Below are positions 1 through 64,000 of a DNA stretch of 64,000 nt, in pieces (positions within the stretch are counted from its first letter, which is position 1; each line of letters begins with the position of its first letter). The DNA comes from Linnemannia elongata (Eukaryota > Mortierellomycota > Mortierellomycetes > Mortierellales > Mortierellaceae), in NCBI GenBank assembly GCA_036320915.1, contig JAXBDG010000004.1, forward strand, positions 620,001-684,000, in the 5' to 3' direction. Under the pieces are notes generated by a model, which worked only from the letters and a program-made list of their open reading frames with translations, ran no database searches and was not told where the DNA came from. A program made the position numbers and the translations under genes.

Positions 1-611
1 TACAAACACAAGGAGAAATAACTAAACCGACCCGGTGCGTCCTTATTCTGCCATGACAGTCAGGTACAGGCAAGGTCTTAGCCTCATCATCATCAGGTCA
101 TATTCTCTTCTCTGTCACTTGTCTGGTGACTAATTGAAGCAAAATCAATAAATAGCTAGCCGTTGCTACCCCGCCCCGGGTTCTTTTTATTTTTTTAAAA
201 TTCATCTTGGACCACAATCTCTTTCTCCTTTCTCCTTACTCTCTCACCCATCGTGCATACATCTCACTCACACCTTCCAACCGCAATCGCCCAACACACA
301 CACACCTCCTGCACACAGCTCGCCATTCGTCCGCAGTTAACCCCGTCTCTTTATTCTACCTTGTCTACGCAATAATCATATCACAACCCATTTCAATAAC
401 TCTTTCGCATTTGCTTAGCCTGGCATAAATAGTCAGAATTCCTTTCTCCCACCCTTTTTCTCTTTTCCTCTTCAACAACACATTCCTACACCTCAACCAA
501 CCTACCAACCAACCAAGTTACCAAATCAATTACTCGCACTCTCGCTCCACAAACAAAACTCAACCTTACCTCACACTCTCCCCTACCAACCAACAACAGT
601 AGTTATCCAAC
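1..611. other. Upstream non-coding stretch with pyrimidine-rich leader
   Basis: No coding region can be supported. From about 200 to 610 the plus strand is strongly C/T-rich with repeated CAAC/ACCAAC words, the usual look of a 5' leader in this window, and it runs straight into the ATG at 612. An open frame at 207-428 has only low-complexity composition and is probably leader. Confidence 0.5.
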
Positions 612-1166
612 ATGTTCATGCTCTCGTGGATTCGCTCTTCGGACACCCAGGCCGCCGCCGCCGCCAACAACAACAACAACAAGGCCACCACTCCCTCCTC
701 AACTGCCTCGGATGACCACCACCAGTCCGACGATTGGGTCTTCCTCCCTGCAGACGAAGAGGCAATGATGAGCGCCTCCATCTCCGACCTCCAGCTCCTC
801 TCAGCCTCCACCATGACCCTTCGTCCTTCCTCCACACATCCCGCCTCCTCTTCTCGGACAGCCACCTCCTCATCCTCCGTGACAACAACAGCAGCAGTGG
901 TACACAAGTCGCGGAGGCAGCTCAAGCAAGAAAAGCGTCTCCAACAAGCACAAGAAGAACTAGAGCGCCGACCCCGCTATGATCCCACGATTGCCAAGAT
1001 GCGCGATTATGAGTTTAAACTTGCAAAGATTCAAAAGTTGGGGATGCGGTCGGGTCGGATTGCGAGCTCAACGACGGGTGGGGCCCATTCTGTCAAGTCT
1101 ATGAGGAGTGCTGGATCTTCTGGAGGCCCTCAGGTTTCTGCTGCTCCTGCTGCCAAAGCCTGCTAG
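612..1166 (+). CDS. Disordered hypothetical protein with a candidate Atg8-interacting motif
   Basis: This is an intronless 184-aa frame that starts just after a long pyrimidine-rich leader. I do not recognise a folded domain. Seen: an Ala/Asn/Ser/Thr-rich N-terminus, an acidic patch with the core DDWVFLP near residues 40-46, long Ser/Thr runs, a basic helical segment rich in K, R, Q and E near residues 98-140 that could form a coiled coil, and a Gly/Ser/Ala-rich tail. Acidic residues followed by W-x-x-L match the LIR/AIM consensus for binding Atg8/LC3, but such short motifs also occur by chance, so an autophagy link is inference only. The antisense frames are shadows of the biased composition. 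Confidence 0.6.
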   Translation: MFMLSWIRSSDTQAAAAANNNNNKATTPSSTASDDHHQSDDWVFLPADEEAMMSASISDLQLLSASTMTLRPSSTHPASSSRTATSSSSVTTTAAVVHKSRRQLKQEKRLQQAQEELERRPRYDPTIAKMRDYEFKLAKIQKLGMRSGRIASSTTGGAHSVKSMRSAGSSGGPQVSAAPAAKAC

Positions 1167-2831
1167 TCCCCTTTGACAGGGGTGTAACATTTTAACCCTT
1201 CCATCCCCTCCTTGCCTTTTACTTTTTTTCCTACTAAACACGCGCTCGGAGGATGGCTTGTCGCTCATTTTCATTTCATTTCATTCTTTTTTTGTTGTGC
1301 TTGCCTTCCGTGACACGAGGAACGATAGGGTGAGAAAGGGGCGGGAATACAAGGGGAAAACATACACGGGTCTTTACGAACCAGACCACCTCTTCCCCAA
1401 TACATTTCTCTTATCCTACCCTCTTCGTCATAGTACAACATTCACACTATTTCTCGACGCTAACATTCCTCAGCACCACCGCCAACAACAATCAAAAAAA
1501 AAGCCTTTATTCTCTACTTTATTCGACCTTTTTTTACCATAATTTCTTCGTTACTTTTACAACCTTACTACCTTCCTACCTCACACCACGTTCTGGTACG
1601 GCAAAGGACATCTTTTTTTTTTTTTTTCTCTTTTTTTTTTTCTTTCTTTTTTCGACTTTTTTTTCGATTTTTTTTTTGTTAACTTCTCTTTGCCGGTTCA
1701 TATGACCACAAAGGAAGAGTACTATAAAAATAAAAAACTTTAAACCCCCATGGAGGCATTGCAAAGCCCAATCAACCCATATAACCTCTCTCTCACTCTC
1801 TGCTCCCCCCCCCCCCCCCCCCCCTTGAACTCTTTTCTCCCTTCTTAGATGCACACGGAATTGACTTTTTTTGTGACGTTGCTCACTTTTTTTTTTTTTT
1901 TTTTTTTTGCCAAAAATGAATGAAAAGGTTTGAATACATTCCGGGTCTTCTCCCTTTTAGTAAGGCTAGCCCTTTGAAGTTTTCTAAGGGCATCATAAAT
2001 TTTACTATTAGAGGCGAAGGGGAGTTTTTGCAAGAGGGAGGAGGAAGTGACCCATTGTATTCCTGCATCCGGCTCGGCCTACAACTCCCGACCCCCCCCC
2101 CCCCCCCCCTCTCCGGTTACATGGGAAAACCACCCTTCGAATATTATTGTTTGGGTTGCGAGCTTTAACAGGTGGCTCCTCCGTTGCAGGCTCCATAATA
2201 CTGACAGGGCGATTGCGTTGAATGATACGGTGTCCTTTTGCTACACGTCTATATTTGTGATTTGAAGTTAGGACAAAAAAAAAGGAGATGAGTAAAAAGA
2301 AGTGAGCGATGAAGGAGAAGGGGTGGGGGGGATGGACGATGAGATAGGGTTTTTGCGAAGGAGTGTAAGGGGGGGGGGGGGGGTGTTCATATAAACAAGC
2401 GTAGCGATAACATGTTTTCGAAACATGATGGAAGCAGGGGGGGAGGGGAGGGGTGGATGATAAGGAGAAGCTATTAAACAGGAGGGTCGTGGGATGCTGC
2501 GTGCTCTTTTTTTTTTTTTTTTTTTTTTTTGGAAATCTCGTTAAAAGGGAAAGGAAGAAAGGAGAAAATGACGAGTGATGCAAGGAACTAAGGACCAGAA
2601 GGGAGGGAGAGAAATAGGAAAATGAGTATACAAAGATGAGTACGAAACACGTCGTCGCTAGGGTAAACTCGAACCTTTGAACCAGGACATGTAACTTCTG
2701 CATAAGAGCGAGAAAGAGTGGTTGGGGAGGATGAGAAGAGAAAGAATTAGAGGGAAGACAATGCTGTTAGAAAGTGTGTGAGTATGGCATCCATCAGTCA
2801 AGGATGACATATAATGCATGGAGTTACAAGA
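1167..2831. other. Intergenic region rich in homopolymer tracts
   Basis: No gene can be supported. The stretch holds runs of T (around 1613-1670, 1887-1908 and 2502-2530), of C (around 1806-1824 and 2092-2109) and of G (around 2371-2383). The long minus-strand frame at 2008-2703 is low-complexity and crosses these tracts. Confidence 0.6.
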
Positions 2832-3197
2832 TCAATGAACGAAAAAGAAAGGCGAGATGGCTCCCATACTTCTGCCTCCGCATGTCTCGTAAGTATTTGA
2901 ATCCAGGCCTATTATCGTGCGAACAAAAGAAGGGGTAGAAAAAGGGCGACTGTCAGCTTGGTTTGTTGAAGATGACTATGCAACAAAGTGGATTTGACCT
3001 CTGGGATGAAGGTGGGGGAGAAAAGAGAAAAGGCGAGAGAAGGGGCAGGAGAGAAAGGCAGTTGTTTTACACTGGACAAAACCTCCAGGAGGACATCCTT
3101 CGGCATGTGCAGGTGCGATTATCGTTGACAGGAGGAGAATTGTCCACAATAGGCCGAGGAAATGGAAAAAGGAAAAGGTTCTACTGCTGGCGATCAT
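2832..3197 (-). CDS. Candidate small secreted cysteine-rich protein (two exons)
   Basis: Proposed exons are 3197-3071 and 2908-2832 on the minus strand, giving 67 aa. Residues 1-32 form a strong signal peptide: a short polar start, a long hydrophobic core (FLGLLWTILLLSTII) and an A-H-A cleavage site. The mature part starts EGCPPGGFVQC. Splicing from a GTAAAA donor to an ATAATAG acceptor keeps the frame and adds a segment with another Cys (SNTYETCGG) before a TGA. C..G..QC.D..TY.TC spacing is common in small secreted fungal proteins. The protein is short and function is unknown. A second donor (GTATGG) in exon 2 would give a different C-terminus. The alternative is that only the signal-peptide-like frame is real, or neither. 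Confidence 0.4.
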
Positions 3198-3857
3198 TGC
3201 GTTGTGCTGAATTTGTGGGAAATATGTCTGAGAGTTGAGAAGAATGGGCAAGGAGAAGAAGCTTTGCTGTATGGAGAAGAGAGTAGAGAATGGATTGGAC
3301 TTTGAAGGAGTAGAGAATTAGTGGAGAAAAGAGGAGATAGAGAGAGTGCGAGGAGTGGGTGTGAACAACGAAGGGTGTGGAAAAGGAAGGAAGAGAATGT
3401 CTGTACGCTCGAAATAAAAAAAAAATATATTAGAGAAAGAGTAAGCAGCACCTGTGCTGTGGACAACATAAAGGACAATGAAATATTAATGTAGTGATGG
3501 CGATGAGAAATGAGAACGAGGCTGGATACATGGTTGAAAGTGGTGCTGGTGCACATTGAGATCATACTAATTGGTAGAAGGGGACCATCATCACTGACGT
3601 ACAGATCAATCTAAAGGAAGTGATAATCCAAAGTGATTGATCAAAACTATTAAACGTGAAACATGACCGTTTCCTTTTTTGTACCAATTGTCCGCCCCCC
3701 AACACCGGACCAATAACAACGTGGGCAAAAGTTTTCTTCTCTTACTTTGTGTGAAGCCCCTTCATTGCTCTGCTGATCTAACCACATCTTAGATCCCTTC
3801 TCGTACATTCACATCTCTCACGTCTTCATACCCATCACATCACAGACATAAGACACA
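3198..3857. other. Intergenic, purine-rich then promoter-like
   Basis: The part 3198-3560 is purine-rich on the plus strand and looks like a leader for the minus-strand gene ending at 2832. The part from about 3600 to 3857 is upstream of the plus-strand UPF0538 gene and becomes C/T-rich near its ATG. No further gene is seen. Confidence 0.4.
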
Positions 3858-4716
3858 ATGACAACAACGAGTGAACCCCTCTCCAACACTCTCGCACCCA
3901 GCACCGCCGCAACATTGACGATCCGTGTCATCAAGTCATTCGAATACCGCACTTCCAAGAACCTCGTCCTCCACAACATCGACCTCACCGCCACCAATGT
4001 CGGTCAACTCCGCGCCTTGATCATCGAGAGTAAGGCGTCCTTGTCAATACTGCATCCACTAGGAGGTGTTCTGTTGCATTACTGAGAAGGCGGGAAAAGA
4101 GACAATACTGAGGACAAAGGGGTATACCTCCGTCAAGAAGGGTGTGGGAGCAAGCGAAGAGAGTAGACGAACTAGCCTTTTTTGTATCACAAAGCCCAGC
4201 GTGAACTTAACTGTCAACAACCAGCAATCACTAACGACCTACCTCTCTTCCTTCTGTCCTCATAGAGATCAAGACTACTCCCGGATGGAAGCCCTACCAA
4301 ACCGTCGTCTTTGGTAACAAAAAAAAACACTATGGCTTTCATTTAATAGAGCTAGCTACCCAACGTTTCGCCAGCCTAACACAGCCTTTATTTCTGTTCT
4401 CAATTACAGATACCCTGAAGCTCTACACAAAGGCACACGGCGCCAAGACCATGAACTTGATCATCAACATGGACCACGACGACTGGATCCTTAGCAACGA
4501 CGACGAGATCCTCGCAGACCGTGGCATCGGTAAGCAGCCTTCACCCCCGACAGCACCGACAACTTGATAACAAAGGAGAGATCAATTATTTAATCTTATT
4601 ATTAATGGACATTCTCTTTCTGTGGACCGAATAATATAGAAAACGAAACAGAGATCTCGATCTTCAATAGGGAGTTGTACGAGGCTTTCAAGCAGCACCC
4701 CGACATCAAGTGGTAG
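3858..4716 (+). CDS. UPF0538 (C2orf76-like) family protein, four exons
   Basis: Exons are 3858-4029, 4266-4313, 4410-4529 and 4640-4716, joined at GTAAGG, GTAACA and GTAAGC donors, giving a protein of about 138 aa. The family signature is clear. Exon 1 carries ITIRVIKSFEYR-like sequence (here LTIRVIKSFEYRTSKNLVLH), exon 2 carries IKTTPGWKPYQTVVFG, exon 3 carries DTLKLYTKAHGAKTMNLIIN followed by an acidic DHDDW stretch, and exon 4 carries ENETEISIFNRELYEAFKQ and ends IKW. This matches the whole length of human C2orf76/UPF0538, a small protein with a probable ubiquitin-like fold whose function is not established. All four exons are needed to cover the family. An AATAAA-like signal lies near 4899. 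Confidence 0.88.
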
Positions 4717-6384
4717 AAAAAAAATGACAGAATGGCGTTCGGTAAACAAGGATGCAGGACGACGGGATGTATTTCAAGAAGAAGCATGGGCTGCGGGATG
4801 TCACTGATTTGATACGCCACCAGTGACGCCTGTTGGGACAACCGATCGTGTTTATATCGACCCTGTTTTATCTACTCCCAAATCACACAGGAGGATACAA
4901 CAAAATAAAATGAACATTTACAACGACATTTGTCTCGATGATATGGAGAAAACAATCACCACATGGAACACTTGCAACTAGTGCGTAGACACAATGCGCA
5001 TTATATTACAAGAACGAAAAAGGCGGCAGCTTTGTTGTTGGAATGACGTTTATTTGTGTATCGTGAAGTCAACAATATAGCAGGACCTGGATCACACGAC
5101 AACAAAGGACTGAACAGAAGTCGCAATTCTGGGATGCACTATCGTCTTTTCCGCATTGTCGTGCCGAACGCTACCGATTCGTCAATTTCACAGCATCAAT
5201 ATCAAGGGTCCCCGCCTTCTCCACCTTCCCCATCCTCTCTCGCTGCTACCGCCGCCGCCGCAACTTCCGTTGTCGACCACCCCAACAACGCAGATACAAC
5301 ACAACCACAGCACCCAAAAGCTACCCCACCACAACCCCCCTTATCACCCCCATCACCACCCTCCCCACCTTTTGCCTGTGCCTTTGATCCAAGAGCTCGT
5401 TCAAATCTATCCCGGGCATTTACGGCGCATACCAGATCTCTAGCATCCATAGATCTGTGAGCCTCATGGGCATCGGTACTGTATTGTTATTACTGACGGT
5501 ATTGGTGAAGTTGGGGATTTGGGGAGAAGTCGCAGATCCCATGGGCGAAAAGGCCGACGACGATGATGAACGGGGTTAGGATTGAGGGTGGAGTTGGTAG
5601 CCGTTGAGGGGCGATCAAGGGTTAATGGATGAGTTCTGGTAGGTGTAAGAGCACATTTTTTTTTGTATGCGAGGGTTTGAGGTGAACGGTGTGGAGGGTA
5701 CTTATGTACATGGTTCTAAAGGCGGTGTTGTCTTGGGTTGTGGTGTGGATTTTGTATAGTTCAGACTAAGAAAGGGTGGAGAAAAAGGGTTTTTTTATTA
5801 GTCGCTGGGCGGAGAACAAAGACCAATAATTAGGCGAGACATTATATGTAAAGAAAACGACTTACAGCATTCAAATGCTTGCCGTCTGGTTATACTGTTC
5901 GATACCATTAAAATACGTTGAATCATCAGGCATCGTCCCCACAAACCAAATATGCATTATGAAGCTCTCTCGATCCCTCAAAAACTTTCACATCTTTAGA
6001 GGACGAGATTGAAGTTGCCACAATGGCGAAAGAAAAGAAGCATCGTGACGTAAAAGGTCGACGCGTCTCAAGGGAAAAAAAACGAGACGAAGTGTTTGAG
6101 TGAAAAGGTATGAACATCTGCTCCGCTCGAAAATATTGAAGAAGGTTGATGTTTCTGTTAACAAAGTTTTTGTCAATGCACAGTCTTTCATCGTGCTTCC
6201 CTTGTGTGAGCAGCCTGCGAATGAAGGATAGAGAAATTATAGTGTCGTTTTGGATTATTAGGGATCTGTATTATGAGACGTAACAAAAATGTACAAGTGA
6301 AGAAAAAGAAGAGTACGACTGAGAAAGGGCAACAAAATAAAATGACAAAAGTTGGAGAGTGTGTTATTGTGTGTGTGACTAGGG
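4717..6384. other. Intergenic with an ambiguous proline-rich open frame
   Basis: The plus-strand frame 5056-5460 (134 aa) and its antisense partner 5450-5202 are both made of Pro/Ser/Thr/Ala or Gly/Glu repeats. I cannot tell whether either is translated. Around 5900-6250 there are only short frames. The rest shows G-rich plus-strand sequence and no gene. Confidence 0.35.
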
Positions 6385-8264
6385 CTAGAGAATTCTCGCC
6401 CTCCGATCGCGTCCTCGCCCTCCTCGAAGATGATCGTCGTCATCTTCGTCATCGTCGTGGTAGTAGTAGTGTTGTTGGCTTGTTCCTGTGTAGTGTTGTC
6501 GACGTTCTCCTTTAACAGTCCCCGTGTTAGCACCCCTCAGTTCCATTTCGACATACTGGACCTGTTGCTGCTGTTGCTGTTGCTGTCGCCGCTGTTGTTG
6601 TAATTGTTGTCGGTCCTGTTCCTTTTTTTCTTCAGCCTCACGCCTTTTTAACTTTTCTCGATGATGGCGGTACATTATGCAACAGAAAAGTCCAGCAGTA
6701 ACTCCGAAAATGATGACAAGAACTTGCGCTTTGGTAATATACCTCACCCAGTCTTTATCCCGGTAAAAGACATTTTCCATGGTTGTGTTGCGAGGTGCTG
6801 TGCCTCTAAAGACGCCTGGGATCACCACGTCCAGCGATCCGAGGGAGTTAGTGCCGTTCTTTCCGATTATAGAGAACTGGTAGACCCCCTCCGAGGACAA
6901 TCCGACAACGTAGGGGGTTTGTCCTGGTGGTTGGCCGTCAAGAGTTACAAAGTTGTCGTGGACCGCTACGCCGTTGGTTTTTGTGCTGTTTCCGTCGAAG
7001 ATCGTGGTGATGTCGTAGAAGGGTGACGTTGACATGATGGGGTTTTGAAGCACTCCGTCAACTATGTCCATGGTGAATGACGTGTAATCTTGTCCCTATG
7101 TGGTTTTTTTTTTCAAAGTGTAACATGATGCAAGTTATGTTTTGGGAATAGAAAAAAATAATGTAGCCTAATACGATAAGCAGACAAATATCTATGCACT
7201 GAAAAAATTAGCGTTTGTTTTCTGCTTACCACTGTGGTTTTGTTGTCTTGTCCAAGTCCTCCCAAGAATGTGATCCCTTCTCGAGTTCCCGTAAAGAAAT
7301 AGCTGGAGAGAAAGTTGTCAGGACCCTTGAAGATTTGGCGATTGAGTGAAGGAGGTGCGGTGGGGTCTGTGAACGTATACGACTCGATGAAGACGTTTGT
7401 GCTTATGTCGTAGTTGTGGTGGATCATGTACAGATGACTCTCCGCATAAATCGCCTTTATACATCCTTGGGAACGCCTCCTTCGAAAAAATCCAGGTCTT
7501 GGCAACTCCATCTGATTGACCCACGGTTTGGGCATGAGGTCGATCTTGTTGCTGGCAGTGTACTCTCCCGATATCTCATTCTATGCAAGGTACATATGCA
7601 CACAGAGTAGAAAAACAAGTATGCATGATGCATGCATTCATTCATTCCGTAAAAGGGCGATTAGGACGGCGCTGAGGGCTTGTTTTCATTATTATTTTTT
7701 TGACATAACAAAAAACGGTCGCTCACCTACCAAACTCCAGACACTGGCAAGCTGAAGGTATTTTTTCGTCTCATTAAGGACCCCGAACCGAATAACAGAC
7801 CCCTCGTCATCCATGAACATATGCACCAGAGTGTCGACTCCATCCCTGTTAATATAAAATGACAAATGCGCCGCCGAGTCCGCGTCCCATCCGTATAAAA
7901 ACGAGGTCGTAATGCTCGTCCACGTTTCTGTCTCGGGATCATATCGAATTCCCACAGGAACATCGGCAGGTTTAGGAGATATGTAATCCTTGTTCCTGAA
8001 AAATGCTGTAAAGACGCCTATACTGCTAACGGTACAGTCGACAGTGCCAAAGGGCATCTTCCAGTACGATAACGACTCAGCCTGGGAGAACGACACTCTT
8101 GACCACATGCCCAAGCTGAGATGGTCTGGGTTGGGGAGCGATTTGACGAGGAGGAAGCCCTCCTCGCCGTTTATTAACCCATTGGTAATGCCGTAGAGTG
8201 TTGTTGAGGATGGATCTGTGGCGATACAATCCAGGAGCACCGTGCTATTGTCATTATATGACAT
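6385..8264 (-). CDS. Array gene A: single-pass membrane protein of the five-member family, three exons
   Basis: Exons are 8264-7731, 7580-7230 and 7095-6385, with both introns in phase 0, giving about 531 aa. The extramembrane part opens without a signal peptide and has the family pattern: LLDCIATDPSSTTLYGIT, a second block around VDCTVSSIGVFTAFF, and PVGIRYDPETETWTS. Exon 2 holds TFLGGLG, and exon 3 opens GQDYTSFTMDIVDGV and has N-x-S/T sites. One hydrophobic helix lies at about residues 418-437, followed by K/R-rich residues and a Gln-rich stretch, then an acidic D/H-rich tail ending in arginines. The repeated D-C and Y-D-x-x-T-x-x-W elements suggest beta-propeller-like blades, which is inference. 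It is the most divergent tail of genes A-D. No known function. Confidence 0.75.
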
Positions 8265-9667
8265 GATACCCGAGGGACGTTTATGATGGTGTTGTTGTCG
8301 GAGGAGTGGATGTAGGAGTCTTGGTGGTGTTGAAAGTAGAGGAATGGCAAGAGGACGAATCCAGAGGGTACGAGAGTAAAAGAGCGTGAGAGTGTGAGGA
8401 AGTGAGGGAGTAGCTGAATGAGAGAAAGCGAGAAGAGGAGAGGGGAAAGAAGGATGGAAGATACGAGAGCGAGAGGTAAGAGAAAGCGAAAAGAAGAATA
8501 CCCCGGCGCACGAGTTTAAATGTCATTTTGACAGGACCTGTGCGAAAAAAAATGAAGGAAAAAAAAGATATCGAACTCAATCGCCTGTAGGATATGTCAA
8601 CCCGGGGAACGAAAAGTTGAAGAGAGGCGTGTTTTTGTTTGTTTGCTCACATAAAAGAAAAACACTTTGTGCATGCATGCAACAACAACATCACTCACGC
8701 AGCCTTTTTTCTATCGTGTACTCTGATGGAGTGACGCCTCTCAGTTGGCGCAACTACTTCAAACGACATGCGACCGTTTCTTCCAGTGGTATTCATAAAT
8801 GCTCCACCTTTACCCAAACAAAAAAGGTAAAGGGTACCCAGGTCTCCGGTAAAAGAAAGTCATCGAGATATAGTGATGGGCTCCTGGGTAAAAGTCTCAA
8901 GAAAAACCAAAAGGATGTAACGAAGGAAGAGGTGGACGAACAAAGAAAAACATTGCTCCCATTTCATTTCTCCATCTTGTACAAACTTTATTAGCGTGCA
9001 AGGCCAAAACCAAAACCCAAGAGCATTTTTGTGCTAAAATAGTCACATTTCGACAGATAGAAGGATGAAAGAAAGAAGGGAAGGGAAGGACATCCCCAGG
9101 TCGAGATGGGATGCGTGAACAGTGCACCTTTCCCCACGGTAAAAGAGCCTTAAGAAAGGGAGTGCAATCGCATCAACAATTATTATTGCACACACTTTGC
9201 TGTTTTTGTCTTGTGGCTCTCTCTGTTTGGTCTTTTTTTTTCTCACAAATGATACGTGAGATGCGGGAAAATAAAACACAGGGGAATGAAGTGTAATGAG
9301 AGATGGATAAGGATTAGAGATTTAATGACGAGTTGAATATCAATCTCCTCATGTTTCCACAGAACACGCCAAGGCGATTACCAGAAAGAGAGAGAGAGAG
9401 AATGTATCAGACAATGTTCGAAATGAAAGAGGTCCGAGGCAGTAGTCAATTGGTTAGGCACGACGTTGATCATCCGGCTCTATCAGTTTCTTAAAAGTCT
9501 CAGCGATTATTCTAAAAAATTGGATGGCGGCACCCAATTGTTCGAGACAACATTGCTTCATCAATTACCCTCTTCCTCAATGGTCCCATGAAAAGTCGAC
9601 TCCACTTGACGAATGGCCAAAAATCAGCCAGACATGAACTTTGACCATCAATCACTTCTCCGGAGCA
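8265..9667. other. Intergenic upstream of array gene A
   Basis: The first 300 bases are purine-rich on the plus strand, which is a pyrimidine-rich leader for gene A read from the minus strand. Open frames at 8617-8994 and 8897-9279 have no recognisable domain and mixed composition. A short GA microsatellite sits near 9388-9402. Nothing else is supported. Confidence 0.4.
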
Positions 9668-10171
9668 GGCAACTTTGTTCTCGCATTGTCCTTGTGCACT
9701 ATGCATTTATCTTTCGTGTCTTTTCGCTATCTCAATACCCTTTTACTTTCTCTGCACTCATTGTTCTCTCGCTCTCTTGTTCTTTTGCTCTCTTTCTCAC
9801 CATGGCCGACCAGACCAAGACCACTTGGATCATCATATCCCCTCCTTTAACGTCACCGTCCACACGAACGCACGACATGCTCCTTTAGTGTTGAACCTTT
9901 CGCTGCAGAAAGGACAGGGGCATGCGCCGTTACTCTGAGTGACAGTGACCAGCTCTGTTGAGCCTGCGTTCGTGTGGACGGTGACGTTAAAGGAGGGTAT
10001 GATGATCCAAATGGTCTTGGTCCAGTCGGCCATGGTGAGAAAGAGAGCAAAAGAACAAGAGAGCGAGAGAACAATGAGTGCAGAGAAAGTAAAAGGGTAT
10101 TGGGAGAGCGAAATGACACGAAAGATAAATGCATTGTGCACAAGGAGAATGCGAGAGCAAAATAAAGTTAC
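9668..10171. repeat. Long inverted repeat (about 205-bp arms, about 93-bp loop)
   Basis: The left arm, about 9668-9871, reads as the reverse complement of the right arm, about 9965-10171, with scattered mismatches. The inner ends are perfectly matched: the left arm ends CACCGTCCACACGAACGCA and the right arm begins TGCGTTCGTGTGGACGGTG. Each arm contains a C/T-rich leader-like segment (on its own strand) followed by CACCATGGCC and a short open frame that crosses the loop. The structure could be a fold-back element, or an inverted duplication of a gene start. No target-site duplication was confirmed. Confidence 0.8.
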
Positions 10172-10415
10172 AAAAAGCGGAAAGGCAAAGAGAGCGAAAC
10201 AAAAGAGAAGTAGCACAGAAAGGGCCTTGGAATGGTGGCCTGTGGCTTTATGAGAAGTGGTAGTGGTCACAAAAAACCACCCTTTGCCCACCACTCCCTT
10301 TTCTTTCTTTGTCGCCTTCGTCGTTACTTTAGCCTTTCATAATCACTCGCCCTTTCTTAACTACTTCCTCTCTCTTTCTCCCTTACTTTCTTTTCATTTG
10401 ATACTTTGCAACACC
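10172..10415. other. Spacer between inverted repeat and crinkler relic
   Basis: C/T-rich sequence from about 10300 leads into the ATG at 10416 and resembles a gene leader. Nothing else is seen. Confidence 0.4.
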
Positions 10416-10600
10416 ATGGCCAAGAACTCTCTCACTCTGTTCTACCTTGCTGACAGTGAAGCTACCTCCAACGCGTTCTCTCTCCAGAATGACCCATCGA
10501 AGACAGTGGATTACTCTCAAAAACCTCATCAAGAGCAAGACGACCTTTTGATTGAACAATGATACTGCTGATGAGATCATCCTATGCACGTGTCTATGCA
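10416..10600 (+). pseudogene. Relic of a crinkler (CRN) effector N-terminal domain
   Basis: From the ATG at 10416 the frame begins MAKNSLTLFYLADSEATSNA, which fits the start of the ubiquitin-like N-terminal header of crinkler proteins in Mortierellaceae and Glomeromycotina. After about 10505 the match continues in the next frame (LKNLIKSKTTF at 10516-10548) and then meets a TGA; downstream words such as TADEI still look family-like. A frameshift and a stop therefore break the header, and no C-terminal effector domain follows. Crinklers are modular proteins, named from oomycete effectors, and are also widespread in fungi. The ORF as it stands is 48 codons after the ATG and is unlikely to be functional. 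Confidence 0.6.
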
Positions 10601-10852
10601 ATAATCAATGACAGCAAACGAGCCTCCCATTCTGCTCAGCAGCCTGAATGTCGAAAGCTCCTGCAAAATTACAAGCAGTTTTAGACTCGCAGCATTTGAA
10701 CCGATCAGTGCTTTACAAATAGATTAAGGTAGCTATATTAGGCTAATTGGTATCAATGTACAATGAGAAAAAATAAACCAGGGTTGATAGCCAATGCCGA
10801 TAGAGGTGACGGTGTTGGGGTGAGGGTTTTGTGAATATTCTGGAACTCGACT

Positions 10853-12777
10853 CTAGTCGCGCGCGTATGTTGGGGGCGTGGAATGAGAATCGTCAACAGA
10901 GGTTACGGTGTTGGGACGAGCGTGTTGTGAATATTCTGGGACTTGAACCTCGTCGCGTGCGTATGTGGGGGGTGTGGAATGAACATCGTCAACAGAGGTA
11001 TCAAACTCTGGTGGAGTGTCGCAAGTGAAGTACTGGTTTGCAATCCGCTCCTCATAGGCGATCATCGCGCGGTTAGTTGTTGTTGATGGTACTGCAGCAC
11101 CCGTGGTAGAGCTCCTCGCGCCCAATTCGATATCCTGGTCCTGGTGTTGTTCTCGGCGCTGTGCCTCTGCGGCTGCACGCTTCTTGGCCTTGTACGTTTT
11201 GTTGAATACGACAATAAGGTAGAGTCCCAAGATACAAGCCACGGCGATCCCAGCAATCTCCGCGTCAGGAATTTTTGGCTTCGCATTGGCTGATTTACTG
11301 CGACTCTCACTTAGGTGATCCACCAAGTTCGTGGCACGATGACCGAGACTTTCAACGATACCGGGTACAATGACATTAACCAAGCCTAGGGTGGTCGTAC
11401 CGTTCGCTCCCACTATTGAGAACTCGTAGATGCCTTCCGAAGCCAGTCCTACGACAAAGGGATTCTGTCCTGGCAATCGTCCACCGACCGTCACAAAGTC
11501 CTCGTGGATCGACACGGTTCCGGTCTTACTTATGCGGGAGTACTCATTGGTGGTAGAGTTGTAATATGAGTACTTCGTGGTGGTATAGTTGTAAAATGGG
11601 GACGTGTGTACGACTGGGGTCTGGAGGACTCCGTCCACAAGGTCCATGGTGAACGACCTGTACTCCTCACCCTAGCATTTTTATTCCAAAAAAAAATAAA
11701 TGACGATGGGTTACTTACAGGCAATCAAAAATAAAAACGCTTGCTGAATTATAAAGAGAAGCCAAAAAATTCAATGCTTACCATCAAGGTTTTCCTGTAG
11801 TTTCCTAGGCCTCCTAAGAAAGTAGTATTGCCTCGAGTTCCGGTAAAGAAATACTCAGATCTGAAGTTGGCGGGTCCTTTAAAGGTTTGGCGGTCTGTGG
11901 ATGGAGGCGCAGCTGGGTCAGTGAAGGGAATCGAGTCGATGGTGACGTTCTCTGGATAGTTGTAGTACATCATATACAGACGACCGTTCGCGTAGATCAT
12001 CTTTTTCTGCAGTGAAAAATGAGGCTTTCCGAACGCTCCGAGGTCTGCGTACAGTCTTTCATAATCGGACCATTCCGTAACCTTTGTGTCGAGCATGTCC
12101 CCGGACGTGTACTCTCCCGTCCTCCGATCCTACGAACGACATGGGATAAAAAACACGCGAGCATGCGTCAGCAAGGGGTGAATAAAGGATCTCGTGGTTT
12201 CAAAATTTCCTGTTGGACTACAGTAAAACTTACGTACCTGCTTCCAGACGCTGGCGAGCTGAAGGACGTTCTCAGACTCATTAAGGACGCCGAACCGAAT
12301 AACAGTATTCTCCCTATCCGTCAACAAATGTACCAGAGACTCGACTCCGCCATTGTTGATATAGAACGACGTGTGGGTCCAGTCATCCGTAGCCCACCCA
12401 TACAAAGTCGATGTCCTGATGCTGGTCCACTCTTGCGTCTCGGGGTCATATCGGACACCGACAGGCACATTGACAGTTCCAGGGGTGAGCAACTGGCCGT
12501 TATTAAAAAATGCAGTAAAGACACCCTTGCTGCTGACAGAACAATCGATGCTCTTGAAGCGTGGTTTCCAGTAAGTGAAGGGTATAGACTTTTCTTCTGA
12601 TACCATGGACCACATGCCGAGACTGACATGATCAGGGTTGGGGGATGACTTGACAAGGAAGAAACTCTTCACATTTTCGCCGGTGTTGCTGTATCCAGTG
12701 GTAATCCCGTATAGTGTTGTTGAAGTTGGGTCTGAGGCGATACAATCCAAACCGAGCACGCTGGTGTAGTTCGACAT
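10853..12777 (-). CDS. Array gene B: single-pass membrane protein, three exons, with tail stop
   Basis: Exons are 12777-12238, 12129-11782 and 11671-10853, all introns phase 0, giving about 568 aa. It has the family N-terminus (LGLDCIASDPTSTTLYGITT), PVGVRYDPETQEWTS, VIRFGVLNESENVLQLASVW, MIYANGRLYMMYYN with an N-V-T site, and TFLGGLG. The membrane helix is at about residues 435-452 (IAGIAVACILGLYLIVVF), followed by KAKKRAAAEAQ. The cytoplasmic tail has the YEERIANQYF element shared with C and D, then tandem units built on PEYSQHARPNTVTSVDDSHS. A TAG at 10853-10855 ends the frame inside a further unit; the same frame beyond it still encodes PEYSQNPHPNTVTSIG. No signal peptide. Function unknown. 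Confidence 0.78.
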
Positions 12778-13426
12778 GGCTGGAGGTTATTTTGGTGGGT
12801 AAATAACTTTGAACGAGGCGCTGCGGATACGATATGGATGGATGGGGGTAGGAACTTAGTTGGGGAAAAAGAAGAGGAAGGGTAGGAGGAGGAAGGAGAA
12901 GAATGAAAGGAATAGAAAAAGAAGCCATTCGGAGAATGCATGGTTGGTGGTATCTTTTAAAGATAAATGTGAACATGGGCGTACCGAGTCCAGCAATGGT
13001 CATCAAGTCCTCTCATTTGTATTTTCGCTCACAAGAGACGAGAACCTAATTTACAACAGTACATTTTTGTGTTCATGCATCCTGGTGGGACGGTCGACCT
13101 TTCATTGACGACAGAGATTTGTTTTCAGCTGGAGATCGACTGGAGCGCTTCCATCCATTTGCACTCACGATTCACCATCTTTGCCTCATCTAACAAGGGA
13201 GATTGGTATTTCTAATCATCATCAACAGAACGATCATTTCCGTCCAGTGATAGGAAAGTAATGGGTAACAAATAAAAAAAAAAGAAAATCGGACAAAGGA
13301 TGCCACCGCGGCTCTCATACTTTTCTTATGCTTTTGTTAACCTTAACAGAATAGAGTGAGACCCGGGGTTTTAACCTTTCTTTTTCCCTCAAAGTCGAAC
13401 AGAGGAGATGGCAGTCCTCAAGTACT
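12778..13426. other. Intergenic between Sel1 gene and array gene B
   Basis: The part 12778-12950 is purine-rich on the plus strand, the leader of gene B. The remainder holds only short frames of no recognisable family. Confidence 0.4.
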
Positions 13427-13856
13427 GGTTGTGCGGAACACGAAATCAAAGTAGTAAAGTAGCAAAGCGGCAAAATATCAAAACACAGGTACCACGACGA
13501 CAATATCCTTTTTTTTTGTTTATCACCTCGCTCCCTACTGTTTTCTTTTCTTTCGTTTTTTTTCCACGAAGTAGAGTACAGTGGACCGTGACGCAAACAG
13601 GTGGAAAATGTGAGAGCGATAGAAAAAAGTAAAGGAGGAGAGAGAGAGAGAGAGAGAGAGAGGATAATTAAGCGAGAGTGACGTTTATGGTGGAGTCGGA
13701 TGTTACTCCTCCTTTAAAGAATAGGCGACGATACACCTGCACATTGGTTAGCTTAATGAACAGCTATCAAGAGACAAACATCTGCTTCGATCAATCTCAG
13801 GCACAAAATTTGTGTATTAGCTTCAGTTGATTCTGATGGAGGAAGAAAAGTCTACG
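13427..13856. repeat. Direct repeat copy 1, at the 3' side of the Sel1 gene
   Basis: This segment starts TTGTGCGGAACACGAAATCA and ends GATGGAGGAAGAAAAGTCTA, and recurs in the same orientation at about 16541-17021. Similarity is interrupted by small changes and by a GA microsatellite (about 13637-13662) that is longer in the other copy. It stops next to the stop codon of the Sel1 gene, so it is that gene's 3' flank. Confidence 0.85.
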
Positions 13857-13858
13857 CT

Positions 13859-15880
13859 CTAATCCAAGTGCTTTTGAAGATATTTCATACGTTCCATGGC
13901 ATCCCCATGTCCTTGAGCAGAAGCCTTGCTGTACCACATAATCGCCTGGCCCTTGTCCTTTGCGACACCGCGGCCTATCTCGTACATTCGTGCAAGGCAA
14001 TGCTGTGCTGCCACATGTCCTTGTTCGGCCCCTCGGTGGTACAATGATATGGCAACTGAATCGTCTGCCAGCTCTCGTCTTTCAAGACTACCAAGCTTGG
14101 TGAGCCATTGGATGTGAAAGTGAGCGACTGAAACGCCGCCGTCAGCTGCACGGCGATACAGGTCTTGTGCATCCTCTTGGTCCCGACCTACCTCAACACC
14201 GACCTCATACATCAATGCAAGGTTGAACAGGGCACGCCCGTTGCCTTGGTCGGCACTCCTGCTATACCATACGAATGCCAGACGGTCGCTCTGCTCGATC
14301 CCTTTGCCAAGGTCATAAGAGAAACCAAGGCAATTTTGCGCGTTTGCATGTCCTTGTTCTGCTGCCTTGCTATACCACCTGACCGCCTCGACATCGCTCT
14401 GCTCGACTCCTCGTCCTTGATCGTACATACAGGCAAGCTTGAACTGTGCGAATGCTTGTCCTTGCTCGGCAGCCTTGTTGAACCACTTCATCGCCTCGAC
14501 ATCGCTCTGCTCGAATCCTTGTCCTTGGTCGTACATCACTCCAATGTTGATCTGTGCGGCTGGATCTCCTTGCTCAGCAGCCCTAGTGAACCATTTTACT
14601 GCCTCGACATCGCTCTGATCTACTCCTAGTCCTTCACGATACATCGCCCCAATGTCGCTCTGTGCTTTTGCATGCCCTTGCTCAGCAGCCTTGGTGAACC
14701 ACTTGAACGCCTCGACGTCGCTCTGATCCACTCCTCGTCCTCGAAGGTACATCGCTCCAACATTGGCCTGTGCGGTTGCATCCCCTTGTTCCGCTGCCTT
14801 GGTGAACCACTTGGCCGCGTCGACATCGCTCTGATCCACTCCTCGTCCTTGATGGTACATCGATCCTATGTTAAACTGCGCGGCTGCATCCCCTTGCTCG
14901 GCAGCCTTGGTGAACCATTTGGCCGCCTCGACGTCGCTCTGCTCGACGCCTTTTCCTTGATAGCACATCAATCCAAGTTTGAACTGTGCGGCTGCATACC
15001 CTGGCTTGGCAGCCTTGGTAAACCACTTGACCGCCTCAACTTCGCTCTGCTCCACTCCTCGCCCTTGGTCGTACATCGATCCTAAGTAAAACTGTGCGGC
15101 TCCATGCCCTTGCTCGGCAGCCTTGGTGAGGCACTTGACCGCCTCGACGTCGCTCTGCTCGACGCCTTTTCCTTCACAGCACACCAATCCAAGATTGAAC
15201 TGTGCGGCTGCATACCCTTGCTTGGCAGCCTTGGTGTACCACTTGACCGCCTCGACGTCGCTCTGCTCCAGTCCTCGTCCTTGGTCGTACATCAATCCAA
15301 GATTGAACTGTGCGGCTGCATCTCCTTGATCGGCAGCCTTGGTAAACCACTTGACGGCCTCGATATCATTCTGCTCGACGACACGTCCTTGCATATACAT
15401 CAACCCAAAGTTAGACTGTGCGGCTCCATGCCCTTGCTTGGCAGCCTTGGTAAACCACTTGACGGCCTCGCCTTCACTCTGCTCGACGCCATGTCCTTGT
15501 ATGTATTTCAACCCAAGGCCGGACTGTGCGATTGCATTCCCTTTCTCGGCAGCCTTGATGTACCACTTGACCGCTTCGACGTCGCTCTGCTCGACTGCTC
15601 GTCCTAGCTCATACATCGCTGCAAGGTTGGTCTGTGCGAATGTATCCCCTTGATCGGCAGACCTGGTATACCACTTGACCGCCTCGACATCACTCTGCTC
15701 GACTCCTCGTCCTAGCTCATACATCGCTCCAAGGTTGGACTGTGCGAAAGCATTCCCTTTCTCGGCAGCCGCGGTGAGGCACTTGACCGCCTCAAAATCG
15801 CTCTGCCTCACTCCTTGGTCAAAGGAGTGCCATGCTGCGACCTTGCTTGGCGCATCGCTCTGCCCTTGCTCTGCAACCAT
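13859..15880 (-). CDS. Sel1-like repeat protein, single exon
   Basis: The frame encodes 673 aa and is almost wholly made of about 18 tandem 36-residue Sel1-like repeats. The unit is close to G-V-E-Q-S-D-V-E-A-V-K-W-[YF]-T-K-A-A-E-Q-G-x-A-x-A-Q-x-N-L-G-x-M-Y, with A-A-x-x-G, A-Q-x-x-L-G and M-Y-x-x-G-x-G as the fixed positions. Each unit forms a helix pair, and the whole should be a solenoid for protein binding. Repeats 1-14 are very alike; repeats 15-18 have drifted. There is no kinase or other domain, no signal peptide and no membrane helix. Sel1 proteins usually act as adaptors, for example in ER-associated degradation or signalling, but nothing here points to one pathway. It lies inside the membrane-protein array and is bordered by direct repeats. 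Confidence 0.9.
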   Translation of the reverse strand: MVAEQGQSDAPSKVAAWHSFDQGVRQSDFEAVKCLTAAAEKGNAFAQSNLGAMYELGRGVEQSDVEAVKWYTRSADQGDTFAQTNLAAMYELGRAVEQSDVEAVKWYIKAAEKGNAIAQSGLGLKYIQGHGVEQSEGEAVKWFTKAAKQGHGAAQSNFGLMYMQGRVVEQNDIEAVKWFTKAADQGDAAAQFNLGLMYDQGRGLEQSDVEAVKWYTKAAKQGYAAAQFNLGLVCCEGKGVEQSDVEAVKCLTKAAEQGHGAAQFYLGSMYDQGRGVEQSEVEAVKWFTKAAKPGYAAAQFKLGLMCYQGKGVEQSDVEAAKWFTKAAEQGDAAAQFNIGSMYHQGRGVDQSDVDAAKWFTKAAEQGDATAQANVGAMYLRGRGVDQSDVEAFKWFTKAAEQGHAKAQSDIGAMYREGLGVDQSDVEAVKWFTRAAEQGDPAAQINIGVMYDQGQGFEQSDVEAMKWFNKAAEQGQAFAQFKLACMYDQGRGVEQSDVEAVRWYSKAAEQGHANAQNCLGFSYDLGKGIEQSDRLAFVWYSRSADQGNGRALFNLALMYEVGVEVGRDQEDAQDLYRRAADGGVSVAHFHIQWLTKLGSLERRELADDSVAISLYHRGAEQGHVAAQHCLARMYEIGRGVAKDKGQAIMWYSKASAQGHGDAMERMKYLQKHLD

Positions 15881-16540
15881 GTGAAGAGAAAGACTGAGGG
15901 TGAAAATAAATAAGAAGTTGGATACGAAAATAGGCGGGTGAGGGAAAATAATGATCGTCCGTGATGGAGATGAATGTGGAGTACGAGGTGAAATGAGATG
16001 AGGAAAGAAGAGGGATGAGGTGAAATGAGAAGAGAGGTGAGAGAGAAAATATACATGAGTGACCGTAAATAAGGTTTATCAAGGCCATCTTAAGTTCTCG
16101 TGCTAATACGAAAACAAATGGAGGACAGCCTATCATGGAAGGTGTTTTAACATTTTTTCACTGCGCAGGTCGCACGTGTGAAATTGATCTGATTGGTTCG
16201 TTGGCGCGCAAACGACACATGATTTGTGATGTCTTTCTTGTCCGCACTTAAGAGAACGAGCGCGCGATGACATTGTGGCGTACATTTTACGTGAAAATGT
16301 GAGACCTTGCCTGATGGTTGGGCTTTGTAAATAATAGCCATGCCTTAACAAATTCTTGTAATTAAACTGCGGCCCAGAACGATACCAGCATTGCAAAAAT
16401 GACATACAGAGAACTGCTATTGCCTAACTGGGGAGGGTCAATTTTTCGGTTTTGTATTCGCTTTCAGAACTTAAGAGGGACTAGGCTCTTGTAAATTCCG
16501 AGGAGGATAAGTGGACTCTTCCCCATCCAACACCCTTTGT
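15881..16540. other. Intergenic upstream of the Sel1 gene
   Basis: The part 15881-16060 is purine-rich on the plus strand, the leader of the minus-strand Sel1 gene. The frame 16405-16133 on the minus strand has no recognisable domain. Nothing else is seen. Confidence 0.4.
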
Positions 16541-17021
16541 TGGTTGTGCGGAACACGAAATCAAAGTAGCAAAGTAGCAAGCGGCAAAATATCAAAACAC
16601 GGGTACCACGACGACAATATCGGTATTTCGTTTGTCTCCTCGCTTCTTACTATTCTCTTTTCTTTCTTTTTTTTTCACGAAGTAGAGTACAGTGGACCAT
16701 GACGCAAACAGGTGGTAAATGTGAGATGACGATAGAAAGAAAAGGAAAGGAGGGGTGAGCGAGAGAGAGAGAGAGAGAGAGAGGGAGGGAGAGAGAGGGA
16801 GAGAGAGGGAGAGAGAGGGAGAGAGGGGATAATTAAGCAAGAGTGACGTTTATGGTGGAGTCGGATGTCACTCTTCCTTTAATTAATAGGCGACGATGTG
16901 CCTACACATTGGTTAGCTTAATGAACAGTTATCAAGAGACAATCATCTGCTTTGATCAATTTAAGGCACAAAATTTGTGTAATGGCTTCAGTTGATTCTG
17001 ATGGAGGAAGAAAAATCTACG
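16541..17021. repeat. Direct repeat copy 2, in front of array gene C's 3' end
   Basis: This is the second copy of the segment at 13427-13856, in the same orientation, beginning TTGTGCGGAACACGAAATCA and ending GATGGAGGAAGAAAAATCTA. It holds an expanded GA/GGGA microsatellite at about 16759-16830. No Sel1 frame follows it; the next gene is array gene C, whose stop is at 17189. Confidence 0.85.
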
Positions 17022-17188
17022 CGGCTCCAATACCTATGTCTCGTCACGCTCTGTCCCCAGTCATGTATCTACAAATGATCAATGAGTAAAGAATGGCTGA
17101 TTGTCAAAACGTGAAGTAATGTGTTGCTAATCGATTGGGGTATGCTTACTACTACGTCATAACTATGTACAGGGGTGGGAAAGGGTAT

Positions 17189-19055
17189 TTAAGGCTGTGC
17201 TCCGCTGCCGATAGAGGCGACGACGTTGGGCCGAGGGTGTTGAGGATCCTCTGGAGTTAGAACATTATCGCTGTTGAAGGGAGGAGTGGTATAGCCCTCG
17301 CCGACAGAAATGATACAGTTAGGTTGTGGGTGTCTAGAGAAGTCTAGGTTTGCGATTTGATCCTCGTAGGTCGTCGTCGTCGTCGTCGTGTCGGCCGCTG
17401 CTGTAGTAGCTGTCCTTGCCGCTGCTGCAACGGCTATGGCAGATCTCATTTTGTCCATTTCGAGGCCTTGATCTTGTAGGTGTTGTGCCTCTGCAGCTGC
17501 ACGATTCTTGGCCTTGCGGTGGTTGTTGTACTTGACGAGGATGTACAACCCGACGAAACAGGCCACGGCGATCCCGAATTTCTCCCAATCCGTCAGCTCC
17601 TGTTTGATTTTTTCCTTATGCCTCTCCAGCAAGAACTCGTCCCAAGTCTGAGCGTGATGACCGTAGTCGCCCGAAAATTCAGCTGCAACCGTCACGTCCA
17701 CCAATTCGAGGGTAGAGGTCCTATTCTGTTCAACGATCGAGAACTCGTAGGTCCCTTCCGAAGCTAGTCCAACGACAATGGGGCTCTGTCCTGGTAATTT
17801 TCCGCCTACAGTCACAAAGTTCTCGTGGATAGATACATTGTTGACGTGGATATCTCTCGCGGACCCCCAATAGGTGGTGCGGTTGTAGAATCTGGATGTG
17901 TGTACTACTGGAGCTTGAGGAACTCCCCCCACTAACTCCATAGTGAATGAATCGTACTCCTCGGTCTAATGTTCATAATAAGAAATAAGGATAACATTTA
18001 GTCCCTTCCCAGCGAAAGAAAAAAGTCATGCAAAAGATAAATGCGGACAACAAATAATTACTAACGTCTATGGTTCTGTTATAGTTTCCTAGACCTCCAA
18101 GAAAGGTGATATTGCCTTGAGTTCCTGTAAAGAAATAGCTGGGTGTGAAATTCGCGGGTCCCTTGAAGATCTGACGAGTTACTGGAGGAGGAGCGATCGG
18201 ATTGTTGAATGGAAATGAGTCTATGGTGACATTCTCTGGGTGGTTGTAGTACATCATGTAGAGATGACCATCCGCGTAGATCATTTTCTTTTGGTCTGGG
18301 AGACGGTGCTTTCCGAATACTCCGAGTCCCGTATACGCATCCTCCAAGGAGAACGTGTCATCCGGCATTTTGTCGAACTGGTCGACAGAGGTGTATTCCC
18401 CTGTTGACTCCTATGTAAGGCGCACCTCAAGAAAAACTTTGTTGGTCAGAATGGTTTGGACGAAAAACAAAAATTGACTGTTCTCCTCTCTTGCTGCGAT
18501 GCGAGTATCGCTTACCTGCTTCCAGATACTGGCCAGCTGGAGGACGCTCTCGGCCTCATTGAAAACTCCAAACCGAATGACCGTTCCCCATATGTCTGAG
18601 AACATGTGCACCAGAGACTCGACACCGCCATTGTTGACATAAAACGACATATGCGTCCACATATCCTTTGTCCATCCGTAATAAGGTGATGTCCTAATGC
18701 TAGTCCATTTCTGGGTCTCAGGGTCATATCGAACCCCGACAGGAACGGTAACAGACCCAGGGTTAAGGTAGTCTGCATTCCTAATAAATGCCGTGAATAC
18801 TCCCTTGCTACTGACAGTGCAGTCGACTGTCTTGAAGGCAGGACTGTAGTCAGAGTAAGGTGCGATGGATTTCGATACCACGGTCCACGTGTTCCAGTCG
18901 ATATGGTAGGGGTTGGGGTTCGATTTTATGAGGAGGAAACTCTGGTCGTTTGAGCCGTAGCTGGATCCAGTCGTGATCCCGTAGAGTGTGGTGGAAGTCG
19001 GATCTGAGGCGATGCAATCCAAATAGAGTGAGACTTTTTTTGGTTCTGTGGACAT
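17189..19055 (-). CDS. Array gene C: single-pass membrane protein, three exons
   Basis: Exons are 19055-18516, 18410-18066 and 17965-17189 in phase 0, giving about 553 aa. I chose the ATG at 19053-19055 because it puts MSTEPKKVSLYLDC in register with the other paralogs; an in-frame ATG at 19094 would add 13 residues. Family blocks are all present: LYLDCIASDPTSTTLYGITT, VDCTVSSKGVFTAFI, PVGVRYDPETQKWTS, GEYTS, MIYADGHLYMMYYNHPENVT and ITFLGGLGNY. The membrane helix is at about residues 425-441 (FGIAVACFVGLYILVKY), followed by a basic KAKNRAAAEAQ stretch. The tail has YEDQIANLDFSRHPQPN, then HPRPNVVASIG near the end. Exon 1, intron 1 and the start of exon 2 are almost identical to gene D. Function unknown. 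Confidence 0.82.
18318..19033. repeat. Near-identical tract shared by array genes C and D (C copy)
   Basis: About 716 bp match 21261-21976 at an offset of 2943 bp. By eye I find one difference inside it, where GAG versus GCG changes IASD to IAAD. It covers exon 1, the whole of intron 1 and the first part of exon 2. Confidence 0.88.
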
Positions 19056-20118
19056 GGTGGAAGACTTTTGCTGGGCTTGTGCGAGCGAGAACACAGTTGT
19101 TTCGTAGGAAGTGAGTGAACGTTAAGAAAACGTTCAAGAGAGAGGGAGAAAAAAAAACGTTAGGGAAGAGGCAGGGGGATGAGAAGATAGCAGAGCGAGG
19201 AGGGGACGGGGAGAACATAAGATTCGTTGTTCCTTTTAAGAAAAATGGAAAAGGATTGAAGGATCCATAATTACCATCCTATTCATGTTATGTTATGTTA
19301 TCAGTTGAAGAGAGCCTTGCACTCGACCAAAAACAGCCCAATCCCTTTGTTTTCTCTTTTCCTGCATCCTTTTGGAATGCTCACTTTTCAGGTCAAAAGG
19401 CGAGTCCCTCGAGTTGGTATCGGCTGCAGTACAATCATTTACCGACACTTATTATACACCATCCTCAATCAAGTCAACAAAGGAAGGTGGGTAGGTGAAG
19501 TGGTGATATTCCTGGTCATCAGCAACGAAAAGATTGACATAAAATAACGGGTAAGTGATGTTCTGCCAGACAAAGTAATCGAAAAATGCTCTCAATCCTT
19601 ATTTTTCTTTTTTTGCTTTTGACAGCTGACACTGAGGCATCCTGGAATTCGAAAATTTTTATTTTTCTGGCATGACAAACGAAGGAGAGTGCAGCCTCCA
19701 AGAGGCGACAGTTGTGAGGGCAAAGTAAACAAAGAGGCCACAGCCCACAATAGCCTCTTTTTTTTTGTTCGCTCTTTGTGTCACAAACCGAAGAAAAAAA
19801 ATGAGGCGCGGTAAGCCATGACGCAAAATGGAACAATGAAAAAGCGAGATGGCGAGGAAAAGGAGGACAGGGAGTAAAGCAGCCAGCGAAAGTGAATGGC
19901 AAATAGAGTCTCAATCTTCTTTCGCCTCCCCATTAGTAGACCAACCCAGCGGTGATGATCATTCTCAGGCACAATATTTCATATCAGTTGCTGTCTTAAG
20001 TCTCATTTGCATGTTCATTTTTTAGTGAGTTATGAAGGTATCAGGTTTTTGTACTTGGTACAAAATGGATGGGTATCTCTGTTTGCTACCCTTTGTCATT
20101 CATTTTCCTATTTGGATG
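19056..20118. other. Intergenic between array genes D and C
   Basis: The part 19056-19220 is purine-rich on the plus strand, the leader of gene C. Short frames at 19290-19547 and 19519-19914 have no recognisable content. Nothing else is supported. Confidence 0.4.
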
Positions 20119-21980
20119 TTAAGGGTTGGAACCACCGACAGATGTAACCGTGGTGGGCCGAAGGCTATGAGAATATACTGGAGGTTGAATGTTATCGCTA
20201 TTGTTGGAAGGGGCGGTATAACTCTCGTCGACAGAAGTGATATAGTTAGGTTGTGGATGTCTAGAGAACTCCAGATTCGCGATTTGATCCTCGTAGGTCA
20301 TCAATGTCGTCGTGCTGGCCCCTGTTATGGTAGTTGTCCTTGCCGCTGCTGCATCGGCTATGGCAGATCTCATTCTGTCCATTTCGAGGCCCTGATCTTG
20401 TAGGTGTTGTGCCTCTGCAGCTGCACGATTCTTGGCCTTGCGGTGGTTGTTGTACTTGACGAGGATGTACAACACGACAAAACAGGCCACGGCGATCCAG
20501 AATTTATCCCAATCCGTCAGCTCCCGTTTGTTGACTTTTTCAATTTCTCTCCTCCACAAAAATTCCTTCCAGCTCTGGGCGTAATGGTGGGAACCCGAAA
20601 ATTCAGCTGCGATTACCACGTCAACCCACCCACGGGGAGGAAATTCAGTCGTCCCAACGATCGAGAACTCGTATGCTCCCTCCGAGGCTAGTCCAACGAC
20701 AATGGGGTTCTGTCCTTGTAATTGTCCGCCTACAGTCACGAAGTTCTCGTGAATCGATACAACGTTGGATTTCCAACCATCGATGATCCACTCCCTGGCA
20801 TCGTTGCGGAATCTGGATGTGTGTACTACTGGGGCTTGAGGGACTCCCTCTACTACATCCATAGTGAATGAGTCGTAATTCATGGTCTAATGGTCAAAAG
20901 TAAGAAATCGTTTTAATAGGGTGCAGTCAATTTCCATCAAAAATAAAATTAAAGACCTGTTGCAAACGAGCATAAGGTCATCAAGTAAGTACTTACAACT
21001 GTGGTGTTACCATGACCTTGTTTATGGTTTCCTAGACCACCAAGAAAGGTTGTGTTGCCTCGGGTTCCCGCAAAGAAATAGCTGGGGGCGAATTTGGCGG
21101 GTCCCTTGAAGATCTGACGAGTTACTGGAGGAGGAGCGATCGGATTGTTGAATGGAAATGAGTCTATGGTGACATTCTCTGGGTGGTTGTAGTGCATCAT
21201 GTAGAGATGACCATCCGCGTAGATCATCTTCTTCTGGTTTGATTGACGATCCTTTGCGAACGCTCCGAGTCCCGTATACGCATCCTCCAAGGAGAACGTG
21301 TCATCCGGCATTTTGTCGAACTGGTCGACAGAGGTGTATTCCCCTGTTGACTCCTATGTAAGGCGCACCTCAAGAAAAACTTTGTTGGTCAGAATGGTTT
21401 GGACGAAAAACAAAAATTGACTGTTCTCCTCTCTTGCTGCGATGCGAGTATCGCTTACCTGCTTCCAGATACTGGCCAGCTGGAGGACGCTCTCGGCCTC
21501 ATTGAAAACTCCAAACCGAATGACCGTTCCCCATATGTCTGAGAACATGTGCACCAGAGACTCGACACCGCCATTGTTGACATAAAACGACATATGCGTC
21601 CACATATCCTTTGTCCATCCGTAATAAGGTGATGTCCTAATGCTAGTCCATTTCTGGGTCTCAGGGTCATATCGAACCCCGACAGGAACGGTAACAGACC
21701 CAGGGTTAAGGTAGTCTGCATTCCTAATAAATGCCGTGAATACTCCCTTGCTACTGACAGTGCAGTCGACTGTCTTGAAGGCAGGACTGTAGTCAGAGTA
21801 AGGTGCGATGGATTTCGATACCACGGTCCACGTGTTCCAGTCGATATGGTAGGGGTTGGGGTTCGATTTTATGAGGAGGAAACTCTGGTCGTTTGAGCCG
21901 TAGCTGGATCCAGTCGTGATCCCGTAGAGTGTGGTGGAAGTCGGATCTGCGGCGATGCAATCCAAATAGAGTGAGACCAT
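20119..21980 (-). CDS. Array gene D: single-pass membrane protein, three exons, moved start codon
   Basis: Exons are 21980-21459, 21353-20997 and 20886-20119 in phase 0, giving about 548 aa. The protein starts MVSLYLDCIAADP, eight codons later than gene C, because the position of C's ATG reads ACA here. The rest follows the family order, with PVGVRYDPETQKWTS, MIYADGHLYMMHYNHPENVT and TTFLGGLG. The membrane helix (FWIAVACFVVLYILVKY) is followed by the same KAKNRAAAEAQ basic stretch as in C. The tail carries YEDQIANLEFSRHPQPN and LRPTTVTSVGG near its end. Exon 3 is clearly less like C than exon 1 is. No signal peptide and no known function. Confidence 0.82.
21261..21976. repeat. Near-identical tract shared by array genes C and D (D copy)
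   Basis: This is the partner of 18318-19033. Similarity drops sharply at both ends: just before the start codon on one side and inside exon 2 on the other. Confidence 0.88.
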
Positions 21981-22714
21981 TCTTGTTCCTGTGGATGTGG
22001 TGGGGTCTTTGGGTATGCGTGTTCAAGATTGAAGGTGTGTTGTAGGAATGGGTTAAAGCGAAAAAAATGTTCAAAGCAGGGGGAAAACGTGAGGGTGAAA
22101 TATGGTAGAGGGAGGAGATGGGAGCGGGAGGGAGGAGAAGGAATGCAAGATTCGTTGATCCTTTTAAGAAAAAAGGAAATGGACTGAAAGGATCCAGATC
22201 CATTATCATAGGTCACCCAAGATAACCTTATATTCAATATTAATCAACATAGCCCAAGCCTTTTTTCATTCCTTGCATCATGAGGAGAGGTAAGGCTATC
22301 TGGTTGGAATTACCTGGTAGAATGCCAAGAAACGAAACAAGCCAATCATGAATCAAACTCTAACCTGTAAGAGGATGGGCGTCGAAAATCTCTCCCTCTC
22401 TTGTCCAGTTCTCTACCACGGGTCACAGACATCCAACTCAAAAGGGACCCTTGGTTATATGCATAAAGAAAGCTTCCCTTCCTTGCCGAGGTTGCCCGAC
22501 TAAAGTGAGCTTCCAAGCAAAATACTAACGTAATAACCGCCAATTTATTGTAGCATGCGATAGGAGAACTTGATCTTGATGTATGGTACAAAGATGGGCG
22601 AAAACAATGATATGTATAACTATGTCGTAGATGGTACTAAGGGCCAGGACTACTGGTATGTGTCTGGGAGGTGTAAATGGGCAGTCTTGCCTCCATCCTC
22701 GATCGTTGCAATGC
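21981..22714. other. Intergenic between array genes E and D
   Basis: The part 21981-22200 is purine-rich on the plus strand, the leader of gene D, and resembles the leader of gene C. The part 22220-22714 has no recognisable gene. Confidence 0.4.
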
Positions 22715-24447
22715 TCACGGTTGACTGATCGTCCGAAATCTTGTTTGTTCGGGTATGCACTCGTCTTCGGGGATGATTCCCATACTATGCACCTCGTGCT
22801 TCCCTTCAAACGACATAAGTCCTTTTGCCTTCAAATGCCGCTCTCTTTCCTCCTCCTCGTTCTCGCGGAATTCCTTCCTGCGCTGTGCACGCCGCCACAT
22901 GGAGTATCCAATGACTAACACCGCCATTACCACGACCGCCCCTACAACCCCCCCGATAATCGCCCTGCTTTGATTCTGCTGCTGCTCCAATTCGACTACA
23001 ACATCAATTGCCTGTATTTTGTTCTTCAGTTTTGAGACAACTCGCAGCGGTGAACTGTTGAGGTTGTCCAGGATCCTGACTTTGTAAGGTCCCTCTAATG
23101 TCCCTGCAGCTTGTCCGAAAATAGTGAACTGGTATAGCCCCGCGGAGGTAAGTGCTACTACGAATGGCTCCTGTCCTTCGATCAGACCCCCTACAACCTG
23201 CCAGTTCTGGTCCACCGAGAAGCTGGAAGAGTTATCGGTTCGGACGATAGTGTGTTCAAAGTACTTCCTACCTTCCTGCTTCTCAGTCGTGTACATCTTG
23301 AATACCTAATCCACATAAAGCAAAAGAAAAATAAGTACCTAAAACCATCAAACACAAGAACTATGATAGACAAAACGATCACCTAGATGTATAACAACCT
23401 ACATCGTCAACCTCAAAGACACCACCAAAGAACGTCATCCCATTGCGATTTCCACCAAAGACATAATGCTGAGCCACATATGTCCCACGATTAAGCACAC
23501 CTTGGTATGCACAAGGTTCGTCAAATCGAGTTCCAACAGATGCTGTCAAGATGACCGGACAAGAATCGTTCTGCGTGAAAGTCCCGCTTAAGAAGAAAGT
23601 CTCTCCATGGTATGTTAGGAATCTTGTTGACCGGCCCTTGTTTGTCGAAAAGAAACCCTGGCGAGAGTAGTCGAACGAGTTGTAGATCCAGTTAAAGTCC
23701 TCCGTTTCCGGTCTGATGAACGCCCGGACTTCCTCTCTCTACATGTCGGGTTCAGAAAAACGCAAGTAAGATCAGCGGCTGGTGTGTGTTTTGTTTTTGT
23801 GTGCATTGATTTTAATGTATCTCAGCTGTGATACAAAGGACAACAAAGCGCAATGGAATTTATTTCCTTTCTTTGCTCCTTCCTGTCGAACTTACCAGTT
23901 CAAAAAAACTGTTGGGCCAGAGTAGGTTGGTTTCGTACTCCACACCTGCAATCGTAAGCTGGTGACCAACATCACTGGTTAAGAAGTGTAACGCATTTCC
24001 GTACGTAGAGTTTGTGTAATATGACCTGTGGATGAGTCGGTCGGATGTCTATCCGTACGTTGACGGACCCCGGATAGCAGTCCATGTGTCACTAACAGGG
24101 CTATAGATAAACCCCATTGGCAGCAAGGTCGCCGGCGATGTGGTTCGATAGGGGCTTCTGAAGAAGACTGTGACCTCGCCATCCCCGTTCGCTGCACAGT
24201 CAACAGAGGTGAAGGTCGGGTAGTTGTACGAGAGCTCCTTGCTGTTGTTGGTACGTGAGAATACTTCCCAAGTGAGAGTGGCTAGGTTTGTAGGGCTGGA
24301 GTTGGATCTGACTAGGACAATGATCGAGTCTGCGTATCCGTCGTTGCTGGTGGATGAACCCTCATTAGCGCTCGCAAGCCCGTAGAGATATCTGGAGTAG
24401 GGGTCTGCAGCAATGCAGTCCAGGTTGAGAGTCCCTTGCATTGCCAT
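22715..24447 (-). pseudogene. Array gene E: divergent paralog with an internal nonsense codon
   Basis: By family structure the exons are 24447-23896, 23738-23403 and 23305-22715, all phase 0 with GTAAGT and GTAGGT donors, for about 492 codons. The first exon starts MAMQGTLNLDCIAADPYSRY and has the block PMGFIYSPVSDTWTAI. A TAG at 24049-24051 (codon 133) stands where A-D have the conserved Trp of Y-G-W; the frame then continues normally to the splice donor (TSDRLIHRSYYTNSTYG and onward). Exon 2 ends GMTFFGGVFEVDD. Exon 3 has a helix AIIGGVVGAVVVMAVLVIGY and a short charged tail. Everything else is intact, so this is either a young pseudogene, a strain-specific null, a read-through gene or a base error. 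Function unknown. Confidence 0.7.
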
Positions 24448-25615
24448 GATTCTTTCCCGCAGGTTCTTGTGTAATCAGAGTTGAGGAAGGTGGAGATCTA
24501 TGAGGTAGAATGAGATATTGAGAATTAGAGGTGAAGTGGCAAGAAAAGAAAGAGGGATGGCGTGGGCAAAAGAAATGAAATGGTAAGAAGAAGTAAATAA
24601 AAAACAAGAAAAAAATGACAAGAGGGAAAAGAGCATTCAAATCAATACCGTACCACCGTTGGTGCAACTCAAAGTGGTCGGAGGTCGAATAAACAAACGG
24701 GCAAAAACAATGAAAGCAATCTTCGATCGAGAACGCAAGGGAATGCGAAAATGCATATCATACGCCAGTCGAAAATAAAGTATGATCCCTGGGGTACCAT
24801 GATGCTGCTAAACATATGTGAGCTTTTTCGTGCCTTTTGTTAAGAAGGAGAACGGAAAAAAGAGCGGTGACTGAGGAGGCGGAGCCATTGAATGAGCCCT
24901 TATGTCCAGCGTCTGTCGTCAAGTGCATGTTGTCTATATCCGAACGAACCCTGCCATCCATATCCCTCACACGGTCGAACGCCTCAAAATTGTGTCTAAC
25001 ACCAAAGTAAGACGTGTCCATCATGCGCTATGCATCCATCAGTCAACAATTTGCCAAAGGAAAATTCACGCCACGACCACATGGGTTTTTTTAGGACGTT
25101 GATATAATTGATAAGCAGGTCGTCACTACATAAAAGAAAATGCTTGGATATCGGTCTTGAGTCTGTCTGCTTCCGCAAGGACGATGTGTGGTTGTGTTAA
25201 TCTCAATCCTTTCGATGTGTATCTTTCGTCAAAGAGTATCAGTATCTAAAGAGTGTGACTACGATCCCTCTTCACCAATTACTGATCAACAGTCATACAC
25301 ACGCAGAGGCAACTTGTGCGCGCCGTGCGCCAGACGCGTCCTCATTTATCAGGAACAGGAGACATGCCCAATCATATGCGAGCGGCGTGTGAGCGTGTGA
25401 AGGGCAATTAGGTTTACCCACTAGAACCATTGGACGTTTGTTTTTTTCTTCTTTTTTTCTTGTGCGCAAGGGCTTTCTCTATTGCTCTTGTATCTTCCGC
25501 TCCTTACCCTGCGCTGTGAAAAGGAAGCAGGAACTTAAAAAGGCTACCTTGACCTTCGCTTCTTCTCATCACTTTCTTCTTCCCCATTCCTCACCCTCCA
25601 CATCACCCTCCTCTC
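24448..25615. other. Intergenic between array and FAD monooxygenase
   Basis: The part 24448-24660 is purine-rich on the plus strand, the leader of gene E. From about 25430 to 25615 the sequence is C/T-rich and leads into the monooxygenase ATG. No further gene is seen. Confidence 0.45.
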
Positions 25616-27892
25616 ATGACCACATTCTCTCTCTCATCCACCTCAGAGGGTGCATCAGCAACAGCATCACCAATAAAAACAGATGTCCCCGTCCTCATCT
25701 CAGGAGCAGGACCAACAGGCCTCCTTGCCGGAATCCTTCTCGCGAAAATGGGTATCCGCACCCACATCATCGAGCGCGACATGACTGTCTCTCCGCTCTC
25801 CAAAGCATTTTCTCTCCACCCGCGGACTTTGGAAATCCTTCGACAAACTGGTCAGGACCTCTCGACTCGGTTTGAGAAAGAGTCTTGGGAGAGTCATATG
25901 GGGAGGATGTATTTTGGAGGCAAGTTGACGGCAGAATTGAAATGGACACCCGCAATGGAGTCGCAGTTTCATCATACTTGGGGTCTCCCTCAGACTTCGA
26001 CTGTAAGGTTGTTGACGGAGGAGTATGAGGGGACTGGGATGGGATGTATTGACCGCGGGTGGGAGTTAGTCGACACCAAGGTCGTCGAGGACATTATTGG
26101 CAAACAGACCACGTCGTGGGTTGAGACAACCATCCGTAGAGCGGTCGAGGGAACGAACGCGCGGAAGGGCGAGAGCGCAGTTCTGGGAACTGTTGAGCAG
26201 GCGGGGGAAGATGAAGGGAAGAAATACGAGATTAAGGTTGTCAAGTCCGATTTTCTGATTGGCTCCGATGGAGGGCGTTCAACTGTTCGCCATGTCCTCA
26301 ACATCCCATTTCCTGGCAGGACCCGCGATGCAAACATCATCCTCTTCGACGGACATATCGACACCGACTTACCCCTGGATGAGATGGCGTAACGTTTACC
26401 CATGCATAAGATGGTTTCATGGCTACATGGCATTTCCTCGGCCCGGTATCGCACTTTCTATTGTTTGTACTCACATGCATACGCTCTCTACTACATTGAA
26501 ATTTAGATCAATCAATGGCAGCAACTTGCATGCAGTTGGCATGTTTCCCCTCTACGGCAATCGTGTCCGCTTCCTCCTCAGCGATGGGACATTGACTGCG
26601 GAGGAGTTTGCAGCCCGCAAGGTCAAGACGCCAACCAAAGAGTACTTTGAGAGGCTCCTCGAGGAGACTGTCACTCCGCACAAAGTCAAGATCCTCAGCT
26701 ACAACTGGTTGACCTACTATCGAGCCAATGAACGACGCGCTACAGAATTTGTGCACAAACAACGCATCATTCTCGCAGGCGATGCAGCTCACACCCACTC
26801 TCCTATGGGTGGACAAGGTAACTTTCCAAAAAAAAAAATATCGTGTCTGATGCTCGTCTGCTTCCCCTCATCCCAAATGGATCTACGTTGACATGTTCAA
26901 TCGTCCCTCTGCCAAATAGGATTGAACATGGGACTGCAGGACTCATACAACTTAGCATGGAAAATCGCCATGGTCCTCAAAGGCACAGCACCCCTTTCAC
27001 TCATCGACTCCTACAACGATGAACGCACTCCTATCGCAGACGAAATCATCCAGCTGTCCTCCAAGAATCTGAACTTTTTTGTCTCCGAAAGCTACTGGTT
27101 CTTTCAAGCCAGAAAATTCGGTCTGGCTCTACTTTCGTACTTGATGCCGTACTTGCCTACAGGCTCTGGTGGCCCTACATTTGCGATGGTATGTCATCGT
27201 ATGCTTCGTGTCTTGTTTTCTCCTAGGAGATCTGTCTTCATGTCGGGTCTGTGCTTCATTTAACTAACAAGAATTTGATTCTTTGTTCATAAATTTAGCT
27301 GGGTCTTCGATACTACAAGAACTCATTGAACAAGGAGCACCCCACACATCACTATGCGCCAACGGCACCAGCGTCTATTGGCAGACGAGCCCCCGACGAT
27401 GTTTTATATCCACTCGCCGTAGAATCCTCTCCAGTTCGCCTCTACAATCTAATGGACACTCTCGGCGCATTCCAGATTCTGGTCTTCACAGCCGACCGCC
27501 AAGTTCAGGAACTTGGCCTTGAGGCGGCACTCTTTACTGATGTTGAACACTACCAACGATCATGGCTAGCTCGATGGCCCGGTACCGGCACAGGCGCTAC
27601 TACAGGCGTGAAGGCATCGAAGGCATCCCCTCAGTTCATGGTCTATGTCATTTCTCATCCTGGTCTGGACGCGACCGTTGGTGACAAAAACCTGAAGAAA
27701 AAGCCAGGATATGGCAAGATCTATTTAGATTCCAAGGGTGGCGATTTGCATCGGAGGTACGGCATTACGTCCAAGGGTGGGATTGTGGTCGTTCGACCAG
27801 ACACACATGTCTCTTACCGCGTCGAGTCCATCGATAAAGCAGCCTGGGCTGATGTGGACAAGTACTTTGAATCGATCCTTTGCGGCTCATAA
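25616..27892 (+). CDS. Class A FAD-dependent monooxygenase (phenol hydroxylase-like), four exons
   Basis: Exons are 25616-26388, 26507-26817, 26920-27188 and 27299-27892, giving 648 aa. It has the three class A flavoprotein fingerprints in order: the Rossmann dinucleotide-binding VLISGAGPTGLLAGILLA near residue 27, the DG motif FLIGSDGGRSTVR near residue 212, and the GD motif IILAGDAAHTHSPMGG split between exons 2 and 3. The C-terminal exon resembles the thioredoxin-like domain of phenol 2-monooxygenase/PheA-TfdB enzymes (RRYGITSKGGIVVVRPDTHV). Such enzymes use NAD(P)H and oxygen to hydroxylate aromatic rings. The substrate cannot be read from sequence. No signal peptide; probably cytosolic. 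AATAAAG follows the stop. It stands alone, with no evident pathway cluster. Confidence 0.88.
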
Positions 27893-29866
27893 TCGACTTT
27901 ATCGCTGTCAAATAAAGATAGATATTGCTTACTAGACTGGTTTTGTTGCCGTGAATGAAATGAAAGGGTATGTAAGGGACAACAAAGTGTGTGTGTGATG
28001 GTGAAAAAGAAGTAAAGGCGAGAGGGCTGTTGCTTCTCTCCTTATTTGTTCTTACCTCTTATCGGTGGTGCAAAATGTACCCCAAGCTGCCAGCACATAT
28101 AGTCATACAGAGAAGAAGCAAGAACAAGAAAGTGGGAGAAAAAGGACAAAGGAGAAAAGATGACACAAAGACCCATGTCTTCTGCACATGTGAGCTAGAA
28201 AGGAAAGGTGAATGGGTTAAGAGTCTTCTCCAGTCAGTGCTTGTATGAGTGAACGTATCAAGAAGTACCAACCAAACATACAATCGATCGATTGCAGAGA
28301 GGGCTCTACCGTCGTAAGGAATCAAGATTTGCTTGTGTGCTGCTTATTTTTTTCTTTCCTGTCTCTGAGGAGCATGCTTGTCGATTTAGATTAAACGATA
28401 TGGGCCTGGGTTCATCCTTCCTTACTCATTCACACACTCACACATACAGTTTGATCTTGATGTTGCTGCTTACTTCGTGTGGCACTCGTGGGAGTGCTCT
28501 TTATTTGCCGTTCAACCCTTATACGTGCTCAAGTAGAACGATGATCCATCGTCATTTTGCATGAGAGGCTAAAGAAAGACTGTCAGAGTATGGGGAAAGA
28601 GCACAATGTGCTTTATCTCTTCCTTCCGTCCCTCTTCCCCTTCACTTTCTCTCCTTTCCTCAGCGACAAAACGAACAAAAAAAACACACCGGGCTTTCTC
28701 TCTCTCTCTCACCCCTGTCCTCATCGCCATCTCTTTCTTCTTCAAAGATGGGAACAAAACAAAAAAAGCAAAAAGCAAACGAACCAAAACAGACATAAAA
28801 AAATTGTGAGCATGCAACAAAGATCGAGGGCCCAAGGCCACGTTTTGATTCTACTGTCTTGCCGTTTTTTTTTTTTTTTTTTTTGCTTCCCCTTTTTCTT
28901 GTTTACCGTCGTCCGCAGTGCACGATGGTATTTCGCGTCATACCTCGTGTGCCTCATTGCGTTTTTCTACCTGGTGTTCTTCAGTGTCTCGACTCCTTAC
29001 ACTTATTTCTTGTCGATGCAACTCTACTCTGTGTTTGTACGTCTGAATTAACTCTTCAAGTTCCCATGCTCTTACGCCCTACCCAGGAACAAACCTTTTC
29101 ATTACCCGACAGCTGGCTGGGCTGAAGAAAAATGGAATCGCTTAGCTGGTAAATGCCTGGCGCCCAACCTAAAGCGAGGCGGATAGTCAGTCCTTGAACA
29201 CTTTGAAAAATCAGTAATAATAAGCCTTGATGGGTGGCACCGCACAGCCCTGACAAGAATAGACCGACCGTCAAGTTTGTCATTAGTCTGTGCCGTGCAG
29301 TGTGATTGTCACATCAAACATGATGTCCCCCCTGCTGCTTGTTTTTAAGTGTGTGGCGAACTAACCCGAAGAAGCTGTTGGAGAAAAAAGAAAGAAAAAG
29401 CATAAAAAAGTGAGCAGGATGGGGGGAGGACAACAAGTGTCAGAATGGGAAGTAAAACAAGAAAAGAGATCGATGTGGCAGTGTATTAACAAGGGTTGAG
29501 AAAACAGCGAAAGGCATACAGGAAGGTATGTACAAAGTTGTGCCCACCATTGCTCAGATTTAGATTTGTTTACTCCGCTTCTGTCAGTCGGTCAGTCCGC
29601 CTGTCTGTCTGTGTCAGGGAAGGGGGTCAATTGACCACTTCCCCCCTCCTCTTTGCCTTGTTGTCTCTTCGCTCTTTGTGCTGGCAATTGACACGTTTGT
29701 CGTGGGCGCAATTGCCATAACTCTGACAACGAACTGCGGGGGGAGGGGTTTATGTCTCCGCCACCCTGAATGAACATAAATACCCTCCTCTCTTTCTATT
29801 TCTCTTTCTTTTTCTCTTTCTTTTCTTCAACCATACTCACACTCACACACAGCGCAAAAACTCACC
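27893..29866. other. Long intergenic stretch
   Basis: No gene can be supported over about 2 kb. There is a poly-T tract at about 28865-28885, C/T-rich segments, and a C/T-rich leader before 29867. Frames at 28557-29051 and 29496-29720 are low-complexity or unrecognisable. I looked for tRNA-like arms and found none that pair. Confidence 0.5.
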
Positions 29867-30964
29867 ATGCTCCACCGAACACACGACCACGAACACTCAA
29901 CAACAACAACAGCTACCAAAAGCTCAACAGAGACGCTGCTTCACAGGACATCACACAAATCCGGATCCCACATCCATCACGACCACCAGGAACGTATCCA
30001 CATGCACCACATCACTCGCCAGCTCCAGCTCGAAAAAGAGCTCCAATACAGTCTCCAGCAACAACAACATGCTGGTGATGCACATACACTTCCTTCTCGT
30101 GATACTCTTTACAGGAGGGACTCTCACATGGAGAACTATATGTCTGACATCCTGGCCACACCCGCACCGGCTGCTCTTTTGGATGAGGAAAGAGAGGATA
30201 CTCTTATGTCAGAGGCGCATGTAGTCTCGATGAAGGATCTGAACGACAAGCTGGAAGAGATTAAGCACCTCCACAGTGACCTGCGGGCACAATCCAATTC
30301 CTGGGGAGACCGTCGGTCCTCAAGCGAGTCCACTCGTCATCACCGTCATCACCACAAGAGCAACAAACATCACCAACACCTATCGGAGCCAGCTCCCGCC
30401 GCAGGAACACCCATCTTCCCAGCCTCCAGATCTCCGCGCTCATCCTCCAGGTCCTCATCTCCAAACCCAAGCGTATCCGCCTACTCCGACTCCTATCGCC
30501 ACTCGCGCTCACCTTCAAGAGCAGCATCCCCTCAACGGCCCTACTACAATCAATCCTCATACTCTCGTCCGCTCTCTAGATCTCCATCGCCGCAACCCAT
30601 GGCCTCTCCTTCACCGGCATACCAATTCCCCTCTCGCCCTCACTCTCGCTCTCCTTCACCTCAACCTTCCTCTAACGGAATGTACCGCCACTCGAACGGA
30701 AGCATATCCTCCGTCCACACATTCTCCCCTCCTACCACACGCCCACGCACGCCACAAGAAGCCCTTCTCCATGGCCTCCTCAACCGTATCGACCAACACC
30801 ACTCTGAACGGGACCAGGACCGACTTCGAGAACTGGAACTCGAAAACGAGATGCTTCGTCGTCACCAGATGCATAGGATTAACCCAGACCTGTTGGTCAA
30901 GAACCGGGACCATCTCCATGCCTTGTCACAGAACCATGGCAATGCCAATCTTAGGCATTCTTAA
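29867..30964 (+). CDS. Disordered SR-like hypothetical protein
   Basis: This is an intronless 365-aa frame after a C/T-rich leader. The N-terminal 70 residues are His/Thr/Gln-rich. A more regular acidic region follows near residues 85-145 (MENYMSDILATPAPAALLDE, then a predicted helix MKDLNDKLEEIKHLHSDLRA). Residues 150-300 are low-complexity with His runs and many S-R-S-P-S-P-Q-P repeats, as in arginine-serine-rich proteins. Near residues 300-345 comes a conserved-looking helical segment (TPQEALLHGLLNRIDQHH and RLRELELENEMLRRHQ) that could be a short coiled coil. I recognise no domain. RNA binding or nuclear speckle location would be guesswork. Confidence 0.65.
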   Translation: MLHRTHDHEHSTTTTATKSSTETLLHRTSHKSGSHIHHDHQERIHMHHITRQLQLEKELQYSLQQQQHAGDAHTLPSRDTLYRRDSHMENYMSDILATPAPAALLDEEREDTLMSEAHVVSMKDLNDKLEEIKHLHSDLRAQSNSWGDRRSSSESTRHHRHHHKSNKHHQHLSEPAPAAGTPIFPASRSPRSSSRSSSPNPSVSAYSDSYRHSRSPSRAASPQRPYYNQSSYSRPLSRSPSPQPMASPSPAYQFPSRPHSRSPSPQPSSNGMYRHSNGSISSVHTFSPPTTRPRTPQEALLHGLLNRIDQHHSERDQDRLRELELENEMLRRHQMHRINPDLLVKNRDHLHALSQNHGNANLRHS

Positions 30965-31550
30965 GAACCCCAAGAAGAAAGACAACAGCCAAAAAAAAAA
31001 CAAATACCAACACTCCCTGTACATAATCTCCCCACAAACCCCCTAATTACACATCCCACATGTCCGCAGCCATCATTCCTCATAGACAAATGAACGACGA
31101 TAATTAAAGGACATTTGGCTCAAATGATCTTCGTTATTTCGCTTAATTAAATGATACGTTTTACGAGAGGAGGCACCGTGGTCCCATGTATGTCAAAAGA
31201 TTGCCGCACCCTCCTTCTTCATCATCTTGACAGGTGGATGCTCCAAGACGACGATCCCCACTCGCCTTGAGCAGCAAAAATAGTCATAAGCTCCCGATCC
31301 GATCTCTCTCCTGTCTTTCCTCCCCCGCCCCTCTCCTCTCCCATTCTGTCGAGATGACAGTACTAGAACTCAACCCTCTCCAGTCCTCTTTGATTGCAGT
31401 TCGCCTTTTTCAGTAAACTTTGACCTTGTTCGCCTGCATCCCATTCACTTTTTTCTTTTTGTTTCGTACGTTTGTCGAGTGTTATCTCCGACCAATCATT
31501 GCGTTTATTAGTTTGGATCCGGGATGTGTCATCTCTGTCTATCGAACACT
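30965..31550. other. Convergent 3' intergenic region
   Basis: The region lies between the plus-strand gene ending at 30964 and the minus-strand CCZ1 ending at 31551. It holds an A-rich 3' flank (about 30990-31003) and AATTAAA-like words near 31099 and 31147. No gene is seen. Confidence 0.5.
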
Positions 31551-33990
31551 TCATTCAGGAACAGTCAATGTTGACGAAAACCCAGTCCCAGAAGTCGGTG
31601 CATGCGAGTGAGCCGAAAGCGTATTGTTGTTGAAATACAAAGACGTCAACTTGCGCACCTCATCTACAACCACGCAAGCATAAAAAAAAAAGAAAAAAAA
31701 AAAGGACAAATTAGCAGCCTCACAACAATCACATACCCAGGCCTCCCTATCACCACGCCTCCCTATCACCACGCCTAACGCCTGCACACATACCTTCAAT
31801 TTCAACAAGGGTACTATCCTTGCGGGAGACAATCATATACACCTCCCGATCCTCAAACCGCTTTCCAACAATCCAATAATTCGATGGGGAACGCGTCGTG
31901 ATCTCGGTCGCATCCGGCATCCGATCAAAATCTTGCTTGATATCCAACAACGACATTGCAACCTCTGATCCCAACATCAATGCCCCCGAACTACTAGTGC
32001 CTGTTCCTGAACTCTTCCCAATTCCTGATATGGTTCCCAATTGCGCCTTGATCGCCAAGTTCATTCGATTGAAATACAAGAACCGGATCTCCTTGTCGTT
32101 GGCGATTGCGCCTCCGAGCCCACGTGCTGTCATCGCGTCCTTGACCACCTGGCGAGCAACATCCTCCAAGAGCGATCGACTGGTCTCGCCGTTGCCGCTC
32201 ATTGGGTCCAATAATGGCGCATCGTGCACAAGTCCTGCGACGAATTCTTCCATTTCCCGCATGAACGACTCCTGATCTTCCAGTACCATGTTCCCCTCCT
32301 TGTCCAGTGTTGGTACAAAGAAGCACAGATTAAGTCCGCTCCTGTGCTAAAGTCGGAAAATGAAGCGGAAAACACTGCGATCAGTAAAAGCACCGTGATC
32401 TACAGTATGTGCACGATTACGATTGCAATTGAAGCTTACCTTGAGGGTGATACCAATGTGCTCATCGACATCCTCGCTGGCGATAAACTCTCCAAACCAC
32501 AATGGATTCGACTGTGCTTTCACGCCACTGGTCAGTCCTGCCTCCGATTCTCCCGATGCCCGAGGACTGGCTCCAGATCCCGACAATGTGTTTCCAGTAT
32601 TCATACCGTCAATGCTGCGAATAGATGGTGCAGGTGAACTGACACGAGATGTAGGTCTGAGTGGTGGTGTCGAGGGCGGTGTTGATGTAGATGACGAAGA
32701 CTTGTAGAATCCGAAAATACTCGTATTCGACCATGACTTGCCAAACTTGAACGTCGAGGTCTATTTTCATCCATGAACCGAAAACTATAAATAACCTGTA
32801 CATTCTTCACAATATCCCGGCAGGCAGTCATTTCGAGATGAAGATGACATACCTTGCTCTTGCGTCCAGCTTCACTCCGGTCAAGGGCAGAGTTCTGAGC
32901 ACTAGCGCCATCAAACCCAGAAGTTTGCACAACCTGCTTCCACACAGCCCTCAGATCCTCATCCCTCACATCACTCGACACCAATTGGTCCTCAAAAGTC
33001 ACCATCGAGTGTGTCACCACCGGCCCGGTTCCACTTGACCGATAGTTCTCCTTGACAGCCTGGACCAACCGATCAACACTCAAATAACTCGTCCGAGTCA
33101 ACGGCAAGTATTGAATCCCGTCCAACGCCTTTTCAAGACTCATTGTCGTCCTGTCAAACTCCCAGCCTAGTACCCAGGATTCAAAAAACTCTTCCAGTCG
33201 TCGTTGCAAGGGGCGAGTGTTGCCCTCATGCGCATGGACAAGGCTCTCCATGGTTCCGTGGGTGACTCTGTACATTGCATAAGCTTGGCGTAAGAGTGCA
33301 GAGACGACTGTGTCGTGGACCTCGTGTTCTAGGTACTCGGTGATCACCCTGGGTTTCCCGTCCGTGCCTTTGACCGTCCTCTTTGCCGTGCCCAATTCGA
33401 TTGACTACAAGGAGTTTTAAAAAAGGTAGAGTAGATGAGTACTTGCAATATTTACGTCCGCTGAGAAGCGGTGTATGGTCTGCTCGGGAGTATCATTCTT
33501 ACCAAGTTTAGCCAGTATCCTGGTTCTGCTTCATAAAACACCAACCGGTTCTTTTGAGAGTGTACGTTCTCACACGGCGCTGTCGGCGAGAATATCCTAA
33601 ATCCAACAAAAAAACAAGACCAAAAATCAGTAAGAATCAACAATCACTACCATGCCAACCTCACGCCGCCACAATCACAACCAACCCCTCCCCCCTTGCA
33701 AAAGCTTACCGAGCAAAGTTAACAAGCCCCTGGGCCAGTCCAATATTCCGCATCTTGGCATCAACAGAAACCGTCTTTCGGGCAACATAATACAACAGCT
33801 GCTCATGCTGTGTCTCGTCTGTGGGGCCAAAGTCCGGGTTGTAGATACAAAAGTAGTTTAGTGACGCTGGAGTCGTGGTAAGTCCATTTCCTGATGATGT
33901 TGTAGAGGGTGAGGTTGCTGAGGAGGTTGCTGCACCTGCAGCGCCAGTGGATGGTGAGGAGGAGGCGGCAGCGGCTGATGAGCTGTACAT
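31551..33990 (-). CDS. CCZ1: Vacuolar fusion protein CCZ1, six exons
   Basis: Exons are 33990-33710, 33596-33503, 33404-32853, 32745-32440, 32346-31794 and 31663-31551, for about 632 aa. After a Ser/Ala/Thr-rich start, LNYFCIYNPDFGPTDETQHE opens the first longin domain typical of CCZ1, followed by LLYYVARK and ENVHSQKNRLVFYEAEPGYW in exons 1-2. Exon 4 is a Ser/Pro-rich linker. Exon 5 holds a further longin-like part including EIRFLYFNRMNLAIK and YWIVGKRFEDREVYMIVSRK. The end (LVEIEDEVRKLTSLYFNN) matches the CCZ1 C-terminus. CCZ1 with MON1 forms the exchange factor that loads GTP on Rab7/Ypt7 at late endosomes and vacuoles. Exon 4's acceptor is the least certain join. A 16-bp tandem repeat lies in the last intron. 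Confidence 0.88.
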
Positions 33991-34369
33991 TGCTTTTGCG
34001 AGTAGAAAAGAAAAAGGAGAAGAGGAATGGAAAGATGTGATGCCGTTCCTTCAGCTGAGCTGGCATGCAGTTAAGAATAAGGTGGGAACAAGGGGGCGTG
34101 ACGCGTTTTTCAATGCCACAACGTACGAGGTTGTTCGTCGCTTTTTATTTTGACCCTGCTGGGTGCGTCTAAGATGTCGTAGCAACAGGTTGTTGTTATG
34201 TGGGCAGGGAGGAGGGACAATGAGAGAAGAAATGGACAGAGAGAGGAAGAGTAGGGAGGGTTGACTGCCTGTAGCATAGGTCAGCCAAACAATGAAAAAG
34301 GTTATTCATGGTGCTTGCTCCAGAGATAGTCTGATCCAGGAACAGTGACAAGAAAGAGTACAGGTGATT
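33991..34369. other. Intergenic between CCZ1 and the transacylase gene
   Basis: This is the promoter side of CCZ1 and the 3' flank of the gene above it. It is purine-rich near 34200-34260 on the plus strand. No gene is seen. Confidence 0.5.
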
Positions 34370-36192
34370 CTACAACGCCCACTGTTGAATGTCATCAGCA
34401 GTCGTAACGGTCCTAATAAACACAGGCAAAAACAATTGGTTAGGATCATGTTCCAAGAGCATGGTTTGCTACATCTTAAACTAACAGACAATACCAATCA
34501 AAAGTCCAAAGACGAGAAACGTACTTGACGAAGTCCAGAGGGTATTCCTTTCGAAGGAGGTTGGCCAAGACTTTGCCAGGTCCCAGTGAAATATAGTCGT
34601 GAACATTCTCCTGGTCCCGCAGGTATTTTATGCTCGTGTGCCACTGAACAGTTCCTGTCACTTGCTTCACCAACAAGTCCGAGATATCCTCCACTCTCGT
34701 AATCTATGAATTCGCGAGAAAAAGATAGGCCGGTTAATTCATCCAATTCGGTCTTTGTAAGTCTGTTTTCGTGCTGTTTGCAGCATATTGAATCATAACA
34801 CTTACGGGTTTGGCGGTGACATTGGAGATGACATTGATCACTGGTTTCTGGAAGTGCACATCCTTGAGAGCGATCTTCATCGCATCCGCCGCCGGCTGCA
34901 TCAAACTGCAATGGAAAGGTGCCCTACAGGTATAGTAAGACAAAGTGATAGATAGCTGTTAGCAAACATGCTTCCTCTATGCAGTCCGCCTCTTCTATCA
35001 ATCGCTTTGAAAAGGACAGCTTTCAAAACAGGATCTTGGCTACTTACGAGACAGGGAGATCAACAGCACGGGCAGCAATTTTCTTTGCCTGAAGCATCCT
35101 GGACGCATGATCAACTCCACGAACAGTTCCACTGATGACCACCTGGAAAGACTATATTATTCGTTGAAAAAACGGCCGTTTTTTTTTGAGTTATAAAGGA
35201 GGTTAGTTACTGAACCTGCATTCACGCAGTAACACTCTCCGATTCAAACAACATACTGCATTCCACCAGAACAAAATGAAGGAAACGGTTAGTGGATCTT
35301 ACGCTATTGATGTTGGCAATCTCGGCCAACTCGCCAGCCGGTAACGACGCCTTGATCTCATCCATTGCTGTCACTAGAGATTCCAGCTTGTCGGCACGCA
35401 CGACTAACGCAGACATAGCCGTCGTTCCTTTGTTCGTCACTGCTTTTGTCATTGCTTGTCCGCGGAGCCGCTAGGAAGTACGAGAAAGACACGCCAAAGA
35501 CAAACATGAGAGACGTTGAGCCAAGGAAACTCTAGTTTTCTACCGCATGTGTTCCAAAATAAGAACAAAACAAAACAAATAGGAAAAAAAGAGGAAAAAT
35601 ACGCCTCCCCGCATGCATCATCTGAGACAATAATACTTACAACAAGTTTGACAGCGTCATGCAAAGTGACCGCCTTAGTGGCAACTAGGGCAGAGTATTC
35701 TCCCAGTGAGTGGCCCAGAGCATGCTTGCAGGTGTCTTCAATCTTGAATCCACGTTCACTTTCGAGGACTCTTAGCATTGCAATCGATGTGGTCAGGATG
35801 GCTGGTTGCGCGTTCTCTGTCCTTGTGAGATCCTCCTGTGATCCTTCAAACATGACGTGTTTCAGTGTGCCTCCCAATGCTTCATCGGCCTCGTCCACAA
35901 CTTGTCGTGCCACAGAGTAGGTGTCATACAAGTCCTTGCCCATTCCAACAAACTGAGATCCTTGACCTATGCGTGAGAATTGCGAGAGATGAAAGACAGT
36001 AAGGATCAAGACAGCTCGTTCTTGAGGAATGACTATGATTGCCTTGTCTTTTTCCATCACTGTTTTTTACTCCTAGCCGTATCTGTCCAATCCTTCCTCA
36101 TTAACCCCTTGACTCCCACCTTACACTTTCATCCTACCCCTCTTAGCAATAGAGGGGGGTAGGAGAAGCGTGGTATTTCGTAAAGACAACAT
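34370..36192 (-). CDS. MCT1: Malonyl-CoA:ACP transacylase, mitochondrial type (FabD/MCT1), about seven exons
   Basis: Confident exons are 35966-35641, 35470-35303, 35151-35048, 34923-34806, 34703-34525 and 34412-34370. They carry GQGSQFVGMGKDLYD, the nucleophile elbow GHSLGEYSALVA (catalytic Ser), the conserved R in LRGQAM, QVVISGT, and SAPFHCSLM with the catalytic His, ending GPGKVLANLLRKEYPLDFVK. This enzyme loads malonyl units onto mitochondrial acyl carrier protein for type II fatty acid synthesis and so for lipoate supply. The first exon is less sure. I propose 36192-36138, whose phase fits and which encodes a basic, mitochondrial-presequence-like start (MLSLRNTTLLLPP). However, the usual L-F-P-G strand just before G-Q-G-S-Q is not visible. 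Confidence 0.82.
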
Positions 36193-37532
36193 TTGAGTAC
36201 ATTCACAGAAAAGTAGAAGGCAGAAAAAGGTGGGGTAGCACAACCGAAGGGACCAAGCACAGTGGAAAGAAAAAAAAGCGACACCGGAGTTTGCAGAAGG
36301 AGAGAGAGATCGTGAGAATATTTCGGCACGATATTCCCAGAGGATGGCGACAGAATGCACGAAGCGTATGAATTCCAACAGTCCACACACGAGGCGTGCG
36401 AAGGACAGCAGGTACGAGTATTTTTGGGGGTGGGGAATGCGGAAAAAAAATATAAAAAATAAAAAAAAAAAACGGCAAAGCTCACAGAGAACAACGACCT
36501 GTCGGCTATGGATCAAGATGCTGCTCTCGAATGCTGCTGTACCCCGTCCATCCGTCCGTTCATCGTCTGGTTATTATTATTCGGCAGAGTACAGGACCCG
36601 CGGGAAATATTTGCCAATTGACCGTCATTCTTGTGTGCGTGTTGTGCCTGTGTAATGGAAAAAGGGCTTGTTGAAGGGAACAAGGTTCAAACTCCCGGGT
36701 GGCCTCTTTTAGAAACCACGTTCCCCACTCCCCACCCTTCACCTTTACCTCCATCTTCATTCACCCACATCCTTTCAAAATTGTTCGTTGTTGTCGTTGT
36801 TACCGCCGTCGACGACTCATTTGTCGATGAACCCTCTTTTTTTTCAGGACAATTCATTGGAAAAGAAAAGGAGGTACCTCTCATTATGTTAAAGTGATAT
36901 GTTTAGACCAAAGTGAGCATGTCCCTCCTCACCCTTCCCTCGTGTTCGTCACCCAAATAAAATAAAATTTCGCTCTAATGATCCTGTTCAGTCTCTTGTT
37001 TGTGTTTGTTTTTCTCTGTTGTCGATGATGACTGATAACAGTGTCACCATATTTTTGAGTAGAGTCGGCTAACCATTTACTTACCCACCGCACTAAACAC
37101 ACTCATACGCAGACAGACACCTTCCCCACAATTTTCTTTTTTCGTCATTTGGGTTCTCCCTTGCTGTTTATGAGCCATCAGTAACATCATCTCCTTTTTG
37201 ACTCCCTTCGCTTGTCTCTCACTCTCTCTCTTAAACCAACAAACAAGAAACAAGAACCAAAACCATGCATATCATTTTGCAATTGCCTGAAATTTCCTTG
37301 TGAAAGAACGAGAAGAATGAACAAAAAGGGAATCAACGTAGAACAACCAAAGCTCTATGCCTGGGCTGGGCTGGGCTGGGCAATAAAAAAAACAAGTCGT
37401 CGTACCTGGGAAGAGAATCGCCCAATTGGAACTATCACCACCAGAAGATGTCTATAAAATGCGTCCCCCAGGGTACAAAAAAGAGTCATTGATTTTTGAT
37501 CGATTAGAAAACAACTCTTCAAGCTTCGCAGC
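36193..37532. other. Intergenic upstream of the transacylase gene
   Basis: No gene can be supported. Low-complexity frames occur on both strands near 36200-36500. A GGTTCAAACTCCC word at 36678-36690 resembles a tRNA T-arm, but the flanks do not pair. A short GGGCTGGGCTGGGCTGG run sits near 37363-37379. Confidence 0.5.
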
Positions 37533-37949
37533 TTACAAAACAAACAAGCATATCGTATAGAAATACGCCGAGAGGCCGGTTTGCATGTGCGTATGTACCA
37601 GTGATCTCCTGTTTCGGGGAATAAACCGTGGCCGAGGTGCAATAGGAACAGTCTTTGTTGAAGCGTTTGCAGAGATAGGTGTAGCTGTCGTTGTTGGCGT
37701 AGTAGCAGCGGTCGTGCCCGAGACGCTGCTGAAGGCCGGTGGTGCCCTCAAGTCGTCCGGCTGTGGAGTTGAAGAGGAAGAGGTGGCGAAAAGTGATTCT
37801 GATGAAGAAGAAGTAGAAGTAGGGATAAGGAGGCGAGGGATGGTAGATGTAGCCTGAGAGGTCTGTTTTGGGATAAGTCTTGAGATGGTGGCAATGGGAG
37901 TGACGGTGGCCTTGTCGACCAAGACGGAGCGGACTGTTGAGCAAGCCAT
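37533..37949 (-). CDS. Ser/Thr-rich hypothetical protein
   Basis: This frame of 138 codons starts MACSTVRSVLVDKATVTPIA. The first 40 residues have spaced basic residues and few acidic ones, as a mitochondrial targeting peptide would. The middle is Ser/Thr/Ala-rich low complexity, then an Arg-rich stretch (RPRFIPRNRRS) and a hydrophobic end (YFYTICLFVL). I do not recognise a family. The plus strand holds an overlapping frame with Val/Ala/Glu bias that is probably a shadow. The C-terminus may instead be spliced. Confidence 0.4.
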   Translation of the reverse strand: MACSTVRSVLVDKATVTPIATISRLIPKQTSQATSTIPRLLIPTSTSSSSESLFATSSSSTPQPDDLRAPPAFSSVSGTTAATTPTTTATPISANASTKTVPIAPRPRFIPRNRRSLVHTHMQTGLSAYFYTICLFVL

Positions 37950-38819
37950 AGTGTTGTGTCTGTTATATAGGTAGTTGTTGGTGGTTGTTATAGCCGGATA
38001 GTTGATGGTAGTTCTTGTGGTTGTTGATGAGAAGTAGAGTAGAAAGGAGTGAGGGGAGATTGTGAGAAAGTAAGGAGCAAAGGAGTGAATGTAATGAAGG
38101 CTAAGGAGTGGTAATCAAAAAGAAAAAGAGAAGGGAACCGCGTGAAAGTTGCACCCCGCGTGCAACTGGACTGGCCCGAAATGATGTCCGTGACTGCGAG
38201 TCCCCGGCCTTGATCGAGCGAGATCTGTCACCAAGAGAGAAGATACCATGCGATATCGCACGCGGATTATTACTGCCACAGCGATGGTTTCTTTGCCACA
38301 TGTGCCCACTTCGAGAGAGACAGCCACAAAGAAATCTATTGTCGCCATCATCATCATCATCGCCATCACCATCATCGCCGAACATTTGAGGAGATAAAAA
38401 CACATAAAAGCCGAAGGTGGGGTCAAAACGACCCATAGCAAGTACCCCATGTACGTACTTCGCATCACCCAAGATTCTATCCCACGCGAATGCATATCAC
38501 ACCACTCCTCAACGTGGCTTCTTTCTCACACTCTCAGCTTCGACACACTAAAAGCAAAAGCACTACACAGCATAGCATCGCACTCGGGATTAACTCTCAC
38601 TGACAATCGTAGAAAAGAAAAAAAAATAGGCTCGCTTTACTAAGGAGATTGCTATGGTACAAGATTCTCTGGAACAAACGTTGTTTTTCTTATACATACA
38701 CTTAAATAAGAGATACAGCTGAGGATCTCAGCGACCGAGAAAACAATCATCCAGAATAGCAACCTCACGACTGAACAGGGATAAAAAACAAAAGATCAGA
38801 AAAGCATCCTTGCTCTGGT
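37950..38819. other. Intergenic between hypothetical gene and HMG-box gene
   Basis: It contains a trinucleotide ATC/CATCATCATC run near 38346-38375 that creates Met-rich frames on the minus strand. No gene is supported. Confidence 0.5.
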
Positions 38820-39552
38820 TTAGTCGGACTCATCCTCATCCTCATCATCATCATCATCCGAGCCGTTGGCCTTCTTGGCGTCATAGGCAGCCTTCTCCTT
38901 GGCGTAAGCGGCCTTGGCCTTCTCGTGCTTGGCGTTGTAGGGCTAAAATGATGGAAGTTGACGACAAAGAATGAAGAAAACGTATTAGTGCGTTGAGCAG
39001 AAAGAAGAAATATAGAAAGCATAGAAAAGCCAAAAAGGAGCGTCCCAATAAACGAGGACCAACTTTTCATTTTGCCACCAAAAAAAAAAAAATGAAATCC
39101 GGGGTAACAACTAGGTAAAGACTTACCGCCTTCTTATCGTCAGAGTAGTTACGCCACATATCTCCAAGCTTGCGTCCGATTTCACCTATGGGTCATTTTG
39201 CAAATGCATAAAAAGAGTGAACAGAACAGGCGAGGTCAGCCAAAGCACACTGTTAGGAACAATAGATTGTAACAAAAAACACGGGTGATTTGCAGAGACG
39301 TTTCGCGTAAGGTGACCATTGATCCTCCTGTTTCTTCTTCCGTCCTCGAGGTAGCTTACCGAAGGATGCATCGGGGTTGTCGCTCTTGACGCGATCACGG
39401 TGGTCGTTACAGAACAACAAGTAGGCCGAGAGAGGGTTCTTGGGAGCGTTGGGATCCTTCTTGGCTCTCTTCTTCTTCTTCTGCTTAACCTCCTCGTTCT
39501 TTGCACTGCGCTTCGAGACCTTGGTGGTCTCCTTCTTTGCAACCTTTGGCAT
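38820..39552 (-). CDS. NHP6: NHP6-type HMG-box chromatin protein, three exons
   Basis: Exons are 39552-39360, 39185-39127 and 38942-38820, for 124 aa. A Lys-rich N-terminal arm ([20 protein letters not shown]) leads into a single HMG box: [40 protein letters not shown], and [20 protein letters not shown]. The tail is acidic ([12 protein letters not shown]). Nhp6 proteins bend DNA without sequence preference in the minor groove and help FACT, transcription and chromatin remodelling in the nucleus. Yeast Nhp6A is 93 aa and lacks such a tail, so the acidic end is closer in layout to animal HMGB tails; acidic tails in HMGB proteins tune DNA binding. Splice phases are consistent throughout. Confidence 0.92.
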
Positions 39553-40632
39553 TGTGTTTGTGGTTTTTTTTGTTCCTATTTGATCAAAAAAGGCGAAGCT
39601 GTTGGTTTAGTTGAATGGGTCTGAGAAGGCGAGTAAGGAGACTGTGAACAACCATGAGAAGAATCCGGTTTTTGCTCTGTCTAAACGACTTTCATCAGAA
39701 GGGAGTTCTTTAGGCTCGCTGGTTCTGAAAAAAAAGGCGCCAGAGTACCGGCAACCTTGTTATTTTTGCCACCACTTTTGGTTCTTTTAGCCCATTTGAC
39801 CGATACTCCATCCATCACGCGAGAACCAAAGTATGCGTCTCTCGTCATCGTTCTCCTTCCACAGGGAAACCTCTGATACGAACATCTGTCCTCCAGGTCG
39901 CCACGGTCCACCAGTGCCATCATATATAGCATAAAAGCGCACACGCAAAAAAGAAAAAAAAAGAAAAAAAAGACAATGATATTCGCAACAATGAAAAAGA
40001 GCCGCCGAGAAAGAAAAAAGGAAAGCGGTGAAGCCAAACGTGTGTATTCGCCATTCAAGAAAAGAAAAGAAAAAGAAAAAGAAAGGTGTGGGAATGAATA
40101 CAAAGGAAGGGGGGATGATGGGGATGAAGTTCCTGTTCACTCAAAAGGGAGAGCAGAGGGGATGGGGGGAAAGGATGGATGATGGGTGTGGGGTCATGAG
40201 TATGGACGCGTAGCCTAGGTTATCGCGAATAACAAGGGGCTCTTTTTTGGGTGAGGTGGAAGTGGTGGTGCTTGGTTGTTTCCCTCTCTCTTGTCTCCAA
40301 CAGTCAAAGTAGCGGACTTCCTTTGATATATGTGTGTGTATGTGTTGCCTTCAAAGTATATGTGTGGGTGTAGTTTGTTAGTTACCTTAGAGGAAGGGGT
40401 GGTGGTGGGAGGGTGAGTGAGTAGTGGGGGGGGGGAGGGGGGGTAAGAAGGGAGAAAGAGAGACAAAAAACAGCGCAAAAAAACATCTGCCATATGTATG
40501 GTCCTCTGCTCTTTGCTCTTGCTCTGCTGACTGCCTCTCTCTCTGCACAAATCAAAAGGGGCGGACTGGCCTGACACGACACATCCCTCTCACTCTTACA
40601 CATCCTTCGCTTTTTCCACCCCCTGCGGCCAC

Positions 40633-40664
<32 letters not shown>

Positions 40665-40766
40665 CTGACTCAGGTCAGACTATCTCTCCCTCTCTTGCAC
40701 ACACGCTCATACACCACAGTCCCACACACTCACGCACTGCCCTCAAAATTCAATTTTTCTGCGCAC

Positions 40767-40798
<32 letters not shown>

Positions 40799-40971
40799 TT
40801 CTGCTCACTACACATGCTACAATAGGAAAAGGTTGTGCTTTGCTCAAAGGGGCAAGTTCATTGTTTGTTTTTTGTTTTCTTTGGTCAAAAGCGCGAACGA
40901 CTATACACCTCGGATGAAACATAGGGAAAAAAATAATAATGAAAAGTAACTACAAGAAAAAGCACACTCGT
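39553..40971. other. Intergenic with long complementary homopolymers
   Basis: No gene can be supported. The stretch has A-rich and G-rich segments near 39940-40100 and 40400-40445, an uninterrupted T run of 28 at 40633-40660 and an A run of 29 at 40767-40795. These break all the frames seen in the area. Confidence 0.6.
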
Positions 40972-43900
40972 TTAAGCTACTTCAAGCTCGGCATACTTCT
41001 CATCACCAGTGTTCTTACGTCGCTCAAGGTGGTAGAGGGTGTTACGGAAGTGCGCCATGACATAGTCCGAGATATGCGCAGGGTCATTCTCGAGCAGCGA
41101 CGACGAGTTGGACGAAGGAGGGTGCTGGTCCGGGTTCTCCATGTTGCTCAAGTTGTTGTTAATCAACTCAATCAATCCGTTCAAGTACTTGACCGTCACC
41201 GCCTCATTCTGCTTCTCAAAGTAATAAATGTACCTGTTCAGAATCTCAACAAACAGCTCCACGTTCGTCACAGAGTCCATACACGAGTCTGCAATCTTAA
41301 GCGCCTTTTGCAAACACTCCAAAACACGCTTGCCATCCCGGTAAGGCTGTGCCGTCTCCTCTCCATCCTCCTGCTGGCTCACAATCATCGTACCCCACCA
41401 CAAATGACTACATGTATACACGGCACGGCACTGGTCGGGCTTCTTCAGCAACTTGGCTCCGTGAAGCGCGCACTTGGTAATAAGGGTATCATAATGGTCA
41501 ACGTTGAAGCATGACGTCGTCTGAAGAGTTCCAACCATCAACGTAATCGCCTGGAACTGAGCCTTGGATTCGGAAATAGACTCTTCGTAGATCGTAAACG
41601 CCTAACGATAAAAATAAAGGAGAAAAGTATGAAAACACGAACGCGTTCAATTGGTCAGTCTTGCTTTTCCCATCTCAATTCAATCTGAGCCGTTTGAACG
41701 TTCGAAAAGGATTGAACTGTACCTGGACAAAGAACTCGTAACAGATATCCTCGAATCCGCACTCATCAGCACTCTGACCGGCCAACAAGAACAGACGCAA
41801 GACCACTTCCGAGTTGTCGACCTTGCTGTGAAGAATGGAGATGACCTGGTGGATAAATCGGAACAAGGTCGAGCACTTCTTCTCCCAACCCTCATCCTGA
41901 TCCTGCAACTTCTTGAAACGGCGAGCCAACTTGACAGCCTGGATCACCAATGGAGGGAACATGTAGCGGATACGCTCGCCGCCATCACCAAATTGTTTCC
42001 TGGCTGCAGACAAGATAGCAGCCTGTGTATCTGCATCTTCACTCTTAAACAGGTGAATGATGCGAGCCAGCTGACCTTGCTCCTCTGCAAACTCCTCCAG
42101 ATCAACATTGCCGCTCTCGTTGCGATTGTTGCGCGTGCTACGGAAGGGGCTCGAGTTGTGGCCTCCATCCTTCTGGTCACGGACCATGACCGCGCAAATC
42201 TCCAAGATTCCGTTCACATCCTCGGGCGTGCTGAGGATGGTCTCGTTCTTCAAAACAGATCCGACAACAGCGTGGGCGATAGCACGGCGAGTAGGGTAGG
42301 GCTGGAGGGCGAGGAGGTGGGTAAAGTTGGTGAGCTCCAAGAGAGTGAGGATGGAGGGGTAGTGCTGGATGGGTGCCATGAGAAGGCTCTGGAGATTAGC
42401 GACAGTGTCCTTATGCTGGAGCTCGGGACTCTCGTTGTATTCGACCGTCTTCTCCTTGGCGAATCCAAGCACTTGGTCGGCATATCCAAGGTTGTCGGGA
42501 TAGCAACTCAGCGACAAGTTAATCAACGAGACCAACAAAGCAGTGATATCCTGAATCGAAAGGTCAGGGCGGAACTATTCAGGACAATGTCAACGTCAAC
42601 GCAGCAGTTGGAAAAAAAGGTTGTTAGAATCAAGACTTTGGTTGTGCTGGAAGCATTCATGACGCCAATATTTGGATAAGCGTTGCATACCTTCACAAGC
42701 TCGACAATTTTGCCCCAAAAGATCTCAAAGAGCTTAACATCCTCAGGAATACCACGAATCTTGCGGACCTTGGGTGGCTTGGGGGCAGGGGCGGCCTGCT
42801 CCTCAGTAGCAGCAGCCTCACCTTCGACCTCCTTGGTCTCGCTTTCCTCACCCTCCTCTGTCTCCTTGGCCTCCTCATTCTCGGCGTTCTCTGCATCACC
42901 TTCCTTGACCTCCTCCTCCTCCTCGCCTTCGGCCTTGACTGATGCAGCCTTAGGCGAAGCTGGTGCCTCTGATTCCTCATCGTCGTCGTTGCTATCAGCC
43001 TCTCTGGCAGCGTGGGCTGCAAGTCGATCAACCAAAGCGATAACAATCTGCTTGACGTTAACTTTAGGGTGCAATTGAGCAGTTGCCGAGAGTAATGGTC
43101 CCAAAGTGCGCAGGTGGAAGTCGTCGGGGAAAACCTAGTACACATTCAGAGGTGACAAAGACAAGGATGAATAACTCTGAACGCTTTATCTTGTATACAC
43201 GCGCAGGAGTAGTTCCAAAGGTCGCTCATACCTGAATAATGACCTCCATGAGGTACTCTTGAGCGATAACGTCCTTGCAGCTGACAATCTGCTCCAGAAC
43301 GCTGGGCAAAATTGTCTATTGGTAATGCACGAGAAATGCCCACACCGTGAGAGAGTTAGTTTTGAGAACATTGCAAAATATGTATATATTATGTTCATAT
43401 GCATGCATGTCGGGATTAACATCGCGATTGTCGATCTCCTATAAATGTAGGAAAACACATACCGACTGGTAGACGCGCAAGTCGACGCTGTCCAATTGAC
43501 TGAGACGAACAAGGTTGGTACCGACAAGAATCCTGAGTTCCTTGCGCTCCATCTCACGCTTCTCGCGCTCGCGAGAGTGACCCTGGTGTTGAAGACGAAC
43601 CCACAGCTTGTTCATCTCAATAAAGTTGGTGAGGATGAACTGGATTGAGTCTGTAATGTTTCCTTCGGGTCTATTGTCAAGAAGGAAGTTTCTCAGTATG
43701 AGTGAATTGTAGTCAACTCGGAATGCGTTAAAAAGAAATGACATTCCGTTAGGAAAAACAATGACTCTTCAACAAGTACAAAGATGCTTACCCGTCCTCA
43801 GTGCCCAAAGGGAGACCGTTGCGGGTCTGTCCGCTGAGGTAATATCTCAGAAATAATCCACGGGTTGGGTGCTGGACTCCGCGTGTCATCTCCATCATAT

Positions 43901-44795
43901 CGCGCATGATCTCTTTGACGGGAGCGTCGGGCATTTCCATGTAGACGCTTCCAACAGTGACCATGAGGTAGAGACGGGGAACGATATTTCCTGCATATTG
44001 AACTAACTCGTAGAGATCGGCCAAGTGGTGTCTTCCGCTCTGATGGGCCTCTTTGAGGTAAGTGGTGACGTGGCGAAGGGCGTCAAAGATGGCCATATCT
44101 GCAAAAGGAATGCCAAGGGAGAAAGGAAATATATTAGAAAGTGATACGGCCAGTTGCTTGGCGCCAAAAAACATAACGGATCATATATTTTTTCTGGTGA
44201 GCGTTCCGGGGCTACTGGTTTCTGGATACGAATTGACGCAACAGACAGTCTGATAGATCATAATAGTCACTTACAGAGTTCATAGTAGTTCTTGGGTGTC
44301 AAGTTGGAGGTTCGCAGCTCCGAGAGCATTGTTGAACAGTGCTTCAAGCCATCCATAAGCTTGTTGTTGTCCTAGAACCATTGTGAGAAAAAAAAAGGCG
44401 GAGGGTGTCAGCAGGTGCATTAGGTTGGGGGTCAGACGGGAGAGTCCCCGTCAAGCGTGAAAAAGGGGGTTGTAGAAAATAAAAGGTGAATTCGGAGGAA
44501 GAGAGAAGGGATTGAGGGAGAAAGGTGAGGTTGGTCATGCTTGTTTGCATGTACAACGTGGCCACCAGCTAGACCATTCTGTATTTTTTTTTTTTTTTTT
44601 TGCTCCTCTTTCGGTTGTATGAGGAGCGTTGGAGAATGGTGTGAAAAAGAGTGATATGAGGTGAGAAGAGTGGAGAAGAGAAAACAAGTTCCTTACGAGA
44701 CAGCGCTTCATTTGGAAGGATTGGACCTTGACAACGGTCAGGGCATCCTCCAGGAGCTTTGCTTGGTCCTCTGCGGATGGTGTCGGTGTCGCCAT
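40972..44795 (-). CDS. VPS35: Retromer subunit VPS35, eight exons
   Basis: Exons are 44795-44697, 44371-44275, 44098-43792, 43670-43463, 43315-43232, 43134-42691, 42574-41723 and 41601-40972, for about 906 aa. Key family features are QSFQMKRCL in exon 1, the conserved PRLYLM motif ([16 protein letters not shown]) that contacts VPS26, [29 protein letters not shown], and the C-terminal alpha-solenoid blocks ([41 protein letters not shown]). VPS35 is the scaffold of retromer, which recycles cargo receptors from endosomes. It is longer than human VPS35 (796 aa), mostly because exon 6 holds a 90-residue acidic Glu-rich insertion. The gene starts about 190 bp from the end of the nuclease fusion gene. 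Confidence 0.93.
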
Positions 44796-44988
44796 TGACG
44801 CTGTGTATGTATGGTGAGAGGGGAGTAGTTGTTGAAAGGGAGTTGGAAAAGAGTAAAAAAAAAGTACTTCAGATGACGGCTGCAGGACAATTGGCGCCAA
44901 AATGACGTCACCGGAGTGGCGTCATCGTGGAACTAATCCCCACAATCCAGCACTAATGCGTGGTTTCATACACGCGTAAAAATCTAGT

Positions 44989-47900
44989 CTAAGCTCGGGT
45001 CGATTTGCCCCTCCTGCCCTTTTCCTGACTGGAAACTGTGGAAGCCCTCTTACGACGTGACGGGGCGCGACTGGAAGACCTGCTGCTGCTTGCTGCCGTG
45101 GTGCTGCTTGTCGCCGTACTGCTTGCCGCCGTGGTACTGCTTGCTGCCATGTTGCTTGAACTTGTACTGGAACTCGCCATCCATGGGTATGATCCATCTG
45201 CTGCAAGCGGCTGCAGGTGCTTGGGCCTCTCGAAGGTCTTGAGCCGGTGTAGAACAATCTCGCACATGTTCTGAGCAGCCATCGTGTCACGATGAAAGTA
45301 CCGCTTGCACGAGTAGCAATAAAAACTCCGAAGGGTCACTTGCGCAATGAACTCGGTACATCGGGGGCACTTCTTCGATGTGTAGTATTCATTAATACCG
45401 ACTACGACATAGCCTAGGGAGCGCACCTAAACATTGAGAGTCAAAGAGTACATTAGTTTTCAACACTTGAATTATATCAGCGATGTTATCAACGACTTTG
45501 ATGACAAAGGCTTACCGTTTGGACAAAGTACGAGAGAAATGTGGAGTGCAGTGTCGAAAGCTTGGAGTTGCTGGAAAACTGGCCCAAGCCAACTCCAAAC
45601 AGAATGGGATCCTTATCCTCATTGTCTTCGACTCGTCGACCAAGACTTCCTCCAACCACATTCAGCAACCTCTCGGCAAGGGCTTGATATTCTGCTTGCT
45701 TGGCCCTCTCCAAGTCCCACGCATGCTTCTTGTAACGATTGTCATCCTCAGCATAGAACTTCTTCAGACGTGTCTCAACCAGCTCCAACTCCTCCACATA
45801 GTTCATGACGCTTCCTGATTGTCCTCTCAGGGGTGGCAAACGGGACTCAAGTTCCGCAACAGACTCCTCTTCACCTTCAGGAGTCACCCCCTTCTCGCTC
45901 TCGAGCCACCTACGATGTCGAAATACTGGCTGGTAGATAGCCTTCTGCTTTACAGCCAGATTGTAGAAGGGAGGCTGGGATGAGTCGCCACGCGGATCCG
46001 TTACTGGGTCATGAACGGGAGTCGAGACCAGATCTGGCACTGGAAATGGGTTGGTCATCAGTTCATCTGCTGCCTCCTGACAAGACAAAACGATACCCTC
46101 CATGCACAAGCCCCCAGTTGCTTTCTCCTTGCCCTTGCACTCACCGTCCAGATCCTTAGGCAAATACGCAAAGCCACCGACCACGCAAACTTGACCGCCA
46201 TCCAAGGTAACGATCTTCATGTCATCTACGTTCTTTCCTGGCCACAACTTGGCGATGTCCTCCTTGGACTGAATGACGTTGCGGATTTCAGAGAGGTAAT
46301 AGTCGGACCCGGCAACCGTGGTAGTCAGCCTTGGAGGGAGATCATCCTCGGGTAATCTCCTGAACCGCGCATCTTGACGCTCTCGAAGCTTAAAAGCAGT
46401 GAGCTGGAGTCTAAATCCATCCGTTCGTAGTGATCCATGGGGTATGTAGCCCTTTTGGTGATAGTCCTTGGGCTTCGTACGCTCAACAAATTGAAGGTGA
46501 TCCTGAATTTCACTCAACGACCGAAGATTGATTGCGGCGCGGTGTCCAGTTTTGCGCCTCTGTCGGTTCGACAGGCCGGTGGGATCGATGTCGCAGACGA
46601 AATTCTTGATTATAAATCCCGGCTCCTTCCCACCGATCCAGGTTTCCAGGTCATTTGTTGAAGTAACAGTGGCGGGGTTGTCCTGGTCCAATGAAGCCAA
46701 CTCCACCAGCCTCTGCCGCAACGAGTCTCGCTTCCAAAAGAAGCTAGCCAGTTCTCTCTCTGAAAAAGTAACAAATCCCTGCTGCGACGAGGTGAGGGGT
46801 GTGATCCGCCACTTGTTTGGATGCATGTCGTTGAGAGCAATGAAATTTTCCGCTGCTGATATGTTTTCCTGAATGCTGAAGTCGATATATGCCTCAACTT
46901 GCCCCTTGTCCTTCAGAGTGCACACCTACAATAAAACAGATAAACATCAGTTATATGCTTGCTTGTAATGAGGACCTCTATTAGAGTAATCGTCAATGGG
47001 AATCATATCATTACCTTATCGTACAACAAATGGGTTCCATTACGATAATGCTTCTTGAGTTCAACAGAAAGCTGACTAGCCGTGGACCGCACCAGCATGC
47101 TCGGCGTGAACGACATACTGACATTGATCTCGCCTCGATTCCGAGAGGCATCGAATAGTTCAAGGTCGGCCAAGATCCCGACAAACTTGTTGACTGCTTT
47201 ACCCATAGCAGAGTTTTTGTTGGGAAGATTCTCCGAGTATAGGTACGTCAAAAAGGTCTCAAGGAACTTCACACATTTGTCGGTCTCCTCATCAAGATCC
47301 GATTGGCCAGCATCCTTCTGACCGCCGTCGAGTCCATTATCTTTGTCAACTTTGGGCTTGATCCTCTCGCAGAGAAAATCCAGAACCACTCGCTCATCAT
47401 CCGATACCGCCTCGCGTCTCGCCTTTAACCGATCAGACTCCAACAAAGCCTCGCCATTTTTCTTTCTCCTAGCCTCGACCACCGCATCCTCAATACGAGT
47501 CCGCAACGTCTCCAGAAAGCGACCAATAAGGCGTTGGGCCTTCCTCTTGATGTCCACTGCCAGCTGGGAACCCTCCTTCAGACATTTCGCCACCTCCCCC
47601 TGCAGCTCCGGCGAAAGCGACGACACTCGCCTAGTGTTAGCCTCCAACGTTCCGACCTCAAGAGAAACTGTGGGATGATGCCAGCCGAGTGACTTAGAGA
47701 GCCTCTGCTTGTCAGTCATCTTGGATGCCCTCAGGCCAGCAGCAGATGGTGCCTTGTCCGACTTCTGCTTGTCTTTGCTGTCCGTGGTGTCAGTGGTGGG
47801 TGAGTCACTTATGGAATGGGACATCACCTTGGGAGCCTTCCACGCGAGCTGCTTGGCTCTTGCAGGAGGCTCATGGCTCACGCTCCCCTGGTATCGCTTG

Positions 47901-49318
47901 AAAGAAAACCGTTGGCTGTGTCGGGGTATTCGTGTCCTAAGCAGTGCTGGATGGCCAAGGTTTTCCTGACCCAAAGGAGTAAAAGTAGGCTCCTGGGGGA
48001 AGCCGGGCTGATGCTCTGAAGGGGTTCCAGAGGCCTTGGAGATCTGTCTTGGCGATTCCACAGTACGGTAGCGATTCCAGGATCTTGGCACTCGCAGACG
48101 TATAATCTCATCACTGGTTTCTCTATATTATTAATCAAGTGTAATGAGAAATAATTCACATGATTGCTTCCTCAAAATAAGCTTTGCAAATTATCAGCGA
48201 AAATACCTCAGATGCAGCTCCTGTATACGGATGCGTTTGAGCTCGTTATGCCGGGTACATAGATCCTTGAAGTGAAGATGCAGTTGCTCATACAGGGTCT
48301 GAGCATCTGATGTGGAATCGACTCTGTTAAGTTTTGTTTGACGCTTGTCGATAAACACGCGAATAGAGTCTTCAAACTCCTTCTTTTCCTTGTTTTTTGA
48401 GATGACTCGAGTGTCCGCCAGATAGCTGTGCACCACCTCCTTAGGGTCTATATAATAAAAAAGAAAGACATTAAGCGCAGTTAGTTCTCAATGTAAAGAT
48501 AGCAAGAACATTCAGACCTGGAAATAGAAACATATTCGATCATTACCCATGCTGTTGATGGACTTGATAATAGAGAAGTTCGTGGCTGGACCAAGAGACC
48601 AAATATTCTTGTTGTAATCGTTTTTGGACACTACTGCAAGTGCGGTGAGCTGAGCGCGGGTGATGCCGAGGGCCAAGAGGAGGTCAGGGATGGAGTAAAC
48701 CAGGATCATGTCGTTTGAAACGGGGCGCCACAAAGTCACGATAGATCCATAGGCGAGCATATCTGAATCACGGGAGATGATAATGTCCTCTGGGTTTGCG
48801 TCGATAGCGATTGCCAAGTCAGCCTCTGTTGCCACAACCTGGACTGTCCAGCCTCGTTCTGTCATATAATCCGCAAAGCTCCTCCGGCTCTCCATCGACC
48901 AGTAGAAGGAGGAGGCTAAACCTGAGCGGACGTCGGCAAAATGGCGTTTTCTCAGATGTTGATTGTTGTCGATGCGTGATTCGAGAGTGGTTAGGCTTGT
49001 TGCTGTTTGCTCCAGAGCTTTCTCTCGCCGTTTTTGGCGCTCGGCTGCGGTCTCACTCTTCTCCATGGCCGGGTCCCCATCAATGTAAAGAGTCATATTC
49101 AACGCCGTTCCGAACCGACTGACTTCCTTCTCCAGACTGCGGTGGGCGGCGTCTTGCGACATGTTGGAGTAAGAGTTCCTGATGACGTTATAGCACGACC
49201 CAAGAACATCCAGTCGCCGTCGACCGTTGGTGATGATGCTCGCGAGTATTGATCGGTAAAGTTGGACAGGTGTGTAGCCCTTGCGTCGAATGAAAGGGTA
49301 CCAGTCGAATAGTCCCAT
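44989..49318 (-). CDS. XPG/FEN1-like nuclease fused to a TnpB/Fanzor-like RuvC nuclease, five exons
   Basis: Exons are 49318-48547, 48447-48207, 48122-47015, 46925-45516 and 45426-44989, for about 1322 aa with every phase consistent. Residues 1-257 look like an XPG/FEN1-type PIN nuclease: MGLFDWYPFI start, LYIDGDPAMEK (D80, D82), ATEADLAIAID (E165, D167), ISRDSDMLAYGS (D184, D186) and a helix-hairpin-like SKNDYNKNIWSLGPATNFSI. Residues 260-700 are charged and Pro/Ser-rich with helical parts. The C-terminal half resembles TnpB/Fanzor: RuvC-I IVTLDGGQVCVVGG (D949), RuvC-II region FGVGLGQF (about 1150-1157), NEYYTSKKCPRC (E1190, C1197, C1200), then CYSC (C1214, C1217) and YFHRDTMAAQN (D1224). 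A Ser/Arg-rich tail follows. TnpB/Fanzor proteins are RNA-guided DNA nucleases of transposons. Whether this one has a guide RNA or both activities is unknown. Confidence 0.8.
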
Positions 49319-49877
49319 TATGAAGGATACTTCATGTGATGGAAGTAATGGATGTGTCGTAAAAGGACTTGGGGAAGTAGAAAGAAAAAGTAGGTCGAAT
49401 AAGAGCTCAAAAGCAGTGAATAAAGATATTGGGTCAAATGATTGTGCCGATATTCAATGTAATTTAGTGTCAATTGACAGTAACTGCCGATCCATATTAG
49501 GAAATATTTCATGCATAGCTTCAGCCAATAAGAGAATTATGGCGTCCATTGTCCTGCAGCCCAGATGACCCGTGACGTTTATGTTCCACGTGACAACTAC
49601 CCTTTGGCATCTTCTCGTACAAGGACACCCCTACTTGAGCAAGTATACGAAGGAAACAGCCCAGCATGTAAAGTCGATCGCTTTGAGTTTCTTCGCCAAT
49701 TCTCCTTTCACGCTTAAGCCTTGCCAATAAGTCAAGGGAATACACCAATGCTGCAGCTCGCCTCTTCGAGACTCGATAGACAATCATTATGTCCTGCAAA
49801 TTAAACATTATTTATTCGACCAGTCCGTATATCGTTTATGGTATTTGGTATCCCAGAGGAAACGGTATCCTGAGTTC
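49319..49877. other. Intergenic with a small basic open frame
   Basis: A minus-strand frame at 49808-49521 (95 aa, MFNLQDIMIVYRVSKRRAAA at the start) is Arg/Lys-rich with normal-looking codons, but I recognise no family. It may be a small gene or decayed sequence upstream of the nuclease fusion gene. It is not called as a gene. Confidence 0.3.
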
Positions 49878-51042
49878 TTAGTTCTTGGGTGGAAGAGCAG
49901 GGCTGAACTGCTGGTGCTGGGGCTGACCATAAGGGCTGCTGACGGGGCTGTACATGGTCTGCTGAGGAGGCTGCTGCATCATGGGCTGCTGTTGCTGCTG
50001 CATCACAGGCTGCTGGGGAGGCTGTTGTTGGAGGGGAACCAGGGTAACGGCAGTTCCGTAAGCCATAACCTCAGTCATTCTATGAAACGAAATTGAATCG
50101 AAAATGCCATTAGTAAGCTGTCAAGTACCCTTGGAATGCTCCATAGTCCTATTGGTCCTATCCTGTCGTCGTGTTTCTGTCTCAGTCCACTGCATCTACA
50201 ACAATCGTATTTACCCCTATGTTCCAAAGTTAAAAGGCAAAGCGACGGTTAGATAGAGGTGATAATAACCACAACAGCTGAACATTCATCAAAAAAGCAT
50301 TGCTCGACAGGAACAAGAAAGGATGACCAACATACCTGAATAATCTCTTGTCCGGTAAACTCGACACCGATGACGGCTAAGGACACAAAGTAAGTTGCAA
50401 AGAACGAACAAACAGGTTGGAGTGGAGTTGTTTTTCAATGAGCGACATTTTCTTCTTTCTTTTTTGGGTCGTTATGAGCAGTCGAAACCTTGTCCTGCAT
50501 GGCACAAGAGTGAGAGACAGAACAGAACAGTACAGCATCATACCATTGCCACCGGCAGCAGCAGCGTGCTCAAGCATTCTCAAGAAAGCTCTCTCACGAG
50601 CCTTCTCGGCCATCTCGATGTAGGTCGAGCTCTCTCCTCCGGCAAGCGAGGCAAAGGCACCGACGAACGCTTTACCAGCCTATTTGGTTGTAAATGCGAA
50701 AACACGGCAATTGAAGAGTTAGGTAGGGTTGTCGCAGTTGAAGAGGCAAAAGTAGGATGTCTGCTCGGCGCTTCGTTTCCTTGCGCGCGAGAGAAGGGAA
50801 ACACTTACATTAGGGTTTCTCACTGTGATACTGTAGCAGCCACCAAAAGAAAGAAGTGAAGTAAGAATGAAGTGGTGATTAGTTTGCGAACCAACGGGTG
50901 CGGGGTTGCTCCTTCCGAATGAGTGTTGAACGTGTTTTTGTTACCCGCGGACGACTCCGTGTGCCTGGGCGATGAAGTAGCCGGGGAACTCGAATGCGGT
51001 TGTGGTGAAGCGGCGGTCGACGGAGCGGACGGGTTGAGCCAT
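49878..51042 (-). CDS. YbjQ-family (heavy-metal-binding-like) protein, six exons including micro-exons
   Basis: Exons are 51042-50945, 50830-50809 (22 nt), 50679-50544, 50376-50336, 50216-50215 (2 nt) and 50079-49878, for 166 aa. The protein follows the YbjQ/UPF0145 pattern: FEFPGYFIAQAHGVVRGITV, then GAFASLAGGESSTYIEMAEK, ARERAFLRMLEHAAAAGGNG, VIGVEFTGQEIIQ and TEVMAYGTAVTLVP. The tail is Gln/Pro-rich (about 50 residues). YbjQ proteins are small pentameric beta-fold proteins of unknown role, annotated as putative heavy-metal binding. The frame between EIIQ and MTEV can only be restored by a 2-nt exon GG flanked by ATAG and GTAAAT. That exon supplies the Gly expected by the family. Confidence 0.82.
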
Positions 51043-51611
51043 TGTGTGTGAATGATGAAGGTGGGCGTTGATGGGAGAAGGAGGGGTAAAGAAAGAATGG
51101 AAAGAAGTGTAAAAAATAAAAGAAAATAAAGCGTGAAGGGGTGCGAGCCGCTCCCTATTTTTCACAAGAAGGTACACTTGTCGAATGTGACAAACATTTT
51201 GCCGGTCAACAACACGTTTGTGGGCTGTCTGAAGTCAGAAAGGAATTGAACGACATTTTGAGTGAGTGAGCAAGGATGGACAACACACGATAAATAAACC
51301 AAACCAGACCAAAACAAACCATTGTGCACTTATTACATAGACGCACACATACTATGCAACTTTATCGTCAAATTGAGCTAGCAAGTCCAGACCGCAGTTG
51401 CCTCAACCTTCGGTCGTTTCCAGCAAGGCGTAAGAAGTGTGACAGTGACTGCCTCTCAAGTCTCACTTTTTTTTTCCTACTTTTTTTTCTTTCTTTTTTT
51501 CTTTTGAACGCTTCTTCACCTTTTTTTTTCTTTTCGTTCTTCATTCCTTTCCTTTCATTCCCACACTCCACCCTCCCACTCAACAAACACCAACAAACAC
51601 CACTAACAACC
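51043..51611. other. Divergent promoter region between YbjQ-family and IFRD-family genes
   Basis: The two genes are transcribed away from each other. The YbjQ side is purine-rich and the IFRD side pyrimidine-rich with T runs (about 51469-51540) on the plus strand. An in-frame upstream ATG at 51324 would extend the IFRD protein through low-complexity leader and is not preferred. Confidence 0.55.
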
Positions 51612-53799
51612 ATGTCCATGTACACAAATAAGACTCCTGGCAACGAGTCAAGAAAGACTGTCTCAAAAAAGAAGCAGCAAAACCTCGACCGTGTCGCCAA
51701 TACAAACTCACGCCCAAACTCCCGCGCTGGCTCTAGAGTCGGATCCCGCGCAAATTCGGACAACGAAGAAAGCGACAACGACCATGATAACAACCACGAT
51801 GACTTTGACGACGATGATGATCACACCACCCGTAACCACGCTGAACTCACTTGGGAGGCTCAGTTGAAGGAAACTATTGAAGAGCTCTATGAGAAGCGGA
51901 GCAGGTAAATCAGTCATACGGAGAATATCTGCTCGCTCATTATTTTCTCGGAGTCATCTCGATATTCACACGCTCCTCTTTTTGTTTATGATAGCACGCG
52001 CGAGGCTGCGTTGAAGAAACTGGTCGAACTCATGTCTCAGCACTTTACAGCGGATGTTCTGGATTCACAGCGTGACGACTTGATGGACCTCCTCAAGAAG
52101 AGCATCAAGAAGGGTGGCCCCAGGGAGTGTGTCCTTGCCGCAGAAGGTATGTCCATGCCGCAGTTTGATAATGATGATTAGCTACTTCCCTCTTTCTTTT
52201 TAATGACTGGATTTGGACTTCCGCACGGTTGGAACACGGGTCTCTCTGTCTGTCTCGGTAACTCTAACGACTTATTTTTTTGCTGGGATGATGTCATGTC
52301 TTGTTTTTTAGCCATATCGCTCGTCTTCATTACCATTGGCGAAGATGACGAAAAGATGTTTACAGATCTGGCTCCTTTGCTCAAGTACACCATTACCAAC
52401 CACGAGTCAACCGAGGTCAAGGCTGCTGTAAGTACACCCCTATCAATAATCAATAGTTGTTACCACTGCAGCATGCATGGCACACAGGACACTCGAGAGC
52501 AACAGGATATCACGGAGCAAAAATTGTTCACACGGCCTTGAAACACTCTATTTGCTCGGATTACATACGCATTATTTTAAAGCAAGGATGCGCACGAATC
52601 AAGGGTTTTACATGACTGCGACACCCTATATCCCTAATTACTAACGCATACTGCGGCGATACTTTTGCCTTCCCTCTTTTCAGTGCATCTACGCATTAGG
52701 AACAGCATGCTTCATCTCGTCTACTCCTCAGCCCTCTCACCTGCCCACATACGAACTCCTCAACTTCTTCGCCGACATTGCCCTCTCCTCAGGTGCTTCG
52801 GCAAATGCTTCGCAGAATGGCGAGACCTTGGCTGCGGCACTGGAATCCTTTAGTGTTCTCTACGCCGGTGTCTTCCCACACCTTGGACCTAAGCCCATCA
52901 CAATGCAGGCACGACGACTCTTTAACCAGATGATCCCTGCCGCCAAGACTCTACTGGAACATCCCACGGTGGAGGTCCGTGTCGCTGCGGGCGAGACCAT
53001 TGCTGTTATGCTCGAGATTCTAAACAGCTACCAGCGCCAGCGTGACGACGGCGACATCTCTGAGGAAGAGAGCGAGGCCTATAACGATGATGACCCAGAT
53101 GACATGGAGGAGGTAACAGGGGATTTCCGGTATGATGATTTGGACGGACTCGTGGCAGCCTTGGGATCCTTATCGACCGACTCGAGTCGTCATCGCAGCA
53201 AGAAGGAGCGGTCTGCAGGCCGTTCAGCTTTCAGAGATATCCTGAAGAGTGTCGAAGAGCAAGAGCGTCCAACCGAGTCCCTCAAGTTGAGGGAATATGA
53301 CGTCGACTTTGACGGATGGGGTAAGTTCCGTGATATTTTTGCTTCATTCTGCTCGGTGGCGAATATGGACTTGTGTAAGGCAACAATTCTAATACGAAGA
53401 TGCTGGTTAATTGTATTTCGTATAATAGTCGAGATTTTGCAGCTGCATTTCCTGAGGGATCGCTTGACATCAGGTCTTCAGACACATTTTGTGCACAACA
53501 CCATGATCCACACCCTCCTGCCCAGCACAGCCATCTTGTACTCACCAACACAGGCCTCCAGCGGAACCTTTACTTCTGGATCCCGGCTAGCAGCAGCAGT
53601 GATTTCGCAATCTGGATCGAAGGCTGGATCACGTGCTGGATCAAGACCCTCGTCGTCGTTGGGCATTTATGCGGACGCTGAGGATGCCAAGGCTGAGCAG
53701 CTCGATAAGGTCGATCGCAAGTACCTCAATGCTGAGATGGCCAAGATGCGGCAAGTCCAGCGCAAGAAGGAGCGTAACCAGAACAAGTACGATGACTAA
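51612..53799 (+). CDS. Interferon-related developmental regulator (IFRD) family protein, five exons
   Basis: Exons are 51612-51904, 51995-52146, 52312-52427, 52684-53320 and 53429-53799, for 522 aa. The N-terminus is basic then Ser/Asn/Asp-rich with an acidic run. The IFRD helical-repeat region starts near residue 80 (LTWEAQLKETIEELYEKRS, then REAALKKLVELMSQHFTAD) and includes AISLVFITIGEDDEKMF and CIYALGTACF. The C-terminal IFRD domain has the signature SLKLREYDVDFDGW, VEILQLHFLRDRLTSGLQTH and a basic end (MRQVQRKKERNQNKYDD). IFRD1/2 act as transcription co-regulators in animals, and IFRD2 has been found on inactive ribosomes; the fungal role is not established. AATAAAAAGG follows about 125 bp after the stop. 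Confidence 0.9.
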
Positions 53800-54465
53800 G
53801 GAGTGAGCCATTGGATGCTTCATTCTTTGTCTCTCTGTCACGTATTACTGAGACTGTTCATGATGTTCATTTCTCGCCCTCACTCCACTCTTCATACATC
53901 CATTCTTCACCTTCACGAAATGCAATAAAAAGGAAAGAAGGTTTTCTTTTGTCCACCACTAATTTGATAGTGCAATAGTGCATCTAGCCTCCTTTGTGAT
54001 TTTTTCGAGCAGATAAACAAGATTCATTTTTGGCGAAATGAGCGCAGGTGGACACCTTTTTATTTTTTCCACCAGCCCCGATTTGGACTTGGGGAGTCGA
54101 TTATCGATTCGAGGTTTATCCGTTTGTGCTCTGCTCGGAGCACAGGTTGCTCCTTTCAGTTAAGCGGCCTTTACCTTCCCCCATCTTCTTCTCCCTATAC
54201 AACGGAACAATGCATAAACGCTACGCATTATTTTGCTTTTTTTTCTTTATTATTGGGAGACATGCCTTCTAAATGAAATCGATCAGAGATCAGAGAGAGA
54301 GAGAGAAAGAAAGAGAGGGAACAAGGGGAGAGAAGGGGGAGGAGAGGAAGAGAGTGGCAGGAATATATCTCTTCCTTCTTTTTATCACTTCCCTATCATC
54401 TTCATCTCAAATTGCCAATTGCTTCAAAATAAAAAAAATGAAACTGGGGGAGCAAACTTCCATTT
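53800..54465. other. Convergent 3' intergenic region
   Basis: The region lies between IFRD (plus) and the GPI-protein gene (minus). It holds a GA-rich tract at about 54283-54355. No gene is seen. Confidence 0.5.
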
Positions 54466-55455
54466 TTAAAAGCCAACGGCCAAAGCAACAGCAGCAGCAG
54501 CAAGGGCGCCCAAGACTTCAACATTCGAAGCGACCAATCCACCAGCAGCACCGCTGCTGGAGCTGTTACCAGAAGTAAGTGAAGGCTTGGTGGTCGAGGA
54601 ACCACTACCGCTTCCGCTGGAACCACTGCCAGTGGAACCGGTGGGGGCAGCACCGGCACCGGTGGTAACGGGAACAGTAACACCGCCCGAGGCGGTGGGG
54701 GCGGTTCCGGTGGGGCTGACAACGGTGGGGACTGCGGTGACGTTTGAGCCTGCAGGAGGGCGGCAGACGGAGCCGTCGGCCATTTGGTACAGACCGGGGA
54801 CAACGTTCCAGCAGCCCTTTGTCGAGATGCCTGTTTGGGGAGGAAGGGGGTAAAAGAAGAGGAGGGACAGAGAGAGAGAAATTGGTGAGTATGGATCTAC
54901 TTTTTTTTCCTTCACCACAATGATGATCAAAGGTCAAAGAGTAAAGAGATAAACAACAACAAACAATAACTTACTGGTGTTGCAGTCAACATTGTTATCC
55001 TCAGAACAGCAACGAATACAATAAGTGTTCGAAGCTGGCTCAATCAACGACACAAACTTCTTCCATCCCTGACAGCTGTAAGGCCATCCATGGGAATCCA
55101 TCTGTCCACCTTCATCAGTAGGGTTCTGACCCCAAACGGAGGAATCAATACATCCCGTCACCTGGACATACGAGTTGTTGGGCGAAACTGCATAGTTTGC
55201 AGAGAGGATGTAACCCTTGGGCATGGGGGGTCCAAGCTTAGAGGCGGCGCCGTAACAGTAGACGGAGGCACAACCTTCGTTGGGGGCAACGGGGTAGACA
55301 CCGTATCCGGGGAGCATGGTACAGAAGTCAGTGGCGGAGGTGATGGAGGTGACAATGTTCTGGGTAGCGTTCTTTTGGCAAGTGACGGGCTCGTAGGCGC
55401 TGACGAGCAAGGGGGCTGCCATGAGGGCGAGCGAGGCGAGGGCTTTCATGAACAT
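54466..55455 (-). CDS. Secreted, probably GPI-anchored cysteine-rich protein, two exons
   Basis: Exons are 55455-54975 and 54830-54466, for 281 aa. Residues 1-20 are a signal peptide (MFMKALASLALMAAPLLVSA), followed by a Cys-rich domain of about 190 residues with paired cysteines (CIRCCSEDNNVDC) and two or more N-glycosylation sites (NAT, NNS). A Thr/Ser/Gly-rich, probably O-glycosylated spacer follows, then a small-residue omega-site region (SSSSGAAGG) and a hydrophobic end (VLGALAAAAVALAVGF), the layout of a GPI signal. It should sit on the outer plasma membrane or in the cell wall. I do not recognise the Cys-rich domain by name. The function is unknown; a cell-wall role is inference. Confidence 0.85.
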
Positions 55456-56112
55456 GGTTGAAGGTTGGGATCGATGAATGAGGAGAGGAAGGGGGGTACG
55501 TGAAAGTAGGAAGTTGGGGAGTGAGGAGAGGTCAAGGCGTTGGAGAAAGTTGAGGGAAGAGAATGGAAGGATGGAGGTGATGGAAAGAGGAAAGAAGGGT
55601 AGGAGGTTTTGTGGTGTTTACTTGTAGAGGGAGATAAGTAAGGGAGGGGTGCCTGAAAAATAAAGAGGGGTCGGTTGAAGGAGAGGAAGGGGGAGTTGAA
55701 CAAGAAGAAAAAAGGGCGACCCGTTGGATAGTCGCCTCTCTATTTAAACAAACAACATTGGCCCCTGGACAATAAGAAGGGACCAAGGATTCTCCACTTT
55801 TGATTATCTTGGTGGCCGCACCTGTCTGGACCCTCCTCATGGGTATGGGTATAGGTGTTTAAAAATAACTAACGATACCCAGCAGACTGACTAGAACGCC
55901 ATTAACAATAGCAACAACAACAACAACAACGACAATAACAACAAGAGCACAACGATATGCACACAGACTAGCCTCGATCATAGGGGGACAAAAAAGCTGT
56001 CTATTGATAAATGGGTTGTCAAGCTAGACTGCATTGTTCCATAAGTAATGAAAAACAAGGTTGTCAAGGCAATCATCCAAGTACTCGCCCTCTATATCAT
56101 TCAACACTCTCT

Positions 56113-56150
<38 letters not shown>

Positions 56151-58358
56151 CCGCAAGGTGTACAAGAGTGTCCAACACACCCACCTCTATCCTAATCCAT
56201 CACTGTTTGCTTGCTGCTCTCAAGTTGAAGGCTGAAAATGGAAGACTTGTGAGTCCAGCTGCTCACTTTCTCGTTTTTTGTTGTTTACCCCTGACCACTA
56301 AAATCGAGAGAAAATGTTTAGCTGTTCAGTTCCAACGCCCACCCAGGGCCCGCTTTTATTTTTTTATTGTTTACGCGGATGAGAGAAGGAGGGGGAGGGA
56401 AGGAAAGGACTAAACTTATTAGCAATAAGAAAGGATATTGTGAGTTTTATTTCATTTAGAGAAGCACCTGTCGTTTCCTCCTTCCCTGGGTACAAAAGGC
56501 ACCGACAACCAGTGGACTGGAAAGTGGTGCCTCAAATCCAGGACTGTGTGTTCTTAGAGGGAAAGAAAAACGTAGGGAGGAAGAGCTAGTGAGTGGTGGT
56601 GGTGAAATGAACGGATATGCATGTCTCAAGTTTTGTTCGGTATGAATGCGTGTTTATCTGTCTGTCTATTTTCAGGCGCAAGAACAAACAAAAAAGGGGG
56701 AAGTCTATGTGTATCTTTAGTTCGGTGCCAACAAAATCCTTTTTTCCGAGAGAGAGGTGAGCGGTTGTGAATGAAATGAGTGAGGATTGGGCAGATGACC
56801 CTCCCATTTCCTCTCTTGGATGAAATCTTTCATATTTTTTTTTTTTTTTTTTTGCTTACTTTGGGCTCTCACAACACTAAAGGAAAAATAAAGGAAAGGA
56901 GAGGGGAGGATAAAGAGGGGGGAAAGCGGACAGGGCATGGCCGCTTCGACCTCTAGTGCATGTAGGTGAGGAGAAAGGTGTTGTCGATGAAAGGCTCTAG
57001 GGAAGAAGAAAAAAAAAGTGAGCCCTCCTTCTCTCCGTTCATCATTTCTTATTTTTACACTTTGTGTGTCGAGATGGCTAATCCTCTTCTCACACCTCTA
57101 CCTCACGTTTTCTACCAACGACAGCAATACAGGTAGACAACAGGAAGAAAGCGGAAGGCGAGAATAAACATGCCTGATAGGGCGAGACCTGCACATCTCT
57201 ACACAATGAAAAGGCGTATCAGAGGAAGAGAGCAGAAACATTCCACCACGCCCGCCTCGCCCTAGTTAGACCGTGCTCAGAACGGGATCTGAAGGATTTC
57301 CAGGAAGACGGTGGAGGAGAAAGGACGAGCAAAGAAGGGAAAAGAGGTGCACTGAAAGAAGGTCAAGCGCATAGTGAAAAGGATATGGTACCGCATCGAC
57401 ATGAACATCGCTGAAGGTAGGATCATGCAAACATAGGAAGGGAGATGGGTGGAAGATTGATGTTGCGCGCAGAAAAAACAAACAAGCAAAGGTGACCAAG
57501 CTCGTTCATGTCATATAATGGCACTCATAAACAAGAAGGGAAAATAATATAGTGGCAGCCAACGTTACCGCCTAGACCTAGCAAGTTTTCGTTGCAATAT
57601 GAGTTCGCGCTACCACCGCTGCATTCAGGGTCAATCGGGGTACACTTCACGGGATAAAGGCAAAGCTAAAAGGTGTTGAGACGTCTGTGAAATAGAAAAA
57701 AGCTATTTACATAGCCTATTTTGTCCCGTCTTTATGCGACGGGAAAAGAAAAGCAACAGCTGCGTCAAATCATGGTAGTTGGGTAAATGACCCGTGCTTA
57801 TACATTAAAAACATATCAAGGCGCGTTTGGCGCTGGAACGGATTCCCAGGGCAAAGCGCGGCAGAGCACTGCAGACAACATTGATTGGCTGGCGATTGAC
57901 TGCTGATTAGCCGACTAATAGGTACCACGTATTTATTTAAGTCGCGTTTAAATACCAAGTGAGAACGGTATGATACCAGCTGGTAAAGCACGTGTGCTGC
58001 ATTTATTGTGAACACACTAGTCGAGTGATACGTACCTTTTGGAAAGAGCCTTTCTCGCGTGTGAAAAGAGGTTGGGACAAAAAGTATAAAGGGAATGTAA
58101 AGCAAATGAATGCGGAGCAAATGATTGTAAGCAATGAGTGATAATCAAATGAGTGCTTGGGAAGGTGCATTCCTCTCAACAATAAAATCACAGAAGAAGT
58201 ATGATGTCAACTTTCGATGGCTACCGCCTGCAACACAACAGAAAGACAAAAAGAATGCTTGCAACAACGCCACCAAATTATTATTTACGTGTGGATTGGG
58301 ATTGGATAAGAACAGCGACTACCCAAGACAAAGAAGGAGTGCAGAAAAGTGCACTAAA
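55456..58358. other. Long intergenic stretch with microsatellites
   Basis: About 2.9 kb with no supportable gene. The first 250 bases are the leader of the GPI-protein gene. There is an AAC/CAA microsatellite near 55908-55935, a CT repeat near 56119-56150 and a T run at about 56837-56854. Frames here are short or low-complexity. Confidence 0.55.
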
Positions 58359-60341
58359 CTAGTAATCGTCTTCAAACAAGCTATCGTGCACAACCTCCGG
58401 TCGCAATCGCTTAAAGTACTTGCGCAGTTCTATCCGCTTTTTGTCGTACTCTATATTCATTAGCCGCTCCTTGTCCAAACCGTACATCAACGTCATCTTG
58501 GGCCAACTCTTGGCCATCCAATCCAACTCGGCCTTGCCAATCTTGTGGTTTAGACACTCGAACCCAAACATCTCCAGTTCCTTCAACGCTGCCAGTCGGT
58601 CCAACCCAGACTCAAGAGTCAGCTCTAGGGTGTCGAACGCCGGTTTACAATATTCCAGATACTCCTCTCCATCCTTCCCTATGTAACTGAATCCTCCTTT
58701 GTACTCCCATGGGTTACGGTTCTCGTAACCCAGATCCAAATGCTTGAGACGCGTCAGACTGGCCAATCGATTGTACACTCCATGATGTTGAGCGCGGCAC
58801 CGGAGAAACTTTTCGACTGCCCTCGTCTCCTCCTCTGTCAGCTCTGCTGAGTATCCTGGCACCATCACTTTTGCCACCACGGCCTCTTCCTCCTCATTCA
58901 GGCGATCGACCCCGACAATCCTGCACGTCAGCCACTCCAGCCCCATACAGGTCCATGGCAGCCTCAACATTTCGTCCACTCTGATACAGTTCTCGATGCT
59001 GTCAAACTTCCGGAGATTGATGTTGGTGGACAAGAACAGGTTGGCGGGGTCGCTCTCTGCCGGTAGGTATTCTGAAACGTCGTGAAACGATTCAAATGAC
59101 TCTAGCCCCGGAAATCGCTCTGCCAAAAGTATCATATCCGGCGTCGATTCACTTGCCCATTCCGCAATGCTCGGGATATACCGAAGAATGGTTTCCCAGT
59201 CTTCCACAATTGCATCCAACCTCCTGAGAAACTTTCCCCCCGGAGGAGTTGGCGGCAAAGGTATAAAGTCCGGGTCCAAAGAACTGCTGGGATTGGGTCG
59301 GACTTGGCCCACCGTTAAGCGTACCAAGTTCGGAAACATACCTAGCAACGTAAGGAGTCCATTAAGGGTTGTCGATTCTCTTGAACCCAAGACTGGCATC
59401 TTTCCTCTTGCGTTCAAGATTCGCAAGCTCGAATTATTGACCTCTGGGAGCGGGTTAGGCAAAGGGAAGACTGAACAATCGACCGCAAGAGACTCGATCC
59501 CAGCTGGGAGGTAGCTCCAGAGCTTCCAGAACTCGACCTTCTCGAACCGATATCGACCGTCCAACACTTTGAGGTTCCTCAGCGAGCGCAGTGTCGCACA
59601 GGAAAAGTCGACCGAGACAGGGACAAACCCAACCGAAAAGCGACTATGAGTGTCAAACTGTTCGAGTCCTGGGTTGCTCCGGACAAGATGCCACAGGTGC
59701 TGTGTGAGAACCCACTCGTATTCCGCTACCGCCTTTCTCGAGTCAGTAGTATTATTGTCGTACGGCTTTGGAATAATATCGGTCTCTGTGAGAAGATCAG
59801 GAAACATTGGCCCCGACAGCTCAATGACGGGCTCTGGAGGAACTGGTTCATTGACGCCGAATACACCGAACCCAGCAGCAGCAGGAGCAACACCGAACCC
59901 TCCGAAAACTGGAGCAAGACCAGGCCGCGGTTCATACACCAACCTTGGCGCTCGCTCAACCCACCTCCCGAGAGTGACCACCAAACGCTTCAACCCCGTA
60001 CACGTGCCCCCTGCACTAACAGCCTGCAAAACGACCAAGAACTGGACCCTGAGATGTCGAATATATTGGCCGTGCTTCTTGAACGTAGCGAATAACCAGT
60101 CCCGGTCCTTTGTGGGATCCTTGGGCGGACAGGAGGCTAAGTAAGCCCGGGAGAGGTTGGTCGGATCCTGGAGGATGGAGACCCAGGCCTCTGTAGAGTC
60201 GTCGATGGTGTGCCAGAGGTAAGGTATGAAAGCTTGGTGAAAGGTGTGGGAGACTAGGATGCAGGCAAAGAGGTCGATGGGGTGGAGGTAGCAGCCTACT
60301 TGGGCGAGAAGTTCTGGAAGGTCGAGGAATTGTTTGCGCAT
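58359..60341 (-). CDS. F-box protein with leucine-rich-repeat-like body
   Basis: An intronless frame of 660 aa. The first 45 residues form an F-box-like motif: FLDLPELLAQVGCYLHPIDL, then ACILVSHTFHQAFIPYLWHT. F-boxes bind Skp1 in SCF ubiquitin ligases. The rest has irregular leucine-rich repeats (LRNLKVLDGRYRF, LPAGIESLAVDCS, NLVRLTVGQV, GLEWLTCRIVGVD, LKHLDLGYENRNPW), broken by a Gly/Phe/Pro-rich loop near residues 145-170. This layout is typical of the large F-box/LRR families of Mortierellaceae, where LRRs probably choose the substrate for ubiquitination. The substrate is unknown. A plus-strand ORF inside it is antisense shadow. Confidence 0.88.
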   Translation of the reverse strand: MRKQFLDLPELLAQVGCYLHPIDLFACILVSHTFHQAFIPYLWHTIDDSTEAWVSILQDPTNLSRAYLASCPPKDPTKDRDWLFATFKKHGQYIRHLRVQFLVVLQAVSAGGTCTGLKRLVVTLGRWVERAPRLVYEPRPGLAPVFGGFGVAPAAAGFGVFGVNEPVPPEPVIELSGPMFPDLLTETDIIPKPYDNNTTDSRKAVAEYEWVLTQHLWHLVRSNPGLEQFDTHSRFSVGFVPVSVDFSCATLRSLRNLKVLDGRYRFEKVEFWKLWSYLPAGIESLAVDCSVFPLPNPLPEVNNSSLRILNARGKMPVLGSRESTTLNGLLTLLGMFPNLVRLTVGQVRPNPSSSLDPDFIPLPPTPPGGKFLRRLDAIVEDWETILRYIPSIAEWASESTPDMILLAERFPGLESFESFHDVSEYLPAESDPANLFLSTNINLRKFDSIENCIRVDEMLRLPWTCMGLEWLTCRIVGVDRLNEEEEAVVAKVMVPGYSAELTEEETRAVEKFLRCRAQHHGVYNRLASLTRLKHLDLGYENRNPWEYKGGFSYIGKDGEEYLEYCKPAFDTLELTLESGLDRLAALKELEMFGFECLNHKIGKAELDWMAKSWPKMTLMYGLDKERLMNIEYDKKRIELRKYFKRLRPEVVHDSLFEDDY

Positions 60342-60663
60342 GGTCTTTGATCCTGGACGAGTGAAGGTGAGAGAGCAGGGGAGAGAGGAAGATATGTGTG
60401 TATGAAAGATGGCAATTGAAGTAAGTTATGAGAGAAAGGAAGCGTGAAGGTGGTAATGAAGGGAAAGAAAAGTGAAAAGAACAATCAAACGGCGCCTTAC
60501 GTGCTCTCAAAAAAAAACGGTGGCAAAAATTAGAGTTTATCACATGCCCCAACAAAGGAAATATATCTAATTCTCAGGATAATACACCAGATTGACGAAT
60601 ACTGTGTTCGTTTCATATTTCGCCGCCTGCCATTGAAAACAGTGTAATTCTCAGGATAATATA
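60342..60663. other. Leader of the F-box gene and short repeats at the element border
   Basis: The first 140 bases are the purine-rich leader of the F-box gene. Near the end, the word ATTCTCAGGATAATA occurs at about 60570 and again at about 60647. The segment AGATTGACGAATACTG at 60590 recurs, slightly changed, just outside the other end of the neighbouring inverted-repeat element (61279). Confidence 0.7.
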
Positions 60664-61280
60664 CTATTGCCCGACCACCCATAGTTAGAATGTTTGTACG
60701 TGAAAAACTTGATTGAAAAGGCAAACACTGCTTTTCAAGCGTTATCACTGTCTTGTAGCTCTTGACGAGTCGAATATGACCACGCGATCCGCTTCTCGAT
60801 CCCTCTTTTCTTCATCGAGCTACGTCCACTCACATCGGCACCACCCTGCAATTTGACCCATTTTTTCTCGAGATTCCACAAACACTTTTCATTCACTGCC
60901 ACTCAGCTGTTATTCAGGAAGACGTCCTCTATTCAAACAGCTTGTTCTTTTTGCTTAGTTGCGCCTCGTTGCCATTGACATGGAATTTCGTTTTGCATGA
61001 ATCAGTCAACATCATGCCATTCCCGAATTTTTTTCGCTTTTTTGCCACCGGAGTGTTATTCAACGACCTCTTTTCTATCAGACTGCATCTAAAAACCTCT
61101 CCTAGCGCCCGTTTCTGTATTTGTCATTCCCAGGTCATTAACATGAAAAGTGGATAATGGAGATGGCTAGAAGAATTATATGGAAAAGAAGCAGGAGGTT
61201 TTGACAAGAAATTAAGATTTTCCTGTCACAATTTCACGTACAACTCCCTCACATTCTAACTATGGGTGGTCGGGCAATAG
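60664..61280. mobile_element. 617-bp non-coding element with perfect 29-bp terminal inverted repeats
   Basis: The left end (60664-60692) begins CTATTGCCCGACCACCCATA, and the right end (61252-61280) is its exact reverse complement over 29 bp, ending TATGGGTGGTCGGGCAATAG. The interior has no credible gene (one 71-codon frame at 60942-61157). Size, perfect terminal repeats and lack of coding capacity fit a MITE, a non-autonomous DNA transposon. A clean target-site duplication was not found; instead a diverged direct repeat AGATTGAC(G/T)AATACTG occurs 74 bp outside the left end and immediately next to the right end. The superfamily cannot be named. Confidence 0.75.
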
Positions 61281-61420
61281 ATTGACTAATACTGCGTTCG
61301 TTTCATCAAGTTGATGGTGTATGAGTGGAAGATCAAAAGCCTTGATCTTCTTCATTATCTTGTTGGCTTTCGTGAGATAAAATGGGCGGCCAAATCTAGG
61401 TTCCCATCCACTGCAGTGTT

Positions 61421-63072
61421 ACCTGTGCAATATTGTGTGCTGCATCGTGGTCTCGATTGCGTTCCTGGCCACATCTATTACAGCTGACAGCTCTTCTGCT
61501 CAAGGTTGCAAGCTCCATGCACTGTCAGCAGTGCGAGACTCGTCCGCACACATAATAAATATATTCCGAGCCTCGATTTACTCATACAACATGGTAAGAA
61601 GTAACAAGGCCAAACTGAATTAGTGGGCAGTACAAGATAATAGGAAGAACGTTTCTGGAGATGGAAAAGTAAAAAAGAAAATAACATTACCATCCTCTTC
61701 AATCGCCTCAAGAATGTCATATGCAACGACGGTCCTCGTTTCGATCCAAAGTCACCTTCTCCAACAACAAAGAGTGATCTGACTTGACCCGACTGCCATC
61801 TGTCGGTGCATCCTGTCTCCTGCATGATCCTGTCGATACCCTTGTGCTTGAAGGCATACTCGGCAACCCTTAGATTCCTCGTCTTGGTCTTGTAGGACGC
61901 CGTTCCATAGAACTTTTGCAGGGGCTCCTGAAAGTCGATCACGGAAACGACGTGGTTTTCAATGGAGGCCTGGAGAGCACGCCACTACTTTTGCTGCTGC
62001 CAGGTCTCGTTCGAAGGTATCGAAGGAGTCTTGCATGGGATAATATGAGCCTTCAGTCGAGCAATCGTCATTACGGTGCCAGGAAGGTCGTTTCTCTGCA
62101 GTTGGTAGACAACCTTGGCTTTTCGCTTCATCCTGGCGGTGACTCTCTCAAAATGTCTTGCTGACTCTTTCAAAGACCCCTGGGAGATTGTCATGTTCAG
62201 GGTTCCTCGAATCCCTAATGACCGCCGTTGCCGTGCTTTCGATTCCTGGATCAATCTCAGCGATACAATACTCCTCCACGCTCAAAGTCCTTGTCAACAA
62301 CATCAGCTTCGTTTCGAGTGCCACTTCCACATCGTCCAAACAGCATTCTTGTGGTTCTGGGTCGGTGGGACAGATCTTGAAAAGACTTTCACTGGGTGAC
62401 ATCAAGGACAAGAGCCTTCAAATCGTGCCCGTTCGTCTGTACGGTCCCCGTCAATACTCTCTTCCGACCATAATAACGGGCTCGATCGATCTCCTCAAGA
62501 CGACGGTACTCCTCTGGAGTCCTTAAATGGGCCTTGACAAAAGCCTGTAGCGCATTCTTGGAGGAAATCACCTCATCGGCAGTCGCCCGAATAGAGTCTT
62601 GCAACAGTCTCTCGTACTCGATCCTGTCGGACAAAGAAAAATCGAAGAATTCTCAAGGCTTGAACGAGTTACGGACGATCATCGAGGGGCTGATAAAACA
62701 AACAGACTTGTGGCAGTCGATCTTGTTGCTGAAAAAAAGGCGGTGCACCATCTCACCTTGATGGCTGGCCGTGGGGGAAAAGGTTTTCCTGAAAGCCTCT
62801 TTGGTCGTTGAGGAGCGCGGTCCATGGAAGATAATATCCTAGATGTTTTGCTCAGTGAGTGTGATGTACTGATCACCGAACTTTGAATCTGGAAAAAACT
62901 TGAACTGCTTAGAGGCAGGGAGTCGGGAGTTGAGGATCCAGAAAAAGATCAGCAGGACGGTATAGTGGACTGGCGCTTGCATCAATGTCGATTGTATCGA
63001 GGATAGGTTTTCCACCTGTGGGTAACTCGCACTAGACCCGGTTACGATTCCTCCTTTTATTTGGCCCTGCAC
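61421..63072 (-). pseudogene. Decayed TnpB/Fanzor-like gene
   Basis: Read on the minus strand, recognisable pieces of one protein occur in the right order but in different frames. There is an N-terminal piece (FPDSKFGDQYITLTEQNI near 62900-62840), a middle piece (RIEYERLLQDSIRATADEVI, then RARYYGRKRVLTGTVQTNGH, 62634-62400), and a RuvC-I-like AEIDPGIESTATAVIRDS near 62230. These are followed by TLNMTISQGSLKESARHFER in another frame near 62190, a RuvC-II-like LFVVGEGDFGSKRG near 61760, and a zinc-ribbon/RuvC-III-like end CNRCGQERNRDHDAAHNIAQ near 61480-61421. Stops (for example at 62389) and frameshifts separate them, so no full-length product is possible. It is a different subfamily from the intact fusion gene at 45-49 kb. 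Confidence 0.7.
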
Positions 63073-63191
63073 ACGTCAACCTTGTATCCATTCACTTTGT
63101 GCGGGAAGGCAGTTTATATGCATTGGGCAGGGCAGATTGCACCAAGAAGAGAGAATAATGGGAGAATATATAAGCAAAAATTGATTCCAGT

Positions 63192-63488
63192 TTATTTCTT
63201 ACTGCAACCGACAGCCAGTCCGAGATTTTGTGCATAGAACAGGCAGGATCTTTTTTGCATTAGGAGTCCGCACCCAGTCGGGCCAGGAAGCCCACAAAAT
63301 ACACCGGCATCGCCAGACGGCATCTTGAGATCTGATCCAAAGGACGTTTGAACCACTGCATTGTCCAGAGGTCCGAACACAGTACAGCAAACAGGGATTG
63401 TCTGTTCATCGCAGGTTGGGCTTACACCCTGAGAGGATACAAAACCAATAGCCAGGGCAGTAAGCGCAATGGACAGATAAAGACGCAT
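63192..63488 (-). CDS. Small secreted cysteine-rich protein, hydrophobin-like spacing
   Basis: An intronless frame of 98 aa. Residues 1-20 are a signal peptide (MRLYLSIALTALAIGFVSSQ). The mature part has seven cysteines in the order C, CC, C, C, C, C (CDEQTIPVCC, VFCGLPGPTGC, RSC, VGC). A C...CC...C...C pattern recalls hydrophobins, which have eight cysteines with two CC pairs; here only one CC pair is present, so membership is doubtful. It should be secreted. The neighbouring sequence on one side is the decayed TnpB-like gene, and the other side is the window end. Confidence 0.75.
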   Translation of the reverse strand: MRLYLSIALTALAIGFVSSQGVSPTCDEQTIPVCCTVFGPLDNAVVQTSFGSDLKMPSGDAGVFCGLPGPTGCGLLMQKRSCLFYAQNLGLAVGCSKK

Positions 63489-64000
63489 AGTGGTGCACTA
63501 GCAGTAGGGAAAACAAGTCGTGGTTGATACTTGGCGCAGAAAAGTCCTAGTGACATTGACAGGATGCAAGAGTTTCTGCCTACCAGGGGTGTTATTATGG
63601 CTGTTGTAGTGAATAGTTGAGTATGAATGGTTAGGTCTTGAACTGGAGAAAGGACTGACGCTGGTTGTTTGATGAGATGGGGCAGGGACAAGTGCGAATG
63701 AAGGGCGTTTTATAGTGGAAACAGGCTGGTCAAAACTGTCGTACTCTTTGGCACTCTATCTCACATCCTAATCACATAGTATCGCCCCCTTCTTTTCGTA
63801 AAAAGGATTGAATGCAATGAACGGGTTCACAAACAACTGTTATAACAGCATGGACTCCAAGGGAACGGCTTCGACCTTGCCCTGCAAACTGCTCTCCTTT
63901 CTGGTGTTATCTCTACCACTTCGCTCAATCCTCTCTCATTCCCACTAGTTTGGTGGATCAGGCCTATCGGCTTCGGCTTCGGTGCTGGCGTGCCTCTTCC
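63489..64000. other. Window end, no gene seen
   Basis: This is the leader and promoter side of the secreted-protein gene, with short frames only. Confidence 0.45.

Follow-up and report, generated by a model that had tools for sequence, protein, structure and literature searches.

The element and its gene

The window, a 64,000-nucleotide stretch of the Linnemannia elongata genome (contig JAXBDG010000004.1, positions 620,001 to 684,000), carries on its minus strand five in-phase exons (49318-44989) that encode 1322 amino acids plus a stop. Exon 1 (48547..49318) encodes an XPG/FEN1-type nuclease domain (residues 1-257), and exon 2 (48207..48447) a segment after the XPG core that is helical in the structure model P0001 and conserved in relatives. 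A low-confidence linker follows in exon 3 (47015..48122), leading at about residue 485 into the Fanzor1 part, of which exon 4 (45516..46925) contributes the REC/WED region with a TDG motif at residue 875 and the RuvC-I aspartate D949, and exon 5 (44989..45426) an alternative glutamate (E1190), a C4 zinc ribbon, the RuvC-III aspartate D1224 and a Ser-rich basic tail. All four introns are GT-AG and 84-99 bp long, and the same splice sites are found in seven of seven near-identical copies. The five phase-consistent exons and about 1322 residues proposed in a first-pass annotation are thus confirmed by in-phase splicing, intron borders and copies; its interval, 44989-49318, is right for the coding part, while the full unit is a transposon extending from 44878 to 49561.

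This DNA transposon (4,684 bp, 44878..49561, minus strand in the sense of the gene) was delimited by the edges of identity among copies, by terminal inverted repeats (TIRs) and by an 8-bp target-site duplication (TSD). Its 5' TIR is GGCTGCAGGACAATGGACGCC (49541..49561, minus) and its 3' TIR, read inward, GGCTGCAGGACAATTGGCGCC (44878..44898, plus). The duplication of the window copy is perfect, with CAGATGAC on the plus strand both at the 5' end (49562..49569) and at the 3' end (44870..44877). The element has both the TIRs and the fixed-length TSD of a cut-and-paste TIR DNA transposon. A clear TSD was absent in 4 of 14 copies, a count that omits L009, L013, L015 and L017, which have a 3' end and no recognised 5' end, as well as copies without a found 3' end. 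Seven copies, including that of the window, share 96-100% identity over exon 4 in the L. elongata genome, which also contains diverged families. The window transposon holds no recognised gene besides the fusion, and the same applies to both element types that were fully read, A and B.

An XPG/FEN1-type nuclease at the N-terminus

Structure modelling gave the N-terminus the fold of a FEN1/EXO1/XPG nuclease, and all seven catalytic acids are present (D37, D80, E165, D167, D184, D186 and D234), as assigned by reading alignments with FEN1 numbering. Sequence searches of the PDB with exon 1 recovered Rad2 (E 1.8e-5), and NCBIfam fen_arch was matched with E 1.7e-8 and 34 bits, far under its equivalog cut-off. 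In the putative helix-3-turn-helix region with its cation site, where a helix-hairpin-like segment had been read at first pass, the sequence aligns with Rad2, residues 233-240 having a pLDDT below 50. The acidic motifs of XPG type read in exon 1 at first pass are therefore supported by both the seven acids and the modelled fold.

An alternative would be that the element is an ordinary Fanzor1 transposon whose XPG domain is a non-catalytic add-on, structural or DNA-binding in function. Extra domains are known in Fanzors, such as the FRI domain of PpFz (PMC11423790), the Pfam XPG_I score of the window copy (17.8 bits) lies under the cut-off of 24.9, and acids are replaced in some relatives, three of 25 having G or N for D184 and two of 17 P or S for D37. 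Nevertheless, E165, D167 and D186 are invariant in 25 of 25 relatives and D80 in all 24 that have a residue there. Moreover, the XPG half shows a low dN/dS between copy L013 and the window copy, and a low dN with saturated dS between the window copy and three diverged copies, so we regard a non-catalytic add-on as unlikely. For L009, a frameshifted copy, dN/dS over the XPG part was 0.91, and the middle region (340-700) gave values of about 0.5, or a dS near 0.

A Fanzor1-like nuclease at the C-terminus

Fanzors are eukaryotic RNA-guided nucleases. For the C-terminal ~770 residues, the nearest folds to the P0001 model, which is 81% identical to the window protein, were Fanzor1 structures, with moderate model confidence (mean pLDDT 67) and TM-scores by target length of 0.35-0.49. 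The Fanzor1 chains in the PDB were matched by structure comparison alone and none by sequence profile search; exon 4 by itself matched no PDB sequence up to E 1. The Pfam family PF07282 was recognised at residues 1168-1231 (41.9 bits, cut-off 26.3). The pattern D-X(125,275)-[TS][TS]-X-X-C4 zinc finger-X(5,50)-RD is present as D949, 243 residues, T1193 S1194, the C4 ribbon and R1223 D1224, which bears out the RuvC-I, zinc-ribbon and RuvC-III motifs previously noted in exons 4-5. The D-E-D triad is complete, with the RuvC-II glutamate at the alternative position (E1190, in NEYYTSKKC), where 20 of the 23 relatives with a residue have E, two K and one G; the canonical RuvC-II region reads IGVGLG in most relatives and FGVGLG in the window protein. 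The TDG motif of the WED lies in LRTDGF (residues 873-878) and is shared by 24 of 31 aligned relatives.

The two nucleases as one protein

According to the models, the protein is an XPG/FEN1-type nuclease fold joined to a complete Fanzor1-like fold through a low-confidence, probably disordered linker. Both halves were checked for a nuclease fold and for catalytic acids, and both have them, so the claim that two nucleases with their catalytic residues are fused within a mobile element holds at the level of sequence and structure models. Could these be two adjacent genes, XPG and Fanzor, united only in gene models? The halves are annotated as separate genes at no fewer than three neighbouring locus-tag pairs, each on one contig (KI688_004861/004862, BG004_006508/006509, EDD21DRAFT_79587/79589), the linker is predicted with low confidence, and 78 proteins with the XPG half only were found, in a search that admitted short proteins only and in which many were marked partial. 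On the other hand, the conserved splicing of the seven copies argues for a single gene, as do the residues flanking junctions 1, 3 and 4, which are conserved in most of 11 aligned annotated homologues (junction 2 falls inside the variable linker). Furthermore, a single alignment covers both halves in 16 of 40 relatives, all of them Mortierellomycota proteins, and hence the fusion is not an accident of gene modelling; we hold the two-gene explanation to be very improbable.

Among 67 relatives, drawn from the best 7,989 word-sharing candidates scored, no Fanzor1 from outside the group of the window protein was found. Those relatives that carry an organism name, as some do not, all belong to Mortierellomycota. 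Many genera of a single fungal phylum carry the fusion, and one genome has it in near-identical copies. No description of such a fusion was found in the literature searched, in agreement with the first-pass statement that no published one was known.

Search for a transposase

Pfam searches detected no transposase family in the whole fusion protein or in the six antisense ORFs (104-125 aa) of the window element, and no Pfam family at all above cut-off in the latter. A partner was sought among MULE, hAT, DDE_Tnp_IS1595 and KDZ transposases. None of the 24 MULE matches and two of the 44 hAT matches lay 10 kb or less from one of the 49 TIR-like sites. DDE_Tnp_IS1595 gave no match; neither did KDZ, for which no control genome matched either, so that its absence is not demonstrated. 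A hAT on C9, 5 kb from a 5' end, was rejected as autonomous partner; it possesses inverted subterminal repeats of its own (~95% over 165 bp) and was read as a separate nested insertion. The hAT match at C27:509886 was likewise discarded, as it is found 3.4 kb away from a TIR-like site with 2 mismatches and on the outer side of that site. Reading of the weaker TIR-like sites covered five regions (L084-L088), the remaining 3-mismatch sites on C3, C17, C28, C29 and C31 being left out. Ten ORFs from four of these regions contained no transposase by Pfam, and yielded one retroelement integrase zinc domain and two glyoxalase copies. By eye, L084 was judged to hold repeated host-like ORFs, and L087 contains a fragment resembling a Fanzor C-terminus.

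These results would suit a self-sufficient element in which the fusion itself is the transposase, its Fanzor1 part recognising ends and target and its XPG and RuvC sites cutting: it is the sole recognised gene in types A and B, the ends are strongly conserved, the target motif (see below) is sharp, and none of the transposases sought is tied to such ends. However, duplications of 8 bp are typically left by DDE enzymes, hAT among them, and no TnpB or Fanzor is known that mobilises an element by itself. TnpB has been ruled out as transposase in IS200/605 and IS607, and elements with TIRs, TSDs, a Fanzor and MuDR-like ends but no transposase are already known (PMC3627910). Accordingly, we find a transposase role of the fusion improbable, and the enzyme making the 8-bp duplication probably acts in trans, from outside the element.

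Target motif and 3' hairpin

The motif ACGTCAC, a candidate TAM, precedes the duplication in the window copy (49572..49578, minus), separated from it by two unconstrained bases. A match of at least 6/7 at this fixed offset was found in 12 of 20 insertions, compared with a mean of 0.014 per other offset (293 offsets); the motif is imperfect, as the remaining 8 insertions fall under 6/7. The count used 20 of 30 5'-end matches, leaving out L055, L066, L067, L071-L076 and L079 (no TIR end, degenerate end or duplicate row). The geometry fits homing of a Fanzor to empty sites, with a guide that would derive from the 3' flank and ACGTCAC as its TAM.

At the opposite end lies a conserved, covarying 3'-terminal hairpin (44880..44945, minus), a candidate for the terminal part of an omega RNA scaffold, whose guide would be the flank running from 44877 to lower positions. 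The hairpin was drawn from the fold of the window copy and examined in eight chosen distinct 3' ends, near-identical copies being left out. Rfam had no match up to E 1 within 44700-49800. Pairs changed on both sides gave a count that 91 of 500 shuffles also reached, and further pair types one that 456 of 500 reached, neither of them unusual, in a test in which related sequences may exceed shuffles without any structure. In the conserved 5' 150 bp, neither strand gave a sign of folding (z 0.92 and -0.04).

The hairpin could instead be a DNA palindrome of protein-binding half sites, with the motif read by a transposase or a host bZIP rather than by the Fanzor. Its arms contain TGACG/CGTCA, resembling the target motif, folding is stronger for the antisense strand (z -3.66, versus -1.97 for the 111-nt sense strand and -0.99 for a 150-nt sense stretch), and insertion sites are not necessarily TAMs. 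Against this, the sense strand shows G-U in 38 cells versus A-C in 2 (7 versus 2, a weak excess, for states differing from the window copy), and the register between motif and insertion is fixed, which argues against loose tethering. A DNA palindrome thus appears rather unlikely to us. In a further scheme, the transposon would be self-sufficient and one polypeptide, the Fanzor1 fused to the XPG nuclease, would perform both transposition and RNA-guided homing, insertion motif, TAM and 3' hairpin being a single code (ACGTCA); we consider it very doubtful.

Proposed mechanism

Our best explanation, to which we assign a probability of roughly 55%, is RNA-guided homing or retention by the Fanzor, with trimming of ends by the tethered XPG domain. 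A sense transcript ending in the 3' hairpin would serve as omega RNA, its guide being host DNA outside the 3' end (duplication and flank). The RNP would cut only empty alleles, in which ACGTCAC-NN, as TAM, lies directly 5' of guide-matching DNA, and would spare the occupied allele because the element separates motif from target there. The break would be made by the Fanzor RuvC site, and the tethered XPG domain, which we infer to process broken ends, would trim 5' ends or flaps. Repair would thereby tend to be copied from the sister or homologue that bears the element, and the element would home or be retained. A role in processing during transposition had been suggested at first pass. Its mobile-element setting stands, but the sole recognised gene in a TIR transposon, the 8-bp duplications, near-identical copies, motif and 3' hairpin make it likelier that the role lies in RNA-guided homing or in retention, accompanied by processing of ends.

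The model predicts a TAM (ACGTCAC-NN), a 3'-flank guide and loss of homing upon mutation of the XPG acids. If active, the fusion would be a natural cut-and-trim enzyme, linking the finding of a DNA site with trimming of the cut, and the near-identical copies and clean duplications of L. elongata offer a system for testing the role of Fanzors in transposition.

Comparison with known systems

With XPG/FEN1/EXO1 5' nucleases the window protein shares the fold over residues 1-257, the seven acids and an N-terminal Met-Gly, which is typical of that family; it differs in being part of a transposon protein and in being joined to a nuclease of RNA-guided type. TnpB spares the occupied site and cuts the empty one, and the geometry found here suggests the same for the window element as for the TnpB of IS200/IS605 and IS607, in contrast to which it is eukaryotic and intron-bearing, lacks TnpA, and has TIRs and duplications. 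The Fanzor1s SpuFz1, PpFz1 and GtFz1 resemble it in fold, in a D-E-D triad with alternative glutamate, C4 zinc ribbon and TDG, and in their transposon context, conserved 3' end and motif upstream of the 5' end. Unlike these, the window protein has an N-terminal XPG/FEN1 nuclease, a long linker and 1322 residues, Fanzor1s reaching ~800 (PMC10711439), and the motif of its element stands outside an 8-bp duplication, at a distance of 2 bp. Finally, the transposase-less Fanzor1 elements ROr-4, PBl-3 and MCi-4 of Mucoromycota (PMC3627910) likewise combine TIRs and a TSD with Fanzor1 and no transposase, but have 9-bp duplications and MuDR-like ends, whereas the window element has 8-bp duplications, GG(C/G)TGCAGG ends, the ACGTCAC motif and the XPG fusion.

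The fusion gene and its relatives

The first-pass annotation had described five phase-consistent exons encoding about 1322 residues, with an XPG/FEN1-like domain joined to a TnpB/Fanzor-like domain. The gene model was upheld: the 1322-residue protein is encoded on the minus strand (49318-44989) by five exons whose phase is kept through splicing, and the GT-AG splice sites are identical in all seven near-identical copies, the window copy included. A Pfam scan of the protein placed the TnpB/Fanzor zinc ribbon well over its cut-off and the XPG_I match below its own. Exon 1 matched the NCBIfam FEN1 model (E 1.7e-8) and exon 5 the guided_TnpB model (E 1.2e-7), both below the curated cut-offs.

A whole-protein search yielded 40 relatives, among the 7,994 scored candidates sharing most words. 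In 16 of them a single alignment starts no later than residue 80 and reaches at least residue 1170, and these represent Linnemannia, Podila, Mortierella, Entomortierella, Dissophora, Gryganskiella, Benniella and Haplosporangium. For three of the 16 (P0005, P0009 and P0022) both Pfam domains appear in the database's precomputed list, and at junctions 1, 3 and 4 the flanking residues on either side are kept in most of 11 homologues. XPG_I profile matches also lie just upstream of the exon-4 matches in two diverged copies from the same genome (L005 and L006). At three loci or more, XPG and Fanzor are annotated as distinct gene models that share a contig and have neighbouring locus tags, the linker being interrupted by a gene-model break at one of them, as would be expected if they were separate genes; against the alignments spanning both halves and the residues conserved at the junctions, that explanation appears very improbable. 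As judged from these comparisons, the fusion is real, as the first-pass annotation had proposed. In Actinomortierella ambigua, one related protein (P0047) bears the name 'Elongation of fatty acids protein 2', which probably reflects a misannotation or a chimera in the gene model.

A literature search covering few subscription papers found no account of Fanzor combined with XPG, in keeping with the first-pass annotation, which knew of no published description of such a fusion, nor any of Fanzor in Mortierella. For XPG plus TnpB the only match is a Cas12a paper, and two papers match TnpB together with flap endonuclease and transposon.

A transposon carrying the fusion gene

The fusion gene sits in a transposon (44878-49561, minus strand in gene sense) with inverted repeats GGCTGCAGGACAATKGRCGCC. 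In the same genome exon 4 has 56 matching segments, of which seven, the window copy among them, are full-length at 96-100% identity. Identity between copies ends between 44872 and 44877. Among 14 copies with both ends seen, eight have perfect 8-bp target-site duplications, which differ in sequence from copy to copy, two match at 7/8 positions and four show none clearly. A second family (C31:23847-29543, 5,697 bp) shares this architecture and is flanked by a perfect duplication of its own, its protein being 38% identical to the window protein in the XPG part and 27.5% in the Fanzor part. At the 5' end (49412-49561), which gave no fold signal, the first ~36 bp hardly vary among the 20 copies compared, and over 148 bp the families remain 84% identical even though their proteins share only 27-38%, a sign of constraint or exchange.

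Three copies (L009, L013 and L015) have an intact 3' end and no recognised 5' end; L009 carries stops and gaps in the coding frame, L013 one stop. The window element lies ~82 bp upstream of the apparent start codon of a Vps35 gene (44793-44878; start judged by eye), assigned from a PF03635 match in the gene's later ORFs.

Both halves look constrained from substitution patterns. When the window copy was compared with L013 (96.6% identical), dN/dS was ~0.15 in the XPG half and 0.33 in the Fanzor half, versus ~0.5 in the middle region (340-700). Comparisons with L010-L012 gave ~0.2-0.3 in the two halves, with dS near zero in the middle region. The XPG part of the frameshifted L009 gave 0.91, and L008 had zero synonymous changes. 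For L014, L016 and L018 (50-67% identical), dN was 0.24-0.36 in the two halves, with dS saturated or not computable.

Target motif and 3' hairpin

Alignment of 20 five-prime flanks revealed ACGTCAC at -17 to -11, two bases ahead of the duplication (49572-49578 in the window, now 4.7 kb from the Vps35 gene start). At least six of seven positions match in 12 of the 20 flanks, compared with a mean of 0.014 across 293 other offsets, and ACGTCA is exact in nine. On the 3' side, no comparable motif was prominent when 14 flanks were compared over their first 40 offsets. L056/L080 (C31:23839-29551) and L077 (C4:913480), with flanks judged by eye, are apparent insertions into 3' ends of other copies, so the element may target its own relatives; L056 and L077 are two of the 20 flanks counted for the motif.

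An extended hairpin is formed by 66 bp stopping 2 bp short of the element's 3' edge. Across eight distinct ends, 89.4% of cells pair, versus 33-51% for slid versions, and the covariation score exceeded 500 of 500 shuffles. Pairs changed on both sides (four; 91/500 shuffles) were not unusual, and the count of further pair types was unremarkable (456/500). The excess of G-U over A-C cells (38 versus 2) favours a sense-strand RNA, but among states unlike the window copy it shrinks to 7 versus 2; since the window copy itself supplied the structure, the signal is no more than suggestive. Against its shuffles the antisense strand folded better (z -3.66) than the sense strand, for which z was -1.97 at 111 nt and -0.99 at 150 nt.

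Proposed working and comparison with known elements

Published Fanzors take their guide from the flank 3' of the element, and their target-adjacent motif (TAM) is located 5' of the target (PMC10432273); CATA, TTAA and ATN are described as TAMs (PMC11423790). By analogy, a Fanzor-type guide and TAM logic with ACGTCAC-NN marking the empty site is the likeliest explanation. The empty site would read ACGTCAC-NN followed by the duplication and flank, placing the motif directly 5' of guide-matching DNA; in the occupied allele 4.7 kb would separate motif and target. One rule would thereby both shield the element and flag the empty allele for cutting. The tethered FEN1/EXO1-type domain would, we infer, trim 5' ends or flaps at the break and bias repair towards copying the element.

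A hAT element at C9:201500-207700 (L089 and L090), with ~95% inverted subterminal repeats, lies nested within the 5' portion of a related element, and its match score recurs at eight genome places, C9 counted. Eleven MULE matches in the genome have an identical score (79.7 bits), suggesting a young MULE family.

No transposase family was detected in the fusion protein or in six antisense ORFs, and none of the families searched (e.g. MULE, hAT) was linked to such ends elsewhere in the genome. It is conceivable but unlikely that the element is self-sufficient, being moved by the fusion protein itself. It is safer to assume mobilisation in trans, since related fungi have Fanzor1 elements that lack a transposase (ROr-4, PBl-3 and MCi-4; PMC3627910), although the duplications of these elements are of 9 bp, compared with 8 bp here.
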